DNA from: Halorubrum saccharovorum DSM 1137
GTDB taxonomy: Archaea > Halobacteriota > Halobacteria > Halobacteriales > Haloferacaceae
Reading direction: 5' to 3'
Assembly: GCF_000337915.1 (NCBI RefSeq)
Contig: NZ_AOJE01000012.1
Span: 1 to 64,000 of the forward strand
Length of the DNA stretch: 64,000 nt
Shown here: in pieces, positions 1 through 64,000 of the stretch
Layout: every line of letters begins with the position of its first letter
Numbering within the stretch: the first letter of the stretch is position 1
Notes under the pieces: generated by a model
What the model was told of the DNA's origin: nothing
Database searches by the model: none
The model's input: only the letters and a program-made list of their open reading frames with translations
Translations under genes and position numbers: made by a program

Positions 1-464
1 AGCGGCTCTCCGCCGAAAGAGAACTCGAACCGGGGCGTGTCCGGGTCGGTCGGGATGTCGTCGGGCCACGGCTCGGGGTCGTGAACGTGGAGGAACTCCA
101 GGACGTGCCAGAGGCGCTCGTGGTAGCCCGCCTCGCCGGGGTCGCCGTCGGGCGGGCGGAAAAAGACCGCCAACGGGGCGCGGTCGGCGTGGTCCGCGTA
201 GGTGTCGAGGTACTCCAGGAGGACGTCGCGGAGGCGGAGCAGGGCCGCCGGGTCGGTGGTCGACTCGCAGGCGGCGTACAGCAGGTCCCCCTCGCGCTCG
301 ACCTCGATGCCGAAGTAGCAGGGGAACGGCGAACCGTCGCGCTCGCCGAGCATCGACTCGCGGAACGTGCGGTAGTGCGCCTGCAGCCAGTCGGGCGCGT
401 CGTCGAGCCGATCGTGGAGCGCCTCCTGGCCCAACAGCACGCCCTCGGTGCCGGGCTCGTTCAT
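1..464 (-). CDS. YqcI/YcgG-family protein, 3' end cut by window edge
   Basis: This gene reads leftward from an ATG at 464 and leaves the window without a stop. About 154 residues are visible. The segment FPCYFGIEVEREGDLLYA and the later WPDDIPTDPDTPRFEFSFGG fit the YqcI/YcgG family, whose members share an FPC core and a WPxDxPxDPD...FSFGGEP stretch. The biochemical role of the family is not established to my knowledge, so none is assigned. It is divergent from the DUF655 gene, with about 118 bases between the two starts. Confidence 0.72.
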   Translation of the reverse strand, partial: MNEPGTEGVLLGQEALHDRLDDAPDWLQAHYRTFRESMLGERDGSPFPCYFGIEVEREGDLLYAACESTTDPAALLRLRDVLLEYLDTYADHADRAPLAVFFRPPDGDPGEAGYHERLWHVLEFLHVHDPEPWPDDIPTDPDTPRFEFSFGGEP

Positions 465-582
465 ACCGCTCGTGAGGGACAGACGGGCTTTTGGCTTTCG
501 CCGGCTCCAGAGGATCCGGAATCGGTCGCCCTCGGCCCCGCGCGCCAGCGGTTTTTTCACTGCGCGGAACGCTAAAACACGT

Positions 583-1197
583 ATGAGCAATCCCGAAACC
601 GACGCGCCCGACGCGGGCGGCACCTCCGACGCGGGGCCCGAATCCGGCGGGGGCGACGGTCCCGCGGTCGTCCTGTTGGACGTGATGCCCAACGGGCGAC
701 CGGACGACGACCGCCCGCAGTACCGGAAGTCGCCGGTCGCGTACGGGCTCGGAACGGACGCGTTCCGGCTGTACGAGCTCGCGCTCGACGAGGCGGCGGA
801 CGTCTCCGTGAGCGACCGGATCGCGCTCGACAGTCCCGAGGTCGGCCGGTATCGGGAGGTGTCGTTCGACGATCTCACACGGAACGCGGCCGCCGAGATC
901 GAGTACGCGGTCGCGGACATCGTCGAGGGCAACGAGGAGCGCTTCGTCGATTTCTACAACGAGGCCGGCCCGATCACCCTCCGGCTCCACCAGCTCAACC
1001 TCCTGCCGGGGATCGGCAAACAGCTCCGGAACAAGGTGCTCGACGAGCGGAAGCGCGGCCCCTTCGAGAGCTTCGAGGAGGTCTCCGAGCGCATCGCCGG
1101 GCTTCACCGCCCGCGGGAGGTGATCGTCGAGCGGATCGTCGAGGAGATCCGCGAGGAGGACCTCAAGTACCGGCGGTTCGCCGGCCACGAGGAGTGA
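583..1197 (+). CDS. DUF655 family protein (archaeal, helix-hairpin-helix)
   Basis: The 204-residue product has a disordered acidic N-terminus (about residues 1-30), then a core beginning AVVLLDVMPNGRP. Near the C-terminus, LNLLPGIGKQLRNKVLDERK looks like a helix-hairpin-helix nucleic-acid-binding motif. This matches the archaeal DUF655 family, which is typically found next to rsmA, as here (99 bases upstream). A longer reading from 448 is possible, but its extra N-terminus is basic and unlike haloarchaeal proteins, so the ATG at 583 was chosen. A role in RNA or ribosome biology is inference from context. Confidence 0.88.
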   Translation: MSNPETDAPDAGGTSDAGPESGGGDGPAVVLLDVMPNGRPDDDRPQYRKSPVAYGLGTDAFRLYELALDEAADVSVSDRIALDSPEVGRYREVSFDDLTRNAAAEIEYAVADIVEGNEERFVDFYNEAGPITLRLHQLNLLPGIGKQLRNKVLDERKRGPFESFEEVSERIAGLHRPREVIVERIVEEIREEDLKYRRFAGHEE

Positions 1198-1295
1198 GGT
1201 CCCGCCGGCCCGGCGCGACGGGTCGACGGGTCGACGAGCCGACGAGCGACGCCCCGAAACGGGACTTTTACCCGGAGCGGCGGAGTAACGCGGCC

Positions 1296-2183
1296 ATGAC
1301 CGATTCATCGACGGGCGCTGGCGCGGCGTACGGGGACCGCGACCCCGACGCGCTCGCCCGGCGGGCCGGGGAGCGCGCGAACCCCGACCGCGACCAACAC
1401 TTCCTCGTCGACGACCGCGTGCTCGATCGGATCCCCGCGTACCTCCCCGACGACGCCGACGCGAGCCACCTCTTGGAGATCGGCGGGGGAGCGGGCGCGC
1501 TCACCGACCGGCTGCTGGCGGCGGTCGCGGCTGAGAACGGCCGCCTCTCCGTGATCGAGCGCGACGGCGTCTTCGCCGACTTCCTCCGCGAGGAGTTCGC
1601 GACCGCGGTCGACGACGGCCTCCTCGACGTGATCGAGGGCGACGCGCTCGACGTCGACCTGCCGCCGTTCACCGCCTGCGTCGCCAACCTCCCGTACGGC
1701 GTCTCCTCGGAGATCGCCTTCCGGCTGCTCCCCGAGGGGAAGCCGCTCGTGCTGATGTTCCAGGCCGAGTTCGCCGACCGCATGGTGGCGTCCGCGGGCG
1801 AGTCCGAGTACGGTCGGCTCTCCGTCTCGGCCCAGCACTACGCGGCCGTGGAGATTGTCGAGCGGGTCCCGAAGGAGGCGTTCGATCCACAGCCAGCCGT
1901 CGAGAGCGCCGTCGTCCGGTGTACGCCCCGCGACCCGGAGTACGAGGTGGGCGACGAGGCGTTCTTCCTCCGGTTCGTGAAGGCGCTGTTCACCCAGCGG
2001 CGCAAGACGGTCCGGAACGCGGTCCGGAACACCGGCCACATCTCCGGGCTCGACGACCCGGAGTCGGTCGTCGACGCCGCCGACGAGGACCTGCTCCGCC
2101 GCCGACCTGGCGACCTAGAGCCGTCGGCGTTCGCGGCGCTGGCCGAGCTGGCTCGGGAGCGCGGCTCGCCGACGGAGGTCTGA
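1296..2183 (+). CDS. rsmA: 16S rRNA dimethyladenosine transferase (RsmA/KsgA)
   Basis: This 295-residue enzyme dimethylates two adjacent adenines near the 3' end of 16S rRNA using S-adenosylmethionine, a late small-subunit maturation step. QHFL (34-37) precedes the SAM-binding motif EIGGGAG (61-67). NLPYG (131-135) is the catalytic motif IV of the family. The ATG at 1296 was preferred over an in-frame start at 1194 because the added residues are Arg-rich and not family-like. The stop is five bases from the MscS gene start, so co-transcription is likely. Confidence 0.95.
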   Translation: MTDSSTGAGAAYGDRDPDALARRAGERANPDRDQHFLVDDRVLDRIPAYLPDDADASHLLEIGGGAGALTDRLLAAVAAENGRLSVIERDGVFADFLREEFATAVDDGLLDVIEGDALDVDLPPFTACVANLPYGVSSEIAFRLLPEGKPLVLMFQAEFADRMVASAGESEYGRLSVSAQHYAAVEIVERVPKEAFDPQPAVESAVVRCTPRDPEYEVGDEAFFLRFVKALFTQRRKTVRNAVRNTGHISGLDDPESVVDAADEDLLRRRPGDLEPSAFAALAELARERGSPTEV

Positions 2184-2187
2184 CCCG

Positions 2188-3420
2188 ATGACGTGGCCGG
2201 GGGCTCCGCTCGCGCTTCAGATCCCGTGGTACTGGCGGTGGGCGCTCCGGATCGAACAGCGGTTCGAGACCACGGTCGAGCAGTACGCCGCGACCGCCGC
2301 CGCGATCGCGGCGCTGTTGCTCCTCGCGGGCCTGCTCGTCGTCGGGGGGCGATGGGCGAGAGAGCGGTTCGCCGACGACGTCGTCCGGACCGTTCAGTGG
2401 GCCGCCGTCACCGCCGCGACGTTCGTCTTCACCGGCTTCCTCGTGGGCGTCTGGGAGCTGACCGCCGAGGTCGAGGCCGCCTTCGAGTTCATCGCGATCG
2501 GTCCCTCGGACCTGATCCGCACGCTTGTGACAGCTATCGTCTTCGCCGGCGCGTACACCGCGACGCTGCTCACGAGGCGGGCGATCGCGTACGGGACTCG
2601 ACGCGAGATGGTCTCGAAACACCAGCAGGAGATCGCCCACCACATCGTCCAGCTGGTCATGTTCGTCCCCGCGATCGCGTTCGTCGTCACGCTGTGGGGG
2701 ATCCCGGTCGAGAGCCTGTTCCTCGGCGCGGGGGCGCTCGGCGTCGTCGTCGGCTTCGCGGCGCGAAAGACGCTCTCCGGGGCGCTCTCGGGGTTCGTCA
2801 TCCTGTTCGCTCGCCCGTTCGAGGTCGGCGACTGGATCACCGTCTCGGACAGAGAGGGGATCGTCACCGAGGTCACCCTCTACAACACGCAGATCCGGAC
2901 CTTCGACGAGGAGCACGTCCTCATCCCGAACGACGAGGTGACCGGCAGCGAGGTGACCAACTTCACGCGGACCGACTCGCTCCGACTGACGACCGACGTG
3001 GGGATCGACTACGACGCCGACATCGCGGCCGCCGCCCGCGTCGCCACCGAGGCGATGGAGGAGTGCGACGCCGTGAACGACACGCCCTCGCCCGACGTGA
3101 TCCGGCGTCGCTTCGGCGACTCCGAGGTCGTGCTCCGGCTCCGCTACTGGATCCAGCCGCCGACGATCCAGCACAAGTGGAACGCGCAAAACGCCGTGAT
3201 CGAGGCGGTCAAGGCGGCGTTCGATCGCGAGGGGATCCGGATCCCCTTCCCGCAGCGCGAGCTGTCGAACCGGCCGGGAACCGCGGTGTCGCCGGCCGGC
3301 GGTGACGCGGCCGGAGAACGGGCGTCGGGCGGAGACGGGACCGACGAAACGGCGTCGGGCGGAGACGGGACCGACGAAACGGCGTCGGGTGATGCCGCCG
3401 CCGACGGAGGGGACCCGTGA
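2188..3420 (+). CDS. MscS-family mechanosensitive channel (first of tandem pair)
   Basis: The 410-residue membrane protein should open under membrane tension and release solutes on osmotic downshock. There are several hydrophobic segments in the first 200 residues. A glycine/alanine-rich pore helix (VVVGFAARKTL) then leads into the cytoplasmic MscS beta domain with the signature RPFEVGDWITV and a VLIPND loop. The C-terminus after about residue 365 is a low-complexity acidic tail holding a tandem repeat. It overlaps the next channel gene by four bases (GTGA). Channel class is clear; conductance and ion preference are not deducible. Confidence 0.93.
   Translation: MTWPGAPLALQIPWYWRWALRIEQRFETTVEQYAATAAAIAALLLLAGLLVVGGRWARERFADDVVRTVQWAAVTAATFVFTGFLVGVWELTAEVEAAFEFIAIGPSDLIRTLVTAIVFAGAYTATLLTRRAIAYGTRREMVSKHQQEIAHHIVQLVMFVPAIAFVVTLWGIPVESLFLGAGALGVVVGFAARKTLSGALSGFVILFARPFEVGDWITVSDREGIVTEVTLYNTQIRTFDEEHVLIPNDEVTGSEVTNFTRTDSLRLTTDVGIDYDADIAAAARVATEAMEECDAVNDTPSPDVIRRRFGDSEVVLRLRYWIQPPTIQHKWNAQNAVIEAVKAAFDREGIRIPFPQRELSNRPGTAVSPAGGDAAGERASGGDGTDETASGGDGTDETASGDAAADGGDP
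3321..3389 (+). repeat. 30-base in-frame tandem repeat in MscS tail
   Basis: Two perfect 30-base copies (3321-3350 and 3351-3380) are followed by nine bases of a third. Each copy encodes the decapeptide ASGGDGTDET in the disordered acidic C-terminal tail of the first MscS channel. The unit length is a multiple of three, so copy-number change would keep the frame. Confidence 0.95.
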
Positions 3421-4658
3421 TCGCGTCACTTCTCGCGCAGAGCGCGACCGCACTTCCCGGCCCCCTCGGCGACCTCTACGGGGCCCTGACGGGGAACGTC
3501 CGGCGCGTCGCGGCCTCCGTGCTGATCGTCGCCGCCGTGCTCGGCGTCCGGCTACTCACCGCCTGGGTGAAGCGACGGAACGGCGAGCTCTCCTCGAAGC
3601 GACGGCTCCTGCTGTCGATAGCGGTCGCCGGGGCCACCGCGGTCGGCGCGCTCTCGCTGCTCGCGGTGTGGGACCGGAGCGGCGCGCTCCTCGATGCCTA
3701 CGAGTCGGCGGCGATCGCGGACCAGTTCTCGAACGTCGTGCTCGCGGTGGTGCTCCTGGCGAGCGCGTACGCAGTCACGGACTTCCTCGGGGGCGTCATC
3801 AGCGAGATATCCGCCGAGAGCGCGGCGCTGTCCGACCACCAGGAGGAGGTGATCCGGCGGCTCACTCAGATATCGGTGTACACCTTCGCGATTCTCGTCG
3901 TCGTCGGGCTGTTCACCGACAACGTCGGCGGGCTCCTCGTCGGGGCCGGATTCCTCGGGATCGTGGTCGGGATGGCGGCGCGCCAGACGCTCGGGGCGAT
4001 CCTCGCCGGCTTCGTGCTGATGTTCTCCCGCCCGTTCGAGGTCGGCGACTGGGTGGAGGTCGGCGACCACGAGGGGACCGTGACGGAGATCTCGATCATG
4101 AGCACCCGCCTCCGGTCGTTCGACGGCGAGGTGATCACGCTCCCGAACGACGACGTGCGCTCGGGCTCGATAATCGACCGGTCGCGGCGGAACCGGCTGC
4201 GCATCGAGGTCGAGGTCGGCGTCGACTACGACACCGACGTCGAGCGCGCGGCGGCGGTGATCGAGGAGACCGTCGCCGGAGTCGAGGACGTGGCCGCGAT
4301 GCCCGAGCCGAACGCCGTGACGAAGCGGTTCGCCGACTCCGCGGTCGTGCTCGGGCTCCGCTACTGGATCCGGAACCCGAGCATGCGCAAGCGCTGGCGC
4401 ACCCAAACCGCCGCGATGAACGCGATCAAGGCGGCGCTCGAAGACGAGGGGATCGTGATCCCCTTCCCGCAGCAGACGCTCTCCGCGCGGAGCGCGGACG
4501 CCACCGGCCCGCAGTTGGACGCGTCGGTCGAGGGGCGAGCGGCGACTCGTAGCGGGTCGCGCTCGGGCGGCGAAAGCGGTGATCCGGACGCCGAGGGCGG
4601 AGAGGCGACCGAAAGTGAGGACGGAGACAGCGGCGGCTCAGAGGGGTCGAACCGATGA
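3417..4658 (+). CDS. MscS-family mechanosensitive channel (second of tandem pair)
   Basis: A 413-residue paralogue of the preceding channel. It starts at a GTG at 3417 inside the previous stop (GTGA), so translational coupling is expected. The N-terminal transmembrane region is followed by the pore helix VVGMAARQTLGAI, the MscS signature RPFEVGDWVEVGDHEG and the loop ITLPNDD. The C-terminal tail is acidic and low-complexity (SGDPDAEGGEATESEDGD). Its stop overlaps the methyltransferase start by ATGA. The side-by-side pair suggests duplication followed by divergence, possibly with different gating thresholds (inference). Confidence 0.93.
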   Translation: MIASLLAQSATALPGPLGDLYGALTGNVRRVAASVLIVAAVLGVRLLTAWVKRRNGELSSKRRLLLSIAVAGATAVGALSLLAVWDRSGALLDAYESAAIADQFSNVVLAVVLLASAYAVTDFLGGVISEISAESAALSDHQEEVIRRLTQISVYTFAILVVVGLFTDNVGGLLVGAGFLGIVVGMAARQTLGAILAGFVLMFSRPFEVGDWVEVGDHEGTVTEISIMSTRLRSFDGEVITLPNDDVRSGSIIDRSRRNRLRIEVEVGVDYDTDVERAAAVIEETVAGVEDVAAMPEPNAVTKRFADSAVVLGLRYWIRNPSMRKRWRTQTAAMNAIKAALEDEGIVIPFPQQTLSARSADATGPQLDASVEGRAATRSGSRSGGESGDPDAEGGEATESEDGDSGGSEGSNR

Positions 4659-5251
4659 CCGAAGACGATCCCGACGCCGGCCTCGCGGAGCGGCGCGGCG
4701 TCGACGAGGCCGTCGTGTACCAGCCGGCCGAGGACTCCGGGCTCCTCGCGGAGGCGGCCGTCGCGGAGGCGCACGGGCGGGTGCTGGAGGTCGGGACGGG
4801 CTCGGGATGGGTGGCTCAGCGGGTCGCCGAGGAGCGCGGGCTCGACGTGGTCGGCAGCGACCTCAATCCGCACGCCGCGCGACAGGCGCGCGAGCGCGGC
4901 GTCGAGGGGGTCGTCGCCGACCTCCTCTCGCCGTTCCGGGCGGACGCGTTCGACACGGTGTGTTTCAACCCGCCGTACCTCCCGACCGACCCGGACAACG
5001 AGTGGGACGACTGGATGGAGCACGCGCTCTCGGGCGGCGAGTCGGGCCGCGAACTCATCGAGCCGTTCCTCGACGACGTGGGGCGGGTGCTCGCGCCCGG
5101 CGGCGTCGTCCTGCTCCTGGTCTCGTCGCTGACGGGGTACGACGAGGTGCTCGACCTCGTCGAGGACGCCGGGTTCGACCACGAGGTCGTCGTCGAGGAG
5201 TCGTTCCCGTTCGAGACGCTCACCGTGTTGCGGCTCGAACGGCGAGCGTAG
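4655..5251 (+). CDS. HemK2/Mtq2-type SAM-dependent methyltransferase
   Basis: The 198-residue product is a class I methyltransferase. EVGTGSGWVA (45-54) binds SAM, and NPPYLP (105-110) is the NPPY catalytic motif of HemK/PrmC enzymes, which methylate glutamine amides such as the GGQ motif of release factors. Length and the tail SGGESGRELIEPFL match the short archaeal/eukaryotic HemK2 (Mtq2) branch. It overlaps the second MscS gene by ATGA, ending a run that starts with DUF655 and rsmA. Release factor aRF1 as substrate is family-based inference. Confidence 0.88.
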   Translation: MTEDDPDAGLAERRGVDEAVVYQPAEDSGLLAEAAVAEAHGRVLEVGTGSGWVAQRVAEERGLDVVGSDLNPHAARQARERGVEGVVADLLSPFRADAFDTVCFNPPYLPTDPDNEWDDWMEHALSGGESGRELIEPFLDDVGRVLAPGGVVLLLVSSLTGYDEVLDLVEDAGFDHEVVVEESFPFETLTVLRLERRA

Positions 5252-5285
5252 TCGGCTCAGTCGGCTCAGTCGGCCGGTCCGCCGC

Positions 5286-5399
5286 TCACGTCGCCGCCGG
5301 GTCGACGCGCCGCACCTTCTCGTCGGGCTCCCCGAATCGGTCCGGGCGGATCACGGCCGCCAGCTCGGTGGCGGAGGGGAACAGGGAGACGACGCTCAT
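5286..5399 (-). pseudogene. Short remnant resembling the start of a cobalamin-binding (BtuF-like) protein
   Basis: An ATG at 5399 opens a 37-codon frame ending in TGA at 5286. Its first residues, MSVVSLFPSATELAAV, resemble the opening of periplasmic B12-binding BtuF-like proteins, which commonly begin with a VSL-PSATE stretch. The following residues do not continue that family. It may be a truncated remnant or a genuine mini-protein that resembles it by chance. It sits next to B12-independent methionine synthase genes. Confidence 0.4.
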
Positions 5400-5478
5400 G
5401 GGTACCGATCCCCGACGGTCGGCTTAACGGTTCGGCTGGCCTCCGGTGATAACTTCAGAGCATAAAACGTATTAGCAA

Positions 5479-5486
5479 ATATTATA
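5479..5486 (+). promoter_or_regulatory. TATA-like box for the metE pair
   Basis: An AT-rich island (about 5455-5500) stands out in this GC-rich DNA. The box TATTATAC ends about 25 bases before the ATG at 5511, the spacing expected for a leaderless haloarchaeal transcript beginning at or just before the start codon. Confidence 0.6.
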
Positions 5487-5510
5487 CGACGGCATATCGA
5501 ACCAACGGTG

Positions 5511-6512
5511 ATGACTGAACGAGTCGCGGCCACGCCGGGGCTGTACCCGCTCCCGGACTGGGCGAAGGAGACGCTCTCCGACCTCAAGGGGCACCAGAAG
5601 GGTGACCTCTTGAGCGGCGACGAGAGCAAGGCGATCGTCGAGGAGTACGCCGAGGTGCGCGCGGAGTACGTCGACGACCAGTTGGACGCCGGCCTCGACC
5701 GCGTCGTCGAGGGACAGGGGCGCTGGGACGACATGATCGCGCACCCGCTGACGGTGCACGACAGCGTCGAGACCGGCGGGATCGTCCGGTACTACGACAA
5801 CAACAACTTCTACCGCGACCCGCGGGTCGTCGACGACCTCGACGCCTCCGGCGACGTGGCGCGGGAACTGGAGCGGGCGACCGACCTGATCGACGGGGAG
5901 GCGCCCCTCGCGGCGACGCTTCCCGGTCCCTACTCGCTCGCAGAACTCGCGACCGACGAACACTACGGTGACGAGGCCGCGTTCCAGGCCGCGATCGCCG
6001 AGTTCCTCGCCGGCGAGGTCGAGGCGTTCCCGGCCCACGAGACGCTGTTCCTCCTCGAGCCGTCGCTGGTGACGAACCCGCCGGCCGACGGCGAGGAGTC
6101 GGCCGCGACGGACGCGATCGCGACGGTCACCGACGCGACCGACGCCGACGTGGTCGTCCAGACCTTCTACGGCGCGCTTGACGAGAAGCTGTACGCGCAC
6201 CTCGTCGACGAGGCGGGCGCGGACGCGCTCGGGCTCGACCTCGTCGCCGGCGACCGCGACGACACCGTGTACAACGTCCAGGAGTTCGGCGCCACCGACT
6301 CGCTCGCGCTCGGGCTCGTCGACGGGCAGAACACGCTCGTCGAGGAGCCGGAGACGGTCGCGGAGCGCGTCGAGTGGTTCGAGTCGCAGGTGCCCGCGGA
6401 AGGATTCGACACGACCTACCTGACGCCGAACACCGAGCTGTTCTACCTGCCCGCCAACAAGTACCGCGCGAAGCTGAACGCCCTTTCCGCCGCCGCGGAG
6501 GTGCTCGATTAA
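5511..6512 (+). CDS. MetE-like methionine synthase, zinc-ligand-less partner
   Basis: The 333-residue product has the cobalamin-independent methionine synthase barrel fold. The expected zinc ligands are missing: at the place corresponding to His-x-Cys in its neighbour it reads QTFYG (217-221), and the later Cys region reads LTPNTE. It therefore resembles the non-catalytic N-terminal half of bacterial MetE, with the catalytic half encoded by the next gene, which overlaps it by one base (TAATG). A GTG three bases upstream is an alternative start. Joint action with the downstream protein is inference from order and homology. Confidence 0.82.
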   Translation: MTERVAATPGLYPLPDWAKETLSDLKGHQKGDLLSGDESKAIVEEYAEVRAEYVDDQLDAGLDRVVEGQGRWDDMIAHPLTVHDSVETGGIVRYYDNNNFYRDPRVVDDLDASGDVARELERATDLIDGEAPLAATLPGPYSLAELATDEHYGDEAAFQAAIAEFLAGEVEAFPAHETLFLLEPSLVTNPPADGEESAATDAIATVTDATDADVVVQTFYGALDEKLYAHLVDEAGADALGLDLVAGDRDDTVYNVQEFGATDSLALGLVDGQNTLVEEPETVAERVEWFESQVPAEGFDTTYLTPNTELFYLPANKYRAKLNALSAAAEVLD

Positions 6513-7582
6513 TGGTCCGAAATCCGTCTGCCAACCGCGAACAGTTCCGCCCGCACGACCACCCGAACGACGCGTTCCTGCTCACGACCGTCGTCGGCTC
6601 GTACCCGAAGCCGAAGTGGCTCAACCGCGCCGACGAGCTGGTCGACGACCCCGACTCGAAGTTCGACGAAGGGGATCTGGAGGAGGCCCACGACGACGCC
6701 TGTCGGCTGATCACCCACGAGCACGAGCGCGCCGGGCTCGACACGGTCGTCGACGGCGAGATGCGCCGCAACGAGATGGTGGAGTTCTTCGCCGACCGGA
6801 TCGACGGCTACGAGTTCAACGGCCCCGTGAAGGTGTGGGGCCACAACTACTTCGACAAGCCCTCCGTCGTCGAGGAGGTCGAGTACGACGAGCCGTGGCT
6901 CGTCGACGAGTTCGAGTTCACCTCCGACGTGTCCGAGCGCCCCGTCAAGGTGCCGATCACGGGGCCGTACACCCTCGGGTTCTGGGCGTTCAACGAGGCG
7001 TACCCCTCCACCGAGGAGCTCGTGTACGACCTCGCGGACCTCGTCAACGAGGAGGTCGAGAAGCTGGTCGAGGCCGGCGCGCGCTACATCCAGATCGACG
7101 AGCCCGCGCTGGCGACGACGCCCGAGGACCACGCCATCGTCGGCGAGGCCCTCGAACGCATCGTCTCGGGCATCGACGAGGAGGTCCGGATCGGCCTCCA
7201 CGTCTGTTACGGCGACTACTCGCGGATCTACCCCGAGATCAACGACTACCCGATCGACGAGTTCGACGTGGAGCTGTGTAACGGCGACTTCGAGCAGATC
7301 CCCACGTTCACCGACCCCGAGTTCGAGCCCGACCTCGCGCTCGGCGTCGTCGACGCCCACACCGCCGAGATCGAGCCCGTCGAGGAGATCAAAGAGAACA
7401 TCCGGCAGGGCCTCCGCGTCGTCCCGCCGGAGAAGCTCACGATCTCGCCCGACTGCGGACTGAAGCTCCTTCCCCGTGAGATCGCGTACGGCAAGACCGA
7501 GAACATGGTCACCGCGGTCCGCGAGGTCGAGGCCGAGATCGACTCGGGCGCGATCGACGTGGACAACCCGCTCGACGACTGA
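6512..7582 (+). CDS. metE: Methionine synthase, catalytic MetE-type protein
   Basis: This 356-residue protein should transfer a methyl group to homocysteine, making methionine without B12. It carries the family's four zinc ligands: His230, Cys232, Glu254 and Cys315. Their spacings (2, 22 and 61 residues) match the known ligands of E. coli MetE. Other signatures are VVGSYPKP near the start and QIDEPAL (194-200). It is coupled to the preceding ligand-less partner, so the pair looks like MetE split into two genes. The methyl donor in haloarchaea is uncertain. Confidence 0.92.
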   Translation: MVRNPSANREQFRPHDHPNDAFLLTTVVGSYPKPKWLNRADELVDDPDSKFDEGDLEEAHDDACRLITHEHERAGLDTVVDGEMRRNEMVEFFADRIDGYEFNGPVKVWGHNYFDKPSVVEEVEYDEPWLVDEFEFTSDVSERPVKVPITGPYTLGFWAFNEAYPSTEELVYDLADLVNEEVEKLVEAGARYIQIDEPALATTPEDHAIVGEALERIVSGIDEEVRIGLHVCYGDYSRIYPEINDYPIDEFDVELCNGDFEQIPTFTDPEFEPDLALGVVDAHTAEIEPVEEIKENIRQGLRVVPPEKLTISPDCGLKLLPREIAYGKTENMVTAVREVEAEIDSGAIDVDNPLDD

Positions 7583-7624
7583 GTCGGCGGCACCATTTAT
7601 CCGAACGCCGCCCCGACCGCCGAC

Positions 7625-8374
7625 ATGGACATCGGCCTCACCGTCGGCGACGACCTCGACCGGCTCGCGGCGTCGCCGTCGCGGTTCGACTTCTGCGAGC
7701 TCGGCGTCGGTGAACCGACGCTCGTACCGGGCGAGATCGACCGCGGGCGGCTGACTGACGCGCTCAACGGCCGCGACCTGCTCGTCCATCTCCCGTACAG
7801 CCAGCGGCTGGCGACGTACGTCCCCGAGGTCAACGACGCGATCGTCGGCTACCAGCGCCGCCTCTTAGAGGCCGCCGGCGACCTGGGCGCCGAGAAGGCC
7901 GTCCTCCACGCCACCTCCGCCGACCGCGACGACACCGAGTTCCGCGAGGTCGCCGCCGACCAGCTCCGGCGAGTCACCGACGCCGGCCGCGAGGCGGGCG
8001 TCGAGGTCGTCGTCGAGAACGTCGGCCACCAGCACGCGGGGCTCCAGCTGTCCGTCCTCGGCGACCTCGCTCGGGAGACCGACACCCCGATCTGCTTCGA
8101 CCTCGGCCACGCGTACATGGAGGGCGACAACAAGGCGATAAAGCGGTTCCTGCGGAGCCACGGCGACCGGATCTCCCACCTCCACTGTCACGACGTCCGC
8201 CGCCGCGGCGACACCCATCTCCCTGTGGGGGCCGGCGAGGTCGACTACGGCCTCGTGGAGTCCGAGCTTAGCGGCTTCGACGGCACCGTCGCCCTCGAGG
8301 TGTTCACCGACGACGAGACGCTCCTCCTCGACTCGGCCGAGCGGGTCGCGAAGCGGCTCGGCGTCGACTTCTGA
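7625..8374 (+). CDS. Sugar phosphate isomerase/epimerase (AP endonuclease 2-like TIM barrel)
   Basis: A 249-residue xylose-isomerase-like TIM barrel. It shows acidic and histidine metal-site positions typical of this superfamily: VVENVGHQHAG, CFDLGHAYMEGD, HLHCHDVRRRGDTHLPVG and ALEVFTDDE. Members isomerise or epimerise sugars, or cut abasic DNA, and the sequence alone does not decide. Small size and the GDTHLPVGAGEVDY stretch favour the sugar-isomerase group. A TATA-like ATTTATCC at 7595-7602 suggests its own leaderless promoter after metE. Confidence 0.8.
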   Translation: MDIGLTVGDDLDRLAASPSRFDFCELGVGEPTLVPGEIDRGRLTDALNGRDLLVHLPYSQRLATYVPEVNDAIVGYQRRLLEAAGDLGAEKAVLHATSADRDDTEFREVAADQLRRVTDAGREAGVEVVVENVGHQHAGLQLSVLGDLARETDTPICFDLGHAYMEGDNKAIKRFLRSHGDRISHLHCHDVRRRGDTHLPVGAGEVDYGLVESELSGFDGTVALEVFTDDETLLLDSAERVAKRLGVDF

Positions 8375-8405
8375 AGGGCCGAGCGGCGGGTCGGATATCC
8401 GGCGG

Positions 8406-9314
8406 TCAGGCCGAGTCGCGGTCGGTGTCGTCGTCTCCGCCGACCGGTTCGTCGTCGTCTCCGTCATTGATAGAACCGCCCTTCTCCGTCGAATCCGGGT
8501 CGGTGTCGGCCGCCGCGTCCTCGGTGTCTCCCGTCTCGTCACCGGCGTCCGCCGCCTCGTTGTCGGCCGCGGCCGCCGCCTCAGACTCGTCGTCGCCGAG
8601 CTGGCGCTTGATCGACTCGAGCTCCGACTCCACGTCGACCTCGGGCGCGGGGTCGTCGTCGTCGGGGTCGTCCGCGTCCCCCTTCTCGTGTTCGCCCTCC
8701 CCGTCCGGGTCGGTCACGTCGATCCGGACGCCGCGGTCGCCGCTGCCGCTGCCGCTACCGCCGCGGTCGTCGTCGTTCGCGTCGCCGGTGGGATGGTTCT
8801 CGTCCCGTGCGTCGGACCGCTCCCGCCGCCCGCGCCGTGCCGCGTCGGCCTCGCGTCGCCCCTCGTCGATCCGGGCCTCGATCTCCGCCGTGAGGTCGCG
8901 CGCGTCCTCGATGATCGACCGCGAGGCGGCCTCCTCCGGGAGGTCGGCCTCGGAGAGGGCCGTTCGAAGCTCCGAGAGCGACCGCGAGAGCCCGGCGCTC
9001 GCGCCGTCTCGCACGTCGCCGAGCCGGTCGGCCGCCGAGCCCGCCTCGTCGAGGCTCCGGCCGGGGTCGGCGAGCCGGAGCGTCCCCTGCACCAGTTCGA
9101 GCGACTTGATCGTCGTTTCGAGGAGGGCGATCAGCGTCGGGATGGTGTACCGCTCGGTGAATCGGACGAGCTCGGAGAGCCGCGGCGGTCGCGGGGGGCC
9201 GCGGCGATCCCGCTCGGTCTCGCGGAGGTCGCGGCGGAGCTCGCTCAACACGGCTTCGAGCTCGTCGAGCCGCTCCTCGAGGTCGTCGTCGCGTCGGTCG
9301 TCGCGGGAACTCAT
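8406..9314 (-). CDS. Haloarchaeal hypothetical protein with coiled-coil N-terminus and acidic tail
   Basis: I do not recognise a function. The 302-residue product begins with a charged heptad-like coiled coil (about 8-42). A conserved-looking amphipathic core follows (LSELVRFTERYTIPTLIALL, 43-95) and then helices to about residue 150. The remainder is a disordered Asp/Glu/Gly-rich tail. There is no signal peptide or clear transmembrane helix, although the core helix may lie on a membrane. Its upstream neighbour is the GNAT gene on the same strand, about 70 bases away. Confidence 0.7.
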   Translation of the reverse strand: MSSRDDRRDDDLEERLDELEAVLSELRRDLRETERDRRGPPRPPRLSELVRFTERYTIPTLIALLETTIKSLELVQGTLRLADPGRSLDEAGSAADRLGDVRDGASAGLSRSLSELRTALSEADLPEEAASRSIIEDARDLTAEIEARIDEGRREADAARRGRRERSDARDENHPTGDANDDDRGGSGSGSGDRGVRIDVTDPDGEGEHEKGDADDPDDDDPAPEVDVESELESIKRQLGDDESEAAAAADNEAADAGDETGDTEDAAADTDPDSTEKGGSINDGDDDEPVGGDDDTDRDSA

Positions 9315-9384
9315 GCCGCGTCGTAGGCGGTCCGCGGATAAAAAGCCCGGCCGGGTCGCGGAAGCGCTCTTCGAGCGGAACGCC

Positions 9385-10647
9385 TCAGAACCCCTCGCGC
9401 AGGTGCGTCGTCCGCGGCGGGAACAGCGTTCGGAGGTCGTCGCCGAGCGGGGAATCGACGGTGAGCCCGTCGCTCCGGACCGCCTCGTCGACCGACGTGT
9501 ACCCGACGTACAGCTGCGAGAGGGCGCCGATGTCGACCGCGGCGTCCGCGGTTTCTTTGCCGCCGCTTTCCGGCTCGCCGCGCTCGGCGGCGCCCCCGCG
9601 CTCGGCGGCGCCCCCGCGCTCGACCGCCACCGACCCGTCCGCGACGGCGACCCGGAACGTCCCGTCGTTCCAGTCGGCGAGGGGGTCGACGACAGAGAGC
9701 GAGAACGCGGTCTCGATCTCCGGGCCCGGGGCGAGCGCTTCGAGGGCGGCGGCGACGTCGACGAGCCGGACCATCGGCCCGGTCCGGACCTCGCAGTCGA
9801 CCGCGCGAGGGTCGTCGACGAGGTCGAGTACTGGCGCGTCCGGCGGGGCGCGGATCCGGATCTCGGAGACCTGTGAGTCGTGATTGCGGAAGAGTCTGAG
9901 GAGCTGGAACCACGCCTCGTCGTCCGCGACGGCGACGTCGGAGACGCGCATCACGGGGTCGTCCGCGTCGCCCGCGTCGTCGTCGAAGCTGTACGCGCAG
10001 AGCGCCCGGAGGTCGCCGCCTCGCTCCCAGCCGTAGACGAACGGGTCGGTCTTCCACCCTTGCAGGGCGCGCTCGCGCCACCACTCCTCGGTCCAGTCCA
10101 TCGTCAGGTCGTAGCGGTCCGCCATCGCCGCGAGCACAGGCTTCACGGCCGCGTAGTCGTCCTCTCCGAGCCGGCGGAAGGTCCCGGCGTCGGCGCCCGC
10201 GGTCGCGATCAGGTCGTCGACGAAGCCGAGCTGCTCCGGCGGCGCGGTGAGGTGGCGGTAGCGGCTCCCGGTCGCCCAGCCGTAGCCGGCGTAGAAGGGG
10301 TACTCGAAGGGCCACAGCGTCGAGACGGAGACGCCGCGGTCGCGGTACTCCGCCAACGACTCCCGGAGCATGCGGCCGATGTTCCCCTGCCGTCGGTGTT
10401 CCGGGGGAGACGCGACCGCGGAGAGCCCGGCGACCTCGCGGTCGTCGCCGCGGATCCGCAGCGAGAAGTAGTGGTGCGCGCAGACCGCGACCGGGTCGCC
10501 GCCGTCGAACAGGCCCCGCGTGTCGGCGATGGTGTCCCGGTCGTCCGCCTCCTCGGGATCGTACGGTCCCTCGGCGGGGGAGAACGCGTACCGCATGAAC
10601 GCGTCGAACTCGTCGGCGCGCTCGTCGGGGAACTCTCGGTACTCCAT
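9385..10647 (-). CDS. Eis-like GNAT N-acetyltransferase
   Basis: The 420-residue size and three-part layout fit the Eis group: N-terminal GNAT, second GNAT-like domain, C-terminal sterol-carrier-like domain. The acetyl-CoA site is VASPPEHRRQGNIGRML (about 85-101). WPFEYPFYAGYGWATGSRY follows, typical of Eis. Eis enzymes acetylate amines, including aminoglycosides in bacteria; the substrate here is unknown. A frame reaching 11109 exists but the added residues are Arg/Pro-rich, so the ATG at 10647 was chosen. An 18-base tandem repeat lies in the C-terminal part. Confidence 0.88.
   Translation of the reverse strand: MEYREFPDERADEFDAFMRYAFSPAEGPYDPEEADDRDTIADTRGLFDGGDPVAVCAHHYFSLRIRGDDREVAGLSAVASPPEHRRQGNIGRMLRESLAEYRDRGVSVSTLWPFEYPFYAGYGWATGSRYRHLTAPPEQLGFVDDLIATAGADAGTFRRLGEDDYAAVKPVLAAMADRYDLTMDWTEEWWRERALQGWKTDPFVYGWERGGDLRALCAYSFDDDAGDADDPVMRVSDVAVADDEAWFQLLRLFRNHDSQVSEIRIRAPPDAPVLDLVDDPRAVDCEVRTGPMVRLVDVAAALEALAPGPEIETAFSLSVVDPLADWNDGTFRVAVADGSVAVERGGAAERGGAAERGEPESGGKETADAAVDIGALSQLYVGYTSVDEAVRSDGLTVDSPLGDDLRTLFPPRTTHLREGF
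9580..9615 (-). repeat. 18-base tandem repeat inside the Eis-like gene
   Basis: Two perfect 18-base copies (9580-9597 and 9598-9615) are followed by a partial third. On the coding strand they spell repeats of GGAAER, in frame, in a surface loop of the C-terminal domain. Confidence 0.9.
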
Positions 10648-10754
10648 ACCCCGTCGGTTCGCGGGAGCGGAATAAGTCTTCCCGGAGCGTGCGGGGGGGT
10701 CTCGTCCTCGTGGAGGACTCGCCTCGGCCGGAATGACACGGGCGGCGACCCGTC

Positions 10755-11855
10755 TCAGTCGAACCGACCGCGCCGGTACTGCACCGGCCAGTCGGCGTCC
10801 GCGCCGAGCTCGTGGGCGGCCTCCAGCGGCCAGTACGGGTGGCGGAGCATCTCGCGGCCGAGCGCGACGAGGTCGGCCCGACCGTTTCGGACGAGGGCGT
10901 CGGCGTGAGTCGGCTCCGTGATCCCGCCGACCGCGGCGACCGGCACGTCGGTCCCCTCGCGGATCGCCTCGGCGTACGGGACTTGGTACCCCGGCCCGGT
11001 GCCCGGGAGCCGCTGGTCCGGGTGGATCCCGCCGCCGGAGACGTCGATCAGGTCGGCGCCGGCCTCGGCGAGCAGGGGTGCCAGCCGCACGGAGTCGTCG
11101 ACGTCCCACGAGTCGCGGTCCGGGAGCCAGTCGGTCGCGGAGATCCGGACGAAGACGGGCTTGTCGTCGGGCCAGACCTCGCGGACGGCCTCGACGACCT
11201 CGCGGACGAGGCGGGTGCGGTTCTCGAAGCTCCCGCCGTACGCGTCGTCGCGGTCGTTGGTGACCGGCGAGAGGAACTGGTGGAGCAGGTAGCCGTGGGC
11301 CGCGTGGACCTCCGCGACCTCGAACCCGATGTCGAGCGAGCGCTCCGCGGCGGCCGCGAACGCGTCGATCACCTCGTCGATCCCCCCGCCGTCCAGCCGG
11401 CTCGTCGCGGCCAGTTCGTCCTCGCCGGCACCCGGGTCCGGGTACGGCGCGTCGGTCGCGGAGACCGTCTCCCAGCCGCGCTCGCGGTCCGTGGGGATCG
11501 GATCGCCGCCCTCGGCCGGGGGTCGGTGCGAGGCCTTCCGGCCGGCGTGGGCGAGCTGAATCCCGGGCGTCGCGCCCTGTGACCCGACGAATTCGACGAT
11601 CGGTTCGATCGCCTCGGCGTGCTCGTCCGACCAGACCCCCAGGCAGTCAGGCGTGATGCGCCCACGCGGTTCGACCGCGGTCGCCTCGGTCATCACGACC
11701 CCTGCTCCGCCGGCGGCGCGCGAGCCGAGGTGAACCCGGTGCCAGTCGTTCGCGAACCCGTCGTCCGCGGAGTACTGGCACATCGGCGACAACATCACGC
11801 GGTTGCGGAACTCGGTGTCGCGCAGCGTGAACGGACTGAAAAGCGAATCCGGCAT
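10755..11855 (-). CDS. NADH:flavin oxidoreductase, old yellow enzyme family (YqjM-like)
   Basis: A 366-residue FMN-dependent TIM-barrel reductase. Signatures include the start LFSPFTLRDTEFRNRVMLSPMCQYSADDG, given here in two parts: LFSPFTLRDTEFRNR and VMLSPMCQYSADDG. Further ones are QLAHAGRKA (flavin/substrate site) and VHAAHGYLLHQFLSPVTN (active-site HxxH/N type). The cysteine in SPMCQYS is characteristic of the thermophilic-like YqjM branch, which reduces activated C=C bonds with NAD(P)H. The physiological substrate is unknown. The start is the ATG at 11855; longer readings are Arg-rich and not family-like. Confidence 0.92.
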   Translation of the reverse strand: MPDSLFSPFTLRDTEFRNRVMLSPMCQYSADDGFANDWHRVHLGSRAAGGAGVVMTEATAVEPRGRITPDCLGVWSDEHAEAIEPIVEFVGSQGATPGIQLAHAGRKASHRPPAEGGDPIPTDRERGWETVSATDAPYPDPGAGEDELAATSRLDGGGIDEVIDAFAAAAERSLDIGFEVAEVHAAHGYLLHQFLSPVTNDRDDAYGGSFENRTRLVREVVEAVREVWPDDKPVFVRISATDWLPDRDSWDVDDSVRLAPLLAEAGADLIDVSGGGIHPDQRLPGTGPGYQVPYAEAIREGTDVPVAAVGGITEPTHADALVRNGRADLVALGREMLRHPYWPLEAAHELGADADWPVQYRRGRFD

Positions 11856-11991
11856 CGTCTCCGTCGACGGCCGCCACGGGCTAAGGGGATCCGATCCCCC
11901 GCCCGTCTCGCCGCCGCCGGAAGTGAGGGGGATCCCAGGGAATTTAGGCCGACCGAAACCTATAACCCCCCGCACCTCTGACGCATCGGTA

Positions 11992-12153
11992 ATGACAGCC
12001 GGGGACCGGATCGAACGCGAAGTCGAAGAGTCGTCGGACGCACGGCCGTCGGTCGCGGCGAGTCGCTGTTCGCCCGACCGCACCGTCTTCACCGAGGAAG
12101 GGAACACGGACGCGTGGATCGCGACCGATCTGACCGTCGAACTGGAGCGATAG
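11992..12153 (+). CDS. Small haloarchaeal protein (DUF7331-like)
   Basis: A 53-residue acidic protein with the C-terminal pattern DRTVFTEEGNTDAWIATDLT, a type found in many small haloarchaeal proteins of unknown function. A TATA-like CTATAA at 11960-11965 lies 27-32 bases before the ATG, supporting a leaderless transcript. It is divergent from the old yellow enzyme gene. The function is unknown and the family label is from memory of the pattern. Confidence 0.75.
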   Translation: MTAGDRIEREVEESSDARPSVAASRCSPDRTVFTEEGNTDAWIATDLTVELER

Positions 12154-12202
12154 CGGACCGCCTTCTCCCCCGTTCTCTCCCTCTCTCTCCGGACAGCGCC
12201 GC

Positions 12203-12655
12203 TCAGCCCAACCGCTCTCGCACCGCCCGCCACAGCCGACCGACGACGCCCGAATCGCTCGACTGGTCGGGCTCCGAGAGCGCCCAGCCCGCCTTCTCCG
12301 CCGCCTCGTCGATCGGCACGTACTCGAAGCCGACGTGAGTCGCGACGCGCCGGTTCGCGGTCGACGTGCCGACGAACACCGCCCGCGGAGCGTCGGTCTC
12401 CTCGTAGATGTCGCCGAGCGTCCCCCACTTGTCCCAGCTCCGGAGCGCGTAGTCGTTCTCGATTCCGGTCTCGCCGGCGAACCGCTCGACCGCGTCCGCG
12501 TCGTTGGCGACGATTCCGACGTGACGGCTCCACTCCCGCGCGTCCGCCATCGCCGCCTCCGGCTCCGCGAGCCGCCGGGCGGCCCCCAACGAGAGGACGA
12601 GCGTCACTTCGCCGGTGCGGTCGACGGGGTCGGAAGTGTCGACGTCGATACCCAT
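12203..12655 (-). CDS. Haloarchaeal hypothetical protein (DUF7124-like)
   Basis: A 150-residue soluble acidic protein. The core has alternating beta strands and helices (VTLVLSLGAARRLAEPEAAM, then HVGIVANDADAVERFAGETG and APRAVFVGTSTANRRVATHVG), a Rossmann-like rhythm. It resembles a haloarchaeal family of unknown function. The ATG at 12655 gives the natural start MGIDVDTSDP; the extension to 12715 is a proline run and was rejected. It is divergent from the BtpA gene. Confidence 0.7.
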   Translation of the reverse strand: MGIDVDTSDPVDRTGEVTLVLSLGAARRLAEPEAAMADAREWSRHVGIVANDADAVERFAGETGIENDYALRSWDKWGTLGDIYEETDAPRAVFVGTSTANRRVATHVGFEYVPIDEAAEKAGWALSEPDQSSDSGVVGRLWRAVRERLG

Positions 12656-12774
12656 CTCTCTGAGCCCGTTCGCGCCCGAGCGGGTAAACGGTGGGGGAGG
12701 CGGCGGCGTCCGCACGGCGCGGGCGGCTCCCGTGTGGTGAGACTTATCGGCCGAGAGGCTCTTCGGTCGGTATC

Positions 12775-13602
12775 ATGGAGTTCGAGGCCACCTTCGGCAC
12801 GGACGCACCGGTGATCGGCATGGTACACCTCCCGCCCCTTCCGGGGGCGCCGAAGGCGCCGGACGACGGCGCGGCCGCGATGCGGGACGCGCTCGACCGC
12901 GCCGCCGCCGACGCCCGCGCGCTCGACCGCGGCGGCGTCGACGGGATCATGGTGGAGAACTTCGGGGACGCCCCCTTCTACCCGGACGACGCGCCGAAAC
13001 ACGTCGTCGCGAGCGTCACCCGGGCCGCGACGGAAATCGCGGGCGAGACCGACCTCCCGCTCGGGATCAACGTCCTCCGCAACGACGCGGAGGCGGCCCT
13101 GTCGGTCGCCGCCGCGGTCGACGCCGACTACGTCCGCGTGAACGTCCACACCGGCTCGCGAGTCACGGACCAGGGAGTCGTGCAGGGGAAGGCCCACGAG
13201 ACGATCCGCCTCCGAGACCGGCTCGGCGTCGACGCGGGCGTGTTCGCCGACACGGACGTGAAACACTCCGCGCCGCTCTCGGCCGAGGGACACTCCGCGG
13301 AGTCGTTCGCCGACACCGCGGAGCGCGGGCTCGCGGACGCCGTGATCGCCTCGGGACGCGGCACGGGCGAGGCGTTGGACTCGGAGGCGCTCGAAGCGGT
13401 CGTCGCCGACCGCGACGCGCACGGCCTCGACACCCCGGTCCTCGTCGGGAGCGGGGTCCGGGCCGACACGGTCGCCGACGTGCTCGGGGTCGCCGACGGC
13501 GCGATCGTCGGCACCGCGCTCAAGGAGGGCGGCGAGACGACCGCGCCGGTCGACGCCGACCGGGTGGCGGAGCTCGTCGCGCGGGCCGACGAGGTTCGGT
13601 GA
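12775..13602 (+). CDS. BtpA/SgcQ family protein
   Basis: The 275-residue TIM-barrel-like protein has the family opening VIGMVHLPPLPGAP and the central VDGIMVENFGDAPF, VRVNVHTGS and FADTDVKHSAPL. Cyanobacterial BtpA is linked to photosystem I biogenesis, but most archaeal and bacterial relatives (SgcQ type) sit near sugar or nucleoside genes. Here it is convergent with a PfkB kinase and deaminase pair, suggesting a ribose- or nucleoside-related role (inference). TATA-like ACTTATC at 12742-12748 supports a leaderless start. Confidence 0.9.
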   Translation: MEFEATFGTDAPVIGMVHLPPLPGAPKAPDDGAAAMRDALDRAAADARALDRGGVDGIMVENFGDAPFYPDDAPKHVVASVTRAATEIAGETDLPLGINVLRNDAEAALSVAAAVDADYVRVNVHTGSRVTDQGVVQGKAHETIRLRDRLGVDAGVFADTDVKHSAPLSAEGHSAESFADTAERGLADAVIASGRGTGEALDSEALEAVVADRDAHGLDTPVLVGSGVRADTVADVLGVADGAIVGTALKEGGETTAPVDADRVAELVARADEVR

Positions 13603-13627
13603 CGGATCGATACCCCCACGACCTCGC

Positions 13628-14638
13628 TCAGAACCCGCGCTCCGCGAGGAACGCCTCCACCTCGCCTCGGGTCGGGAGCCCCGGCTGCGCGAACCGGGAC
13701 GTGCAGTTGATCGCGGCGACCGCGGCCGCGAACCGGACGCCGTCGGCGACGCCCGCGCGCTCGCGGCGTGAGGCGCCGCCGTCGCCCCCGGCGATCCACC
13801 GATCGATCAGCCCCGCGGTGAACGAGTCGCCGGCGCCGGTCGCGTCGATCACGTCGACGTCGAACGCGTCGAACTCGGTGCCTTCGCCGCCGGCGACGGC
13901 CGTCATCCCGTCCGCGCCGTGGGTGAGGACCGCGCGGGGCCACCCGTCGCCGGTCAGCGAAGGCTCGCTACCGCCCCGCGCCCGCTGTGCGGCCGCGACC
14001 CGTTCCACCGCCGCGTCCGGCCCGCCGAAGTAGGCCGCGGCCGCCACGTCGTCGGCGACGAACAGGTCCGCGGCGTGGAGCAGCCGGCGGACCGTCTCCG
14101 GCTCGGTCCCCCTCCCGACGAGTTCCTCGACCGAGCCGGAGAGGTCGAAGACGAGCGCGGGCGGGTCGGCGGCCGACTCGACGGTATCGAGCACCGCCCG
14201 CGAGACCGCGTCGGGCGTGTAGCCGGTGAGGAAGACCGTCTCGGCCGCTGCGAGCGCCTCTCGGTCGGCGTCGTCCAGCCGGAGCCGGCGGAAGCTCTCG
14301 CCCGCGGTGACGATGGCGCGCTCGCCGTCGGGGTCGCTGAGGATCACCGACCGCGTCGAGGGGTCGTCGCCGACCGAGACGCGCGAGGCGTCGACGCCGG
14401 TGTCCGCGAGGTACTCGCGCGCCCGCTCGCCGTACTCGTCGTCGCCGACGCGGCTCACGAGCCCCACGTCGCGTCCGAGCCGGTCGAGCGCGACGCAGAC
14501 GTTGGCGCCGACGCCGCCGAACGCGGTCGTCACCTCGCTCGCGAACGCGCCGCCGTCGGGCTCGGGGAGGTTGCTGACGGCGTACCACTCGTCTATCACC
14601 GCGGCGCCGACCGCGAGGACCGGGGGCGGTCCGGTCAT
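13628..14638 (-). CDS. PfkB-family carbohydrate/nucleoside kinase
   Basis: A 336-residue ribokinase-fold enzyme. The N-terminal GGVGANVCVALDRLG binds substrate sugar. Near the C-terminus, DATGAGDSFTAGL is the PfkB signature, with its catalytic Asp and anion hole. The family phosphorylates sugars or nucleosides with ATP. It lies 30 bases downstream of a nucleobase/nucleoside deaminase on the same strand, so a nucleoside kinase role is plausible but not proven. ATG at 14638 was chosen; a GTG at 14644 is also in frame. Confidence 0.88.
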   Translation of the reverse strand: MTGPPPVLAVGAAVIDEWYAVSNLPEPDGGAFASEVTTAFGGVGANVCVALDRLGRDVGLVSRVGDDEYGERAREYLADTGVDASRVSVGDDPSTRSVILSDPDGERAIVTAGESFRRLRLDDADREALAAAETVFLTGYTPDAVSRAVLDTVESAADPPALVFDLSGSVEELVGRGTEPETVRRLLHAADLFVADDVAAAAYFGGPDAAVERVAAAQRARGGSEPSLTGDGWPRAVLTHGADGMTAVAGGEGTEFDAFDVDVIDATGAGDSFTAGLIDRWIAGGDGGASRRERAGVADGVRFAAAVAAINCTSRFAQPGLPTRGEVEAFLAERGF

Positions 14639-14668
14639 GGGCACCGAGACCTCCCTCGTTCGCTCACG

Positions 14669-15133
14669 CTACGATTCACCGCACACCGATTCGTGGAGCT
14701 CCATCGCGGCCGCCTCGGCGATCGGTCCCTCGACAGCCGTGTCGCCGTCGCCCCGGCGGATCACCTCGGCGCAGGGGATGGGCACCACGTCGCCCGTGAG
14801 CGCGTCGAGCGTCTCGCCCGCGACGCCGAAGACGACCCGACCGATCCCGGCGTAGTGGATACCGGTCGCGCACATCGGACACGGCTCGGTGCTGGCGTAC
14901 ATCGTGCAACGGGCGCGCTCCTCGGCGTCGAGCTCGCGACCGGCCCACCGCGCGAGCGTCAGTTCCGGATGGGCCGCCAGGTCGTTCTCGGTCAGCGTCT
15001 CGTTGCGGTCTTCGGCGACGACCTCGCCGTCGAGGACGAGCAGCGCGCCGAAGGGCGTGTTCCCCCTCTCGACGGCCTCATCGGCGAGTTCGATCGCCCG
15101 GTCGACGTACTCGCGGTCAGTCGGATCGGCCAT
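14669..15133 (-). CDS. Cytidine/guanine deaminase-like nucleoside deaminase
   Basis: A 154-residue zinc hydrolase of the CMP/dCMP deaminase fold. The zinc and catalytic motif is HPE (55-57), with the second half TEPCPMC (82-88; Cys85 and Cys88 bind zinc). GNTPFGALLV and the length fit the GuaD/TadA-like branch. The usual motif is HAE; proline in the middle is unusual but leaves the His ligand and proton-shuttling Glu. With the kinase downstream it may form a purine or pyrimidine salvage/degradation pair. Confidence 0.87.
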   Translation of the reverse strand: MADPTDREYVDRAIELADEAVERGNTPFGALLVLDGEVVAEDRNETLTENDLAAHPELTLARWAGRELDAEERARCTMYASTEPCPMCATGIHYAGIGRVVFGVAGETLDALTGDVVPIPCAEVIRRGDGDTAVEGPIAEAAAMELHESVCGES

Positions 15134-15442
15134 ACACCCGTGTTCGCCCGCGGGTACCTAACCCTTCGTCCGGCGCGCCGGGCTATCCGCCCTCCGGCGG
15201 GCCGGCCTGCGACGGCTTCCCGTCGGCGCCGGCGTCGGTGCCCTCACCGGTCGCGCCGGCGTCTTTCGGTGCCGGAGCGGCTGGAGAGGCCGCGGCCGGC
15301 GAGGAGACCGACGATCAGGCCGCCGCGATCCGGGAGTTCCGCGAGCAGAAGCGGCAGAGGAGGCGGCGGACGCCGAGGAGGGCGATCCCCCGTCGATCGA
15401 ATCAGGGGCCCGTTCGGCTGACGGGGAGTCGCTCGCGTTTAT
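15134..15442. other. Intergenic stretch with eroded, low-complexity coding character
   Basis: No convincing gene. Both strands hold short Ala/Glu/Ser-rich readings that switch frame. On the plus strand one runs from about 15238 and a second shifted reading (AEAAEEAADAEEGDPPSIES) follows. On the minus strand a tail-like reading ends in TAG near 15185. This could be a decayed, frameshifted gene or just haloarchaeal codon bias echoing on both strands. Confidence 0.4.
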
Positions 15443-16390
15443 GTGTCTACCGGCGTTACCCCAGCCGTGTCCCGCGTCACCGTCAGCATCGACCCCCACG
15501 TCCACTCGGACGACAGCTACGACGGCCACGAGCCGGTGGAGCTCATCTTGGAACACGCAGCGGAGATCGGGCTCGACGCGGTGGTGATAACCGATCACGA
15601 CGTGATCGGCGAGTCGAAGCGCGCGGCGGATATCGCCGAGGAGTACGGGCTGATCGGCATCCCCGGCGTCGAGGTGTCGACCGCGCACGGACATCTGCTC
15701 GCGATCGGTATCGAGCGCATGCCGCCGCGCCGGCGCCCCTACGACGAGACGATCGCGTGGATCCGCGAGCACGGCGGCGTCGCGATCGTTCCCCACCCCT
15801 TCCAGCGGTCGCGCCACGGCGTCCGCGAGCGGAACATCCCCGTGCCGGGTTCCGACGGCGCGGGCGCCGAGGCGGGGGGCGAACTCGCCGACGGCGGCAC
15901 GAACGCCGGTGGCGGGAACGCGCTCTCGGACGCCGAGGGCGGCGGGGTCCCCGAGGTCGACGCGGTCGAGGTGTTCAACGCGTGGCTGTTCACCGGCTAC
16001 CGCAACCGCCGCGCGCGGCGGTTCGCCGCCGAGCACGGCTATCCGGGGATCGCGGCGAGCGACGCGCACCACCTGGAGTACGTCGGGCGCGCGTTCACCG
16101 AAGTCGAGGTTCCGGGGCGCGAGTCGGTCGACGCGGTCACGGCCGACGACGTGCTCGACGCGATCCGGAACGGGACCACGCGGGTCGACGGCCGCCGCGC
16201 GCCGATCCGGATGGCGGCGAAACACTACGTCGGCGCCGCCGGCCGCAAGTCGGGGTACTACGCGCGGACCGGCGCGACCCGGAGCGCGACCGCCGCGCGC
16301 CGCGGCGTCGCCGAGATCGTCTCGACCGCCAGGGTCGCCGTCTCGCAGGGCGCGCACCGCGCCGCGCGCGTCCTCTCGTGGGTGACCTGA
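15443..16390 (+). CDS. PHP-domain metal-dependent phosphoesterase
   Basis: A 315-residue protein. The opening IDPHVHSDDSYDG gives the HxH metal site. VVITDHDV, PGVEVSTAHGHLLAIG, VAIVPHPFQ and IAASDAHHLEYVG supply the remaining PHP motifs. PHP proteins hydrolyse phosphoesters such as 3'-phosphoadenosine phosphates or RNA 5' ends; the substrate here is unknown. A Gly/Ala-rich insertion (about 135-165) and a basic tail after 250 are extras. The start is a GTG at 15443; another in-frame GTG at 15467 gives MSRVTVSIDPHVHSD and is equally plausible. Confidence 0.87.
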   Translation: MSTGVTPAVSRVTVSIDPHVHSDDSYDGHEPVELILEHAAEIGLDAVVITDHDVIGESKRAADIAEEYGLIGIPGVEVSTAHGHLLAIGIERMPPRRRPYDETIAWIREHGGVAIVPHPFQRSRHGVRERNIPVPGSDGAGAEAGGELADGGTNAGGGNALSDAEGGGVPEVDAVEVFNAWLFTGYRNRRARRFAAEHGYPGIAASDAHHLEYVGRAFTEVEVPGRESVDAVTADDVLDAIRNGTTRVDGRRAPIRMAAKHYVGAAGRKSGYYARTGATRSATAARRGVAEIVSTARVAVSQGAHRAARVLSWVT

Positions 16391-16479
16391 CCGCCCCGAA
16401 GACGGCGATCCGATCGGCCCGCCGGAGAGGGATTCCCGCCGGAGACGGGTTTTTGCCCGCGGGCGCGAAACGACAGGCC

Positions 16480-17748
16480 ATGAGCCACGACAGACGCGAG
16501 GCCGGTTTCAAGCGGCGGACGCGCGTCGCGGACGCGCTGGCGACGCTGCTCGACGCGGCCGATCCCCACGGTCGGACCGAGTCGGTCCCGATCGCCGACG
16601 CGGACGGGCGGGTCGTCGCCGAGCCGATCGACGCCCCCGCACCGGTCCCGAACTACGACCGCGCGGCGATGGACGGGTACGCGGTCCGCGCCGAGGACAC
16701 CTTCGGCGCGTCCGACCGCTCGCCGGCCGTCCTCCGAGCGGTCGGCACCGAGGCGGACTCGATCGCGCCCGGCGAGGCCGCACGCGTCCACACCGGAAGC
16801 GCGGTCCCCGACGGCGCCGACGCGGTCGTGATGATCGAGCGGGTAGAGCCGGTGGGGAGCGGAGACGGACGCGTCGCCGAGGTCGAGGCGTTCGACGCGG
16901 TCGCCGAGGGCGAGAACGTCGGCGAGGCGGGCGAGGACGTGGCGGACGGCCAGCGACTCTTCGAGGCGGGCCACGTTCTCCGGCCCTCAGACCTCGGGCT
17001 CCTGAAGTCGGTGGGACTCGACGCAGTCTCCGTCTACGAGCGCCCGACCGTCGCCGTGATCCCGACGGGAGAGGAGCTGGTCCAGTCCGATCCCGACCCC
17101 GGCGAGGTGATCGAGACGAACGGGCTGACCGTCTCCCGGCTGGTCGAGCGGTGGGGCGGGGAGGCCCGCTACCGAGACGTGGTCACCGACGACGAGGAGG
17201 CGCTGGCGGCCGCGATCGAGGGGGACCTCGACGCCGACGCCGTCGTCACCACCGGCGGGTCGTCGGTCGGCGAGCGCGACCTGCTTCCGGAGGTCGTCGA
17301 CTCCCTAGGGGAAGTCCTCGTCCACGGCGTCGCCCTGAAGCCGGGGCACCCGGTCTGCCTCGGCGCGGCCGACGGAACCCCGATCGTCTCGCTGCCCGGC
17401 TACCCGGTCGCCTGCATCGTCAACGCCGCGCAGTTCCTCCGGCCCGTCCAGAAGCGCGTCGGCGGGACGAGCGCGGAGCCGTTCCCGACGCGGCGCGCGA
17501 GGCTCGCTCGGAAGGTGCCGAGCGAGCCCGGGACGCGGACGTTCGCGCGGGTGTCGGTGGAGGAAACGACTGAAGACGCCGACGGAGACGGATCGGCGCT
17601 CCCCGCCGCCACGCCGACCCGCGCCAGCGGCTCCGGCATCCTGTCGAGCGTCGCGCTCGCCGACGGCTGGGTCGTCGTCCCCGAGCCGCGGGAGGGGATC
17701 GACGCGGGCGAGGTCGTCGACGTGGAGCTGTGGGAGGCGAGCCCATGA
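16480..17748 (+). CDS. moeA: Molybdopterin molybdenumtransferase MoeA
   Basis: The 422-residue enzyme inserts molybdate into adenylylated molybdopterin, the last step of molybdenum cofactor synthesis. MoeA features are YDRAAMDGYAVRAEDTF near the N-terminus, the MPT-binding MoCF domain with VVTTGGSSVGERD, KPGHPVCLG and VSLPGYPVAC, and a C-terminal beta domain. A TATA-like GTTTTTG lies 25-31 bases before the ATG. It overlaps the second moeA by ATGA. Two MoeA proteins in archaea may differ in metal choice (Mo versus W), but this cannot be read from the sequence. Confidence 0.94.
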   Translation: MSHDRREAGFKRRTRVADALATLLDAADPHGRTESVPIADADGRVVAEPIDAPAPVPNYDRAAMDGYAVRAEDTFGASDRSPAVLRAVGTEADSIAPGEAARVHTGSAVPDGADAVVMIERVEPVGSGDGRVAEVEAFDAVAEGENVGEAGEDVADGQRLFEAGHVLRPSDLGLLKSVGLDAVSVYERPTVAVIPTGEELVQSDPDPGEVIETNGLTVSRLVERWGGEARYRDVVTDDEEALAAAIEGDLDADAVVTTGGSSVGERDLLPEVVDSLGEVLVHGVALKPGHPVCLGAADGTPIVSLPGYPVACIVNAAQFLRPVQKRVGGTSAEPFPTRRARLARKVPSEPGTRTFARVSVEETTEDADGDGSALPAATPTRASGSGILSSVALADGWVVVPEPREGIDAGEVVDVELWEASP

Positions 17749-19757
17749 GCGACCGCAAGGAGTTCCGCGACCTCGCGTCCCCCGAGGCCGCCCGCGAGGC
17801 GATCGACTCGCTCGACCTCTCTCCGGCGCCGGAGACGGTCCCCCTGGAGGACGCCCGCGGCCGAGTCCTCGCAGAGCGGGTCGACGCCGCCATCGACGTG
17901 CCGGGGTTCGACCGCGCCTCGATGGACGGGTACGCGGTCCGCGCCCGCGACACCTTCGGCGCCGACGAGGTCGACCCGGCCGAACTCGACCTCGTCGGGG
18001 CGGTCCACGCGGGCGCGGCGCCGGACGTGACCGTCGAGCCCGGGACCTGCGCCGAGATCTCCACCGGCGCCGTGATGCCCGACGGCGCCGACGCCGTGGT
18101 GATGGTCGAGCGGACGGACGAGGTCGGCGGGGGGCCGGACGACGGGGACCCGGACGACGAGAGAAGCGAACCAGACCGGATCGCGGTCCGGACCGCGGTC
18201 GCGCCGGGCGACCACGTGATGAGCGCGGGCGCGGACATCGCGGCGGGCGCCCGCGCGCTCGGTCCCGGAACGCGACTGACGCCCAGAGAGATCGGGTTGC
18301 TGTCGGCGCTCGGCGTCGACGAGGTGCCGGTCAGGGGGAGACCCCGGGTCGGGATCGTGTCGACCGGCGACGAGCTGGTGCGCCCCGGCGACGAGCTGGA
18401 CCCCTCGCGCGGCGAGATCTACGACGTGAACTCGACGACGATCGCGGCCGGCGTCGAGGAGGCGGGCGGCGAGCCCGTCCTCTACCCGCACGCCGGCGAC
18501 GACTACGACGAGATGGAGCGGCTCCTCCGCCGGGCCGCCGACGAGTGCGACCTCGTGTGCTCGTCGGGATCGACCTCGGCGAGCGCGGTCGACGTGATCT
18601 ACCGCGTGATCGAGGAGCGCGGCGACCTCCTGCTCCACGGCGTCGCGGTCAAGCCCGGAAAGCCGATGCTGATCGGGCGGCTCGATCGGCGCGAAGACGA
18701 GGACGCGTCGCCGGGGGGCTCGGCGTACGTCGGCCTCCCCGGCTACCCAGTCTCCGCGCTCACGATCTTCCGGACGTTCGTCGCGCCCGCGATCCGCGAG
18801 GCCGCCGGCCAGCCGGAGCCCGCGACGGCGACCGTCGAGGGGCGGATGGCCGTCGGGGAGCGCTACGGTGAGGGCCGAATGCGGCTGATGCCGGTCGGGT
18901 TACTCGATCTGAACGACGGCGATCTCCCGCTGGTCTACCCGGTCGACAAGGGGTCGGGCGCGACGACGAGCCTCGTCGAGGCCGACGGCGTCGTCGCGGT
19001 CGACCCGGACACCGAGTACCTCGATCGGGGCGAGCGCGTCTCGGTTCAGCTGTTCTCCCCCGACGTGCGCCCCCCGACGCTGCTCGGCGTCGGCGAGGAC
19101 GACCCGGCGCTCAACCGACTGCTCGATCGCCTGGAGAACCCCCGATACCTCCCGGTCGGCTCCCGAGAGGGGCTCCGCCGGCTCCGCGACGGCGTGCCCG
19201 ACGTGGCGGTCGTCGCGGGACCCAGCGACCGCGAGGTCGACGCCGTCGACCTCGGCGGGTGGACCCGGGAGTGGGGGCTGGTCGTCCCCGAGGGGAACCC
19301 CGACGGCGTGACGGGGCTCGGCGACCTCGTCGACGGCGACCTGCGGTTCGTCAACCGGCCGAGCGACGCGGGGCTCCGTCGGAGCCTCGACGACGCGCTC
19401 GGCGACCTCGCGGCCGACCGCGACGCGTCGCGCGGCGACCTCGCCGGCCGGATCGACGGCTACGAGCTGACGGTTCGCGCGTTCGAGAGCCCCGTCAGGA
19501 AGGTGATCGCCGGCGACGCCGACGCCGGGCTCGGCCTCCGCGAGACGGCGGATCGGCTCGGCTGCGGCTTCGTCTCGCTCGGCGAGCAATCCGTCGTCGT
19601 CCGCGCCGCGCCCGACCGCGTCGAGCGGGACGCGGTCGCGGAGCTCGCGGACGCGTTAGAAGACCTCGATGCCGCCGCAGGCGGCGATATCGACGGTCTC
19701 GCCGATCTCATCGACGATCTGGCGGGCTACTCGCGGAACAGCCGAAACGATCCCTGA
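17745..19757 (+). CDS. moeA: MoeA fused to a periplasmic-binding-protein-like (LysR substrate/PBP) domain
   Basis: In this 670-residue fusion, residues 1-410 are a MoeA homologue (FDRASMDGYAVRARDTF; KPGKPMLIG; GLPGYPVSALTIF). Residues about 440-650 form a PBP-like domain with no signal peptide (LLGVGEDDPALNRLLDRL, FVNRPSDAGLRRSLDDAL). Such C-terminal domains occur in archaeal MoeA proteins and are proposed to sense or hold molybdate/tungstate. The MoCF motif reads SSGSTSASAVD rather than TGGSSxGERD, a divergence at the MPT-binding loop. It overlaps the upstream moeA by ATGA and the convergent thioesterase gene by 31 bases. Confidence 0.92.
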   Translation: MSDRKEFRDLASPEAAREAIDSLDLSPAPETVPLEDARGRVLAERVDAAIDVPGFDRASMDGYAVRARDTFGADEVDPAELDLVGAVHAGAAPDVTVEPGTCAEISTGAVMPDGADAVVMVERTDEVGGGPDDGDPDDERSEPDRIAVRTAVAPGDHVMSAGADIAAGARALGPGTRLTPREIGLLSALGVDEVPVRGRPRVGIVSTGDELVRPGDELDPSRGEIYDVNSTTIAAGVEEAGGEPVLYPHAGDDYDEMERLLRRAADECDLVCSSGSTSASAVDVIYRVIEERGDLLLHGVAVKPGKPMLIGRLDRREDEDASPGGSAYVGLPGYPVSALTIFRTFVAPAIREAAGQPEPATATVEGRMAVGERYGEGRMRLMPVGLLDLNDGDLPLVYPVDKGSGATTSLVEADGVVAVDPDTEYLDRGERVSVQLFSPDVRPPTLLGVGEDDPALNRLLDRLENPRYLPVGSREGLRRLRDGVPDVAVVAGPSDREVDAVDLGGWTREWGLVVPEGNPDGVTGLGDLVDGDLRFVNRPSDAGLRRSLDDALGDLAADRDASRGDLAGRIDGYELTVRAFESPVRKVIAGDADAGLGLRETADRLGCGFVSLGEQSVVVRAAPDRVERDAVAELADALEDLDAAAGGDIDGLADLIDDLAGYSRNSRNDP

Positions 19758-20188
19758 CCGACGACGACCTCGTCGGCGTCGCCGTTCGTCGAACTGGTGA
19801 CAGTCATGTCGCTGACGCCGATCGAGCCGCCGGACCTGACGACCGTCGCCTCCGCCCGGAGGTCGCCGGTCGCGGGCCGGAGGTAGTTCGCGTTGAGGTT
19901 CACCGTCGCGACATCGCCCGAGAGGGGGTCCTCGAAGGCGGTGCGCTGGGCGATCCCGCCCGCGGTGTCGACGAGCGTCGCGGCCACGCCCCCGTGGATC
20001 GTGCCGCCGTCGCTGTTCGTCAGTTTGTCGTCGAACGGGATCGAGAGGACGACCCGGCCGCGCTCGACGAGATCGACCGACGTGTTCAGCCACGAGAGGT
20101 AGCCGTGCTCCTCCTCGATCCGCCGCTCGACGAGGTCGACCGCCTCTGTCGACAACGGCTTCATCGCCTCGACTTCGCTTCGGTCCAT
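19727..20188 (-). CDS. PaaI-family hotdog thioesterase
   Basis: A 153-residue single hotdog domain. LTNSDGGTIHGGVAATLVDT carries the HGG motif and the acidic residue on the central helix used by PaaI-type acyl-CoA thioesterases. VATVNLNANYLRPA is the usual following strand. It probably hydrolyses acyl- or aryl-CoA esters. Its 3' end overlaps the convergent moeA fusion by 31 bases. The ATG at 20188 was chosen over a longer Arg-rich reading. Confidence 0.9.
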   Translation of the reverse strand: MDRSEVEAMKPLSTEAVDLVERRIEEEHGYLSWLNTSVDLVERGRVVLSIPFDDKLTNSDGGTIHGGVAATLVDTAGGIAQRTAFEDPLSGDVATVNLNANYLRPATGDLRAEATVVRSGGSIGVSDMTVTSSTNGDADEVVVGQGSFRLFRE

Positions 20189-20431
20189 ACCCCTCCGTCG
20201 GCGTCCCCCCGCTTGTAGCCCCCGAAACTCGCAACAACGGTTGAGAGGTTGGCGACGAGGCGATCGCGACGAGACCACTCCTGCCGACGCCTTATCCCCG
20301 ATCCCGCGCCATCCGTCCCGTGACCTGACGCGTCACCCCGCGGCGGCCGAGGCGGGAGCCTGGCACACCGCCGCGGCGGAGCGTTCGTGCCGGCTGTTCG
20401 CCACTCTTCCCGCCAGCGGCCGGGATCCCGA

Positions 20432-21319
20432 TCACCCGACGCCGAGCCGGATCGGATCGTCGCTCGGCGCGAGCGCGAGCGACACGGTCTCGCCGAGTTC
20501 GAACCGCCTATCCGGACAGACGAGCTTCGCCCCGAACTCACCGTCTCTGGCCGCGAACAGCGACAGCCCTACCGCCCGCTCGCCGTTCGCGAGCACGTCG
20601 ACCGGCTCCCACGCGAGGCCGCGTCCCCGCGCGACGCCGACGCGGGTGCCCCACAGCGACACCGGCGTGCCGTCAGCGAGCGCGTCGAACGCGCCGCCGC
20701 CCGCGTAGTGCGCCAGCCCGCCGTCGAGGGGAACCCCGTCGTCGCTTGCGAGCGCCGCGAACCGTCGACCGGGATCCGGGTGGGTCGGCGCGTCGAGGAC
20801 GACGTGCGTCGGGCCGCGCTCGACCACCGTACCGGTCCCGTCCCACCGTACCGGTTCGACCGGCACGTCGACGTCGACCGCGAGCGACCCGCTCGCACGG
20901 ACCGCGTTCGTGCTCGGCGGTCTGAACCCGAGGTGAACGTGGTCGTCGACCCACCGTCCGAAGAAGCCGGACCGCGTCAGCGGGCCGAGCGGATCACCGA
21001 CCGCGACGCGGTCGCCCGGCGACACCTCCGGGATCACGTGGAGAATCCGCGCGAGCGTTCCGGGCGTCGCACCCGTGCGCCGACACCAGTCGTCGCCGAG
21101 TTCGACGACGATCAGGTGGTCCTCGTCGGCGGCGTACGGGCGGTCCGGACAGCCGACGGTCCGCGTCTCGCGAACGACGCCGGCGACCGGCGAGACTCCC
21201 GTCTCGCCGTCCGGGTAGAGGTCGATCGCTCGGCCGTCGTCGTGCGCAGGGTACGGGGAGTTGAAGCGCGAGAAGCGCCGATAGCGGTCGAGCACCGCGG
21301 ACGGGAGCGTGACGGCCAT
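20432..21319 (-). CDS. M23-like (LytM-fold) protein of haloarchaea
   Basis: A 295-residue protein. The N-terminal half has the layout of M23 metallopeptidases: His26 and Asp33 in AHDDGRAID, the strand VSPVAGVV, then DHVHLGF with His127 and His129 as the HxH motif. Archaea lack peptidoglycan, so a true endopeptidase role is doubtful. The fold may act on another polymer or be a binding module. The C-terminal half is beta-rich and unfamiliar. There is no signal peptide or membrane segment. Identification rests on motifs only. Confidence 0.68.
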   Translation of the reverse strand: MAVTLPSAVLDRYRRFSRFNSPYPAHDDGRAIDLYPDGETGVSPVAGVVRETRTVGCPDRPYAADEDHLIVVELGDDWCRRTGATPGTLARILHVIPEVSPGDRVAVGDPLGPLTRSGFFGRWVDDHVHLGFRPPSTNAVRASGSLAVDVDVPVEPVRWDGTGTVVERGPTHVVLDAPTHPDPGRRFAALASDDGVPLDGGLAHYAGGGAFDALADGTPVSLWGTRVGVARGRGLAWEPVDVLANGERAVGLSLFAARDGEFGAKLVCPDRRFELGETVSLALAPSDDPIRLGVG

Positions 21320-21404
21320 CGGATCGTCACGTGGAGCCCGACGGGCAAGTGAGCGTCGGAGCCGGCCATCGCGGAACCCGAGGCCCGGCCGTACGCGATT
21401 CGGG

Positions 21405-23084
21405 TCAGTCGTCGTCGGGCTCGATCCCCGAGATAACGAAGCGCGCGCCGCCGGTCTCCGACTCCTCGACGGAGAGCTCCCAGCCGTGGGCCTCGGAGAT
21501 GTCGCCGACGATGGCGAGTCCGAGCCCGGTCCCGCCGCCGAGGGAGACGCCGCGTTCGGTCACCTCCGAGCGCTGGTCCGGCGGGACGCCGGGGCCGTCG
21601 TCGGCGACCGCGAGCGCGATCCCGCCCTCTCGGCGCTCGATCTCGACCCGTACCGCCACGTCGTCGCCGGCGTGTTCGATCGCGTTGCGGAACAGGTTCG
21701 AGAGGAGCTGTTCGAGCCGGTTCCCGTCGGCGAGCGCCGGCCCGTCCGGGCCGTCGATCGACAGCGTCGCGTCGGCGGTCTCGAGCCGCGACCAGACCCG
21801 TCTGGCGGTCCCGTCGAGCGAGACGCGATCGACCTCGTCGACCGACTTCCCGGCGGTCGCCAGCGACAGCAGCCCCTCGATCAGGTCGTCCATCCGATCG
21901 TGGGCGTTCGCGGCGCGGTCGAGCGCGTCCTCGTTGCCCTCGTCGTCATGGCGAGCGAGCTCCACCGCCGCGGTGGCCGCCGCCAGCGGATTTCGGAGGT
22001 CGTGGGAGACGACGCCGGCGAAGTCCTCCAAGCGCTCGTTCTGTCGCTCCAGCTCTGCCTCGCGGCGCTCCAGCTCGGTCTGTCGGCGCTCGCGTTCGGT
22101 CACGTCACGGAGCAGGAACACGTGTCCGCGGTCGGTCCCTCGGGGGTCCGTGATCGGGTCCTCCTGGATGTCGAACTGCCTTCCCCCGATCGAGATCGGG
22201 TGTTGCACGCCGACCTCCAAGCGCGGGAACACGTCCGACAGGGACGATCCGACCGCGTCCGGCGGGAGGAGCTCCTCTGCCGCCGGGTTGAGATCCCGTA
22301 TCCGGCCGTCGGAGCCGGCGACGATCACGGGGTCCTGCATCACCTCGACCGCCGTGTCGCGGGCGACGACGGAGGCGTCGAGCGTCCCGAGCCAGAAGAC
22401 GGTCCCGTACAGGAACACGCCGTGGATCACGAGCCCCGTCGGGAACCACGCGAGGTTCGCGTAGCTCCCGATGTCGACGACGGTGACGATCCCGCCCAGA
22501 AACGGGAACAGCGTCCCGAGCAGGATCACGAACGTCTGGAGCCGGTAGCGGTTCCCGGTCCGGCGGTACAGATCGACGACGACGAGAACGCCGGCGATAC
22601 ACAGCCCGTAGGCGTACAGCACGAACGCGGCGTCCACGATCCCGATCCCGAACGAGAGCAGCGTGAACGGTCCCTCGACGACGGCCGTCAGCGAGCGGCG
22701 CGAGAGACCGTGGGTCCCGCTCGACCAGGCGGTCAACACCCAGACGAACGCCGGCGCCGCGAGCGCGACGGTCCGGTTCTCCGTTCGCCACCGATCGTGG
22801 CCCGAGAACGCCAGCACGAACGCCATCCAGACGCCGGGGACCGCGGCGACGAGCGGCGTCGAGAGGTTGAGCGCGACGACCATCGCCAGCTCGCTCCCAC
22901 TCGCCACCCTGACGGCGTAGAGAAGCGAGATTGCGCCGCCACAGAGCAGATAGAGCGCGACCTCGGTGCCGCCCGGCTCGTCGCGGTCACCCCACGCGAC
23001 GTACCCGAGCCCCAGTCCGATGAGCCCGGCGAGCAGGCAGGCTGCGAGGTACGCCTGCACCGGCAGCGCGCCGAGCTCGCTCAT
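21405..23084 (-). CDS. Sensor histidine kinase with 7TM N-terminal region and PAS domain
   Basis: A 559-residue membrane sensor. About seven hydrophobic helices occupy residues 1-230 (His_kinase_N-7TM type). A PAS domain follows (VEVMQDPVIVAGSDGRIRDLN to VFLLRDVTERE, about 240-325), then a short coiled coil. The phosphoacceptor motif VSHDLRNPLAAA is next, and the ATPase domain shows NLFRNAIEHAG (N box), DDGPGVP and GTGLGLAIV. The signal is unknown, and no response regulator gene is adjacent, so the partner is probably elsewhere. Confidence 0.94.
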   Translation of the reverse strand: MSELGALPVQAYLAACLLAGLIGLGLGYVAWGDRDEPGGTEVALYLLCGGAISLLYAVRVASGSELAMVVALNLSTPLVAAVPGVWMAFVLAFSGHDRWRTENRTVALAAPAFVWVLTAWSSGTHGLSRRSLTAVVEGPFTLLSFGIGIVDAAFVLYAYGLCIAGVLVVVDLYRRTGNRYRLQTFVILLGTLFPFLGGIVTVVDIGSYANLAWFPTGLVIHGVFLYGTVFWLGTLDASVVARDTAVEVMQDPVIVAGSDGRIRDLNPAAEELLPPDAVGSSLSDVFPRLEVGVQHPISIGGRQFDIQEDPITDPRGTDRGHVFLLRDVTERERRQTELERREAELERQNERLEDFAGVVSHDLRNPLAAATAAVELARHDDEGNEDALDRAANAHDRMDDLIEGLLSLATAGKSVDEVDRVSLDGTARRVWSRLETADATLSIDGPDGPALADGNRLEQLLSNLFRNAIEHAGDDVAVRVEIERREGGIALAVADDGPGVPPDQRSEVTERGVSLGGGTGLGLAIVGDISEAHGWELSVEESETGGARFVISGIEPDDD

Positions 23085-23213
23085 CGTTACCTGACACAGT
23101 CAGAGGGTCGGCAAAACCTTTGTGTCACGCGCTCGCGGCAACCCCCGAAGGCGGACGACGCGCGTCTGCCGCGCGTCGCAAGCGGCTTGTCTGGCCGCCG
23201 CCTCTCGGTAGGT

Positions 23214-23927
23214 ATGCGCGTGCTCAGAGGTCGCGACCCTCGCCCCGTGGCGGACCGAGAGCACACGGCGGCGCTGCTCGCGGGTGCGAGCGACGGAACG
23301 CCGGGGGTTCGGGTGTGGACGCCGCCCCGGCAGGTCGCCTTCGGCCGCCGCGACGCCCGCGAGCCCGGTTTCGACTGTGCGAAGCGGATCGCCGCAGAGC
23401 GGGGGTTCGAACCGATCGAACGCGACGTGGGCGGGCGAGCCGTCGCCTATCCGGGCGACACGCTCGCGTTCGCGCACGCGGTGCCGCTCGGCGACGACCG
23501 CAATCTCGGATCGGTCGGGGAGCGGTACGACCGCGCGACCGAGACGGTCCTCGGAGCGTTGCGGAGCCTCGGGGCGGACGTGTCGCGCGGCGAATCTCCC
23601 GACTCCTTCTGTCCGGGCGACCACTCGGTCCGCGTGGCTGGCGGCGGCAAGGTTGCCGGGGTCGCCCAGCGGGTTCGGGGGGACGCCGCGCTCGTGGCGG
23701 GGTGTGTTGTCGTCACACGGGCCGACGCGCGAGCCGTCGCCGAAGTCACCGCGGCGGTGTACGACGCGCTCGGCGTACCGTTCGATCCGGAGTCGGTCGG
23801 GAGCGTCGCGGAGGCGGGCGGTCCCGGAGAGCCGAAAACCGTCGCACGGGCCCTGGAAAAGGCGTTCGTCGACGGGGCGTGGGGCGAGGGAGATCCGCAG
23901 GTCGCCTCGGTCGATCGCGACAGCTGA
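23214..23927 (+). CDS. Lipoate-protein ligase A-like (biotin/lipoate ligase fold)
   Basis: The 237-residue protein has the core of LplA/LipB proteins: ERDVGGRAVAYPGDTLAFAH corresponds to the RRxxGGGAVxHDxGxLxxxx motif, and GGGKVAGVAQR carries the conserved lysine. Family members attach lipoate or octanoate to carrier lysines. The usual archaeal enzyme has two parts (LplA plus LplB), and no LplB gene is adjacent. It reads away from the histidine kinase across a divergent promoter region. Confidence 0.85.
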   Translation: MRVLRGRDPRPVADREHTAALLAGASDGTPGVRVWTPPRQVAFGRRDAREPGFDCAKRIAAERGFEPIERDVGGRAVAYPGDTLAFAHAVPLGDDRNLGSVGERYDRATETVLGALRSLGADVSRGESPDSFCPGDHSVRVAGGGKVAGVAQRVRGDAALVAGCVVVTRADARAVAEVTAAVYDALGVPFDPESVGSVAEAGGPGEPKTVARALEKAFVDGAWGEGDPQVASVDRDS

Positions 23928-24012
23928 CCGAGGGTCGGCGTCCGTAGGGCGGGACGCGGGGAGATTCCGATCGGATCGAGGGGGATCGGGCACGGATCGC
24001 GCTTTCGACGTA

Positions 24013-24021
24013 CTTTTTATT
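24013..24021 (+). promoter_or_regulatory. TATA-like box for rps6e
   Basis: CTTTTTATT lies 22-30 bases before the ATG at 24043, the normal distance for a leaderless haloarchaeal promoter. Confidence 0.55.
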
Positions 24022-24042
24022 CGCGGGGGTCTCGGTTCGCCC

Positions 24043-24441
24043 ATGGCCGAATTCAAAGTCGTCATCGCCGACCCCAACACCGGCGAGACGTTCCAGCGAG
24101 AGGTCGACGGACAGGACGCCAACCGGTTCCTCGGTCGCGAGATCGGCGACGAGATCGGCGGCGACGCCGTCGGGCTCTCCGAGCACACGGTCGAGATCAC
24201 CGGCGGCTCCGACGAGACCGGGCGCCCGATGCGCGAGGACGTCTCCGGCACTCGCCTGAAGGAGCTCCTGTTAGAGGGCGGCGTCGGATTCGACCCGTCC
24301 CGCGAGGGCGAGCGCAAGCGCATCACCGTCCGCGGCCGCGAGATCGACGACGACGTGGCCCAGATCAACGTCTCGGTCGTCGAGGGCGACGACGTCGCCG
24401 CCGCGCTCGGCGAGGACGACGGCGACGCCGACGAGGAGTAA
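24043..24441 (+). CDS. rps6e: 30S ribosomal protein S6e
   Basis: A 132-residue archaeal S6e, a small-subunit ribosomal protein. It has the family opening FKVVIADPNTGETFQREVDG, the central GNRFLGREIGDEI-like segment (NRFLGREIGDEIGGDAV) and KRITVRGREID. The C-terminus is an acidic tail typical of halophiles, in place of the long basic tail of eukaryotic S6. A hypothetical gene follows 11 bases downstream, probably on the same transcript. Confidence 0.96.
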   Translation: MAEFKVVIADPNTGETFQREVDGQDANRFLGREIGDEIGGDAVGLSEHTVEITGGSDETGRPMREDVSGTRLKELLLEGGVGFDPSREGERKRITVRGREIDDDVAQINVSVVEGDDVAAALGEDDGDADEE

Positions 24442-24452
24442 CTCCGTTTTCG

Positions 24453-24920
24453 ATGCCCCGCGTTCCCTCCGACGACGAGGGCGTCGCTTCGGTTCGCGTC
24501 TCGCTCGCCCGGAGCGGCGGCACTCGCCGCCCCTGCGTCCGGATCCCGGACGACGACGAGCTCGACGGGCGCGTCGAGTCCGGGACCTGCGAGTCGCTGT
24601 CGCTCGCCGCGGGCGACGTGATCCGCGTCGCCATCGACCGCGAGGAGTACCACGCGCCGGTGCGGAGCGACAGCCGGGGGCTGCTCGTCCGCGGCGCGTT
24701 CGACAACCGGCGGCTCGCGCGCGAGCCCGGTGACGGGGCGAACCGCCTCGCCGAGTGGCTCGACGAGAACGGCCGAGAGCCGGGCGACGCCGTCGTCCTC
24801 GACGTCGTCGTTCCCGGCGAGCAGTACGGCCTCCGGATCCCCGGCGAGCGGACGGTGTACGAGGCGACTCGCGGCCCTCGGTCGTCGCTGTCAGACATCG
24901 CTCGCGACCTCGACGGCTGA
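24453..24920 (+). CDS. Haloarchaeal hypothetical protein (DUF7112-like)
   Basis: A 155-residue beta-rich soluble protein: ASVRVSLARSGGTRRPCVRIP, DVIRVAIDREEYHAPVRSD, then GDAVVLDVVVPGEQYGLRIPG. The repeated strand pattern suggests a small barrel. It follows rps6e by 11 bases, so shared transcription is likely, as is commonly seen for this family near ribosomal genes (inference). No catalytic motif is visible. Confidence 0.72.
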   Translation: MPRVPSDDEGVASVRVSLARSGGTRRPCVRIPDDDELDGRVESGTCESLSLAAGDVIRVAIDREEYHAPVRSDSRGLLVRGAFDNRRLAREPGDGANRLAEWLDENGREPGDAVVLDVVVPGEQYGLRIPGERTVYEATRGPRSSLSDIARDLDG

Positions 24921-25007
24921 GTCCGGACGAGTCCCCCTGACCCTGATCGCTTCCTCAGCGACGCGCCGGTCGGATCGCTTATTCTCGCGCGGACCCGATC
25001 ACGGCGT

Positions 25008-26093
25008 ATGCAAGAGGTCGACGCGGACCTGACGGCGCTCGACCGCGGGATCATCAACGCCTTCCAGGGCGGGTTCCCAGTGACCGAGCGCCCCTTCGAA
25101 CCGGCCGCGGACGCGCTCCGCGAGCACGGGATCGACGTGACCGGCCGGGAGCTGTGCGAGCGCGTGCGCGAGCTCGACGAAGAGGGGATCCTCTCGCGGT
25201 TCGGCGCGCTCGTCAACGCCGAGGAGATCGGCGGGGCGGCGTCGCTCGTCGCGATGCACGCGCCCGAGGACCGATACGACGAGATCGCGGAGACGGTCAA
25301 CGAGTTCACCGCGGTCGCGCACAACTACGAGCGCGAGCACCCGCACCTCAACATGTGGTTCGTGGTGAGCGTCGCCGACCACCCTGATCCCGACAAGGAC
25401 GGCGCCGATCGGATCGACGAGGTGCTCGCGGAGATCGAGGCCGCGACCGGCCAGGAGACGTACAACCTCCCGAAGGTGCGCGAGTTCCACGTCGGCGCGA
25501 AGTTCCTCGTCGACGGTCCCGTTCCGGACGGCGACGTGGACCTCTCTGATCTGGGTCCCGCGGTCTCGGCCAGCGATCGGTCGACGCTCACCCCCGACGA
25601 GCGCGACCTCGTCGTCGAGATACAGGGCGGGCTCCCGATCACGGAGACGCCGTACGCCGACGTGGCGGCCGCGATCGGCGCCGACACAGAGTGGGTGATC
25701 GAGACGATAAAGCGGTTCGACGCGGAGGGGAAGGTGCGCCGCGTCGGCGTCATCCCCAATCACTACGCGCTCGGGTACACCGAGAACGGGATGACCGTCT
25801 GGGACGTGCCCGAGGAGGCGCTCGACGAGGTCGGGCCGGCAGTCGCGGGGCTCGACTTCGTCACCCACTGCTACCAGCGCCCCCGGCACGCGGGCGTCTG
25901 GGAGTACAACTTCTTCGCGATGACGCACGGGCGGACGGAGACCGAAAGCGAGCGCCGGATCGCGGAGGTCAGGGAGCTGATGGACGAGCACTGGGAGGTG
26001 GGAGAGAGCGATTGGGACACGCTGTTCTCGACCCGGATCCTGAAGAAGACGGGAATCCGCATCGCCGACCGGGCCGACAGCAACACCGCGTGA
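25008..26093 (+). CDS. ahbB: Siroheme decarboxylase, AhbA-AhbB fusion (Lrp/AsnC fold)
   Basis: The 361-residue protein contains two tandem Lrp/AsnC-like modules. Each begins with a winged HTH-like segment (LDRGIINAFQGGFPVTERPF and ERDLVVEIQGGLPITETPY). Each ends in the ferredoxin-like core with a heme-pathway signature (VAHNYEREHPHLNMWF and VTHCYQRPRHAGVWEYNFF). These are the AhbA and AhbB halves of siroheme decarboxylase, which makes 12,18-didecarboxysiroheme in the alternative heme pathway. The downstream sirC and hemA genes support this assignment over a transcription regulator. Confidence 0.93.
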   Translation: MQEVDADLTALDRGIINAFQGGFPVTERPFEPAADALREHGIDVTGRELCERVRELDEEGILSRFGALVNAEEIGGAASLVAMHAPEDRYDEIAETVNEFTAVAHNYEREHPHLNMWFVVSVADHPDPDKDGADRIDEVLAEIEAATGQETYNLPKVREFHVGAKFLVDGPVPDGDVDLSDLGPAVSASDRSTLTPDERDLVVEIQGGLPITETPYADVAAAIGADTEWVIETIKRFDAEGKVRRVGVIPNHYALGYTENGMTVWDVPEEALDEVGPAVAGLDFVTHCYQRPRHAGVWEYNFFAMTHGRTETESERRIAEVRELMDEHWEVGESDWDTLFSTRILKKTGIRIADRADSNTA

Positions 26094-26124
26094 CCCGCCG
26101 GACCGAAACATCACGGTGGCACGC

Positions 26125-26817
26125 GTGATCCCGCTGTATCACGACTTCGACGGCGAGGCGGTGCTGGTGTTCGGCGGCGGCGCCGTCGGGTCGCGGAAGG
26201 CGTCCCGGTTCGCCGACGAGGCCCGGGTCGTCGTCGTGAGCCCCGCGTTCGACGACCGGCTGGGCGACCTCGCCGAAGGGGGCGCCGCCGAGGGAGACGC
26301 CGGGTCGGTGGAACTCGTCCGCGCCGCGCCGGACCCCGACGCCGTGCGCGGCTGGATCGATCGCGTCGACCCAGCGCTCGTCGTCGCCGCCACGGACGAC
26401 GCGGCGGTCAACGCGGCGGCCGAGGCAGGCGCGCTCGACGCCGGCGTCCTCGTGAACCGGACCGACGTGTCGGCCGCGGACCGCTCGGGCGGTCGGGGAG
26501 CGCGGAGCGTCGTCGTTCCGGCGACGGTCGAGGACGACCCGGTCAGGGTGGCGCTCTCGACGGGGGGAGCGAGCCCGGCGCTCGCGAAGGCGCTCCGCGA
26601 GCGGATCGAGGCGGAGATCGACGGTGCCGGCGCGATGGCTGAGCTGTCGGGAACGCTCCGCGCGGAGCTCAAAGACCGGGGGGTCGCCCCCGAGAAACGC
26701 CGGGAAGCGATCCGGCGCGTCGTGCGATCCGAGGGGGTTTGGAAGGGTTTACAAAAGGGGGATTCCTACGGTCGACAAGAGGCAGATTCCGTGATCGAGG
26801 AGGTACTCACCAGATGA
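26125..26817 (+). CDS. Precorrin-2 dehydrogenase / sirohydrochlorin ferrochelatase (SirC-like)
   Basis: The 230-residue NAD-dependent enzyme oxidises precorrin-2 to sirohydrochlorin and may also insert iron. The N-terminal Rossmann domain has VLVFGGGAVGSRKASRF. Other signatures are VVAATDDAAVNAAA and VNRTDVSAADRSGG. VALSTGGASPALAKALRE is the shared siroheme-synthase segment. The start GTG at 26125 gives MIPLYHDFDG, usual for haloarchaea; GTG at 26116 is an alternative. It lies 31 bases after ahbAB and overlaps hemA by ATGA, forming one pathway operon. Confidence 0.92.
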   Translation: MIPLYHDFDGEAVLVFGGGAVGSRKASRFADEARVVVVSPAFDDRLGDLAEGGAAEGDAGSVELVRAAPDPDAVRGWIDRVDPALVVAATDDAAVNAAAEAGALDAGVLVNRTDVSAADRSGGRGARSVVVPATVEDDPVRVALSTGGASPALAKALRERIEAEIDGAGAMAELSGTLRAELKDRGVAPEKRREAIRRVVRSEGVWKGLQKGDSYGRQEADSVIEEVLTR

Positions 26818-28157
26818 AGGAGACGGGCGCTATCACGGGCGTGAGCGTCGCCCACTCCCGCGCGACGGTCGACGAGATCGAGGCCGCGGGCGGCGACGGC
26901 GTCCGCGCCACCGTCTCGGACCTGCTCGCGCGCGACGGGGTCGAGGAGGCGTTCGCGCTCCAGACCTGCAACCGCTCCGAGGCGTACGTCGTCACCGATC
27001 GGACCGTCGACGGCTCGGTCGCGCTTGAGTCGTTCGCCCCCGAGGTCCGCGGCGGTGCGGTCCGTCGGCTCGACCACGAGGAGAGCTTAGAGCACCTGAT
27101 GCGGGTCGCCTCCGGGCTCGAATCGCTCGTGCTCGGCGAGGACCAGATCATCGGACAGCTCCGCGAGGCGTACGAGGAGTCGAAGTCCGCGGGGGGAATC
27201 GGTCCCGTGCTGAAAGACGGGGTGACGAAGGCGCTCCACGTCGGCGAGCGCGCGCGCAACGAGACGTCGATCAACGAGGGCGTCGTCTCGCTCGGCTCGG
27301 CCGCGGTGCGGTTGGCCGCCGGCGAGATCGACCTCACCGACGGCTCCGCGGTCGTGATCGGCGCCGGCGAGATGGGGACGCTCGCGGCCCGGACGCTGGA
27401 CGACACCGCCGTCTCGGAGATCGTCGTGGCGAACCGGACGGTGCCGAACGCGGCGTTCGTCGCGGAGGAGGTCGACACCCCCGCTGAGGCGGTGCCGCTC
27501 GCCGACCTCTCGACGGTGGTCCCGGACGCCGACCTCGTGATCGCGGCGACCGGCAGCCCGGACCCGGTGATCCGGTCGAAACATCTGGCGGGCGTCGACC
27601 GGCTCGTCTGTATCGACATCGCGCAGCCGCGGGACGTGGACCCGGCGCTCGCCGACCGCGACGGAGTCACGCTGTACGACATCGACGCGCTGGAGGACGT
27701 GACCCGCCGGACCCGCGAGAGCCGCGAGGCCGAGGCGCGGGAGGTCGAGTCGATCATCGACGAGGAGCTCGATCGCATTCTGGAGGCGTACAAGCGCAAG
27801 CGCGCCGACGACGCCATCTCGGCGATGTACGCCGGCGCCGACCGCGTGAAGGCCCGCGAGGTCGACCGCGCCGTCTCGAAGCTCGAAGCGCAGGGAGGGC
27901 TGACCGCCGAGCAGCGCGAGACCGTCGAGGACTTGGCGGACGCATTGGTCGGCCAGCTGCTCGCCGCCCCTACCCGGTCGCTTCGCGACGCGGCCGGCGA
28001 GGACGACTGGGAGACGATCCGCACCGCGCTCCGGCTGTTCGACCCCGAGTTCGACACGCTTCCGGAGGGCCCGGGAGCGAGCGACTCCGGACGCGACGCG
28101 GGTCCGAGCGGCGTCGAAGCCCCGCCCGACTCGGTCACCGAAGAGCTCGACGACTGA
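26814..28157 (+). CDS. hemA: Glutamyl-tRNA reductase
   Basis: The 447-residue enzyme reduces glutamyl-tRNA(Glu) to glutamate-1-semialdehyde, the first committed step of tetrapyrrole synthesis. Cys52 in LQTCNRSEAYV is the active-site nucleophile. GLESLVLGEDQIIGQLREAY is the family signature, and VIGAGEMGTLAARTL binds NADPH. The C-terminal dimerisation helices are complete and followed by a disordered tail. It is translationally coupled to the sirC-like gene. A T-rich run follows the stop. Confidence 0.96.
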   Translation: MKETGAITGVSVAHSRATVDEIEAAGGDGVRATVSDLLARDGVEEAFALQTCNRSEAYVVTDRTVDGSVALESFAPEVRGGAVRRLDHEESLEHLMRVASGLESLVLGEDQIIGQLREAYEESKSAGGIGPVLKDGVTKALHVGERARNETSINEGVVSLGSAAVRLAAGEIDLTDGSAVVIGAGEMGTLAARTLDDTAVSEIVVANRTVPNAAFVAEEVDTPAEAVPLADLSTVVPDADLVIAATGSPDPVIRSKHLAGVDRLVCIDIAQPRDVDPALADRDGVTLYDIDALEDVTRRTRESREAEAREVESIIDEELDRILEAYKRKRADDAISAMYAGADRVKAREVDRAVSKLEAQGGLTAEQRETVEDLADALVGQLLAAPTRSLRDAAGEDDWETIRTALRLFDPEFDTLPEGPGASDSGRDAGPSGVEAPPDSVTEELDD

Positions 28158-28173
28158 GTCCCGTCCGAGACGA

Positions 28174-28178
28174 TTTTT
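28174..28178 (+). terminator. T-run terminator after hemA
   Basis: Five consecutive T residues lie 17 bases after the hemA stop, in the 63-base gap before the convergent symporter gene. Oligo-T is the usual archaeal termination signal. Confidence 0.45.
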
Positions 28179-28220
28179 AGGACGCGACGTGAGCGACCGC
28201 ACCGCCGACGCCCGCCTTTC

Positions 28221-29705
28221 TCAGTCGCCGGCGACCGCGAACCGAGAGGCGTCGCTGTCGGCGGTCGGCGCGGTGACGAGCGAGACGCCGACCGTCAGGA
28301 GCGCGGAGAAGACCATCAGCCCGAGCGCCACGTCCCAGCCGCCGGCGACGGTGCGGGGCAGCGTCGGCACGGCGGCGACGACCGCCGACAGCACCACCGC
28401 GAGGTACGCGACCTGCGGAACGAGCACGCCGGCGATCATGCCGGAACGAGTCGTCTGGTCCCAGTAGAGCGCGCAGATCACCGGGAGCGCGAGCAGCGCG
28501 AACCCGGAGAAGGCGGTGTCGCCGACCTCGATCAGCGTCCCGGGCCGGAAGAGGCTCGCGACGAACGCGAGGAGCGCGAAGACGGCGACGCCGATCCGAG
28601 CGATCCAGGCCTCGCGGCGCTCTGAGGCGTCGGCGTTGACCACGGGTCGGTACACGTCGCGGGTGAAGTACGACGACCCGGAGAGCAGCATCGAGTCCGA
28701 GGAGGACATCATCGCGGCCATCGCGCCCGCGACCACGAGCGCCGCGAACCACGCCGGCGTGTACTCGTTCAGGACGACGGGGAGCACGTTCGCGCCCTCG
28801 GGCACGTCGACCGGCATCCCGACCGCCCACGCGCCGAGCATGAACGCGGGGAGAAACAGGAGGAGGACGAGGACAGGCCACAGAACGAACGACCGCTTCA
28901 GCGTCTCGCCCGACCTCGCGACGAAGAAGCGCTGGTTGATCTGCGGGAACATCGTCACGCCGAACGCGATGGTGATCGCGGTGGAGACGATGAAGCCGAC
29001 AGAGTAGGTGCCGCCGCCGAAGCTCCCGAAGTCGGGGCGGGCGTCGAGCATGGCGCCGGTGGCGGCGCCGACGCCGCCGACCGCCGAGAGCACCCACGCG
29101 GCAGCGATCCACACGACCGAGAGCATGAACAGCCCCTGTACGGTGTCGGTCCACGCGACGCCCCGCATCCCGGCGAGGACGACGTAGAGGATCATGAACG
29201 CGGTGACCAGCGCCGCGCCGCCCCAGTAGGGGACGGCGCCGCCGGTGAGCCCCACGAGCGCCTCGCCCGCACCCATCTGCTGGAGCATGACGTACGGGAA
29301 CAGCCAGAGGAGGCTCACACCGGCGACGAGCGCGCGCAACCCCACGGATCCGAACCGGTCGCCGAGCATCTCCCCGAGCGTGACGTACCCGTTCCGGTTC
29401 CCGATCAGCCACTGCTTGTAGCCGATCGCGTACCACAGCACCGCGAACAACACCCCGTCGATCGTTCCCATCACGATCAGCCACTCGGGGCCGGCGGCGA
29501 ACGCGAGGTTCGGACCGCCGAAGAAGGTGAACGCCGAGAGCAGGGTGGCGAACGTGGTGAACAGCAGCACCACCGTCCCGATCGAGCGGTTCGCGAGGTA
29601 GTAGTCCTCGGCGGTCGCCTCGGAGACGCGGTAGGCGACGAGGCCGATCGCGAGCGCGAACAGGAGGTAGCCGACGACGATCCCGAGCGACAGCCCGAGC
29701 GTCAC
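28221..29705 (-). CDS. Sodium:solute symporter (SSS) family transporter
   Basis: A 494-residue integral membrane protein with about 13 hydrophobic helices. It has SSS hallmarks such as YYLANRSIGTVVLLFTTFAT, GVLFAVLWYAIGYK, the sodium-site helix AMMSSSDSMLLSGSSYFTRD and AFSGFALLALP. It should couple sodium entry to uptake of an organic solute, possibly a monocarboxylate or proline-like compound; the substrate cannot be read. It starts inside the stop of the DUF3311 gene, forming the common small-subunit plus SSS pair. Confidence 0.94.
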   Translation of the reverse strand: MTLGLSLGIVVGYLLFALAIGLVAYRVSEATAEDYYLANRSIGTVVLLFTTFATLLSAFTFFGGPNLAFAAGPEWLIVMGTIDGVLFAVLWYAIGYKQWLIGNRNGYVTLGEMLGDRFGSVGLRALVAGVSLLWLFPYVMLQQMGAGEALVGLTGGAVPYWGGAALVTAFMILYVVLAGMRGVAWTDTVQGLFMLSVVWIAAAWVLSAVGGVGAATGAMLDARPDFGSFGGGTYSVGFIVSTAITIAFGVTMFPQINQRFFVARSGETLKRSFVLWPVLVLLLFLPAFMLGAWAVGMPVDVPEGANVLPVVLNEYTPAWFAALVVAGAMAAMMSSSDSMLLSGSSYFTRDVYRPVVNADASERREAWIARIGVAVFALLAFVASLFRPGTLIEVGDTAFSGFALLALPVICALYWDQTTRSGMIAGVLVPQVAYLAVVLSAVVAAVPTLPRTVAGGWDVALGLMVFSALLTVGVSLVTAPTADSDASRFAVAGD

Positions 29706-29956
29706 GGGCGGTCACCTCCGAGCGCCGATTCGGGTTCCGACTCCGGTCGGCGGCCCATCCCGCGCTCCCACGCGCCGCTCCGAACGAACCGCGAGAACAG
29801 GACGGCGCACAGTCCGAGCCACGCCACGTGCCACCAGATCCACACCGGCAGCCCGGCGACGACCCGATCGACCCCCCACAGCGGCCACGGCACCGCGAAG
29901 GCCACGAGGACCGCGAACGTCGATATCCACACGAGATCTCTCTGCGATCGACTCAT
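29702..29956 (-). CDS. DUF3311 small membrane protein, symporter partner
   Basis: An 84-residue protein with two predicted transmembrane helices (VWISTFAVLVAFAVPWPLWG and PVWIWWHVAWLGLCAVLFSR) and a polar C-terminus. DUF3311 proteins are typically encoded just before an SSS transporter, as here with a four-base overlap. They probably serve as accessory subunits. An AT-rich segment upstream of the start (29957-29995) likely holds the promoter. Confidence 0.9.
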   Translation of the reverse strand: MSRSQRDLVWISTFAVLVAFAVPWPLWGVDRVVAGLPVWIWWHVAWLGLCAVLFSRFVRSGAWERGMGRRPESEPESALGGDRP

Positions 29957-30092
29957 GTGGAACGATGTTAGAATTCTCTGACTAAATATTGTCGGTCTGA
30001 TTCGGTCGGTGGTATCGAAGATAAATTCTCTTCAAACATCGACGACGCAGGCGCGTGCGATAACTATTTTCGACGAGGGACAAAACGACGCA

Positions 30093-30112
30093 CGGGCGGT
30101 CGGCTCCGCCCG
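30093..30112 (+). promoter_or_regulatory. GC hairpin just upstream of dnaG
   Basis: A perfect 7-base inverted repeat (CGGGCGG at 30093-30099 and CCGCCCG at 30106-30112) with a six-base loop ends 20 bases before the dnaG ATG. An AT-rich stretch at about 30060-30071 could be the TATA box, which would place the hairpin at the 5' end of the mRNA. A regulatory role is not shown. Confidence 0.4.
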
Positions 30113-30132
30113 ATCATCACCATTCACCCATC

Positions 30133-31746
30133 ATGAAAGACACCGAAAAATACCTCATTCACGCCACCATCGCGGCCGACGGCGTCGTCGAGCGGAGCGA
30201 CGTCGTCGGCGCGGTGTTCGGCCAGACCGAGGGACTTCTCGGCGACGAACTGGACCTGCGGGACCTCCAGGAGTCCTCGCGGGTCGGTCGGATCGACGTC
30301 GCCGTCGAGTCCGAGAACGGCCAGTCGTTCGGCGAGGTCACGGTCGCGTCGAGCCTCGACAAGGTCGAGACCGCGATCCTCGCCGCCGCGCTGGAGACGA
30401 TCGACCGCATCGGCCCCTGTCACGCCTCGGTGGAGGTGACGAGCATCGAGGACGTGCGGGCGGCGAAGCGCCGCGAGGTCGTCGAGCGCGCCAAAGAGCT
30501 CGTCGCCGGCGGCTTCGAGGAGACAAGCCTCAGGAGCGACGACATCCTCGAAGAGGTCCGCGAGGCCGCCCGCGTCGAGGGGATCGTCGACTACGAGGGG
30601 CTCCCGGCCGGTCCCCGCGTCGGCGACTCCGACGCCGTCATCGTCGTCGAGGGGCGCGCGGACGTACTGACGCTGCTCGACTGCGGCATCAAGAACGCGG
30701 TCGCCGTCGAGGGGACGAACGTCCCCGACGCGGTCGCCGACCTCACCGCCGACCGCACGGTCACCGCGTTCCTCGACGGCGACCGCGGCGGCGAGCTCAT
30801 CCTCCGCGAGCTCGCGCAGGTGGGCGACGTGGACTACGTCGCGTTCGCGCCGCCCGGTGAGTCGGTCGAGGACCTCGACCGCAACGCCGTCTTCGAGGCG
30901 CTCCGCGGAAAGGTGCCGTACAGCAGCCTCGCGGACGAGCCGAACCTCCGCGAAGCCGCCGCGGACGACTCGGGGGGCTCCCCACTCGAAGGCGAGGGCA
31001 CCGATCTCTCCGACGAGCCGTCCAAGCCCTCCACCGAGAGCGAATCTGAGCACGCGGCCGGAAGCGAAGGTGGAAACGCGACCGAGACCGACGGGCCGAG
31101 CGACGACTCCGACGCCGTCGCCGGTGAGGATCGAGGCGCAGCGGACGCCGGACTCGTAGACGCGGTCGAGGACGCGCCGGCGCCCGAGACCACCGGCGCG
31201 GAGGAGGTCGATGAGGCTTCCGACGGCGACGGAACCGACGAAACGACTGACGGCGACGGAAGCGACGAAACGACTGACGGCGACGAAACCGACGAGGAGG
31301 CGGCGGAGGATGACGGCGATCCCGACGCCGCCGCTCTCGACTCCGACGGTGCGGGAATGGCCGATTCGGGCCCGGTCGACGAGACGACCACCGAGAGCGC
31401 GGAGGAGGGTGAAGAGGGCGACGGCGCCCCCCTCGACGACGAGCCGCGTTCGATCGAAGAACACGTGCAGGAGGTCGTCGACGCCGGCAGCGACCGCGCT
31501 CGGCTGCTCGGCGACGACCGCGGCGTCCTCGCGGAGGTCGACGCCGGGAACGCCTTCGACGCGGTCGAGAGCGCCGAGACCGCACCGCACACCGTCGTCG
31601 TCGACGGCCTGATCGACCAGCGCCTGCTCGACGTCGCCGCCCAGCGCGGGGTCAGCGAACTGCTCGGCCGCGAGGTCGGCGAGTTCGTCAAGCGTCCCGT
31701 GGGAACCCGAGTGCTCACCGTCGGCGACCTCCGCGCCGGGAGCTGA
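30133..31746 (+). CDS. dnaG: Archaeal DnaG primase / exosome-associated DnaG
   Basis: The 537-residue archaeal DnaG begins MKDTEKYLIHATIAADGVVE and has the Toprim domain with VVEGRADVLTLL and TAFLDGDRGGELIL. Archaeal DnaG is a core component of the RNA exosome that promotes poly(A) degradation, and it has weak primase activity. Residues about 270-450 are a long acidic, low-complexity linker with tandem repeats, characteristic of halophiles. A conserved C-terminal region (IEEHVQEVVDAGSDRARLLG onward) follows. Confidence 0.95.
   Translation: MKDTEKYLIHATIAADGVVERSDVVGAVFGQTEGLLGDELDLRDLQESSRVGRIDVAVESENGQSFGEVTVASSLDKVETAILAAALETIDRIGPCHASVEVTSIEDVRAAKRREVVERAKELVAGGFEETSLRSDDILEEVREAARVEGIVDYEGLPAGPRVGDSDAVIVVEGRADVLTLLDCGIKNAVAVEGTNVPDAVADLTADRTVTAFLDGDRGGELILRELAQVGDVDYVAFAPPGESVEDLDRNAVFEALRGKVPYSSLADEPNLREAAADDSGGSPLEGEGTDLSDEPSKPSTESESEHAAGSEGGNATETDGPSDDSDAVAGEDRGAADAGLVDAVEDAPAPETTGAEEVDEASDGDGTDETTDGDGSDETTDGDETDEEAAEDDGDPDAAALDSDGAGMADSGPVDETTTESAEEGEEGDGAPLDDEPRSIEEHVQEVVDAGSDRARLLGDDRGVLAEVDAGNAFDAVESAETAPHTVVVDGLIDQRLLDVAAQRGVSELLGREVGEFVKRPVGTRVLTVGDLRAGS
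31222..31296 (+). repeat. 27-base in-frame tandem repeat in the DnaG acidic linker
   Basis: Two near-identical 27-base units (31222-31248 and 31249-31275) and a partial third encode DGDGTDETT, DGDGSDETT and DGDETDE. The period keeps the frame, so linker length can vary without disrupting the protein. Confidence 0.9.
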
Positions 31747-31800
31747 CTCCGCGCTGGGCGCGTCGAACGCGATCGATTCCCTCTTAGCCGATCCGGCTCC

Positions 31801-32781
31801 TCAGACCAACCCGACCGCGCCGAGCGCCGCGAACAGCGCATCGCCGAAGGTCAGCGAGACGACAAGCCCGAGCGCCATCGGGACGACGAACGGCATCCCC
31901 GGCGACACCAGCACGCGGTCCTTCCGGGCGACGACCGACAGCCCGCCGCGGAGCGTCTCGGCGTCGGCACCGTACGCGCCGTGATCGATTTCGTCGAGGA
32001 AGCGCTCGGCGGCCCAGGGGTCGGCCGCGCGCGAGTCGCCGTCGGCTTCGGTCACGGTTCCCCCGTCCGTCCGCGGTCCGACGTGCGTGCCGCCGTCGGT
32101 CGGGTCGTGCGTCTCGCCGACGCTGTCGGGGTCGCGGAGGCGGTCCGGATCCTCGCGCAGTTCCGCGAGCGTCGCCCCGCGCCAGCGCAGGTACATCCGG
32201 AGCGCGTCCAGGTCGAGGCCGTTCCGGGTCGTCCCCGCGTCGTCCTCGAACAGGCGCCCGTGACGGTCCGGCAGCGAGTCTGTCGCCACCGGCCGCGCGA
32301 GGAACATCGTCGGCGAGCGCTCCCCGCGGAGGAGGTTGAGCCCGGCGAGCCCGATCGGGTACGCGAGCGCGATCAGGACCGTGTTCGTGAGCGCCGTCAG
32401 CGAGAACACGCCGATCTGGGTATCGACGAGCGGGAGGGACAGTCCGGCCACGGCGTACTCCGGAACGGTGGGAAAGAGGATCGCGATCGCGATCAGCGCC
32501 TTCGCGTCGGCGCCGCCGAACGCGCCGAGGTACCAGAACGCGTAGCCCAGCGGGGCGACGAACAGCAGGCTGATCGCGACCCGTACCCCGAACCACGTCC
32601 CCGCGAGTCCCGCGAGGGGCCACATGGCCGCGGTCTCCCAGATGAGCAGCAGCGCCCCGAACGCGTACAGCGGCGGCCACAGCCGATTCGGGAGGCGTCG
32701 AGTCCGAACGTCTCGCAGGGCCGCCCACGCGAAGACGGGGACGACGAGCAGGCGGAGGGCGTCCGGCAGCGTCGCGAACAT
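31801..32781 (-). CDS. pibD: Prepilin peptidase, archaeal PibD/FlaK type (A24)
   Basis: A 326-residue aspartyl membrane protease that cleaves class III signal peptides of archaeal pilins and archaellins. The first catalytic Asp is Asp24 in RDVRTRRLPN. The second is Asp92 in FGGADAK, a GGAD variant of the GxGD motif. Hydrophobic helices surround both sites. A large hydrophilic insert (about 160-280) precedes a last membrane helix. It is convergent with dnaG and divergent from the HPP gene. Confidence 0.88.
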   Translation of the reverse strand: MFATLPDALRLLVVPVFAWAALRDVRTRRLPNRLWPPLYAFGALLLIWETAAMWPLAGLAGTWFGVRVAISLLFVAPLGYAFWYLGAFGGADAKALIAIAILFPTVPEYAVAGLSLPLVDTQIGVFSLTALTNTVLIALAYPIGLAGLNLLRGERSPTMFLARPVATDSLPDRHGRLFEDDAGTTRNGLDLDALRMYLRWRGATLAELREDPDRLRDPDSVGETHDPTDGGTHVGPRTDGGTVTEADGDSRAADPWAAERFLDEIDHGAYGADAETLRGGLSVVARKDRVLVSPGMPFVVPMALGLVVSLTFGDALFAALGAVGLV

Positions 32782-32944
32782 GTCACCACGGGCGGCGCGG
32801 GCGTAATTAGGCGTTCGGGTTCGCGTATCGCGATCGATAGCGCGGGCCCGCGGTCGGCGTCGGCGCGGTCACCGGCGCGGTCGTCAGCGCCGCTCCGCCG
32901 CCGAACCGCCGGCGCTTTGTGCAACCGTCTCCGAACGGTAGGCG

Positions 32945-33466
32945 ATGCGACGCCGCGTCGGAACCAGTCTGTACGCCGGACTCCTCTTCACCGTCCTCGG
33001 CGCGATCGCGTGGGCGACCGGCCAGCCGTTCGTCTTCCCGAGCCTCGGGCCGTCGGCCTTCCTGATCGCGTTCGACCGACGGAGCGAGGGCGGTCGGGCC
33101 GCCCGGATCGTCGGGAGCCATCTCATCGGCGGCGTGGCCGGACTCGCGGCGTGGTGGCTGATCGCGGCCGGCGCGACCCTCACCGCGACCCCGCCGGCGT
33201 TCTCGCCGGAGGGGTTCCGGCTCGCGGCGAGCGCGACCGTCTCTCTCGTGGCGACGAGCTGGGCGATGATCGCCACCGACGCGGTCCACGCGCCCGCCTG
33301 CGCGACGACGCTCATCGTGTCGCTCGGCCTCCTCTCGACTCCGACCGAGGTGGCGATCATCGTCGCGAGCGTGACCGTGCTCGTGGGGTTTCACGCCGGC
33401 GTGATTCTGGTCTTCAAGCGGATCGTGGGGAACGCACACCCGCTCTATCGGGCCGAGGGGAGCTGA
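32945..33466 (+). CDS. HPP-family membrane protein
   Basis: A 173-residue protein with about four to five transmembrane helices. The family core reads FVFPSLGPSAFLIAF, SHLIGGVAGLAAW and DAVHAPACATTLIVSLG; the last is the region that gives HPP proteins their name (HP-P loop). Some plant and cyanobacterial relatives are reported nitrite transporters, but the role in archaea is not established. The gene stands alone between a divergent peptidase gene and a convergent DUF6498 gene. Confidence 0.85.
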   Translation: MRRRVGTSLYAGLLFTVLGAIAWATGQPFVFPSLGPSAFLIAFDRRSEGGRAARIVGSHLIGGVAGLAAWWLIAAGATLTATPPAFSPEGFRLAASATVSLVATSWAMIATDAVHAPACATTLIVSLGLLSTPTEVAIIVASVTVLVGFHAGVILVFKRIVGNAHPLYRAEGS

Positions 33467-33523
33467 CCGCCGCGCTCGGCCGGCCGGTCGCTCACCCCTC
33501 CGACCGCTCGGCCGGTCGGTCGC

Positions 33524-34813
33524 TCAGCCGTCGGTCGCGCTCTCCGGTCGCTCCGCGCGCCTGTCGAAGACCGAAAGCACCGGCTCCGGGTCCGGGATCC
33601 CCGGGATCCGGTACTCGCCGTCGCGGAGTTCGATCACGACGGTCTCGGTCCCGAGCCGCCGGTCGAGCCGTCCGCGTGTCACCCGCAGGTCGGTCTCGTC
33701 CCACGGCTCGACGCGCCACAGCGCGACGCCGAACAGGCGGTCGCGGGCGACGAGCGCGTCGCCGCCGGCGCGGTACGAGACGAGCCCGTACCGGAGTTCG
33801 TGGTCGAGGGCGGCGAGGCACAGCGGGACCGCGACCGCGACCGCGAGGAGAACGGCGACGGTCCCCCAGTTACCACCGATCGCGAACAGCGCGGCGACGA
33901 GCGCTGGGGCCGCGGCGAGGTACCACAGTCCCGGATGACCGAGGGGCGTCGTCAGCGCCCCCGCGAGCCGCGCCCGCCCGGGCTGCCGGACCGTCTCTGC
34001 CGGGCCCGCGACCGCGCCGTCGGGCGGCTCCGGCGCGGGCGGCTCGTGCGAGAATCCCAGATCGAGCGCCGACGACTCGTCGAACGCCGCGAGCCGATCG
34101 CTGTATAGCCCCGCGAGATCGAACGCGGCCTTCACCGCGACGATCCCGAGCAGGAGCGGGAGGCCGACCGCGTCGGGGTCGAGCGCGGCGATCGGCGCGT
34201 CGCCTTCGAGCGTCGCCGCGCCGACGATCGTCACGGTGAACAGCGCGCCGAGGAAGATCGCCGCGCCGCGGGCGAACACCCCCCGTATCGCCGTCTGGGC
34301 GCTGTGATCGCGGTACTCGCCGCGCCCGAAGTACTCGACCAGCGTCGTCCCCGCCTCGCCGGCGAAGACGGCGAGGACCGCGAGCGTCACGGTGTCGAGC
34401 GCGGCGGGGGCCAGCCCGCCGTCGGCGACGACGCCGACGGTGAGCCCGCCGACGATCAGCCAGACGACCGCGAGGATCGGCGCGACTATCGGGAGGACGA
34501 GAAGCGAGGAGAGCCGAATCCGGAGGCCGGTTCGGGGGATCGACAGCCCGACTCGGCGCTGCGCGAGGGGGCCGGCGATCAGCGCGTCGCGCTCGATCTC
34601 GGAGGGCCGCCCGGCGAACAGCGCGCGGACCACGGCCCAGAAGGAGGCGATCCCGAGCTCGAACCAGTAGAGCGTCATCAGCGCCGCCGCGTTCCAACCG
34701 AGCGCGACGACGCCGACGAGCGGGAGGACGTTGGAGAGGAGGAACCCGATCGCCCGCGGGCGACGACCCCGAGCGAGGGCTCCCAGAGACGAAGCGTGGT
34801 CGGTGGAGGGCAT
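33524..34813 (-). CDS. DUF6498 multi-pass membrane protein
   Basis: A 429-residue protein with several hydrophobic helices. The opening LLSNVLPLVGVVALGWNAAALMTLYWFELG, described in parts, is LLSNVLPLVGVVALGWN followed by LMTLYWFELGIASFWAV. This is the pattern of DUF6498 proteins, of unknown function. A C-terminal soluble beta region (about 340-420) follows the last helices. A minus-strand TATA-like box at 34838-34845 lies 25 bases before the ATG, indicating a leaderless transcript. Confidence 0.75.
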   Translation of the reverse strand: MPSTDHASSLGALARGRRPRAIGFLLSNVLPLVGVVALGWNAAALMTLYWFELGIASFWAVVRALFAGRPSEIERDALIAGPLAQRRVGLSIPRTGLRIRLSSLLVLPIVAPILAVVWLIVGGLTVGVVADGGLAPAALDTVTLAVLAVFAGEAGTTLVEYFGRGEYRDHSAQTAIRGVFARGAAIFLGALFTVTIVGAATLEGDAPIAALDPDAVGLPLLLGIVAVKAAFDLAGLYSDRLAAFDESSALDLGFSHEPPAPEPPDGAVAGPAETVRQPGRARLAGALTTPLGHPGLWYLAAAPALVAALFAIGGNWGTVAVLLAVAVAVPLCLAALDHELRYGLVSYRAGGDALVARDRLFGVALWRVEPWDETDLRVTRGRLDRRLGTETVVIELRDGEYRIPGIPDPEPVLSVFDRRAERPESATDG

Positions 34814-34858
34814 CCGTTCGATCGATCCGGATCCGAAGTTATAAGTGGTCGGTGCGGG

Positions 34859-35071
34859 TCACGGCGCCGGTCCGGCGTCGCGGTGGAGGTAGAGGTACGC
34901 GAGCACCGGGAGGATCGTGAACACGAGCGTCGAGAGGGCCCAGAGTGCCGCGTAGCGGCTTCCGCGCGCCTTCGCGTCGCGGTAGATCCACAGCGCGGCG
35001 GCGACGACGACGCCGTAGATCACGAGCGTGAGCGGGAGCGACCACGGGAGCGCGACGCCGAAGGCGCTCAT
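34859..35071 (-). CDS. Small two-helix membrane protein
   Basis: A 70-residue protein with two transmembrane helices (LPLTLVIYGVVVAAALWIYR and LWALSTLVFTILPVLAYLYL) joined by a basic loop (RDAKARGSRYA). It resembles the short PLDc_N-like membrane proteins common in haloarchaea. Its ATG overlaps the stop of the GNAT gene (ATGA), so it once was translated after that gene from the gatD transcript. The inserted element now separates it from that promoter. Confidence 0.75.
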   Translation of the reverse strand: MSAFGVALPWSLPLTLVIYGVVVAAALWIYRDAKARGSRYAALWALSTLVFTILPVLAYLYLHRDAGPAP

Positions 35072-35660
35072 CGGTCCCCGCCCGTGAGGTCCGCGCTCAT
35101 CACGAAGTCGGGTTCGGCCGCGACCGGGACCCGGTTCGCTCCGGTGTCGCTCACGTGCTCGACCGTCTCGGGGATCAACACCCGGGCGTCGTCGGCGTCG
35201 GCCGCGGCGGCGTCCGCGGCGATCGCGTCGTACAGCGCGCCGGCGGCGTCGACGTCGCGCCACGCGGCGACGCCGTAGGTCGCGGTCCGGGTCGGCTCGC
35301 CGTCTCCCTCGCGCTCCGTCACGCGCGTCCGGACCGCGAACCCGCCGAGCGCGCTTTCGCCGGTGACCGCGAGCAGTCGGTCCTCGGCGGCCGCGGTCGC
35401 GAGTCGCTCGCGGGTGAGCGCCGAGCACGCCCACGACTCGTCGGGGTCGAGCGCGAGCCCGCGCAGGTGGTCGCGGGCGTCGCTGTCGCTCCAGAACGCC
35501 CACGCGGCGTTCGGGTCCGGGTCGGCGAGAGAGGGGTCGGCCGGCTCGGCGTCCGTTTCGGTCGGCTCCGGCTCCGCGAACCGGAACTCCGTCGCGGGCT
35601 CGAAGCCGACCGCGCGCGACTGCCCGAGCCCCATGACGTTCCACGAGAACACCATGTTCC
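35068..35660 (-). pseudogene. GNAT N-acetyltransferase, 3' (C-terminal) half, cut off by element
   Basis: This GC-rich fragment encodes NMVFSWNVMGLGQSRAVGFEP and about 175 further residues to a stop that overlaps the next gene. It has no start of its own inside host sequence. Joined to the fragment ending at 40222-40235, the reading becomes CRNMVFSWN in frame, which is the expected uninterrupted GNAT sequence. The open frame continues into the element to a codon at 35832, so a chimeric product starting in the element is possible. The truncated half lacks the acetyl-CoA motif. Confidence 0.9.
35647..35660. repeat. Left attachment site (att core copy 1)
   Basis: GAACACCATGTTCC, matching the copy at 40222-40235 at 12 of 14 positions with an identical 8-base block ACCATGTT. 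Host sequence lies to the left and element sequence to the right. On the coding strand the core spells the codons for Asn-Met-Val-Phe of the interrupted GNAT. Confidence 0.88.
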
Positions 35661-35721
35661 AGATATACTCCAAATTATTCACAGCAAAACAACTAAGGCG
35701 GTGGCTCATTGACATGGTAGT

Positions 35722-36342
35722 ATGGGAGAACCAATACCCACTGTCGACCGTGGTGACGGAGGTAAACCAACTATCGCACTGCGAGCCAACACACCACGAC
35801 AAAAGGCTGAATGGGAACGAGCCGCCGAACAATCTGGGGAATACGACAGTGTTTCACACCTTATCAAACTCGCAGTAAGTCGGGAGCTAGCGGGAATGTA
35901 TACTAGTGACATGGGTAATGGCAGTGGTATTAGTGACCACCAATTGAATGAGGTATTAGATACACTTGAATCTCTTGAGGGGGAGGTAGGAGGGCTTAGT
36001 GAGGATATCGATGAAGCGACAACGGCCATGTATGCTAGTGAAACAACCCTCTCCGATGAGACAATCACCACTGTCTATGCCGACCTTCCAGTAGGTCCTA
36101 CACAAGCAACAACGGCACAAGCTGTCTCTGCACGGACGGATATAGACGTAGATACTGCTAGTGTTGCGCTCGGCCAACTAGCAGAAAGTCACCCCGCCGT
36201 AAAGAGACTGCCATTCAAAGACCTAGGGGAAGCGGGAGACGACGGCACTGTTACCGCCACATGGAACGGGAGGGAGATACCCATTGAAGGTGCGAGAAAG
36301 GCTGTCAAACGTCGCAACCCCCTCTACTTCAAGGAGGAATAA
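35722..36342 (+). CDS. Integrase-operon partner protein, RHH-like N-terminus
   Basis: A 206-residue protein read two bases before the integrase start. The N-terminus (KPTIALRANTPRQKAEWERA, then SGEYDSVSHLIKLAVSREL) resembles ribbon-helix-helix DNA-binding proteins of haloarchaeal plasmids and viruses. A coiled-coil-like middle (LNEVLDTLESLEGEVGGLSE) and a C-terminal winged-helix-like part (ATTAQAVSARTDIDVDTASV) follow. It probably regulates or assists recombination, as accessory genes next to SNJ2-type integrases do (inference). Codon use is AT-richer than the host's. Confidence 0.75.
   Translation: MGEPIPTVDRGDGGKPTIALRANTPRQKAEWERAAEQSGEYDSVSHLIKLAVSRELAGMYTSDMGNGSGISDHQLNEVLDTLESLEGEVGGLSEDIDEATTAMYASETTLSDETITTVYADLPVGPTQATTAQAVSARTDIDVDTASVALGQLAESHPAVKRLPFKDLGEAGDDGTVTATWNGREIPIEGARKAVKRRNPLYFKEE
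36331..36338 (+). promoter_or_regulatory. Strong Shine-Dalgarno site for the integrase
   Basis: AAGGAGGA lies seven bases before the ATG at 36345, within the last codons of the upstream gene. A canonical ribosome-binding site is notable here because most host genes look leaderless; it supports translation from an internal position of a shared mRNA. Confidence 0.75.
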
Positions 36343-36344
36343 GC

Positions 36345-37370
36345 ATGTCTCTAGATTACTGCAAACACGCAAAAGACGTGGAGAAAGTAATAGACAAAGT
36401 TCATTCACGGAAGACTGATTCCACTGCAAATCGATATGCTGGAAACATTCGAGTCTTTGCCAAGTGGTGCGACACTGACGACGCACCTATCAACAACCCC
36501 TTTGCCGCGACAGTGGTTGACATAGAAGATTTCCTATCGCACCTAGCAGACGACTTAGATTATGCGTATAAGACAGTGAACGTGTACATTTCCGCCCTCG
36601 CAGTGTTCTATGATGAGGCAGAAAAGCTTGCAGACGGTGGGAGAGGTATTCCAGACCCACGGAGAGAATCAAACAGCGACCCTCTCAATTGGGAAAACCC
36701 CGCTAGCAAAGCCACGATCCCCGACATGGAAAATGACGGAACAAAGCGGGCTAAATCTCTTGAGGGGAAAGATTATGAAGATAAGTTAACGACCGATGAG
36801 GTAGAGAAACTTGTAAAAAATGCTACCTCTCCCGTGACTAGAAACGCCGCGATTATTGAGGTTATGTATCACGGTATGCTACGTCGAAAAGAAGCGGCTT
36901 ACCTGAAAGTCAGCGACATAAACCGTGACGACAGAATAATCACAATTCGGTCTGAGGTGGCTAAGAACGGGAATAAACGCCGCGTTCCATACACAAGGGA
37001 CTTAGATAATTATCTCAGACCGTGGCTTGAGGTAGACAGAGACGCTTACGCATTAGCCCCCGACTCAGAGTATCTTTTCTTAAGTAACGAACGGGAACAT
37101 TTATCACCGTTCCATATTGGTCGAATAATCCACAACGCCGCCGAGTCTGCCAATTTGCAAGAAGTACTGTTTACGAACGCCGTGGAGCAAGAGATTCACC
37201 GCGTTACTGGCCATTCACTACGGCGGTCGGGAGCTACAAGGCGGTGGGAAGCGGGAACCGATATCTACACATTAAAACAGTGGTTAGGGCATAGTTCCGT
37301 GGATACCACAAAAGGTTACATCAACGCTGATAGTGACGAATTAATCGATAAGAATCGTAAGAATTGGTAG
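36345..37370 (+). CDS. Tyrosine recombinase (integrase)
   Basis: A 341-residue site-specific recombinase that would integrate and excise the element. The N-terminal SAM-like core-binding domain (about 1-105; NRYAGNIRVFAKWC, YAYKTVNVYISALAVFYDEA) precedes the catalytic domain. Catalytic residues are Arg in YHGMLRRKEA, Lys in VAKNGNKRRVPY, His and Arg in HSLRRSG, His in LGHSS and the nucleophile Tyr in TKGYIN. All are present, so the enzyme looks active. It sits about 0.7 kb from the left att site. Two 35-base repeats follow directly. Confidence 0.93.
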   Translation: MSLDYCKHAKDVEKVIDKVHSRKTDSTANRYAGNIRVFAKWCDTDDAPINNPFAATVVDIEDFLSHLADDLDYAYKTVNVYISALAVFYDEAEKLADGGRGIPDPRRESNSDPLNWENPASKATIPDMENDGTKRAKSLEGKDYEDKLTTDEVEKLVKNATSPVTRNAAIIEVMYHGMLRRKEAAYLKVSDINRDDRIITIRSEVAKNGNKRRVPYTRDLDNYLRPWLEVDRDAYALAPDSEYLFLSNEREHLSPFHIGRIIHNAAESANLQEVLFTNAVEQEIHRVTGHSLRRSGATRRWEAGTDIYTLKQWLGHSSVDTTKGYINADSDELIDKNRKNW

Positions 37371-37373
37371 ATT

Positions 37374-37408
37374 CTCTGAGAGCCGCACAGTCGGCTTAGA
37401 ATCGATTT
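37374..37408 (+). repeat. 35-base direct repeat, copy A
   Basis: Begins four bases after the integrase stop and matches copy B at 33 of 35 positions. Its core includes GAGAGCCGCACAGTCG. The copies are 183 bases apart start to start. They may be arm-type sites for the recombinase, regulator sites or transcription end elements. Confidence 0.93.
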
Positions 37409-37556
37409 TTACCACAACACGACCAAAACCCCTTACAGACTCAAGAAATCTACTGACGAGCCGCTGAGAAGATTACAGGCGGTAATAATCTCGGAAGTCA
37501 CGACTCAGATAAGAACGGCAAGTCTGATAGCCACCGAACAAGTCGCAACCAGAATG

Positions 37557-37591
37557 CTCTGAGAGCCGCACAGTCGCCTTAGAATCTATTT
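37557..37591 (+). repeat. 35-base direct repeat, copy B
   Basis: Second copy, with two substitutions relative to copy A (37374-37408). Both copies precede an AT-rich tract. No third copy was found by eye in the element. Confidence 0.93.
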
Positions 37592-38026
37592 GATTTCCTT
37601 CCAAGTGGGTTTCCATCATCTTCGCTCAAAGATCGATTGTGAGCCGATTGTGACGGTCTGAGCGTATCCACGTTTATCGGCGGCTCCTTACGCGTGCGTA
37701 ATTTATGCTGTATATTAACGTAAGTAATAACAGCAGGTAAGTGGAAATGCGGTCTTCAACACAGCCTTCCTTCAAGCCATAGTAAACTATGGCTTTCATC
37801 CAGTCTGTGTTTACATCCCTTATTTCTAGGCTACTCGGCCTAAGTCGAGGGCAAAGACCGTGAGGGGAGAATATAACCATGAGTAATTCACGTAGGTTGT
37901 GTTTCCCTATCGGTAGCTACCTACGTACCGCAGTGTCGGGGCTATGTGGATGAGATCTCCTAGCCGTCACCATCCACGTATCAACCAACCGACACGTTTA
38001 AGTTTGTGGGGTTCCTAATAATAATT
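37592..38026 (+). other. Non-coding stretch with consecutive stem-loops
   Basis: No gene is supported here. It contains three strong inverted-repeat structures. The first has outer arms 37758-37764 / 37805-37811 around a 9-base hairpin 37774-37782 / 37787-37795 with loop TAAA. The second has arms ACGTAGGT 37890-37897 and ACCTACGT 37919-37926. The third has outer arms GTGTCGG 37933-37939 and CCGACAC 37989-37995 around inner arms 37943-37950 / 37973-37980 with one G-T pair. Such a run suits a structured RNA or a replication origin. Confidence 0.65.
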
Positions 38027-38206
38027 GTGACCCAATTCGACATTCCCGACGTAGAACGAAAAAACCCGTGGCACTGTCCAGTCGATTTCTGTGAAAAGAA
38101 CTATGAATCGGCTCGGTCGTTGTCGTTTCACATCAATAGTCGGGGAAGTAAAGGGTGTGAGGCTCATACAGCCTTCAAGCCCGCCAATATTAACGGTCGT
38201 TCGTAG
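38027..38206 (+). CDS. Small C2H2-like zinc-finger protein
   Basis: A 59-residue reading from GTG 38027. WHCPVDFCEKNYESARSLSF followed by His, and a later CEAH, gives a Cys-x4-Cys, x12, His, x11, His arrangement close to a C2H2 zinc finger. Such single-finger proteins are common on haloarchaeal viruses and plasmids and probably bind DNA. It follows the third stem-loop by 31 bases. The GTG start gives MTQFDIPDVERKNPW; a GTG at 38006 would add seven hydrophobic residues. Confidence 0.62.
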   Translation: MTQFDIPDVERKNPWHCPVDFCEKNYESARSLSFHINSRGSKGCEAHTAFKPANINGRS

Positions 38207-38611
38207 TTCGTACAATACTGTCGGGTTTTGTCGACCGTTCTCAACCCCTCCTAATTGTAATTGTGGCGTTTTTAGGCCCTAATAATATTTCTGGAACTTG
38301 GCGGTTGTGTATCGCGTGCGCACAAGCGACGGCTATACCAAGTTATTAATATGCCTCGGGAGATTATTAATAATTTCGCACTTGCTAGTAACACCATTGA
38401 CTGAAATCGATATGGACGTATTGACCGACTAGACCGACTGAAATTTACTACAACTTCTACTTACATGAGGGGTCAGTGAACCTCGAAGGCGTACAGTCAG
38501 GTACTTCAAAAAGCGGGTTTTGTCGTCTGTCTGTATCTGAAACGGCGCTCTCATCTCTTAATGTACGCCTCTAAGGGTCACTGTCTTTTCTCTCACTTTA
38601 TACTCATAACA
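38207..38611. other. Non-coding gap with an AT-rich inverted repeat
   Basis: About 400 bases without a supportable gene. It holds a perfect 9-base inverted repeat, TTATTAATA (38343-38351) and TATTAATAA (38365-38373), separated by 13 bases. This looks like an operator or an easily melted origin element. The right-hand part (38560-38611) should carry the promoter and leader of the four-gene cluster. Confidence 0.6.
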
Positions 38612-38785
38612 ATGGTTCGTGACAATCGGGTTAGGCTTTCAGACCAAGAAAAGAATATTGTTGATATGACCAAGGAATCGTTATTCGATGAGGAAGTTCC
38701 GAGAGGCGTCGTCATTGAACGGGCTTGTCGAAATCTCATGGCAGACGACAGTGGCGGCTCGGATAACGGGGGTGTAGTTCTCTAA
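38612..38785 (+). CDS. Small element protein, RHH-like (gene 1 of four-gene cluster)
   Basis: A 57-residue protein. RVRLSDQEKNIVDMTKESLF followed by EVPRGVVIERACRNLM resembles the short ribbon-helix-helix-like proteins found on haloarchaeal viruses and plasmids. A hydrophilic tail follows. Its TAA overlaps the next ATG (TAATG). It may be the cluster's own regulator. No closer assignment is possible. Confidence 0.65.
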   Translation: MVRDNRVRLSDQEKNIVDMTKESLFDEEVPRGVVIERACRNLMADDSGGSDNGGVVL

Positions 38786-38973
38786 TGACGGATATATCCC
38801 CTTCACGTCGGACAACTACGGTGCCAATCGACTCAGAACAGTACGCCCGTCTAGCGAATCTGGGTATTGAGATAGGTCACTACGATATTAAACCCCACTG
38901 TAGACGAGATAACGCCGAATTGGTGCTTACGACACTTATCGATGTGTTTGAAGCGGAGCATATCGATGACTGA
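38785..38973 (+). CDS. Unknown small element protein (gene 2 of cluster)
   Basis: A 62-residue protein starting on the last base of the previous stop. RRTTTVPIDSEQYARLANLG has a beta strand plus helix start like RHH-type proteins, and AELVLTTLIDVFEAEHIDD is a helix. It contains a His/Cys group (HYDIKPHCRRD) that might bind metal. It overlaps gene 3 by eight bases. Function unknown. Confidence 0.6.
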   Translation: MTDISPSRRTTTVPIDSEQYARLANLGIEIGHYDIKPHCRRDNAELVLTTLIDVFEAEHIDD

Positions 38974-39238
38974 TTTAACGATTGTAGAGCGACGGATAGA
39001 CGTTCTAGACAAAGTAGAGACGGTTAAAAGCGGGCGGAACGAATATGATGGGGAGTATTTCACTGCCGTCTACCCTTCCAGTGAGTCACCACAGACCTAC
39101 GTAGTTGCTCAGTTTTCTTATGAATCAAACAACGACACTGCCGACATTCAGATTTCCGACAATAGCATCCTACTTAACATTGAGAACGGGAACGTCCTTG
39201 CCCTTGTTCCAAGTGAGGCATACGGAGGTGACACATGA
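38966..39238 (+). CDS. Unknown element protein (gene 3 of cluster)
   Basis: A 90-residue acidic, beta-rich protein with no recognised family (VERRIDVLDKVETVKSGRNE, then TYVVAQFSYESNNDTADIQI, then NSILLNIENGNVLALVPSEA). There is no signal peptide or membrane segment. It starts within gene 2 (eight-base overlap) and ends in gene 4 (ATGA), so the four proteins are probably made in fixed proportion. Confidence 0.6.
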   Translation: MTDLTIVERRIDVLDKVETVKSGRNEYDGEYFTAVYPSSESPQTYVVAQFSYESNNDTADIQISDNSILLNIENGNVLALVPSEAYGGDT

Positions 39239-39921
39239 ATATCAGTAAAGATGTAGTGGCGCAGTGCCGTGACCGTGGGGGTGACCGCCTCGAAGACCGT
39301 GACGACAGAATCGGGAATACCCTCGTGGAGGATACCCTCGGTTATCAGGAGGGTAGCTGTCTAGTCGGAGAATCGTATTCGCAGTATCCTGATAGGGAAG
39401 ACCTTGCTAATCCGCAACATGGGTCGTTCCTTCGTGAGCTACTGAGTCACGAATTAGTAGGGTCGTGGTCAGATGCTGTCAAAGAACTTACAGGTGCCCG
39501 AACGGAGGGTATGCTTCGAAAGTGGATTGATAGTCTAGAGCGTGCTAGTGAGTTACATGGGCTTGAATCGCAGGAATTGTTTGCTAACGCCCGTGAACCG
39601 CCCGAGACTCGCAAAGTAATTAGCGAGATTCTGGGCTATAAAATCCCCGACAGCATAGTAGAGACTAATAACGTTCTGCTACTGTCGGCTCTTTATGTCG
39701 AAGGTCTGAGTATTAGCGAGATTAGCGACGTGTTGGAAACGGACGAAACTAGCGTCTCTGATACGCTCAAGTCCGTGGGGTTGCTGGCGGGGGCGACAAC
39801 GGACGAATCCGAGCAATCCTTCCGCCGTCAGTATGGTGAAATCAACCGCCCTAGTGGTGGAGCAAGTGTAAATAAACAGGCTGTATCTGAGTCAGATACG
39901 GTCAAGGTCGTAAGTCGTTAG
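39235..39921 (+). CDS. Element protein with C-terminal helix-turn-helix (gene 4 of cluster)
   Basis: The largest cluster product at 228 residues. A charged N-terminus leads into helices (FLRELLSHELVGSWSDAVKE, MLRKWIDSLERASELHG). A helix-turn-helix-like segment follows, LLLSALYVEGLSISEISDVL plus SVSDTLKSVGLL. It likely binds DNA. As the biggest protein besides the integrase it is the best candidate for a replication initiator or master regulator, but no Rep motif is visible. A T6 run follows the stop. Confidence 0.65.
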   Translation: MNISKDVVAQCRDRGGDRLEDRDDRIGNTLVEDTLGYQEGSCLVGESYSQYPDREDLANPQHGSFLRELLSHELVGSWSDAVKELTGARTEGMLRKWIDSLERASELHGLESQELFANAREPPETRKVISEILGYKIPDSIVETNNVLLLSALYVEGLSISEISDVLETDETSVSDTLKSVGLLAGATTDESEQSFRRQYGEINRPSGGASVNKQAVSESDTVKVVSR

Positions 39922-39926
39922 CGGTC

Positions 39927-39932
39927 TTTTTT
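39927..39932 (+). terminator. T6 run after the four-gene cluster
   Basis: Six consecutive T residues begin six bases after the TAG stop, matching archaeal oligo-T termination. Further T-rich sequence follows within ten bases. Confidence 0.55.
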
Positions 39933-39958
39933 CACTTTCGTTATAATACTCAATAGCC

Positions 39959-40006
39959 GTAGCTGTAGTTTGCGGGAAAGTGCGCGGACGACACTGCGGT
40001 AGCTGT
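39959..40006. repeat. GTAGCTGT repeated 40 bases apart near the right end
   Basis: GTAGCTGT occurs at 39959-39966 and 39999-40006, with one mismatch if extended leftward. Forty bases is close to four helical turns, so the copies would face the same side of the DNA, as arm sites of recombinases often do. They lie about 0.2 kb inside the right att site. Confidence 0.4.
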
Positions 40007-40044
40007 CGCCGAGCCGCCAAAGAAATAGACTCATTCTGAGATTT

Positions 40045-40713
40045 TTAAAATAAATAGAACGGTGGTGTTCGGGCGGTCGCTATATGTGGGTGGATATATC
40101 TAGACGTGTTGCGGTCTGCTACCGACCCCATATAACCTACGTAACTGGCTACCATCGTCAGTATTGTCGACGGCGGGAGGGTAGGGTGTGTTTTGCTGTG
40201 TTTACAACACCACCCCCTCTTGAATACCATGTTTCGACACACCGCCGCGCCGCGGTCGCGGGCCCAGTCGAGCGCGGCCTCCGAGAGCGCGGTGCCGACC
40301 CCGGCCCCGCGGGCCGCCGGGTCGACGCGGATCCCCTGCCCCCACGCCTCCCACTCGGTGAGCAGGACGCCTTGGATGCAGCCGACGACCGCCTCCGGCT
40401 CGCCCGGGGCGGCCGCGCCCGCGCCGTCGCCCTCGACGAGAGTGTCGCCCGGGTCGCGGTCGTCGCGTCCCGCGACCGCGTCGCTCTCGGCGACCGCCGC
40501 TGGCGAGAGCGTCGCGACGAAGGTGCCGCTGTCGGAGTCGTCGGAGGCGGCCCACTCCGGGAACACGCGCGGGACGTAGTCGTCGTGGCGCTGGCCCCAC
40601 GTGTCGCGCGCGAACGCGGCGACCGCGTCGGCGTCGGCGGGGCGGGCCTCGCGGACGACGGGGACGGACGCCGAGTCTGAGGCCGGCGTCGACTCCCCCG
40701 CGTCCCCCGTCAT
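40045..40713 (-). pseudogene. GNAT N-acetyltransferase, 5' (N-terminal) half fused to element sequence
   Basis: The intact start at 40713 overlaps the gatD stop (ATGA). Host-coded residues include VPVVREARPADADAVAAFAR and the acetyl-CoA-binding GIRVDPAARGAGVGTALSEA, then end at CRNMVF in the att core (40222-40235). From there the frame reads about 60 foreign residues of element sequence (KRGWCCKHSKTHP onward) to a stop at 40045. The truncated protein keeps the acetyl-CoA site but loses its C-terminal part, so loss of function is likely. Confidence 0.9.
40222..40235. repeat. Right attachment site (att core copy 2)
   Basis: GAATACCATGTTTC, matching the left copy except at two positions. Element sequence lies to the left and host sequence to the right. 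Start-to-start distance between the copies is 4575 bases, the expected size of an excised circle. Confidence 0.88.
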
Positions 40714-42035
40714 CGCCAGGGCTGCGACTCCTCGGTCAGCTCGCCGGCGAGGTCGCGGCCCATCGCCTCGGCGGGGTCGGACAGGTTCGCGAGCGCCCAC
40801 ATCAGCTTCACCTTCGCGGTGCCGGGGAGCGTGTCGCCCGCCTCGACGACGCCCGCGTCGAGCAGGTCGCGGCCGGTGTCGTACACCCGGTCGCAGACGC
40901 GGCCCGCGAGACACTGGCTCGTCATCGCGACGACGGTGCCGCTCTCGACCAGCGCCTCGATCCGCGGGATGAGGTCGGTGTGGACGTGGCCGAGCCCGGT
41001 CCCCTCGATGACGACGCCGTCCTTGTCGTCGAGGTAGTCCCACGCGGCCGGGTCCATGCCGGGCGTGAACTTGACGAGTTCGACGTCGCCGTCGAGGTCC
41101 GGATCGAGGGAGACGTCGGACTCGTCGGCGTCGCCCTCCCCGTCGCCACCGCCCGATTCGCGTCCTCGCGGAAGCGGCTCGCGGACCCAGTCGATCGCGT
41201 CGTCCGCGGCGTCGCCGTCGGCGCCCGCCTCGGCTGCGGCCTCGTAGTCGATCCGACCGAGGGGCTCGGCGCCGACCGTCTCGAAGGCGTCGCGGCGGGA
41301 GGTGTGGTTCTTCCGGACGCGGGTGCCGCGGTGGAGCGCGCAGGCGTCGTCGGAGGGGCTCGCGTGCATGCAGACCAGCGTCTCGGCGTGGTCGGCCTTC
41401 GCGGCCTCGACCGCGCACACCGCGTTCATCACGTTGTCGGAGGAGGGGCGGTCGGCCGAGCGCTGGCTCCCGGTGAACACGATCGGGACCGGCGAGTCGA
41501 GCATGAAGGAGAGCGCGGAGGCGGAGTACTGCATCGTGTCGGTGCCATGCATCACGACGACGCCGTCGGCGCCGGCCTCGATCTCCTCGCGCACGGCCTC
41601 GGCGAGCTCCCGCCAGATGGCCGGCTCCATGTTCTCCGAGAGGATGTTGGCGACGACGCGCCCGCGGTAGTTCGCGCGCCCGGCCAGGTCGGGAACCGCC
41701 CGGAGCACGTCCTCGGCGTCGAACTGGGCGGTGACCGCGCCGGTCCGGTAGTCGACGGTGGAGGCGATGGTCCCGCCGGTGGAGATGAGCGAGACCGTCG
41801 GGAGGTCCTCGTCGAAGGTGATCTCGGAGGCCTCGCCGCCGCCCGCGTCGGCGCCGTCGTCAACGTCGCGGGCGCCGGATTCGAGCACTTCGACGTCGGC
41901 CTCGTCGCGGTCGATACCGACGTTGTACCCCCCGTCGAGCTTGACGACGAGGTGGTCGCGAGTCGTCGAGGGGAGCAGTACGCCCTCGTTCGTGACGTCC
42001 CCGCGGTCGACGCGGACGCGATCTCCCGGTTGCAT
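40710..42035 (-). CDS. gatD: Glu-tRNA(Gln) amidotransferase subunit D
   Basis: The 441-residue archaeal GatD is the asparaginase-like subunit that releases ammonia for the GatDE complex, which converts Glu-tRNA(Gln) to Gln-tRNA(Gln). The N-terminal Tudor-like domain (about 1-75) is followed by LISTGGTIAST with the nucleophilic Thr, VVMHGTDTMQYSASALS, FTGSQRSADRPSSD and GTGLGHV. A halophilic acidic insertion lies near residues 270-310. Its stop overlaps the GNAT start, so gatD, GNAT and the small membrane gene formed one operon before the insertion. Confidence 0.95.
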   Translation of the reverse strand: MQPGDRVRVDRGDVTNEGVLLPSTTRDHLVVKLDGGYNVGIDRDEADVEVLESGARDVDDGADAGGGEASEITFDEDLPTVSLISTGGTIASTVDYRTGAVTAQFDAEDVLRAVPDLAGRANYRGRVVANILSENMEPAIWRELAEAVREEIEAGADGVVVMHGTDTMQYSASALSFMLDSPVPIVFTGSQRSADRPSSDNVMNAVCAVEAAKADHAETLVCMHASPSDDACALHRGTRVRKNHTSRRDAFETVGAEPLGRIDYEAAAEAGADGDAADDAIDWVREPLPRGRESGGGDGEGDADESDVSLDPDLDGDVELVKFTPGMDPAAWDYLDDKDGVVIEGTGLGHVHTDLIPRIEALVESGTVVAMTSQCLAGRVCDRVYDTGRDLLDAGVVEAGDTLPGTAKVKLMWALANLSDPAEAMGRDLAGELTEESQPWR

Positions 42036-42118
42036 ACCACCGGGTTCCCCTCCGGCGGACTTGAATCCAACCGTTCGGCGGTCCGGGGCGGCGTCGTTTC
42101 CGACCCTGACCCAGTACG

Positions 42119-42126
42119 TCTTTTAC
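42119..42126 (+). promoter_or_regulatory. TATA-like box for deoC
   Basis: CTTTTACC lies about 23-30 bases before the ATG at 42149, in the 113-base divergent gap between gatD and deoC. Confidence 0.5.
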
Positions 42127-42148
42127 CCGCCACCCCGACCGTGAGCGC

Positions 42149-42802
42149 ATGGACCGCGACGAGTTCGCCGCCAGCATCGACCACACCGTGCTCGGGCCGG
42201 AGACGACGTGGGGTGACGTGGAGACGGTGCTCGACGGGGCCGCCGACCACGGGATGAACGCCTGCATCCCGCCCTGTTACCTCCCGGAGGCGGCCGACTA
42301 CGAGAACGCCCCGGAGACGATCGCGACCGTGATCGGGTTCCCGCACGGCCAGCACGCACCCGGGACGAAGCGCGACGAGGCGGTCGCCGCGTGGGACGCC
42401 GGCGCCGACGAGATCGACCTCGTGATCAACGTCGGCCGGCTCAAGGCGGGCGAGGACGACGCCGTCGCCGCCGAGATCTCGGACGTGGTCGCCGCGGTGC
42501 CGGTCCCGGTGAAAGTGATCATCGAGACCGCCCTTCTGACCGGCGACGAGAAGCGCCGCGCCTGCGAGGCCGCGGTCGACGCCGACGCCGACATGGTGAA
42601 GACCTCCACGGGGTTCGCCGACGGCGGCGCCACGGTCCCCGACGTGGAGCTGATGAGCGAGTACCTCCCGGTGAAGGCGTCCGGCGGCGTCGGATCCTAC
42701 GAAGAGGCGATGGAGATGTTCGACGCCGGCGCGGTCCGGATCGGCGCCTCCTCCGGCGTCGCCATCGTCGAGGGGCACCCCGAGAGCGGGGACGGGAACT
42801 AA
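42149..42802 (+). CDS. deoC: Deoxyribose-phosphate aldolase
   Basis: The 217-residue class I aldolase cleaves 2-deoxyribose-5-phosphate to glyceraldehyde-3-phosphate and acetaldehyde in nucleoside catabolism. [16 protein letters not shown] is the usual opening. [24 protein letters not shown] and [14 protein letters not shown] contain the active-site Asp and the Schiff-base Lys. [14 protein letters not shown] carries the second lysine. The length is typical. Confidence 0.95.
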
Positions 42803-42893
42803 CGCCTCGGTCCGCGACGGACCCGCCAGTCGCGTTCCCCCGCCGTGAGAACGCCGTCCTGTCCATTTATACCTCGAACCCCTACGGGGGCGT

Positions 42894-43124
42894 ATGAGCC
42901 ATTCCACCGGACCCGGATCGCGCGGACTGGATCTCGACGCGGCGTTCAAGGCGTTCGGCGCGGTGGGCATCCTCATCTCCCTCGCGCTCATCGTCGGCGT
43001 GCTCGCGCTGACCGACCCGTTCGGCGAGTTCGTCAGGGCCTCGCCGGCGGTGTTCGGGAGCCTGCTGTCGGCCGGCCTGCTCGGCGCCGTCGGCTACGCG
43101 GCCTACGCGCTGCGGCGTCGCTGA
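42894..43124 (+). CDS. Small two-helix membrane protein, haloarchaeal
   Basis: A 76-residue protein with two transmembrane helices (VGILISLALIVGVLALTDPF and FGSLLSAGLLGAVGYAAYAL) and a C-terminal arginine cluster. Family unknown to me. A TATA-like TTTATACC sits about 24-31 bases upstream of the ATG, supporting this start and a leaderless mRNA. Confidence 0.7.
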   Translation: MSHSTGPGSRGLDLDAAFKAFGAVGILISLALIVGVLALTDPFGEFVRASPAVFGSLLSAGLLGAVGYAAYALRRR

Positions 43125-43217
43125 CCGGAGCTCCGGAACGGACCGAACCGATACCACCGGAACCGCGCGCGGCGAGACGCCGAGAGGTATAACCCCCCGG
43201 CGGTCGAACCGGCGGCC

Positions 43218-43400
43218 ATGAGCGACGAGTCGCTTGGGGTCGCGGTCGAACACTTCCTCGACGAGGCCGAGTCCACGCTGGACAGCTACGACCAGGGGTA
43301 CGCGGACGCCGACGCGACGGTATCGGTGCTCCGAACGCACATCAACGAGCTGGCCGCCGCCGTCGACGACGGCGACGACGGCGACGAAGAGACGGAGTGA
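43218..43400 (+). CDS. Small acidic haloarchaeal protein
   Basis: A 60-residue helical, very acidic protein (VEHFLDEAESTLDSYDQGY, then ATVSVLRTHINELAAAVDDG). No family function is known to me. GGTATAACC ends about 24 bases before the ATG, a good leaderless promoter. It is convergent with the ABC transporter operon. Confidence 0.72.
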   Translation: MSDESLGVAVEHFLDEAESTLDSYDQGYADADATVSVLRTHINELAAAVDDGDDGDEETE

Positions 43401-43425
43401 GCGGAGACGGGAGCGCCGACTGTCC

Positions 43426-44226
43426 TCAGGGCCGCGCGCCGATCAGATCCCGCACGCGAGCGACGTGCTCCCCGAAGGCGGGGTCGCCGCGCTCTCGCGG
43501 ACGCGACACGTCGACGTCGACGATTTCGGCGATGCGCCCGGGCTCGGACGCCATCACCACGATCCGGTCGGCGAGCGTCACCGCCTCGGCCACGTCGTGA
43601 GTGACGAACAGGGCGGTCTTGCCGGTCGACGCCCACACGTCGAGCAGCTCGCGCTGCAGCATCTCTCGGGTCTGAGCGTCGACCGCGCCGAACGGCTCGT
43701 CCATCAAGAGGAGCTCGGGGTCGACCGCGAGCGACCGCGCGATGGCGACGCGCTGTTTCATCCCGCCCGAGAGCGACTTCGGGTACGAATCCCGGAACTC
43801 GGTGAGCCCGACGAGATCGAGCATCTCGTCGACCCGCCGCTCGCGCTCGGCCGCGGACCGGTCGGTCCGTTCGAGTCCGAACCCGACGTTCTCCTCGACG
43901 GTGAGCCACGGGAACAGGTGGTACTCCTGGAAGACCACGCCCATGTCGGTCGTGGGGCCGGTGACGGGAGAGCCGGCGACCCTGATCTCCCCGTCCGTGG
44001 CCTCGGTGAGCCCGGCGATGATCCGGAACAGCGTCGTCTTCCCGCAGCCGGACGGGCCGACGACGCAGACGAACTCGCCCGACTCGACCGCGAACGACAC
44101 GTCGTCGAGCGCTCGGACCGGGGTGCCGCCGTCGTCGTACGTCTTGCCGACCGCGTCGACGACGACGCCGGCGGGATCGTCTCCCAGTTCGTCCCCCGAC
44201 GCGGGTCCGCGGTTCACGCCTGCCAT
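43426..44226 (-). CDS. ABC transporter ATP-binding protein (SsuB/TauB/NrtD-like)
   Basis: A 266-residue ATPase with Walker A GPSGCGKTT, Q loop FQEYHLFPWLTVEENV, signature LSGGMKQRVAIARSL, Walker B LLLMDEPFGAVD and switch His in FVTHDVAEAV. The HLFPWLTV stretch and size are typical of the nitrate/sulfonate/taurine group. It is the last gene of a three-gene operon with its permease (13-base overlap) and binding protein. Confidence 0.93.
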   Translation of the reverse strand: MAGVNRGPASGDELGDDPAGVVVDAVGKTYDDGGTPVRALDDVSFAVESGEFVCVVGPSGCGKTTLFRIIAGLTEATDGEIRVAGSPVTGPTTDMGVVFQEYHLFPWLTVEENVGFGLERTDRSAAERERRVDEMLDLVGLTEFRDSYPKSLSGGMKQRVAIARSLAVDPELLLMDEPFGAVDAQTREMLQRELLDVWASTGKTALFVTHDVAEAVTLADRIVVMASEPGRIAEIVDVDVSRPRERGDPAFGEHVARVRDLIGARP

Positions 44227-45017
44227 GCTAACACCCGCCGTTGGACCGCGCGGAACGCCACGTCGACGAGGAGGTACATCAGGCTCAACACGAGGATGTA
44301 CGCGATCGCCCGGTCGACGCGGAGGTTGTTACTCGCGCGCAGAATCTCGCGACCGATGCCCGGCACGGAGAATATCTCGGCGGCGATCACGAGCATCCAA
44401 CACCGGCCGAGTCCGGTGCGGATCCCGGTTAAGATCCCCGGCAACGACGCCGGAAGCACGACCGACCGAACCATGTCGAGGTCGCCGCGCACGCCCAGCG
44501 TCCGCCCCACGTCGATCAGGTCGTCGGAGACCTCCTCGACGGCGCCGTAGCTCGCGTAGAAGTTGATCCAGAACCCGCCGACGGCGATGATGAACGCCGC
44601 GCCGGCGTGGTTGAGGCCGAACCACGCGATCGCGAACCCGATCAGCGCCAGCGGCGGTACGGGGCGGAGCACCCGCACCAGCGGGGCCGTCACGTCGTCG
44701 AGCAGGCCGCTCCACGCGAGCGCGACGCCGGCGCCCACGCCGAGCCCCGTGCCGGCGATCGTCCCGGGGACCCAGTGCCGAATGCTCGACGCCAGCGCCT
44801 CGGGCATCGTCCCCGAGAGGAACTGGCCGCGGAACTCCGCCGCGACCGCGACCGGCGACGGCAACACGATCGGCGGCTGCGTGAGCGAGACGAGGTACCA
44901 GAGCACGACGAAGCCGACCAGCCCCGCGAAGCCCCGGAGCAGCCGCCGCGGGTCGTCGAGGCCGAGGCCCGCCTGCAGTCCGCTTCCGTCGAACTCCCGT
45001 CCGGTGTCGGTGGCCAT
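44214..45017 (-). CDS. ABC transporter permease (SsuC/TauC-like)
   Basis: A 267-residue protein with about six membrane helices. The EAA-type loop is VGRTLGVRGDLDMVRSVVLP followed by ASLPGILTGIR, the site of contact with the ATPase. It starts at the ATG at 45017, overlapping the binding-protein stop by one base, and overlaps the ATPase gene by 13 bases. A longer frame upstream is the shadow of the binding-protein gene. Confidence 0.92.
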   Translation of the reverse strand: MATDTGREFDGSGLQAGLGLDDPRRLLRGFAGLVGFVVLWYLVSLTQPPIVLPSPVAVAAEFRGQFLSGTMPEALASSIRHWVPGTIAGTGLGVGAGVALAWSGLLDDVTAPLVRVLRPVPPLALIGFAIAWFGLNHAGAAFIIAVGGFWINFYASYGAVEEVSDDLIDVGRTLGVRGDLDMVRSVVLPASLPGILTGIRTGLGRCWMLVIAAEIFSVPGIGREILRASNNLRVDRAIAYILVLSLMYLLVDVAFRAVQRRVLAWQA

Positions 45018-46048
45018 CAGAGCGAGTCGTAGACGTCGAAGTCGAAGATCCGGTCGTTCGTGAGCTGTTCGCTGATCTGACCGTTGCTCGCCGCGAACTC
45101 CGAGAACACCGGCGTCGCCTCGCTGATGGACGCGGGGTCGGTGACGAAGTTCGACAGCGGCGAGTCGAGCGCCGTCCGCGCCCGGTCGGCGGGCATCCCG
45201 ATCCCCGACTCGACGTGCTGGGCCGTCGCGTCCGGGCTCTCGCCGATGAACTCGGTCGCGCGGACGTGCTGTTCGAGGAACTGCGCCGCGAGCGGGGAGT
45301 CCCGGACCGCGTCGCTCATCAGCGTCACCGCGGCCGGCTGACCGGGGAGGATCTCGGCGGCCGTCCGGAGCATCGTGACGGACGACCCCTCCTCCTGCGC
45401 GATCGTCGGCACCGGCTCCATGATGGAGGTCCCGTCGATGTCGCCGCCGTTGATCGCCTGCCAGACGGCGTTGGCGCCGTTTATCTCTCGGATCTCGATG
45501 CTGTCGTTCGCCTCGGGGTCGACGCCGGTCTCCCGGAGCCAATAGCGGAGCAGCACGTCGGGGACGCTTCCCTGCGGGAACGTGCCGAACCGGAAGGGAC
45601 GCCCCCGCTCTTCTTCCCACATCGCGAACGCGTCCGCGCCGTGTTCCTCGAAGGTGTCGTGGAACGAGGACTCGGCCATGATTCCCATCGGCTCGCGGAT
45701 GTTCGCCGCGGTCACCCGTGCGGGGATGCCGTTGTCGATCACGATCATCGCCGGCACGATCCCGAACATGGCGACGTCGATGTCGCCGCCGGCGAACGCC
45801 TGGACGATCGCCGGACCGTCGGTGAACTCTCTGCCGTTTATTTCGGCGTCGATCTCCGAAAAGTACCCCTCGCCCTCCATCACGTACCACTGGAGGTCGG
45901 GGTAGATGGGCATGTGCGCGACCGTCAGTTCGTCGAGTCCGTCGCCGCCGTCGCCGCCGTCGAGACAGCCGGCGAGACCGACGGTGGCAGCACCGCCGGC
46001 GGCCGCGAGAAAGGACCGCCGCGAGGCTCCTGCGCTTCGCTCGTACAT
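45017..46048 (-). CDS. ABC transporter substrate-binding lipoprotein (SsuA/TauA/ThiY-like), Tat-exported
   Basis: A 343-residue protein. Its N-terminus SRRSFLAAAGGAATVGLAGC is a twin-arginine signal with a lipobox ending in Cys, so it should be exported folded and lipid-anchored outside the membrane. The body (LTVAHMPIYPDLQWYVMEGE, IDVAMFGIVPAMIVIDNG) matches the NMT1/SsuA fold. Candidate ligands are alkylsulfonates, taurine, nitrate or a thiamine precursor; none can be chosen from sequence. Confidence 0.92.
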   Translation of the reverse strand: MYERSAGASRRSFLAAAGGAATVGLAGCLDGGDGGDGLDELTVAHMPIYPDLQWYVMEGEGYFSEIDAEINGREFTDGPAIVQAFAGGDIDVAMFGIVPAMIVIDNGIPARVTAANIREPMGIMAESSFHDTFEEHGADAFAMWEEERGRPFRFGTFPQGSVPDVLLRYWLRETGVDPEANDSIEIREINGANAVWQAINGGDIDGTSIMEPVPTIAQEEGSSVTMLRTAAEILPGQPAAVTLMSDAVRDSPLAAQFLEQHVRATEFIGESPDATAQHVESGIGMPADRARTALDSPLSNFVTDPASISEATPVFSEFAASNGQISEQLTNDRIFDFDVYDSL

Positions 46049-46317
46049 ATTAGCTACAGGCGTCGTACGCGGAATACACCCGCGTCACCAGCAACTGGAG
46101 CACGTACCGGTGACGACCGACACAGGCCTGATCCCCCGATATATGCGCATGTAACCGTTGTACGGAGCGTTACCCATTCAGAGCATCGTCCGTGTTCAAC
46201 GCAATAATTGCTTGTTCGGCCGGTGCGATCGCCGGGGGATCTCGATTGCTCGCTGACTCGCAACCAGCCCGCCGCCGACTCGCCGTCGTTTATGAGGCCG
46301 CCCGCCAACACGCGCGT

Positions 46318-47229
46318 ATGGTCTCGGAGATCTTCGACCCCGACGCGTGGGAACCGGTCACGGACGAGTTCGACGACATCACCTATCACCGCGGCGTCGA
46401 CGTGCCGGTCGTCCGGATCGCGTTCGACCGCCCCGAGGTCCGGAACGCGTTCCGGCCCGGCACCGTCGACGAGCTGTACGCCGCGCTCGACCACGCGCGC
46501 AAGCAGGCGGACGTGGGCTGCGTGCTGCTCACGGGCAACGGGCCCTCACCCGATGACGGCGGCTGGGCGTTCTGCTCGGGCGGCGACCAGTCGGTGCGCG
46601 GCGGCTCCGGCTACGAGTACCGCGACGGCGACGAGGCGGGCGACGAGGACGACCCGCTCGTCAAGGAGGCCCGGGCGGGTCGGCTCCACATCCTCGAAGT
46701 CCAGCGGCTGATCCGGTTCATGCCCAAGCCCGTGGTCGCGGTCGTGCCGGGGTGGGCGGTCGGCGGCGGCCACTCGCTGCACGTGGTCTGCGATCTGACC
46801 CTCGCCAGCGAGGAGCACGGGAAGTTTCTCCAGACCGACCCCGACGTGGCCTCCTTCGACGGCGGGTTCGGCTCCGCCTACCTCGCGAAGCAGATCGGCC
46901 AGAAGAAGGCCCGCGAAGTGTTCTTCCGCGGGAAGACCTACTCCGCCGAGGAGGCCGCGGACATGGGGATGGTCAACGAGGCGATCCCGCACGCGGAGCT
47001 GGAAGAGGTCGCGATCGAGTGGGCCGACGAGATGACGAAGAAGTCGCCGACCGCGATGCGGATGCTGAAGTACGCCTTCAACATGACCGACGACGGGATG
47101 GTCGGCCAGCAGGTGTTCGCGGGCGAGGCGACCCGCCTAGCGTACATGACCGACGAGGCGCAGGAGGGTCGCGACGCCTTCTTAGAGAAGCGGGAGCCCG
47201 AATTTCGCGACTACCCCTGGCACTACTGA
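46318..47229 (+). CDS. menB: 1,4-Dihydroxy-2-naphthoyl-CoA synthase
   Basis: The 303-residue crotonase-fold enzyme closes the second ring in menaquinone synthesis. MenB features are RPEVRNAFRPGTVDELYAAL, the oxyanion segment WAFCSGGDQSVRG, KPVVAVVPGWAVGGGHSLHV, QTDPDVASFDGGFGSAYLA and the C-terminal EGRDAFLEKREPEF. A TATA-like GTTTATG is 24-30 bases before the ATG. The long frame starting at 46192 is out of character upstream and was trimmed. Confidence 0.95.
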   Translation: MVSEIFDPDAWEPVTDEFDDITYHRGVDVPVVRIAFDRPEVRNAFRPGTVDELYAALDHARKQADVGCVLLTGNGPSPDDGGWAFCSGGDQSVRGGSGYEYRDGDEAGDEDDPLVKEARAGRLHILEVQRLIRFMPKPVVAVVPGWAVGGGHSLHVVCDLTLASEEHGKFLQTDPDVASFDGGFGSAYLAKQIGQKKAREVFFRGKTYSAEEAADMGMVNEAIPHAELEEVAIEWADEMTKKSPTAMRMLKYAFNMTDDGMVGQQVFAGEATRLAYMTDEAQEGRDAFLEKREPEFRDYPWHY

Positions 47230-47256
47230 GGGGTCCCACCGCCTCCCGTCCGACCC

Positions 47257-48156
47257 CTACCCGTGCGTGTACCCGCGGTCGGGGAGCGGGTCGCCGTCGG
47301 CGGTGACCCCGTCCGCGGCGTCGACGACGCGTCCCACGCGGGTCAGCCCGGCCGGACAGGCCTCGCGGGCGGGCTCGACCGCCTCCTCGGGGACGGCGCA
47401 GACGAGCTCGAAGTCCTCGCCGAAGTGCGCGGCCAGCTCGAAGCGCTCGGCCGGCCCCTCCGCGACCGCGTCGACCGCGGGGTGAACCGGGAGGCGGTCG
47501 GGGTCCAGCTCGAAGCCGACCTCGCTCGCCTCGGCGAGCTGGTGGAGCGAGCGCGCGATCCCGTCGGAGGAGTCCATCATCGCGGTCGCCCGGTCCGCGA
47601 GCGCCAGCCCGTCGGCGACCCTGGGCGTGAACCGGAAGAGGCCGTTGGCGCGCTCGACCGCGTCGTCGCCCCCGTCACCCCGCTCGAACAGCCGGAGCGC
47701 GGCCGCGGACCGCCCCCACTCGCCGGTGACGCAGAGCGCGTCGCCGGGGCGCGCACCCGCCCGCGTGACGACGCCCGCGTCGGACGCGTCGCCGATCGCG
47801 GTCGAGGCCGTGGTGAACTCGTCGTGGGTGTCGAGGTCGCCGCCGACGTACTCGGCGTCGACCGCCTCGCAGACGTCGACCGCGCCTTCGACGAAGCGGT
47901 CGAGTTTCTCGTCGTCGAAGGCGGCGTCGGCGTACACCGCGACCGCCGCGGTCGCCTTCGCCCCCATCGCCGCCACGTCCGAGAGCGACGCGCCGACCGC
48001 GCGCCACCCGGCGGTGTATCGCGTCGTCCCGGGCGGGAAATCGGTCCGCTCGTGGAGCATGTCGGTCGTGATCACGGTGCCGTCCACGACCGCGGCGTCG
48101 TCGCCCGCGTGCGGGAGGTCGGCCGCGAGCGCCCGGAGCGCGTCTCGCTCGTTCAC
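47257..48156 (-). CDS. thiL: Thiamine-monophosphate kinase
   Basis: The 299-residue ATP-dependent enzyme makes thiamine diphosphate from thiamine monophosphate. Features are HAGDDAAVVDGTVITTDMLHE, the AIR-synthase-like VGASLSDVAAMGAKATAAV, EYVGGDLDTHDE, VTGEWGRSAAALRL and MMDSSDGIARSLHQLAE. It is convergent with menB, with 27 bases between the stops. Confidence 0.94.
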   Translation of the reverse strand: MNERDALRALAADLPHAGDDAAVVDGTVITTDMLHERTDFPPGTTRYTAGWRAVGASLSDVAAMGAKATAAVAVYADAAFDDEKLDRFVEGAVDVCEAVDAEYVGGDLDTHDEFTTASTAIGDASDAGVVTRAGARPGDALCVTGEWGRSAAALRLFERGDGGDDAVERANGLFRFTPRVADGLALADRATAMMDSSDGIARSLHQLAEASEVGFELDPDRLPVHPAVDAVAEGPAERFELAAHFGEDFELVCAVPEEAVEPAREACPAGLTRVGRVVDAADGVTADGDPLPDRGYTHG

Positions 48157-48310
48157 GATATCGGTGGATCGTATCGGAACGGATTATAAGGGATCGGTCC
48201 CGCCGGCACAGGGTCGCTTTCCGGTCTCCCGCACGCGGATTGTGTCCCGTTACCAAGAGCCAATTAAAGGGGTAATACACATTAACGAATATTATCATTA
48301 TCAATCATTA

Positions 48311-48319
48311 TGTTTATTA
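48311..48319 (+). promoter_or_regulatory. TATA-like box of the aceA transcript in an AT-rich region
   Basis: GTTTATTAC lies 27-35 bases before the ATG at 48346. It is embedded in an unusually AT-rich block (about 48260-48325, including AATATTATCATTATCAAT), which probably contains regulator sites for the glyoxylate-cycle gene. Confidence 0.55.
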
Positions 48320-48345
48320 CCTACCTCCCGCACCTACCGAGTGCA

Positions 48346-48447
48346 ATGACAGTATCCGTACGCGGACACGCAGCACCCCGACGCGTCGACAGCACGATCA
48401 CTATACGACCGCCGCAACCTCCCACACGACCCGATGACGACACCTGA
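48346..48447 (+). CDS. Leader mini-ORF 1 upstream of aceA
   Basis: A 33-codon reading (MTVSVRGHAAPRRVDSTITI and 13 further residues) starting where a leaderless transcript is expected to begin. It overlaps mini-ORF 2 by 14 bases. It is basic and proline-rich, unlike most haloarchaeal proteins. Translation is plausible but unproven. Confidence 0.4.
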   Translation: MTVSVRGHAAPRRVDSTITIRPPQPPTRPDDDT

Positions 48448-48772
48448 CGACACCACACCCACCGACGACCCGACGAACCGGACGACCCGAACGGCTGATC
48501 GAACGCAGAGCGACCGAACGTCGACCGATCGAACGCAGACCGATCGACGCCGCGCCGATCCTTCTCCCCGGACGATCCCCGGGCGCACGCCGATCACCGA
48601 AGAGGCGGGCGCCCCGATCGTCCCGACGACACGTCCGACGACCGACGGGTCGACCGCGACCGACACGCCTCGGCGCCCGAGTCCGCCGCCGGCCGAGGGC
48701 GAGCGGGACGCGCCGCTGGTCCCCGACCTACGACCGACGCGTCGCCCGCGGACCGACGGGGGGTCGCGATGA
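48434..48772 (+). CDS. Leader ORF 2 upstream of aceA, low-complexity Thr/Arg/Asp-rich
   Basis: A 112-residue reading with no recognised family. The first half is a Thr-Asp-Arg-rich repeat (DRTQSDRTSTDRTQTDRR). The second half is proline-rich with ITEEAGAPIVPTTRPTT and APLVPDLRPTRRPRTDGG. Short DNA repeats such as GATCGAACGCAGA recur within it. It ends in ATGA overlap with ORF 3. It may be a disordered protein or mostly a leader whose translation matters. Confidence 0.45.
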   Translation: MTTPDDTTPTDDPTNRTTRTADRTQSDRTSTDRTQTDRRRADPSPRTIPGRTPITEEAGAPIVPTTRPTTDGSTATDTPRRPSPPPAEGERDAPLVPDLRPTRRPRTDGGSR

Positions 48773-48894
48773 GCGCCGTCCCCATGGCGGGGACCGGGCG
48801 CGGACCGCGACCGGACTCGACGACGTTCACGCGGCGCGCGACTGACCGGACCGAGCGGACCGAGCAACTCACCGACGACGCGACCACGGAGTGA
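48769..48894 (+). CDS. Leader mini-ORF 3 immediately before aceA
   Basis: A 41-codon reading ([20 protein letters not shown] and 21 more), Thr/Arg-rich like ORF 2, overlapping it by ATGA and ending five bases before the aceA ATG. The chain of overlaps suggests coupled translation from the transcript start into aceA. Confidence 0.4.
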
Positions 48895-48899
48895 CATCA

Positions 48900-49943
48900 A
48901 TGCATCCCAACGAACTCGACGACGACGTCTTCACGAGAGATATCGACAACCCGGCCGGCCGCCGGCTCCGCGAGCTGTTCGAGGAGCAGGACTACACGTT
49001 CGCGCCGGGGATCTACCACGCGCTCGACGCCCGCCTCGCCGAGATGGCCGGGCTCGACGCGGCCTACATGAGCGGTTACTCGACCGTCCTCGGCCAGTTC
49101 GGCTTCCCCGACCTGGAGATGGTCACCATGAGCGAGATGGTCGAGAACGCCAAGCGCATGGTCGAGGCGACGAACCTGCCCGTCATCGCCGACTGCGACA
49201 CCGGCTACGGCGGCGTCCACAACGTCCGGCGCGCGGTCCGCGAGTACGAGAAGGCCGGCGTCGCCGCGATCCACATCGAGGACCAGACCTCGCCGAAGCG
49301 CTGCGGCCACATCGCGGGCAAGCAGATCGTCTCCCGCGAGGAGGCGCGCTCGCGGTTCGAGGCCGCGGTCGACGCCAAGCAGAGCGAGGACACCGTCATC
49401 ATCGCTCGCACCGACGCGTACGGCTCCGCCAACGGCGACTGGGAGGAGCACCTCGAACGCGGCCGGATCTACGCCGACGCCGGCGTCGACCTCGTCTGGC
49501 CCGAGATGCCCGACCCGTCGCGCGAGGACGCGGTCGAGTACGCCGAGACGATCCACGAGACCCACCCCGACCTGGACCTGGCGTTCAACTACTCCTCCTC
49601 GTTCGAGTGGGGCGCCGAGGAGGACCCGCTCACGTTCGAGGAGCTCGGTGACCTGGGCTACCAGTACATCTTCATCACGCTGTACGGGCTCCACTCGGGC
49701 GCGCACGCCGCCTACGAGGACTTCGAGAACATCGCGCAGAACGACGAGGAGGCGCAGTTCGACCTCGAAGAGCGGTACATCGGCCACGAGACCGAGAGCC
49801 ACCACGAGCTCTCCTTCGTCCCGCGGTACCAGGACATCGAGGCCGAGTTCGACCCCGAGGCGCGCAAGCGGCAGGAGGAGTCGGCCGGCTTCACCGAGGA
49901 CGAGAACGACCCGATCACGGCCGAGGGCAACGACGACGACTAA
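48900..49943 (+). CDS. aceA: Isocitrate lyase
   Basis: The 347-residue enzyme splits isocitrate to succinate and glyoxylate, allowing growth on acetate or fatty acids. [12 protein letters not shown] (94-105) holds the Mg-binding aspartates. KRCGH (133-137) is the isocitrate lyase signature with active-site Cys135. The later FNYSSSFEW supports lyase rather than methylisocitrate or PEP mutase relatives, but 2-methylisocitrate lyase cannot be fully excluded. The start is the ATG at 48900; a GTG at 48891 is in frame. No malate synthase gene is adjacent. The stop forms the first base triplet of a tandem repeat. Confidence 0.92.
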
Positions 49944-50043
49944 TCCCGGCGCCCGACGACTAATCCCGGCGCCCGACGACTAATCCCGGCGCCCGACGAC
50001 TAATCCCGGCGCCCGACGACGACGACTAATCCCGGCGCCCGAC
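49941..50043 (+). repeat. 20-base tandem repeat beginning at the aceA stop codon
   Basis: The 20-base unit TAATCCCGGCGCCCGACGAC is repeated four times exactly (49941-50020). A GACGAC insertion and 17 bases of a fifth copy (50027-50043) follow. Each unit repeats the end of aceA (GACGAC then TAA). Because 20 is not a multiple of three, successive TAA triplets fall in all three frames. Confidence 0.97.
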
Positions 50044-50072
50044 AATCGGACGACCGAGCGCTCGGCCACCGG

Positions 50073-51314
50073 TCAGCGGTCCGGAATCGCGCCCCGATTT
50101 TTCAACTCGGCGAGGTCGCCGTCGCCGTAGCCGTACTCTCTGAGGACGGCCTCCGTGTGCTCGCCCAGCGAGGGAGGATGCCGCCGAGCCGTCGTCGGCG
50201 TCCGCGAGAAGTGCATCGGCGAGCCCGGGACTCGCATCGGTCCGGCGGTCGGGTGGTCGAACTCGGCGACCATCCCCCGCGCGGCCAGCTGCGGGTCGTC
50301 GAACACCTCGGCCATGTCGCGGACGGGACTCGCGGGGACACCGTGCTCGCCGAGCCGGTCGAGGGCCTCCGCCGTCGTCAGCTCCGCGAACGCGGCGTCG
50401 AGCGCGGGGTCGAGCGCGTCCCGGTTGCGCACGCGCTTCTCGTTGGTCTCGAACCGCTCGTCGGCCAGCAGGTCGGGCCGGTCGAGCGCCTCGCAGAGCC
50501 GCGGCCAGAACGCGTCGGACGCGCAGGCGACGACGACGTACCCGTCCCGCGTCTCGAACGCCTGATACGGGGTGATGTTCGGGTGTTTGCTCCCCATCCG
50601 TCCCGGCGGCTCGCCGCTCGCGAAGTAGTTCGCCGCCATGTAGCTGGTCCACGCGGCCTGTCCGTCGAGCAGGCTCACGTCGATCTTCTGACCCGCGCCG
50701 TCGCCGAGTTCGCGCTCCAAGAGCGCCGCGAGGATCGCCTGCGTCGCGTACATCCCGGCGCCGACGTCGGCGAGCGCGACCCCGATCCTGACCGGCGCGC
50801 CGCCCTCCTCGCCCGTGATCGACATGAAGCCGCCGCGCGCCTGCATCATGATGTCGTACGCGGGCTCGTCGCGGTCCGGCCCCCACTCGCCGTACCCGGA
50901 GATCGCGCAGTAGATCAGTCCGGGGTTCTCCTCGACGAGGTCCGGGTAGTCGAGGCCCCAGTCGGCCATCTTGCCGACCCGGAAGTTCTCGACGATCACG
51001 TCGGCCTCGCAGGCGAGGTCGCGGAACACCGCCCGCCCCGCGTCGCTCGCGAGGTTCAGCTCGACGGAGCGCTTGTTGCGGTTGACGCTGGCGTAGTAGG
51101 CGCTCTGCGCGTCGTCGCCCTCGCCGAAGGCCGGCGGGCGCCACGTCCGCGTCTGGTCGCCCTCGCCCGGCCGTTCGACCTTGATCACCTCGGCGCCGAG
51201 GTCGCCGAGCTGCATGGTGCAGAACGGCCCCACCAGCACCCGCGAGGCGTCGAGCACGGTGAGCCCGTCGAGCGGTCCCGCGTCGCCCTCGGAGTCGCGC
51301 GCCTCACCGACCAC
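50073..51314 (-). CDS. CaiB/BaiF-family CoA-transferase
   Basis: A 413-residue class III CoA-transferase. Features are LTVLDASRVLVGPFCTMQLG, GDLGAEVIKVERPGEGDQTR, SVNRNKRSVELNL, ISGYGEWGP and AYDIMMQARGGFMSITGE, the region with the catalytic Asp. The enzyme moves CoA between carboxylic acids, substrate unknown. The start is a GTG at 51314 preceded by GGAGGTG on the coding strand. It is divergent from the SDR gene. Confidence 0.92.
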   Translation of the reverse strand: MVGEARDSEGDAGPLDGLTVLDASRVLVGPFCTMQLGDLGAEVIKVERPGEGDQTRTWRPPAFGEGDDAQSAYYASVNRNKRSVELNLASDAGRAVFRDLACEADVIVENFRVGKMADWGLDYPDLVEENPGLIYCAISGYGEWGPDRDEPAYDIMMQARGGFMSITGEEGGAPVRIGVALADVGAGMYATQAILAALLERELGDGAGQKIDVSLLDGQAAWTSYMAANYFASGEPPGRMGSKHPNITPYQAFETRDGYVVVACASDAFWPRLCEALDRPDLLADERFETNEKRVRNRDALDPALDAAFAELTTAEALDRLGEHGVPASPVRDMAEVFDDPQLAARGMVAEFDHPTAGPMRVPGSPMHFSRTPTTARRHPPSLGEHTEAVLREYGYGDGDLAELKNRGAIPDR

Positions 51315-51503
51315 GCGGGAGCACCTCCGGAGTCGGTCGCCGTGTCGCGTCCATGCCACCCGACTCGGACGGGCGGGTAATGAGCCTCCCGGCGGACAGG
51401 GCGGGAGTCGGCGACATCCCGCCGGCGACGCCCGACGGTGCTCTCGCCGGCGACGCAAGCCGAGTCGCCAACGGTTAAACCACGTCGCGCCGATCGAACC
51501 CGT

Positions 51504-52298
51504 ATGGATCTCGACATCGAGGGGAACGTCGCGCTGACGACGGCATCGAGCAGCGGCCTCGGCTTCGCGTCCGCCAAAGCGCTCGTCCGCGAGGGCGCGA
51601 ACGTGGTCATCAACGGCCGCGACGCCGACCGCCTCGCCGAGGCGAAGGCGGACCTGGAAGCGGAGGCGGCCGGCGACGCCAGCGTCGTCGCCGTCGAGGG
51701 CGACATCACGGACCCGGACGACCTCGACCGGCTGGTCGAGACGACGCTCGACGAGTTCGGCCGGCTCGACCACCTCGTCACGTCCGCGGGGGGACCGCCG
51801 TCGGGCGCGTTCCTCGACACCGACGACGAGGACTGGGAGGAGGCGTACGAGCTGCTCGTGATGAGCGTCGTCCGGCTCGCGCGGAAGTGCGCCGAGCCCC
51901 TCGCCGACGGCGACGGCGGCACCATCGTCACCGTCGCCTCGCGGTCGGTGAAGGAGGCGATCGACGGGCTGGTGCTCTCGAACTCGGTGCGGATGAGCGT
52001 CGTCGGGTTAGAGAAGACGCTCTCGAAAGAGCTCGGCCCGGACGTGCGCGCGAACGCGGTGCTCCCCGGCTCCCACGAGACGAGCCGGATCCGGGAGCTG
52101 ATCGATCAGGCGATCGAGCGCGGCGAGTACGACTCCTACGAGGAGGGGCTCGCCGACTGGGTGGACAACCCCCTCGACCGCATCGGCGACCCGATCGAGC
52201 TCGGGAACACCGTCGCGTTCCTCTCCTCGCCCAAGTCCGGGTACGTGAACGGGCAGGCGATCGTCATCGACGGCGGGGGCGGGAGCTCGAACCTGTAG
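51504..52298 (+). CDS. Short-chain dehydrogenase/reductase with atypical active site
   Basis: A 264-residue Rossmann protein. ASSSGLGFASAKAL is the NAD(P)-binding glycine motif, SAGGPPSGAFLDTD follows strand 4, and the C-terminal SGYVNGQAIVIDGG is typical. The catalytic Tyr-x3-Lys is absent: the place 13 residues after Ser146 reads SNSVR (159-163), so Tyr is Ser and Lys is Arg. A subgroup annotated as 3-oxoacyl-ACP reductase-like shares SN-xx-R here. Its true reaction is uncertain. Confidence 0.88.
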   Translation: MDLDIEGNVALTTASSSGLGFASAKALVREGANVVINGRDADRLAEAKADLEAEAAGDASVVAVEGDITDPDDLDRLVETTLDEFGRLDHLVTSAGGPPSGAFLDTDDEDWEEAYELLVMSVVRLARKCAEPLADGDGGTIVTVASRSVKEAIDGLVLSNSVRMSVVGLEKTLSKELGPDVRANAVLPGSHETSRIRELIDQAIERGEYDSYEEGLADWVDNPLDRIGDPIELGNTVAFLSSPKSGYVNGQAIVIDGGGGSSNL

Positions 52299-52356
52299 CC
52301 GTCGCGTCGCTTTCTGTAGCCGGCGGGTCATTTTCCGTAGCCGTCGCGTCGCTTTC
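52294..52356 (+). repeat. 21-base degenerate tandem repeat starting at the SDR stop codon
   Basis: Three 21-base units (52294-52314, 52315-52335, 52336-52356); the first and third match at 20 of 21 positions and the middle differs more. The first unit contains the TAG stop of the SDR gene. The period is a multiple of three, so TAG recurs in frame three times. Confidence 0.88.
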
Positions 52357-52417
52357 TCGTCCCGCGCCCGCCCGCTTTCGCAACCGTCAACCGGCGGGAT
52401 CGCCACGGTCAGCGTAG

Positions 52418-53341
52418 ATGGAGGTCCTCGTCCGGCTCTCGGGGCTGCTCGCGCTGCTGCTCACGGGAACGGGACTCCGGCGCGTCGGCGTCCTCGACGC
52501 GGACCGCACGGAGCTGCTCAACCAGACCGCGTACTACGTCGCGCTCCCGGCGCTCGTGTTCGTCGCGACCTACGACCAGTCGATCGGCGACGTGGTCTCG
52601 TGGGAGCTGTTCGTCGGCGTCGTCGCCGCGCTGCTCGGGACCGCGCTCGTCGCGTCCGTCGTCCACCGGAACCGGTCGCCGACGGCCCGCCGCAGCGTCG
52701 CGGTCGTCCAGTCGTACCACTCCAACCTGGGCTACCTCGGCGTCCCGCTCGTCGCCGTGACGTTCGACGCCGAGGTGACCGCGATCGCGAGCGTCATCCT
52801 GGGGATCGGCGCGCTGGTGCAGGTGCCGCTGACGGTGATCCTGTTGGTGTCGATGAACGGGACGAACGCCGATGGCGCGCTGGGACGACACCTCAAGTCG
52901 CTCGCGGGCAACCCCGTCCTCATCGCGCTCGTCGCCGGCATGGCGATCGGGGGGTTCCAGCTCGGCGTCCCGACCGCGGCCGCGACCGCCCTCGACTGGG
53001 TGGGGTCGCTGGCGCTCCCGCTCGCGCTGTTGTGCGTCGGCGCCACCCTGCAGGTCGACTCCTCGACGATCGACCGCGGAGCGACCGCCTCGGTGGTCGC
53101 GCTCAAGGTGGCGTGTATGCCCGCCATCGCGTGGGGCGTCCTCTCGCTGCTCGGCGTCAACGCCGCGACGTTCACCGCCGGTGTCGTGATGCTCGGGACG
53201 CCGACGGCGGTGTCGACGTACGTGTTCGCGACCGAACTCGGCGGCGACGCCGAGTTCGCCTCGCTGAACGTGTTCGTCACGACGGTCGCGTCGGTCGCGT
53301 CGCTGACCCTCCTGATCGAGCTGGTCGGGACGGCGGTGTAG
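52418..53341 (+). CDS. AEC (auxin efflux carrier) family transporter
   Basis: A 307-residue membrane protein with about ten helices. The opening LLALLLTGTGLRRVGVLDAD, NQTAYYVALPALVF, SYHSNLGYLGVPL and TAVSTYVFATELGGD are AEC/MdcF-type features. Relatives export or take up organic acids such as malonate or auxin-like compounds; the substrate here is unknown. It is upstream of a cupin and an FAH-family gene on the same strand. Confidence 0.9.
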   Translation: MEVLVRLSGLLALLLTGTGLRRVGVLDADRTELLNQTAYYVALPALVFVATYDQSIGDVVSWELFVGVVAALLGTALVASVVHRNRSPTARRSVAVVQSYHSNLGYLGVPLVAVTFDAEVTAIASVILGIGALVQVPLTVILLVSMNGTNADGALGRHLKSLAGNPVLIALVAGMAIGGFQLGVPTAAATALDWVGSLALPLALLCVGATLQVDSSTIDRGATASVVALKVACMPAIAWGVLSLLGVNAATFTAGVVMLGTPTAVSTYVFATELGGDAEFASLNVFVTTVASVASLTLLIELVGTAV

Positions 53342-53428
53342 GGAGCCGGGATCAACCGCGGGCCCCGTCCAGCCGCCCGTCCCGCCGCGACCCGAACCGA
53401 TTTGATCCGGGGCGCCCACGGACGACCC

Positions 53429-53776
53429 ATGGAACACGTCGCGTTCGACGACGCGGAGACGTACGAGCCGGACGACGGGTGGGCGCGCGCCGCGCTGGCG
53501 GGCAGCGACCGGTTCTCCTTCGAGTGGTTCGAGAAGCCGGCGGGCCACTCCTCGCCGATGCACGACCACGAGAACGAGCAGGTGTGCGTCTGTCTGGAGG
53601 GCGAGCTCGTCGTCCACACGGAGGAAGAGACCGTCGCGTTGGAACAGTACGACTCGGTGCACCTCGACGCGTGGGAGTCGCACCGCGTCGAGAACCGGAC
53701 CGACGAGCGCGCGGTCGGCCTCGACGTGTTCGCCCCGGGGCGCGGCTTCGACTTCTGGACGGACCGGGAGGAGTGA
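53429..53776 (+). CDS. Cupin-domain protein
   Basis: A 115-residue single cupin barrel. Motif 1 is HSSPMHDHENEQVCVCLEGE, with two His and a Glu that would bind metal. Motif 2 is VHLDAWESHRVEN, with the third His. It overlaps the FAH-family gene by one base (TGATG), suggesting linked roles in breakdown of an aromatic or sugar-acid compound (inference). Confidence 0.88.
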   Translation: MEHVAFDDAETYEPDDGWARAALAGSDRFSFEWFEKPAGHSSPMHDHENEQVCVCLEGELVVHTEEETVALEQYDSVHLDAWESHRVENRTDERAVGLDVFAPGRGFDFWTDREE

Positions 53777-54660
53777 TGACGGGGGACACATCGGGTTCGG
53801 CGTCGGGGACAGGCGGCGCAGAGACGACCAGGCTCGCCCGGACCGTCGAGGGACGGCCGCTGCTCGGCGACGGGGACGGCTTCGTCCCGCTCGGGGCTGC
53901 CGGGATCGACGGGGTCGACGACGCGCTCGGCGAGGCGTGCGGAGCGGAGGCGTTCGCGGGGTCGGTGCTACCCTCGATCGATGACCTCCCCGCGACCCGG
54001 ACGCCGACGGAGCGGCTCTCGTTCGGCGTCCCGTTCGACCCCGGGAAGCTCTGGGGGATCGGGCTCAACTACGCCGACCACGCGGACGACCTCGACGCGG
54101 TCCGGCCCGCGGAGCCCGCGAGTTTCATGCGGCCGGCGACGGCGCTGACCGCGCCCGGCGGTCCGATCCGGCTGCCGCCGACCGAGGAGGCCTCTCGAGT
54201 CACGGCCGAGGCGGAGCTGGGGCTCGTGATCGGTCGGACCTGCACCGGCGTCGACGAGAGCGAGTTCGGGAGGGTGGTCGCCGGGGTCGTCCCCGTCATC
54301 GACGTGACCGCCGAGGACGTGCTCCAGCGCAATCCGCGGTTCCTCACGCGGGCGAAGAGCTACGACACGTTCCTCGTCGTCGGGCCGTGGGTGTCGGCCC
54401 CGGTCAGCGTCGACCGGCTCGCGGGGACGGCGGTCCGGACCGTGATCAACGGCGAAACGGTCGCGGAGAACACCGTCGACCGGATGCTGTTCCCGCCCAA
54501 AGAGCTCGTCGGCGTCCACTCGCGCGTGATGACGCTGGAGCGCGGCGACCTCATCTCGACAGGGACGCCCGGCGCGGGCGTGATCGAGGCCGGCGACACG
54601 GTCCGTACGGAGGTCGACGGCGTAGGGGTGCTGGAGGCCGACGTGGTCGGCGGCGAGTGA
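53776..54660 (+). CDS. Fumarylacetoacetate hydrolase family protein
   Basis: A 294-residue protein with a poorly conserved N-terminal domain, then the FAH catalytic core. KLWGIGLNYADHADD, FMRPATALTAPGGPIRLP and the ExE metal pair in VTAEAELGLVIGR are visible. GVVPVIDVTAEDVLQRNPRF and STGTPGAGV follow. Members hydrolyse or decarboxylate beta-diketo acids. It is co-translated with the cupin. The exact substrate is unknown. Confidence 0.91.
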   Translation: MTGDTSGSASGTGGAETTRLARTVEGRPLLGDGDGFVPLGAAGIDGVDDALGEACGAEAFAGSVLPSIDDLPATRTPTERLSFGVPFDPGKLWGIGLNYADHADDLDAVRPAEPASFMRPATALTAPGGPIRLPPTEEASRVTAEAELGLVIGRTCTGVDESEFGRVVAGVVPVIDVTAEDVLQRNPRFLTRAKSYDTFLVVGPWVSAPVSVDRLAGTAVRTVINGETVAENTVDRMLFPPKELVGVHSRVMTLERGDLISTGTPGAGVIEAGDTVRTEVDGVGVLEADVVGGE

Positions 54661-54744
54661 GGGGAGAAACCGGGGAGGGGAGGAGCGGTTCGGTCGCGGG
54701 AACGGGGCGTGCGGGGCGGTGCGGGGCGAAGCGGCGGCCGAGCG

Positions 54745-54909
54745 TCAGGCCGGCAGCGTGTCGATCCCGTTGATCGCCACGTAGCCGTACCCGCACTCCG
54801 GGCAGCGCCACTTCGTCTTCTCGCCGAGGTGGAGGGTCATCGCCGCGGTCCGGTAGAACGACTGAGCCTCTCCGCACGAGGGACAGTCCACGTCCTTTTC
54901 GAGCGCCAT
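54745..54909 (-). CDS. Small zinc-ribbon protein (DUF7838-like)
   Basis: A 54-residue protein. The two CPxCG knuckles, CPSCG and CPECG, are 27 residues apart (Cys to Cys), forming a zinc beta-ribbon. TLHLGEKTKWRCPECGYGYV is typical of a conserved haloarchaeal family of unknown function. Similar mini zinc-ribbon proteins often support nucleic-acid or protein contacts. It lies 74 bases downstream of the HTH regulator on the same strand. Confidence 0.83.
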   Translation of the reverse strand: MALEKDVDCPSCGEAQSFYRTAAMTLHLGEKTKWRCPECGYGYVAINGIDTLPA

Positions 54910-54983
54910 GTGCGCGGATCCGTCCGGCGCGGTTTTGAAGCTACTGATTCGGTGTCCCTCCCGTCTCACCTGAGCCCGCTCGG

Positions 54984-55679
54984 TTACGTCCGTCTGAGGG
55001 TCATGGCGATGAGCTTCTGTTCGGCGGTCCGAAGGTGCTGATGGAACGTCGGCGGGGAGATGTCGAACCGCTCGGCGAGCTCTTCGGCGGTGACTTCCCG
55101 CGGCCAGTCGTAGTACCCGGCCTCGTGGGCCGTTTCGATGATATCTCGCTGCCGATCGGTCAGATCGTCGTCGAGGGCCGCCCGGAGACACCGCTGCCCG
55201 AAGATCGGCGTCCTGTAGGATTGCCCTCGTTTGCGCGTCAGTTCGGCGTCCGAGTAGGCGTCGAGGAACCGATCGACTATCGTCCCGGCGTCCTCGGACG
55301 GCGGTACCTCTGCGCCGATGGTGCCGCTCCCGCCGCTCGCTTCGACGGTGCGGGGGAGCGCGCCCGCTTCACCGAGAAAGACCGCCGGGCAGTGGTCGTC
55401 CACGACGAACTCGAACAACCCCCCGTCCTCGAACCGTTCGACGAGGGTCCCGTCGGCCGACGGATGGTCGCGGGCGAGCGAGAGGACGGTCTCGGGTTCG
55501 ACGTCGCTGATCGAGAAGAACTCGGCGTAGCTTCCCCCGCCCCGGGGAACGAACTCTCGCAGCTGCGTCTCCCCGCCTTCCAGCGCGGACACCGCGACGA
55601 ACGGGTGAGTGGGGCTCGAGAGGGAGAATTCGACGTACGTCACCCGCTCTTCCGTCCGTGAGTGAGTCTGGGACGCCAT
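54984..55679 (-). CDS. Bacterio-opsin-activator-type HTH regulator (HTH_10)
   Basis: A 231-residue regulator. The N-terminal part (about 10-150) is a ligand- or signal-binding domain typical of haloarchaeal HTH_10 proteins. The C-terminus carries LTDRQRDIIETAHEAGYYDW, then VTAEELAERFDISPPTFHQH and LRTAEQKLI, the Bat-type winged HTH. The target genes are unknown; the neighbouring zinc-ribbon gene is a candidate. Confidence 0.92.
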   Translation of the reverse strand: MASQTHSRTEERVTYVEFSLSSPTHPFVAVSALEGGETQLREFVPRGGGSYAEFFSISDVEPETVLSLARDHPSADGTLVERFEDGGLFEFVVDDHCPAVFLGEAGALPRTVEASGGSGTIGAEVPPSEDAGTIVDRFLDAYSDAELTRKRGQSYRTPIFGQRCLRAALDDDLTDRQRDIIETAHEAGYYDWPREVTAEELAERFDISPPTFHQHLRTAEQKLIAMTLRRT

Positions 55680-55905
55680 GTGGTAACAATTCCATGCGCC
55701 CGATTTTACTCTTCCCCTCACACGGAGCGGGGGGAACGCCCAATCCGGACGCGGCAGCGGTCGGGTAAAAGCGGCGTCGCGGTGTCGGAGAGGGCCGGAA
55801 CGGACGAGTGTCAGCTGTGTGCCTCTGACGGTAACACCGTGTGGCTCCGTCCGGATAGTCGCACTCCCTAATCGATTAGGTTGGGGGCCGGCGACGGCGA
55901 TCGGT

Positions 55906-57708
55906 TCACTTCTCGTCGACGTGTCGGACCTCGCTGGCGACGCCGCGCGTCGACTCGACCATCTCCGGGCCGGACATCTCGGCGCGCCCCACGGCGAACG
56001 CCCTCGGCCCCTCGATGACGACCTCGTCGCCGACGCGGATATCGTCGTCCGCGTCGACGACGCCCGGTGCGAGGACGGAGCCGTGCGGGACGAACGGGTC
56101 GATCTCGACCCGCTTGGTCGGGGCGTCGCTCTCGGCCCAGCGGCGCGCGCCGGCCAGGGTAAAGGAGAGAGTGCCGTACTGCGGCACCATCGTCGCGAGC
56201 TGTTCGCCCGGCTCGCCCTCGCGCCCGGCGTCGGGGTCGTCGCCCCACACCTGGAGCTTGGGGTAGCGCCCGGTGGTCCGGATGTCGGCCTCGCCCGGCC
56301 CGCCGAACAGGTCGTCGCCGGCGCCGTCGCCGAGCAGGTAGTCGGCGAGCGCCCGGACCGTGTTGTGCTCGCGCTCCCGCTTGCTGTAGGCGGGTTCACC
56401 CTGGAGGGCCGCGTTCAGCTCCCCGAGCGACTCGTCGCTCGTCGGGTGGCCGACGCAGGTGTACTCGAACGGAATATCGATCGCGGGGTCCGCCTCGACG
56501 CGCTCGCAGATCTCGCGGTAGCCGTGGTCGGGGACGTGCGCGACGACCCGGGAGTAGTCGTTCCGCTCCAGGTACCGCCGCAGCACCTCGGCGACGAACT
56601 GGGTCTCGTCTTCGCTCCAGTCGCCGGTGACGACCGCGTCGTAGTGCTGGGCGGGGTAGGTCGTCTCCAGCTCCTGGGGCACCACGCCGATCGGCGAGGT
56701 CATCGAGACGGTGTGGCCGCGCCACTGGATCGCGTCGTGGAACTGCCGGTGGCTCTGGGAGTCGCTGTATGGCTTGGTCGCCGAGCAGGGCACCAACACG
56801 AGCGGTTGGTCGGAAAAGCGGTTCCGATACCGACTCGTCACGCGGTCGGCGAACCGCCGGATCTCGACGCGGTCGAGCGTCTCCGCGGTCGCAGCGGTCA
56901 CCTCGGCGTCGCGCATGAGCGGCGTCCGCTCCTCCAGGTACCCCCACTGGTCGTCGAACTCGCGGAACGCGGCCGTGAGCCACTGTTCGTGGCGTGTCTG
57001 CCCCTCGATGTAGTCCCGCAGGCGACCCGCCCGGATCCGCTCGCGTACGCGGCGGAGCTCGGCGCGGAGGGCGTTGACGTTGTGCTCGGCGCAGTCGGCG
57101 CGCGTGAACTCCTCGCGAGGCGTCGCGCAGGCCGGACAGGCGCACGGCAGCTCGTCGAGGTCCTCCAGGAAGTGCTCGGCGTCGGCGGTGCAGTACATCC
57201 CCTGCGTCCCCTTCGTCCGCGCGAGCGTCGCGTCCACGAGGTCGACGCCGGCGTACGCGAGGAGCGCGACGTTCCGGGGCGTGGCGACGCCCGACAGCGT
57301 GAGGGCGGTGTCGGCCGGCAGGGATTCCTTCGCGGCGACGATGGCGTCGCGGAACGCCTCGCCGTGGCCGACGAACCCGGACGCGTCGGCGAGGACGTAC
57401 GCGTCGGCACCCACGTCGCGGGCGCTCTCGCTGTCGACGACCGCGGCGGCGGGGTAGTCGACGTCGGGGTGATCGACCGCGAACGACTCGCGGACCTCCT
57501 CGCGGGTGCCCGCGGGGAACGCGCGGTGCGGCAGGACGGTGAGCGACGCCTCGTCGCCGTCGGGGATCCGTCGGTCCCCGGCCCAGAGGCTGCCCGCGTC
57601 CGTGAGAAACGGGTCCGCGAGCGCCGGCGTCGTCACCGAGTCGGCGAGCCGGAGCTCCCCGAGTCGGGCGGCGCCGTCGCGCTCGTGGACCTCGAAGTAG
57701 TCGGTCAT
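55906..57708 (-). CDS. arcS: Archaeosine synthase (ArcS, formerly TgtA2)
   Basis: The 600-residue enzyme acts after TgtA on tRNA position 15, in archaeosine formation from preQ0-tRNA. The N-terminal TGT-like barrel lacks the normal catalytic signature. The zinc-binding stretch CACPACATPREEF is present. The ArcS-specific motif PCSATKPYSDSQSH is intact. A PUA RNA-binding domain forms the C-terminus (TKRVEIDPFVPHGSVLAPGV onward). The tgtA gene is 1.9 kb downstream on the same strand. Confidence 0.95.
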   Translation of the reverse strand: MTDYFEVHERDGAARLGELRLADSVTTPALADPFLTDAGSLWAGDRRIPDGDEASLTVLPHRAFPAGTREEVRESFAVDHPDVDYPAAAVVDSESARDVGADAYVLADASGFVGHGEAFRDAIVAAKESLPADTALTLSGVATPRNVALLAYAGVDLVDATLARTKGTQGMYCTADAEHFLEDLDELPCACPACATPREEFTRADCAEHNVNALRAELRRVRERIRAGRLRDYIEGQTRHEQWLTAAFREFDDQWGYLEERTPLMRDAEVTAATAETLDRVEIRRFADRVTSRYRNRFSDQPLVLVPCSATKPYSDSQSHRQFHDAIQWRGHTVSMTSPIGVVPQELETTYPAQHYDAVVTGDWSEDETQFVAEVLRRYLERNDYSRVVAHVPDHGYREICERVEADPAIDIPFEYTCVGHPTSDESLGELNAALQGEPAYSKREREHNTVRALADYLLGDGAGDDLFGGPGEADIRTTGRYPKLQVWGDDPDAGREGEPGEQLATMVPQYGTLSFTLAGARRWAESDAPTKRVEIDPFVPHGSVLAPGVVDADDDIRVGDEVVIEGPRAFAVGRAEMSGPEMVESTRGVASEVRHVDEK

Positions 57709-57859
57709 ACCTCCCCTCGCTCGGGGACGGTCAATTCTCTTGTGTTCCGCGGCCGCGGGCGACCCCGGAGGGGGAGAGGCCCCGATTCGCGTTCTCCGAT
57801 ATTCACCGTCGATACTCGCGTGCGAATCGTTTTATCCGACCCGAGCGTCTCCGGACTGG

Positions 57860-59035
57860 ATGACAGGACGGTACGACACGCGGGACGCCGGAGAGGGGCG
57901 ACTGCGGGAGCTGCTGGTGGCGCTCGGGGTCGTCGACCCGGATCACGTCTCCGAGGAGCCGGATGGGGGAGTCGCCCGTGGGGCCGCCGCGCTGTTCGTC
58001 TCGCTTTCCGGGTTCGCGCTGCTGATTCCGAACGTGACCCCGCTGATCTCGGGCGGCGAACCCCCGATCGGGATCGTCCTCTCGGTGCTGGGGACCGTGC
58101 TCTCGGTCGCGCTGGTGGTCGTCGGCGGGCTCTTATACCGGAGTACGTTCACGACGCGCAACGCGGTCCGGATCGCCGTCTGGAGCCTCTTCGGGATCGT
58201 CGTGCTCGGCGGGATCATGCTCGGGATCATCCGGTATCAGGCGCAGCTCGGCACGCCGATGATCGCGCCCACGTTCACCGTCGCGAAGGTGCTCGCGATC
58301 GGCGCGGTCGCGCACGTGATCATCGGCGTCTACGACGCCCGGCGGGTCCGCGCCCAACAGCTCGCCAAGGAGCAGCGCCGCGTCTCCGTGCTGAACCGGA
58401 TGATCCGACACAACCTCCGGAACGAGACGACGGTGCTCGGCGGCCACGCGTCGCTCATCGCCGAGGGCGTCGACGACCCTGAGCTCCGCGACTCTGCCGA
58501 GGCGGTGGCGAAGAGCGCCGCGGTGATCGGCGGGCTCGCGGAGGACGCGAAGCGCTTGCAGTCGGCCTTCGAGCGCCGCCCCGACGAGCGCGAGCCGGTG
58601 CCCGTCGAGCCGCTGATCGAGGACGCCGCAGAGGCCGCCCGCGACGCCGGCGCCGAGACCGTCTCGGTCGACGTGGAATCCTGCGCCGCGCTGGCCGACG
58701 ACCGGCTCGCGACCGCGGTCGAGGAGCTCGCGACGAACGCGCCCGACCACGGCGCGGACGCGGTCGAGCTGTCGGCCCGCGAGGTCGACGGCGACGTGGA
58801 GATCACCGTCGCCGACGACGGGCCCGGGATCCACGAGGCGGAGAGCCGCGTGATCACCGGGCGAGACCCGGAGACGCAGTTGGAGCACGCGAGCGGACTC
58901 GGGCTCTGGATCGTCCGGGCGACCGCCGACGCGTTCGACGGGTGGCTGTCGATCGAGACGACGCGCGCCGACGACGCGGGCGCGAGCGACGACGAGACCG
59001 GCACGACGGTGACGATGGGGATCCCGGCGGCGTAG
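57860..59035 (+). CDS. Membrane sensor histidine kinase
   Basis: A 391-residue protein. About four to five membrane helices (residues 40-165) are followed directly by the phosphoacceptor region MIRHNLRNETTVLGGHASLI, the haloarchaeal H-box type. The ATPase domain has EELATNAPDHG, DDGPGI and ASGLGLWIV. There is no PAS or periplasmic domain, so the membrane region itself probably senses. A TATA-like GTTTTATCC is about 30 bases upstream of the ATG. Confidence 0.92.
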   Translation: MTGRYDTRDAGEGRLRELLVALGVVDPDHVSEEPDGGVARGAAALFVSLSGFALLIPNVTPLISGGEPPIGIVLSVLGTVLSVALVVVGGLLYRSTFTTRNAVRIAVWSLFGIVVLGGIMLGIIRYQAQLGTPMIAPTFTVAKVLAIGAVAHVIIGVYDARRVRAQQLAKEQRRVSVLNRMIRHNLRNETTVLGGHASLIAEGVDDPELRDSAEAVAKSAAVIGGLAEDAKRLQSAFERRPDEREPVPVEPLIEDAAEAARDAGAETVSVDVESCAALADDRLATAVEELATNAPDHGADAVELSAREVDGDVEITVADDGPGIHEAESRVITGRDPETQLEHASGLGLWIVRATADAFDGWLSIETTRADDAGASDDETGTTVTMGIPAA

Positions 59036-59101
59036 AGGGGGATGATGCGCCGCGACCGTTCTCGGCCGAACCGTTAGGGTCACGGCGCTCTGACGACGCC
59101 T

Positions 59102-59548
59102 ATGGACATAACCGGCCCGTGGGACCGCGAGCGCGTCGACGAGTTCCTCGACGGAGCGAAGATTCCGGTCCGCGTCGGCTGTCGCACCCCGAGCGACGCC
59201 CCGTGGATCGTCTCGCTGTGGTTCTCGTGGGACGGCGCAGTCAACTGCGCGACGAGCGCGAGCGCCGACCTCGCCGACTTCCTCGCGCACGACGACCGCG
59301 TCTCCTTCGAGGTGTCGACGAACGATCCGCCGTACAAGGGCGTCAGAGGACGGGGGCGCGCGGCGGTGACGCCAGACCCGGACAAGGAGTTGCTCCGCGA
59401 CCTGTTGGAGCGGTACCTCGGCGGCGTCGACAACCCCACCGGAGATCGGCTCCTCCGGCCGGAGCGCGAGGAGGTCCGGGTGCGGATCGAGCCGGAGCGG
59501 CTCCACTCGTGGGACTACAGCGAGCGGATGGGCGCGGCCGAGCGCTGA
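59102..59548 (+). CDS. Pyridoxamine 5'-phosphate oxidase-like flavin split-barrel protein
   Basis: A 148-residue protein. KIPVRVGCRTPSDAPWIVSL, then VNCATSASADLADFLAHDDR and VSFEVSTNDPPYKGVRGRGR show the split-barrel pattern of PNPOx-like proteins, which bind FMN, F420 or heme. The role is unknown. The gene is convergent with tgtA, 47 bases apart. Confidence 0.86.
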   Translation: MDITGPWDRERVDEFLDGAKIPVRVGCRTPSDAPWIVSLWFSWDGAVNCATSASADLADFLAHDDRVSFEVSTNDPPYKGVRGRGRAAVTPDPDKELLRDLLERYLGGVDNPTGDRLLRPEREEVRVRIEPERLHSWDYSERMGAAER

Positions 59549-59595
59549 CCGCGAGGCGGGCGCGATCGGGGGAGGTCTCGGAGCGGCTCCCGACC

Positions 59596-61107
59596 TCAGC
59601 GACCGAGGTGTCGGAGGTTCTCCGTCTCGACACCGTCCGGCACCGCGTCGAGCGCGCGCGGCACCCAGTCGTCGTGACCGAGGGTGAGTTCGGCGTCGGG
59701 GTTGGACTCGGCGAGGCTCGCGACGCCCTCGGCGGCCGCGACCTGCGCCGCGCCGTCGACCCGCTCGGGGACCTCCGCGGTGAGCGGGTACGTCTCGGAG
59801 AGTGCGCGCGGGAACGGGCCGAACGGGGGTTTCACCCGCCACACCGCGTCGTAGTCGTGGTTCGAGGGAGCGTCCGACTCGGTGAGGAGGAGCCGGTCGG
59901 GGACCGCGAGCCGCGAGAGCCGGTCGTGGTGGCGCCGGACCTCGGGACGGCGGGCCGACTCGTGGGAGGTGTAGAAGAACGCGTCCTTCGAGACCGGGTC
60001 CGTCCGCTCCAGCTCGTCGGCGTGGTCGAGGAGGGTCCGGAGCCCGTCGAGCATCGCGGGGTGGCCGCGGGCGCGGCGGTCGACGAGCTGGAGGAGGTTC
60101 CCGGACCGGATCGCGGCCTTCACGCGCCGCAGCTCCTCGAACGTGACGTGGAGGTTGTGCTCGGCGAGGAGCTCCTCCGCGGACCGGTCCGTCCCGTCGG
60201 TGTCGTCCTCGCCGCTCCCGTCCAGCTCGCGGAGTTCCGCGGGCGTGTGATCGGCGCAGACGGGACACGAGCAGGGGAAGTACTCCATGTCCTCGAGGTG
60301 TTCGGTCCCCGAGACCGTCAGATAGCGACCGTCGCGCGCCATCAGCGCGTAGGCCGCGGAGTCGAACAGGTCGCAGCCCGCGGCGACCGCCAGCGCGAGC
60401 ATCATCGGGTGGCCGGCGCCGAACAGGTGGACCGGCGCGTCGGGGTCGAGCCCGCGCTTGGCCGCCCGCACCGCCTCGACGACCTCGGCGTAGCGGTAGG
60501 AGTTCAGCAGCGGGACCATCGCGCCGACGGGGAACACGTCCAGACCGGTCGCGCTCGCGTGGCGGCCCGCCTCCTCGCGCAGGTCCGGGAACGTCGACCC
60601 CTGCACGGGGGCGTTGACGAGCATCTCGCCCGTCTCCGCGGCCTCGGCGTCCGCGAGGGCCGTCTTCGTGGTCGCCAGTTCGCGCTCGGCGCGCTCGCGG
60701 TCGACGTCGGGCGGCGTGGGCACGTCGACCGGGGTGGCCACGTCGCTACCGATCTCGCGCTGGAACTCGATGATCTCCTCGGTGGTCACGTCGATGTCGC
60801 CGTACTCGGCCAGCTGGAAGGAGCCGGAGTCGGTCATGATCGCGCCGTCGAACCCGAGGAACTCGTGGAGCCCCTGATCGAGGACGCGGCCGCGGATCCG
60901 GTCGGTGCTCCGGATGATGTAGGAGTTGGTGATCAGCATCTCCGCGCCGAACTCCTCGGCGAGCCGCCGCGGCTCGATCGTGAGGACGTTGGGGTTGACG
61001 ACCGGCAGGAGCGCCGGCGTCTCGACGGTCACCCCGGCGCGGGGGACCTCCAGCCGGCCGATCCGCCCGGCGGCGTCGTGGTCCCGGATCTCGAAGTGAT
61101 CGCGCAT
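59596..61107 (-). CDS. tgtA: tRNA-guanine(15) transglycosylase (archaeosine TGT)
   Basis: The 503-residue enzyme swaps guanine 15 of tRNA for preQ0, the first committed tRNA step to archaeosine. [15 protein letters not shown] carries the catalytic Asp region. [10 protein letters not shown]-like [13 protein letters not shown] and [15 protein letters not shown] follow. [14 protein letters not shown] is the zinc site. It ends after the C1 region without a PUA domain, whereas ArcS nearby has one, the usual haloarchaeal division. Confidence 0.96.
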
Positions 61108-61176
61108 ACCCGGAGTGCGGGGACGCGGGCGGTAAGGGTTGCGTTCGGGGGCGACCCGGAAAGCCCGACCGCCGCC

Positions 61177-61959
61177 CTACAGCCCCGTCGGGTGACTCAC
61201 GTACGTCGTCTCCACGCCCCACTCCTCGGTCAGCGCCTGCAGCGACCGAACGCCGAACGTCTCGGTCGCGTAGTGGCCGGCCAGGAAGACGGTGACCCCG
61301 GCCTCGCGCGCGTCGTGGTACACCTGCCCCTTCCCCTCGCCCGTGACCAAGGCGTCGGCGCCCGCCTCGACCGCCTCGTCGAGCCAGTCGGTCCCGGAGC
61401 CGGTGACGACCGCGACCCGTTCGATCTCGTCGGGGCCGAAGTCGATGACCTGCGTCGGCGATTCCTCACCCTCGCCCCCCGGCTGGCCCTCGAACGCGTC
61501 GAGCGTCTCGCGGACCGACGCGGCCGACCGCGGCGCGTCCGTCTCGCCGATCGTCCCGATCGTGACCGGCCCGATCTCGCCGAACGGCTCCCGGTCGTCG
61601 AGGTCGAGTTCCGCCGCGACGCCGGCGGCGTTGCCGAGGTCGGGGTGGCCGTCGAGCGGGAGGTGCGAGACGTATAAGGAGATGTCGTGTGCCGCGAGCG
61701 CCGCGACCCGGTCGTAGGTCCGTCCCGTGACGCGGTCGATCCCGCCCCACGAGATCCCGTGGTGGACGACGAGGGCGTCGGCGCCCGCGTCGGCCGCGGC
61801 CTCGATCGTCGCGTCCGCTGCGTCGACCGCGAAGGCGACGCGCTCGATCTCCCCTCGGTCTGACCCCACCTGTAACCCGTTCGCGCTGGCGTCGACGTCG
61901 GCGTACGCGGCCGTGTCGAGCCGGTCGTCGAGTCGTCGCACGTACTCGGAGCGCTCCAT
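61177..61959 (-). CDS. Nif3-like dinuclear metal-centre protein
   Basis: A 260-residue protein of the Nif3/YbgI family. Metal-binding segments are DALVVHHGISWGG (two His), HLPLDGHPDLGN and the C-terminal AGHYATETFGVRSLQ. ANGLQVGSDRGEIERVAFAV is the standard opening. Family members form hexameric toroids. GTP cyclohydrolase-type activity has been proposed, but the role is unsettled. It lies 69 bases upstream of tgtA on the same strand. Confidence 0.92.
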   Translation of the reverse strand: MERSEYVRRLDDRLDTAAYADVDASANGLQVGSDRGEIERVAFAVDAADATIEAAADAGADALVVHHGISWGGIDRVTGRTYDRVAALAAHDISLYVSHLPLDGHPDLGNAAGVAAELDLDDREPFGEIGPVTIGTIGETDAPRSAASVRETLDAFEGQPGGEGEESPTQVIDFGPDEIERVAVVTGSGTDWLDEAVEAGADALVTGEGKGQVYHDAREAGVTVFLAGHYATETFGVRSLQALTEEWGVETTYVSHPTGL

Positions 61960-62039
61960 ACTGACGCGTGCGGCGGGCGGGAGATAAAGCGCGCGGCTCC
62001 GATCGGTCGGCGGCTCGCCGACCGGTTCCCCGCCGACCG

Positions 62040-63032
62040 CTACGCCCGCTCAGCGAGGAACGCCTCGACGGCCTCGCGGTCGGGGAGCGCCGTCATCCCC
62101 CCGCGGTCTCGCACCGAGAGCGCGGCCGTCGCGTTGGCGAACGCGAGCGCGTCGGCGAGGTCGGTCTCGGCCGCCGTGGAGGGAGTGGTTCCGTCCGTCC
62201 GCGCGGCCAACCGGCGTATCAGCCCGGAGGTGAACGCGTCTCCCGCACCGGTCGCGTCGACCGCCTCGACCCGGAATCCCCCGTGGCGCGCGGTCGTCTC
62301 GCCCCACGGCGCCGCGTCCATGCTCGCCGCGACCGCACCTTCGGAGCCGAGGGTGACGACCGCCGTGTGGGGCCCGAAATCAAGCAGATCGCGGGCCAGA
62401 TCCTCGCCCTCGCGCGACGAGATGCCGGTCGCCGCCACGTCCTCGTCGCTGGCGAACGCCACGTCGGTGTCCCCGAGGATGTCGCGAATCGCCTCGACCA
62501 CCGCGTCGCGATCCCCCTCGGGGACCAGGTCCGGACGGTAGTTCACGTCGAACGAGACCGTGCAGCCGCGCTCGTCGGCCACGGCCGCCACCTCGCGCAT
62601 CGCCGTCCGGCCCCTCGGGTGCGTCAGGGCGACGCCCCCGACGTGGACCCACGAGGCGGACGCCAGCGCGTCGGTCGGGACCGCGTCGGGATCGAACCCG
62701 AACGTCACGTCTCGGGAGCCGTAAAAGCGGAACCGTCGACCGTCGACGCCGGGGGGCGAGACCACCGCGAGGGTGGTGTTGCCGCCGACGCGCCGGGAGA
62801 GGGCGTCCGGGACGCCCTCCTCGTCGAGCGTCTCTCGGAGGAAGTCGCCGAAGGGGTCGTCGCCGAGCCGGGTCCAGAACGCCGGCGGCGCGCCGAGCCG
62901 CGAGAGCCCGACCGCGACGTTGGCCGGGGCGCCGCCCGGGCGGTGCGTGAAGCCGTCCACGTCGCGCAGCGTCTCGCCGGCCCCGGGAAGCAGGTCGACG
63001 AGCGTCTCTCCCGCCACGAGGATGTCGGTCAT
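62040..63032 (-). CDS. PfkB-family sugar kinase (fructokinase-like)
   Basis: A 330-residue ribokinase-fold enzyme. HRPGGAPANVAVGLSRLG at the N-terminus is fructokinase/KDG-kinase-like. VSFDVNYRPDLVPEGDRD, and DATGAGDAFTSGLIRRLA near the C-terminus, complete the signature. It would phosphorylate a sugar or sugar acid with ATP. It is only distantly like the PfkB gene at 13.6 kb, whose sugar-binding loop differs. Confidence 0.9.
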   Translation of the reverse strand: MTDILVAGETLVDLLPGAGETLRDVDGFTHRPGGAPANVAVGLSRLGAPPAFWTRLGDDPFGDFLRETLDEEGVPDALSRRVGGNTTLAVVSPPGVDGRRFRFYGSRDVTFGFDPDAVPTDALASASWVHVGGVALTHPRGRTAMREVAAVADERGCTVSFDVNYRPDLVPEGDRDAVVEAIRDILGDTDVAFASDEDVAATGISSREGEDLARDLLDFGPHTAVVTLGSEGAVAASMDAAPWGETTARHGGFRVEAVDATGAGDAFTSGLIRRLAARTDGTTPSTAAETDLADALAFANATAALSVRDRGGMTALPDREAVEAFLAERA

Positions 63033-63111
63033 GCGTAGAAGGAGGGGCGCCGGTCGGTATGAAAGTTCGCGGTTCGGTGCTGGAGTCGGCGGTTCGCTCG
63101 CGGGCGACCGT

Positions 63112-64000
63112 CTACTCGCCTCCCTCGTCGCCGTCGCCGCCGGCGTCCTCCTCCCCCGCCGCGACTTCCTCCGCGACCGCCTCGAACGCCGCGAGGATGA
63201 CCCGCTTGCAGGCCTGCCCCTCGGTCGTCCAGTGTTGCGCGTAGTCGAGCATGTCGTCGTAGATGTCGGGCTTGCAGCCGGCCGCCTGCGGGTGGCCGCC
63301 CCCGTTCACCTTCCCGGCGACCTCGTGGGCGTGCCGGAAGTCCTCAGATCCGCGGATCGACGCGGAGCCGGCGGGCTTGACGATCACCGCGGCGTCCGAC
63401 CCCTCCTCTCGGAGCGCCTCGGCGACCTCGTTCTGCGAGCACCGCCCGTACGTCACCGCGACGGTCCACTCGCCGACCTCGTGGGTGACCGCGCGGTCGA
63501 CGGCGGCGCCGATCCGGGCCTCCTTCTCGACGCGTCGCTCGGCGACGAACGCCCGGACCGTCTCGGGGAGGTCGGCGCCGTACGCGCCCACGATCGCCGC
63601 GTACTCCTCGCCGCCGGCCCAGTAGGAGTAGTCGGCCAGGTCGTCGGAGCGCGGGTCCTCCTTGATCCAGAGGTCGTGGTCGCGGGTCACGGCCGCCAGC
63701 TCGGCCCACCGGTCGTCGAAGTCGTGGTCGAGCGAGCGGAGCGCCACGTCGGCGGTGCACTCTTCGTCCGACTCGCCGACCACGAGGTCGACGCCGAGGT
63801 CGCGAACCGCCGCGGCGGTCGATTCGTCCCACTGGTGGTGGTCGAACCACCGGATCGAAGCGGTCGACTCCGCGAGCGCCTCCAGCGGCTCCGCGATCCA
63901 CTCGTAGTCGTCGGGACACAGGTCGCAGACGAACAGGTCCACGTCGTCGTCGGCATACGCGAGCACGCGTTCGAGCGACGTGTCGATGGAGTACGGCCCG
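63112..64000 (-). CDS. DHH-family phosphoesterase, 5' end cut by window edge
   Basis: The frame is open to the window end. Its first visible residues are GPYSIDTSLERVLAYADDDV, so the start lies outside. The DHH motif is IRWFDHHQWDE. The DHHA1 domain ends with GKVNGGGHPQAAGC. These fit oligoribonuclease (NrnA/NrnB)-like or RecJ-like phosphoesterases that use two metal ions. The C-terminal tail is Glu/Gly-rich. The missing N-terminus would hold the DxD metal site. Confidence 0.9.
   Translation of the reverse strand, partial: GPYSIDTSLERVLAYADDDVDLFVCDLCPDDYEWIAEPLEALAESTASIRWFDHHQWDESTAAAVRDLGVDLVVGESDEECTADVALRSLDHDFDDRWAELAAVTRDHDLWIKEDPRSDDLADYSYWAGGEEYAAIVGAYGADLPETVRAFVAERRVEKEARIGAAVDRAVTHEVGEWTVAVTYGRCSQNEVAEALREEGSDAAVIVKPAGSASIRGSEDFRHAHEVAGKVNGGGHPQAAGCKPDIYDDMLDYAQHWTTEGQACKRVILAAFEAVAEEVAAGEEDAGGDGDEGGE

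Follow-up and report, generated by a model that had tools for sequence, protein, structure and literature searches.

A probable small integrative plasmid splits a GNAT acetyltransferase gene in Halorubrum saccharovorum and carries an integrase related to others found in protein-coding genes of haloarchaea

The interrupted GNAT gene and its empty site

In the stretch analyzed here (64,000 nucleotides of a Halorubrum saccharovorum DSM 1137 contig; hereafter, the window), gatD (40710..42035, minus strand; Pfam GatD_N and asparaginase) is followed by a minus-strand gene of the GNAT family and a 70-aa membrane-protein ORF (34859..35071, minus strand), with an ATGA overlap at either end of the GNAT gene. 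The latter is split by a low-GC block of 4575 bp (~4.6 kb; GC about 0.45-0.51 inside vs. 0.70-0.79 outside) into a 5' half (40236..40713, minus strand; Pfam Acetyltransf_1, 9.5e-10) and a 3' half (35068..35646, minus strand). When the flanks are joined, the halves form a single 356-aa minus-strand frame, and the encoded protein is identical with either of the repeat copies that bound the block. A previous sequence-only reading of this DNA had described a low-GC block between two repeats, a GNAT gene whose halves rejoin exactly, and ATGA overlaps with both gatD and the small membrane gene; each of these features was recovered, with the repeats 4575 bp apart.

The repeats are the left attachment core GAACACCATGTTCC (35647..35660) and the right attachment core GAATACCATGTTTC (40222..40235), neither assigned to a strand, which match at 12 of 14 positions and have in common an identical run of 8 bp, ACCATGTT. 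The crossover must fall within these 8 bp (the outer core bases differ, coming from the element vs. the host); the repeats reported previously exist, but the exchange core is narrower. Inside the cores, we identified a left arm CACAGCAAAACA (35680..35691, plus strand), 19 nt from the left core, and a right arm (40189..40200, minus strand; TGTTTTGCTGTG on the plus strand), 21 nt from the right core. Together these arms form a 12-nt exact inverted repeat, a length that shuffled stretches reach in 0.01% of trials, and putatively the integrase, or the protein encoded upstream of it, binds to them as arm-type sites. The predicted junction of the excised circle is GAATACCATGTTCC, and the predicted empty site, with the crossover placed in the shared 8 bp and read on the gene strand, is TGTCGAAACATGGTGTTCTCGTGGAAC.

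This predicted empty site has an exact 27-nt match in two congeners (L004 and L006), and in all 29 congeners fetched (L003-L031) the GNAT gene is unbroken across the CRNMVFSWN joint, at 72-87% identity. The sequence-only reading had called for a search for uninterrupted relatives at the gatD locus, to be abandoned if relatives carried two separate genes or if no unbroken homologue existed; neither situation was encountered. Direct core repeats at both ends, together with the intact empty site in relatives, identify the block as a site-specifically integrated element; the contig that contains it, 194 kb long, extends beyond it on both sides.

Comparison with 37 relatives shows that the core region contains the best-conserved 14-nt window of the GNAT gene (rank 1 of 1055) and that all seven residues of NMVFSWN are invariant. 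The 5' half was found in 44 of 53 genomes of the genus; the gene is present in 42 of 47 good genus genomes, and several near-complete congeners yielded no copy of it. At the level of the order, it occurs in 335 of 392 genomes and is split by an element in only 2. Six genomes with two GNAT matches each (G023, G045, G083, G090, G165 and G369) were considered as further split genes and rejected, as both matches lie side by side within a single open frame or, in G045, one of them is an isolated N-terminal piece from a different contig. The median pairwise dN/dS of the split gene is 0.37 vs. a genus median of 0.36, with no stop and no frameshift, which indicates either a recent insertion or continued maintenance of the gene; with the halves undecayed, excision would restore the GNAT gene.

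Gene content of the element and a second insertion in Halobacterium

All assigned element genes lie on the plus strand, opposite to the host GNAT gene. The integrase (36345..37370, plus strand; 341 aa) has a Phage_integrase domain (PF00589, 6.3e-29) with the R...HxxR...H...Y signature of tyrosine recombinases; R180/R181, H290xxR293, H316 and Y325 are conserved with its Halobacterium relative, and XerC/XerA-like chains are among the PDB matches. Directly upstream is a 206-aa ORF (35722..36342, plus strand), 56% identical in Halobacterium, which is called RHH-like solely by the look of its N-terminal sequence and has no Pfam, NCBIfam or PHROG match of weight. A non-coding stretch follows the integrase gene and contains two 38-nt direct repeats (37371-37408 and 37554-37591, that is, 37371..37591, plus strand; 92%). 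The remaining plus-strand ORFs encode 59 aa (38027..38206; weakly similar to C2H2 zinc fingers, under the Pfam cut-off), 57-74 aa (38561..38785; homologues in the Halobacterium element and in L175, a related element inserted in a TctA gene), 62 aa (38785..38973; homologues in L175, 60%, and on a free Halomicrobium plasmid, 32%, 4e-6), 90-98 aa (38966..39238; homologues in the Halobacterium element, L175 and L177) and 228 aa (39235..39921). The 228-aa protein has weak HTH matches and a low-confidence structure model (pLDDT 50), and no replication domain was recognised in it; given its homologues in the Halobacterium element (39-41%), L175 (60%) and the free 4491-bp plasmid (31-32%), it is a candidate plasmid maintenance or replication protein. 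No virus structural, spike or packaging gene was found in the element, where the only PHROGs match of weight is the integrase, nor was there any Rfam match or, anywhere in the window, a tRNA gene.

The closest integrase relative (47-50% identity) is encoded in Halobacterium salinarum DSM 3754 (NZ_VRYN01000001.1; L089/L109), where the same GNAT gene, again after gatD, is split at identical codons by a 4839-bp element whose 13-bp cores, GAACACCATGTTC, are exact; in other Halobacterium species, the gene is intact. The two elements have the RHH-like gene, the integrase, small ORFs and the 228/237-aa protein in corresponding order, and both have inverted arms (ACAGTGCAAAACAA at the corresponding position in H. 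salinarum), whereas the H. salinarum element is longer and of higher GC, has an additional membrane-protein ORF and differs in part of its cargo. Since the insertion point of this distant relative coincides to the codon with that in the window, the GNAT site is conserved across haloarchaeal families. The core has dyad symmetry (GAACA-TGG-TGTTC in Halobacterium) and is near-palindromic. PMC10264941 describes strain-specific, provirus-like breaks of 3.2-9.4 kb vs. 91-R6 in Halobacterium, and the present element is not named in its searchable text.

Scans of 171 genomes from the family to which the window belongs and of 26 from that of Halobacterium gave no third member of the GNAT-type integrase clade. 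When genome and viral contigs were scanned for patterns, a single integrase as the query gave no match, and a two-row alignment matched nothing beyond the Halobacterium locus and a single, weak viral contig. The integrase had no match among haloarchaeal virus records at E 1e-5, and close homologues were not found in phage or viral collections.

Homologues of the 62-aa and 228-aa ORFs occur in the same order on a free plasmid, unnamed4 of Halomicrobium urmianum (NZ_CP084094.1, 4491 bp), which resembles the element in size and in having a long non-coding stretch; unlike the element, it is a free circle in which no integrase or RHH-like module was found, and the RHH-like gene was present on no free plasmid. 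By these backbone genes, in common with a free circular replicon, the element qualifies as a small integrative plasmid with a putative replication function. For the 228-aa protein, identity is 60% with the L175 homologue vs. ~39% with that of the Halobacterium element, whereas the L175 integrase, which targets TctA, is only 29% identical to the window integrase. This incongruence, and the presence of the cargo cassette both on a free plasmid and in elements with a different integrase and target, suggest that integration modules have been swapped between backbones, changing the target.

Related integrases and their protein-gene targets

Related integrases at 48 additional loci, L089 among them, were then considered, which gives 49 loci with the window. 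An RHH-like ORF lies directly upstream of the integrase in all 48, and at none of the 49 does a tRNA adjoin the attachment region. The insertion site was readable at 19 of the 49 loci, window included: 17 sites lie within protein-coding genes, 2 lie at the 3' end of such a gene and none lies in a tRNA; this tally, from a search able to detect tRNA genes, covers the readable loci only, and the other 30 could hold tRNA or intergenic sites. At the 19 readable sites the halves rejoin in frame, and Pfam domains span the joint where tested. Besides GNAT (2 loci, the window and L089), the targets are a TctA transporter (5 loci: L095, L098, L101, L107 and L175, at the same codons, NTANT/IFAL), an FMN oxidoreductase (3 loci: L091, L096 and L106; SPMC/QYSC), a T2SSE ATPase (2 loci: L100 and L167), TspO (L099), an FAD oxidoreductase (L092), a histidine kinase (L103), an ABC exporter (L177), DUF7266 (L102) and, at the 3' end, EF-2 (L097) and an enoyl-CoA hydratase-type gene (L093). 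At L104 (ABC-2 permease) the repeat is good but the joined frame is off, and it was left out of the count.

In the integrase tree, the GNAT pair is supported at 100/100 and the FMN oxidoreductase and T2SSE groups also form clades, whereas TctA is targeted by two separate clades; the target is mostly conserved within integrase clades. Arm sequences are alike across family members (GCAAAACA/GCAAACA), several related elements having AACAACGCAAACA, ACAGCGTAAACAC or CGCAAACAC, and symmetric inverted arms surround many of the cores. With its upstream RHH-like ORF, its core in a protein gene and its in-frame halves, the window element has the features of the protein-gene-targeting RHH-Int family that we propose. 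Neither the GNAT site in common with Halobacterium nor the use of protein genes by the family was noticed in the sequence-only reading.

That reading had contrasted the locus with the tRNA genes that most archaeal integrases target, in agreement with a 2021 review (PMC8371274), but archaeal attachment sites in protein genes were already known singly: BJ1 in an HMG-CoA reductase gene, Msmi-Pro1 and NitGar-E6 (PMC8371274). These are likewise integrated archaeal elements with a protein-coding attB; they are, however, reported as individual cases with putative recombination, whereas the present family has recurrent targets across hosts. The same review asks whether the few protein-gene attachment sites have the dyad symmetry that integrases need, a question on which the symmetry of the GNAT core bears. 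SNJ2-type integrases of betapleolipoviruses (PMC8371274, PMC13107129) are also haloarchaeal, use a short core (13-14 bp) and are co-encoded with small upstream genes, and right-end genes would join the integrase operon in the circle; SNJ2, however, inserts at a tRNA 3' end, whereas the element described here lies in a protein gene and is without tRNA or virus genes. Nor is it of the suicidal SSV type, with attP in the integrase gene, as its integrase ORF is whole and the attachment site lies outside. What appears to be new, within the searchable literature, is that integrases of one haloarchaeal family recurrently use protein-gene targets that different families have in common, have similar symmetric arms and apparently exchange modules.

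Origin of the insertion and its consequences

The block is very probably an integrative small plasmid of ~4.6 kb that belongs to this protein-gene-targeting integrase family. The integrase, probably with the upstream small protein, would recombine the attP of a circular form, consisting of the 8-bp exchange core and symmetric inverted arms ~20 nt on either side, into the N-M-V-F codons of the conserved GNAT gene downstream of gatD. Such integration would break the gene after about residue 163 and detach its 3' half, together with the following gene, from gatD. In the circle, the operon of the 228-aa protein would be oriented towards the RHH-like and integrase genes (compare SNJ2, PMC13107129), and integration modules would apparently be traded between plasmid backbones.

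Two other origins of the split were weighed against this plasmid. That two separate genes merely appear split, or that the block is an assembly join, could be entertained because only a draft assembly is available, but the 29 intact homologues already refute this, and the exact empty site in two of them, the homologous Halobacterium event and the interior position in the contig also speak against it; we assign it a negligible probability. A remnant of a pleolipovirus-like or tailed provirus would account for an integrase that adjoins the attachment site and for a size near that of small proviruses, yet the lack of structural, spike and packaging genes and a backbone in common with a free plasmid make such an origin very improbable.

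For the integrative plasmid itself, the question is whether excision occurs naturally. In bacterial gene-splitting prophages (comK type, active lysogeny), regulated excision is demonstrated, and these prophages resemble the GNAT element in that they interrupt a protein gene exactly and precise excision can mend it, excision of the GNAT element being putative. By analogy, the insertion could be a reversible switch, as the sequence-only reading had suggested, with the GNAT gene restored by regulated precise excision according to host need. The undecayed halves with dN/dS as in uninterrupted copies, the same protein from both joins, the intact catalytic residues and the same site in two distant hosts are all consistent with this; but excision, circle and regulation are putative, the undecayed halves fit a recent insertion equally, and the presence of the element in only 2 of 392 genomes indicates that the GNAT gene is not generally under switch control. 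Moreover, the many unrelated genes in which related elements are inserted point to the availability of targets rather than a GNAT-specific circuit. We therefore consider a switch unlikely. A rather probable alternative is that a selfish integrative plasmid inserted, in a recent and one-way event, into a GNAT gene that is dispensable and lost in this strain; this is the narrower form of the plasmid explanation, is compatible with it, and differs solely in whether the element excises naturally. It agrees with the failure to find the gene in several near-complete congeners, the rarity of the insertion, the unchanged dN/dS expected of a young event, and a site at highly conserved codons, which is typical of integrase choice and not of host benefit. 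The broadest proposal, a widespread haloarchaeal family specialised on conserved protein genes that retargets by RHH-Int swaps between the backbones of small plasmids, its insertion and excision acting as heritable on/off switches of host genes (GNAT, TctA and FMN oxidoreductases), is speculative, and we regard it as doubtful.

Integration in archaea is usually described as a tRNA affair, whereas the RHH-Int family has recurrent protein-gene sites that can be restored in frame. With these sites, a near-palindromic core in the GNAT case and symmetric arms, the family offers ready attachment-site pairs, one of them in Halobacterium salinarum, a laboratory species. It also illustrates a way for mobile elements to inactivate the same conserved genes of their hosts time and again.

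Target genes

The matches to the GNAT gene in three congeners each contain a single in-frame stop (G003:C3:119454-119897, G005:C17:40264-40695 and G033:C8:75829-76266), and are possibly pseudogenes or alignment effects. A TctA-family transporter gene is split at identical codons by five elements (L095, L098, L101, L107 and L175), which are inserted in both orientations and whose hosts span four haloarchaeal families.

Multiple family members within one genome

We identified a second, distant integrase of the RHH-Int family in the genome from which the window derives (L165, G000:C19:2575-3291); an RHH-like ORF lies upstream of it, and its 23.6-kb host contig is mostly of low GC content. Halobacterium salinarum DSM 3754 carries two elements of this family, one in the GNAT gene (L089, G111:C1) and one in an FMN oxidoreductase gene, close to its start (L106, G111:C9).

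Non-coding repeats and a shared cassette

The long non-coding stretch that follows the window integrase contains two 38-nt direct repeats (37371-37408 and 37554-37591; 92% identity). It also holds an inverted repeat (37758-37811), whose arms measure 26 nt and are 77% complementary. This repeat-bearing stretch, which had no match in Rfam, is possibly an origin or an RNA. The cassette encoding 62-aa and 228-aa products (38785-38973 and 39235-39921) is common to the window element and a free plasmid of Halomicrobium urmianum (L194, NZ_CP084094.1; 4491 bp), and could be a minimal replicon.

Follow-up and report, generated by a model that had tools for sequence, protein, structure and literature searches.

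The interval under study (positions 37592-38026 of the window, the 64,000-nt stretch of Halorubrum saccharovorum DNA that was analyzed) belongs to an integrated element that is marked off by a fall in GC content from ~72% in the host to ~47% inside, by host homology that picks up again at 40222 on the right, and by a GNAT acetyltransferase gene of which one half lies on each side (Table 1). The insertion target of the element is this GNAT gene and not a tRNA gene. The annotation, made from ORFs and profile searches only, places a small RHH-like protein, which found no match in the Pfam scan, and a tyrosine integrase gene ahead of a noncoding region, with the hairpin stretch 3′ of the integrase gene, followed by a cassette of small ORFs that ends in a protein with a C-terminal helix-turn-helix (HTH). 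The preliminary description had held that the element carries no recognizable Rep gene; in agreement with this, Pfam and PHROG scans of the element recognize the integrase only, and a Rep-Arvir (PF25227) protein is absent from it. Repeats of the form CCTAAT-N4-ATT (38014-38029, 38250-38265, and 38278-38293) surround the zinc-finger-like small ORF, which may be an insertion, since the sibling element L060 lacks the ORF and has these repeats close together. The 13-nt sequence TACCGCAGTGTCG at 37926-37938 has an exact reverse complement at 39989-40001, close to the element's right end.

The HTH protein belongs to a family that has no Pfam entry (an AlphaFold model, with a pLDDT of 39, was unusable) and is present in 21 of the 391 Halobacteria genomes sampled by profile search, in many cases with an integrase gene ~1.5-4 kb upstream and noncoding DNA separating integrase and cassette; in L077, L125, and L133-L136 the noncoding region is filled by minus-strand proteins of 230-273 aa with a zinc-finger-like start (CPxC...H). 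Searches of viral and genome contigs for relatives, using the integrase or the HTH protein, returned Halorubrum persicum only (L082, the same as L060).

Table 1. Positions of the element, its genes, and its noncoding features in the window.
Feature	Position	Strand	Remarks
Short direct repeat ACCATGTT	35651-35658 and 40226-40233		At both element ends
Integrated element, ~4.57 kb	35659-40225		Ends approximate; from GC drop, host homology, GNAT halves
Small RHH-like protein	35722-36342	+	Upstream of integrase; RHH by appearance; homologous in siblings
Tyrosine integrase	36345-37370	+	PF00589, E 6e-29
Core motif copy 1, AATCGATTCTAAGCC...	37374-37412	-	First member of direct repeat D4
Core motif copy 2	37557-37595	-	Second member of direct repeat D4
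box1, ~100-bp conserved DNA element, noncoding	about 37557-37671	+	Core copy 3 at 37631; 37581-37671 in narrower bounds
Stem CGGTCTT/AAGACCG	37750-37861	+	Encloses nested hairpin 37758-37811 plus another small hairpin
Outer arms AACACAG/CTGTGTT	37758-37764/37805-37811		Around inner AAGCCATAGT-AA-ACTATGGCTT
8-bp inverted repeat ACGTAGGT/ACCTACGT	37890-37926	+	Arms 37890-37897/37919-37926
Nested 7+8 bp stem-loop	37933-37995	+	Outer arms GTGTCGG 37933-37939/CCGACAC 37989-37995
Inner arms of this stem-loop, TGTGGATG/CATCCACG	37945-37952/37971-37978		One G-T
Possible small ORF, C2H2-like residues	38027-38206	+	Weak; zinc-finger matches below cut-off
Second noncoding block	38231-38612	+	Upstream of small-ORF/HTH cassette; conserved with siblings
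boxC, CGCRCAARACAAGGCYGTTYCA	38319-38340		Inside second block
AT-rich inverted repeat	38340-38376		Inside second block
Small ORF, first cassette gene	38612-38785	+	Homologous ORFs in siblings
Small ORF	38785-38973	+	60% identity with L060
Small ORF	38966-39238	+	Conserved in siblings
228-aa protein, C-terminal HTH	39235-39921	+	Family hallmark; candidate initiator or regulator

The left part of the interval overlaps a conserved noncoding element, box1, that holds CGATTGTGA repeats at 11-bp spacing. A core motif in and beside it, whose pattern was defined on the same data that it describes, has three copies within 260 bp out of four matches across the 64 kb; this clustering suggests a putative protein-bound site. 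An iteron-type plasmid origin would have clustered repeats of a binding site next to the initiator gene; the three copies lie ~1 kb from the cassette and are not in tandem. Related sequences are found in L064, an element integrated in a different genome of the genus, and in a plasmid of Halomicrobium urmianum (L081), with alignment p-values (Gumbel, 300 shuffles) of 7e-7 for the studied element against L064, 5e-6 for the plasmid against L064, and 1e-4 for the studied element against the plasmid. A sequence-only model, R2, was built from these three copies and scanned against 391 genomes; outside the training set its matches have E-values per genome of 2e-10, 6e-10, 5e-6, 1.5e-5, 7e-5, 5e-4, 5e-4, and 2e-3, of which the last three or four would fail on their own after multiplication by 391. 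Independent lineages of box1 are fewer than the matches, because a single small element type (L162-L164) accounts for the top three. All eight matches examined have a GC content below that of their surroundings (slightly so in L163) and recombinase genes close by. L162, L163, and L164 are integrative elements of ~3 kb that carry box1 and encode an integrase and two small ORFs; in L163 an RHH-like gene follows. When box1 of L162 was queried against 72,556 plasmids, the sole match was the H. urmianum plasmid at the box1 position, with an E-value of 0.4 that has positional value only. R2 finds no box1 in siblings with the same cassette, such as L060 and L062, so box1 is not obligatory for the cassette family.

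Under looser gap scoring box1 had looked like a chance similarity, a reading overturned by stricter alignment scoring and by the independent matches. An IMG/VR match to a 20-mer of box1 (L137) is an AT-rich phage gene and was set aside as chance, a degenerate core pattern run over the 391 genomes was too permissive, with mostly scattered matches, and a de novo EM motif search returned low-complexity motifs only. An alignment of 11 box1 copies yields no consensus RNA structure, and in the three-sequence alignment the covariation term is positive, i.e., unfavorable. Since there is no such consensus, and since strong folding downstream is confined to the studied element, box1 behaves as a DNA element; it looks like a putative protein-binding site for plasmid upkeep, perhaps for the start of replication, rather than an RNA gene.

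The H. urmianum plasmid (unnamed4, NZ_CP084094.1) is a free circle of 4491 bp in which neither an integrase nor a recognized Rep was found. It resembles the element in its size of ~4.5 kb, its related HTH cassette with a long noncoding region upstream, and its box1 and boxC, and differs in being free, in lacking an integrase, and in its other flanking genes, the HTH proteins being ~31% identical. Box1 is therefore not only an integration site; its presence on a plasmid without an integrase makes a pure integration role unlikely and favors one in replication or stable maintenance. A further likeness is to the haloarchaeal, integrative Rep-Arvir (PF25227) replicons of betapleolipoviruses, exemplified by SNJ2, whose origin lies in noncoding DNA with a hairpin, behind an operon that is completed on circularization (PMC13107129); the element likewise would have an operon completed on circularization and then a noncoding region with inverted repeats. 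In contrast to SNJ2, it has no PF25227 initiator, and Rep-Arvir origin motifs are absent, so that the relation is one of resemblance and not of membership. The host genome has two Rep-Arvir genes outside the element, on contigs C66 (L139) and C10 (L140), and none was found in seven hosts of sibling elements. Both resident genes have conserved downstream motifs; after that of L140 there are regularly spaced, CRISPR-like repeats of GCTTCAACCCCACAAGGGTTCGTCTGAAA. These downstream motifs are missing from the window or match with 3 mismatches at best, which is chance level, and their absence led us to reject a host Rep-Arvir origin acting in trans.

A second conserved block lies directly upstream of the cassette, where local alignment gives z-scores of 13.5 against L060, 8.0 against L126, and 4.5 against L062. 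It contains boxC, which is found in six elements (the studied element, L062, L078, L124, L126, and the free plasmid L081) by a pattern written after the sequences had been seen, with a shuffle mean of 0.03 at ≤4 mismatches. In all six, boxC sits ~210-290 bp upstream of the cassette. The cumulative GC-skew minimum falls at the boundary between noncoding region and cassette, at 38613 in the element and at 1802 in the plasmid, and is confounded by gene direction.

The stem-loops lie between these two conserved parts. The preliminary description had reported three inverted-repeat structures, all of which are in place (Table 1), and had proposed folding against shuffled controls as a check; the observed fold is indeed stronger than that of dinucleotide shuffles. 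For 37592-38026, z is −4.1 on the + strand as RNA (0/100 shuffles as good) and −2.1 on the − strand (4/100); for 37740-38000, bounds picked after the fold had been seen, it is −5.1 on the + strand (0/200), −3.2 on the − strand (0/200), and −3.65 as ssDNA (1/200). When 23 noncoding regions of related elements were tiled without bias in windows of 200 nt, the best one from the studied element (z −3.7) ranked 16th of 408, so its folding is strong and not exceptional. The sibling noncoding region L130 (4113-4990, oriented) folds to an extreme degree on both strands, with z down to −7.7. Conservation is confined to the flanks: for 37665-38030 no convincing homologue was found among 22 sibling noncoding regions, local alignment against shuffles gave a p-value of 0.8 with the H. 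urmianum plasmid, and the hairpin at 37933-37995 weakly resembles hairpins of L060 (p 4e-3). A single-sequence covariance model of 37740-38000 matched only itself in 170 family genomes under strict filters. Downstream of box1, ten other elements show no common excess of folding; L064 has a weaker trend, and the mean z over the carriers excluding the studied element is −0.74. The downstream hairpins are thus, as far as these comparisons reach, peculiar to the studied element. A mobile repeat was rejected, as the genome contains the region only once, and an iteron-like CTCTKAGARCCG was only modestly enriched (0.69 vs. 0.38 per kb).

Two alternative readings concern these hairpins. According to one, they belong to a structured, stable RNA encoded on the + strand, with a copy-control, antisense, or regulatory function, which fits the stronger folding of that strand than of the − strand or of ssDNA (z −5.1 vs. 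−3.2 and −3.65) and has a parallel in mycobacterial prophages, for which RNA-based replicons without RepA are described (PMC7157519). Those origins resemble the element as extrachromosomal replicons that lack RepA and have a cis noncoding region; they differ in being bacterial, and an RNA of the element would be a candidate only. Against a structured RNA speak the failure to find a homologue in the 170 family genomes, the lack of any Rfam match to the interval at the gathering score (a relaxed threshold gave chance miRNA matches only), the lack of a clear promoter or terminator in a search by bacterial consensus only, and the lack of comparable structure in other box1 carriers, and we consider it quite improbable. 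The other reading, that the hairpins are neutral or serve only as a terminator of integrase transcription, their structure being incidental in fast-evolving noncoding DNA, agrees with the rank in the tiling and with the lack of conservation of 37665-38030; it must contend with the rarity of comparable folding among shuffles (0/200) and with the strong structure of several siblings (z −7.7 in L130, −5.8 in L131, −5.1 in L124), and appears the least probable of the explanations weighed here.

The main rival, so ranked because several box1 copies closely follow recombinase genes, concerns box1 itself, which would be a Xer/cer-like site for site-specific recombination or multimer resolution by tyrosine recombinases of the element or the host, with the hairpins incidental. 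The distance from the recombinase stop codon to box1 is 47-58 bp in L167, L168, and L169 and 211 bp in the studied element, the closeness of box1 to the element ends in L162-L164 fits a recombination role, and in the core copy at 37374-37412 two inverted arms are separated by 6 bp (GATTCTCTGAGAGCCG-CACAGT-CGGCTTAGAATC); a plasmid that encodes no recombinase could rely on XerA of the host. A Xer or att site would be expected to have conserved inverted recombinase arms around a spacer of 6-8 bp. Like box1, the Xer sites cer and dif are noncoding, have a partial dyad, and occur on small plasmids near recombinase genes. However, box1 copies lack the clean, conserved 11-6-11 structure of such sites, most having no clean inverted arms and the 11-copy alignment showing no shared dyad, and box1 exceeds a core site in length. 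Furthermore, the attachment sites of the element are at its ends, at least 1.9 kb from box1, and R2 finds no further copy in the host genome. On this evidence a recombination site seems unlikely.

Our preference, tentative and short of an even judgment, is that the interval belongs to a region which acts in cis in the maintenance of a small haloarchaeal integrative plasmid without Rep, and which is most likely the region of its replication origin. The sequences show the place of the element, the lack of a recognized Rep, the conservation of box1 and of the block ahead of the cassette, and the occurrence of box1 and boxC on a free circular plasmid; any role in replication, as well as the identity of the binding protein, we infer. 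Once excised and circular, the element would have its cassette, with the HTH protein at the end, running into the RHH-like gene and the integrase gene, and the noncoding region would come next. The repeated core sites AATCGATTSTRAGCC, inside box1 and next to it, may then be bound by a host protein or by one of the element's own (HTH or RHH-like), and this binding would help to start or stabilize replication; the downstream stem-loops may aid strand opening, the formation of a primer or nick site, or the termination of integrase transcription. The origin could instead sit in the better-conserved block at 38231-38612. The preliminary description had suggested an origin on account of the hairpins; what carries over is the box1 part of the interval, conserved in a free Rep-less plasmid and in integrated elements, and not the hairpins themselves, which other box1 carriers do not share and whose covariance model finds only itself in the 170 family genomes.

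A broader proposal, which we hold to be doubtful, is that box1 serves as recognition site or as origin in an undescribed mode of replication, run by the conserved HTH cassette or a host factor in Rep-less haloarchaeal mini-plasmids and integrative elements, and spread across several families of Halobacteria. The replication of many archaeal plasmids and viruses is unexplained because they carry no recognizable initiator; box1 together with the small conserved cassette offers a concrete candidate for a minimal replicon, and also a marker by which elements of this kind can be traced in genomes.
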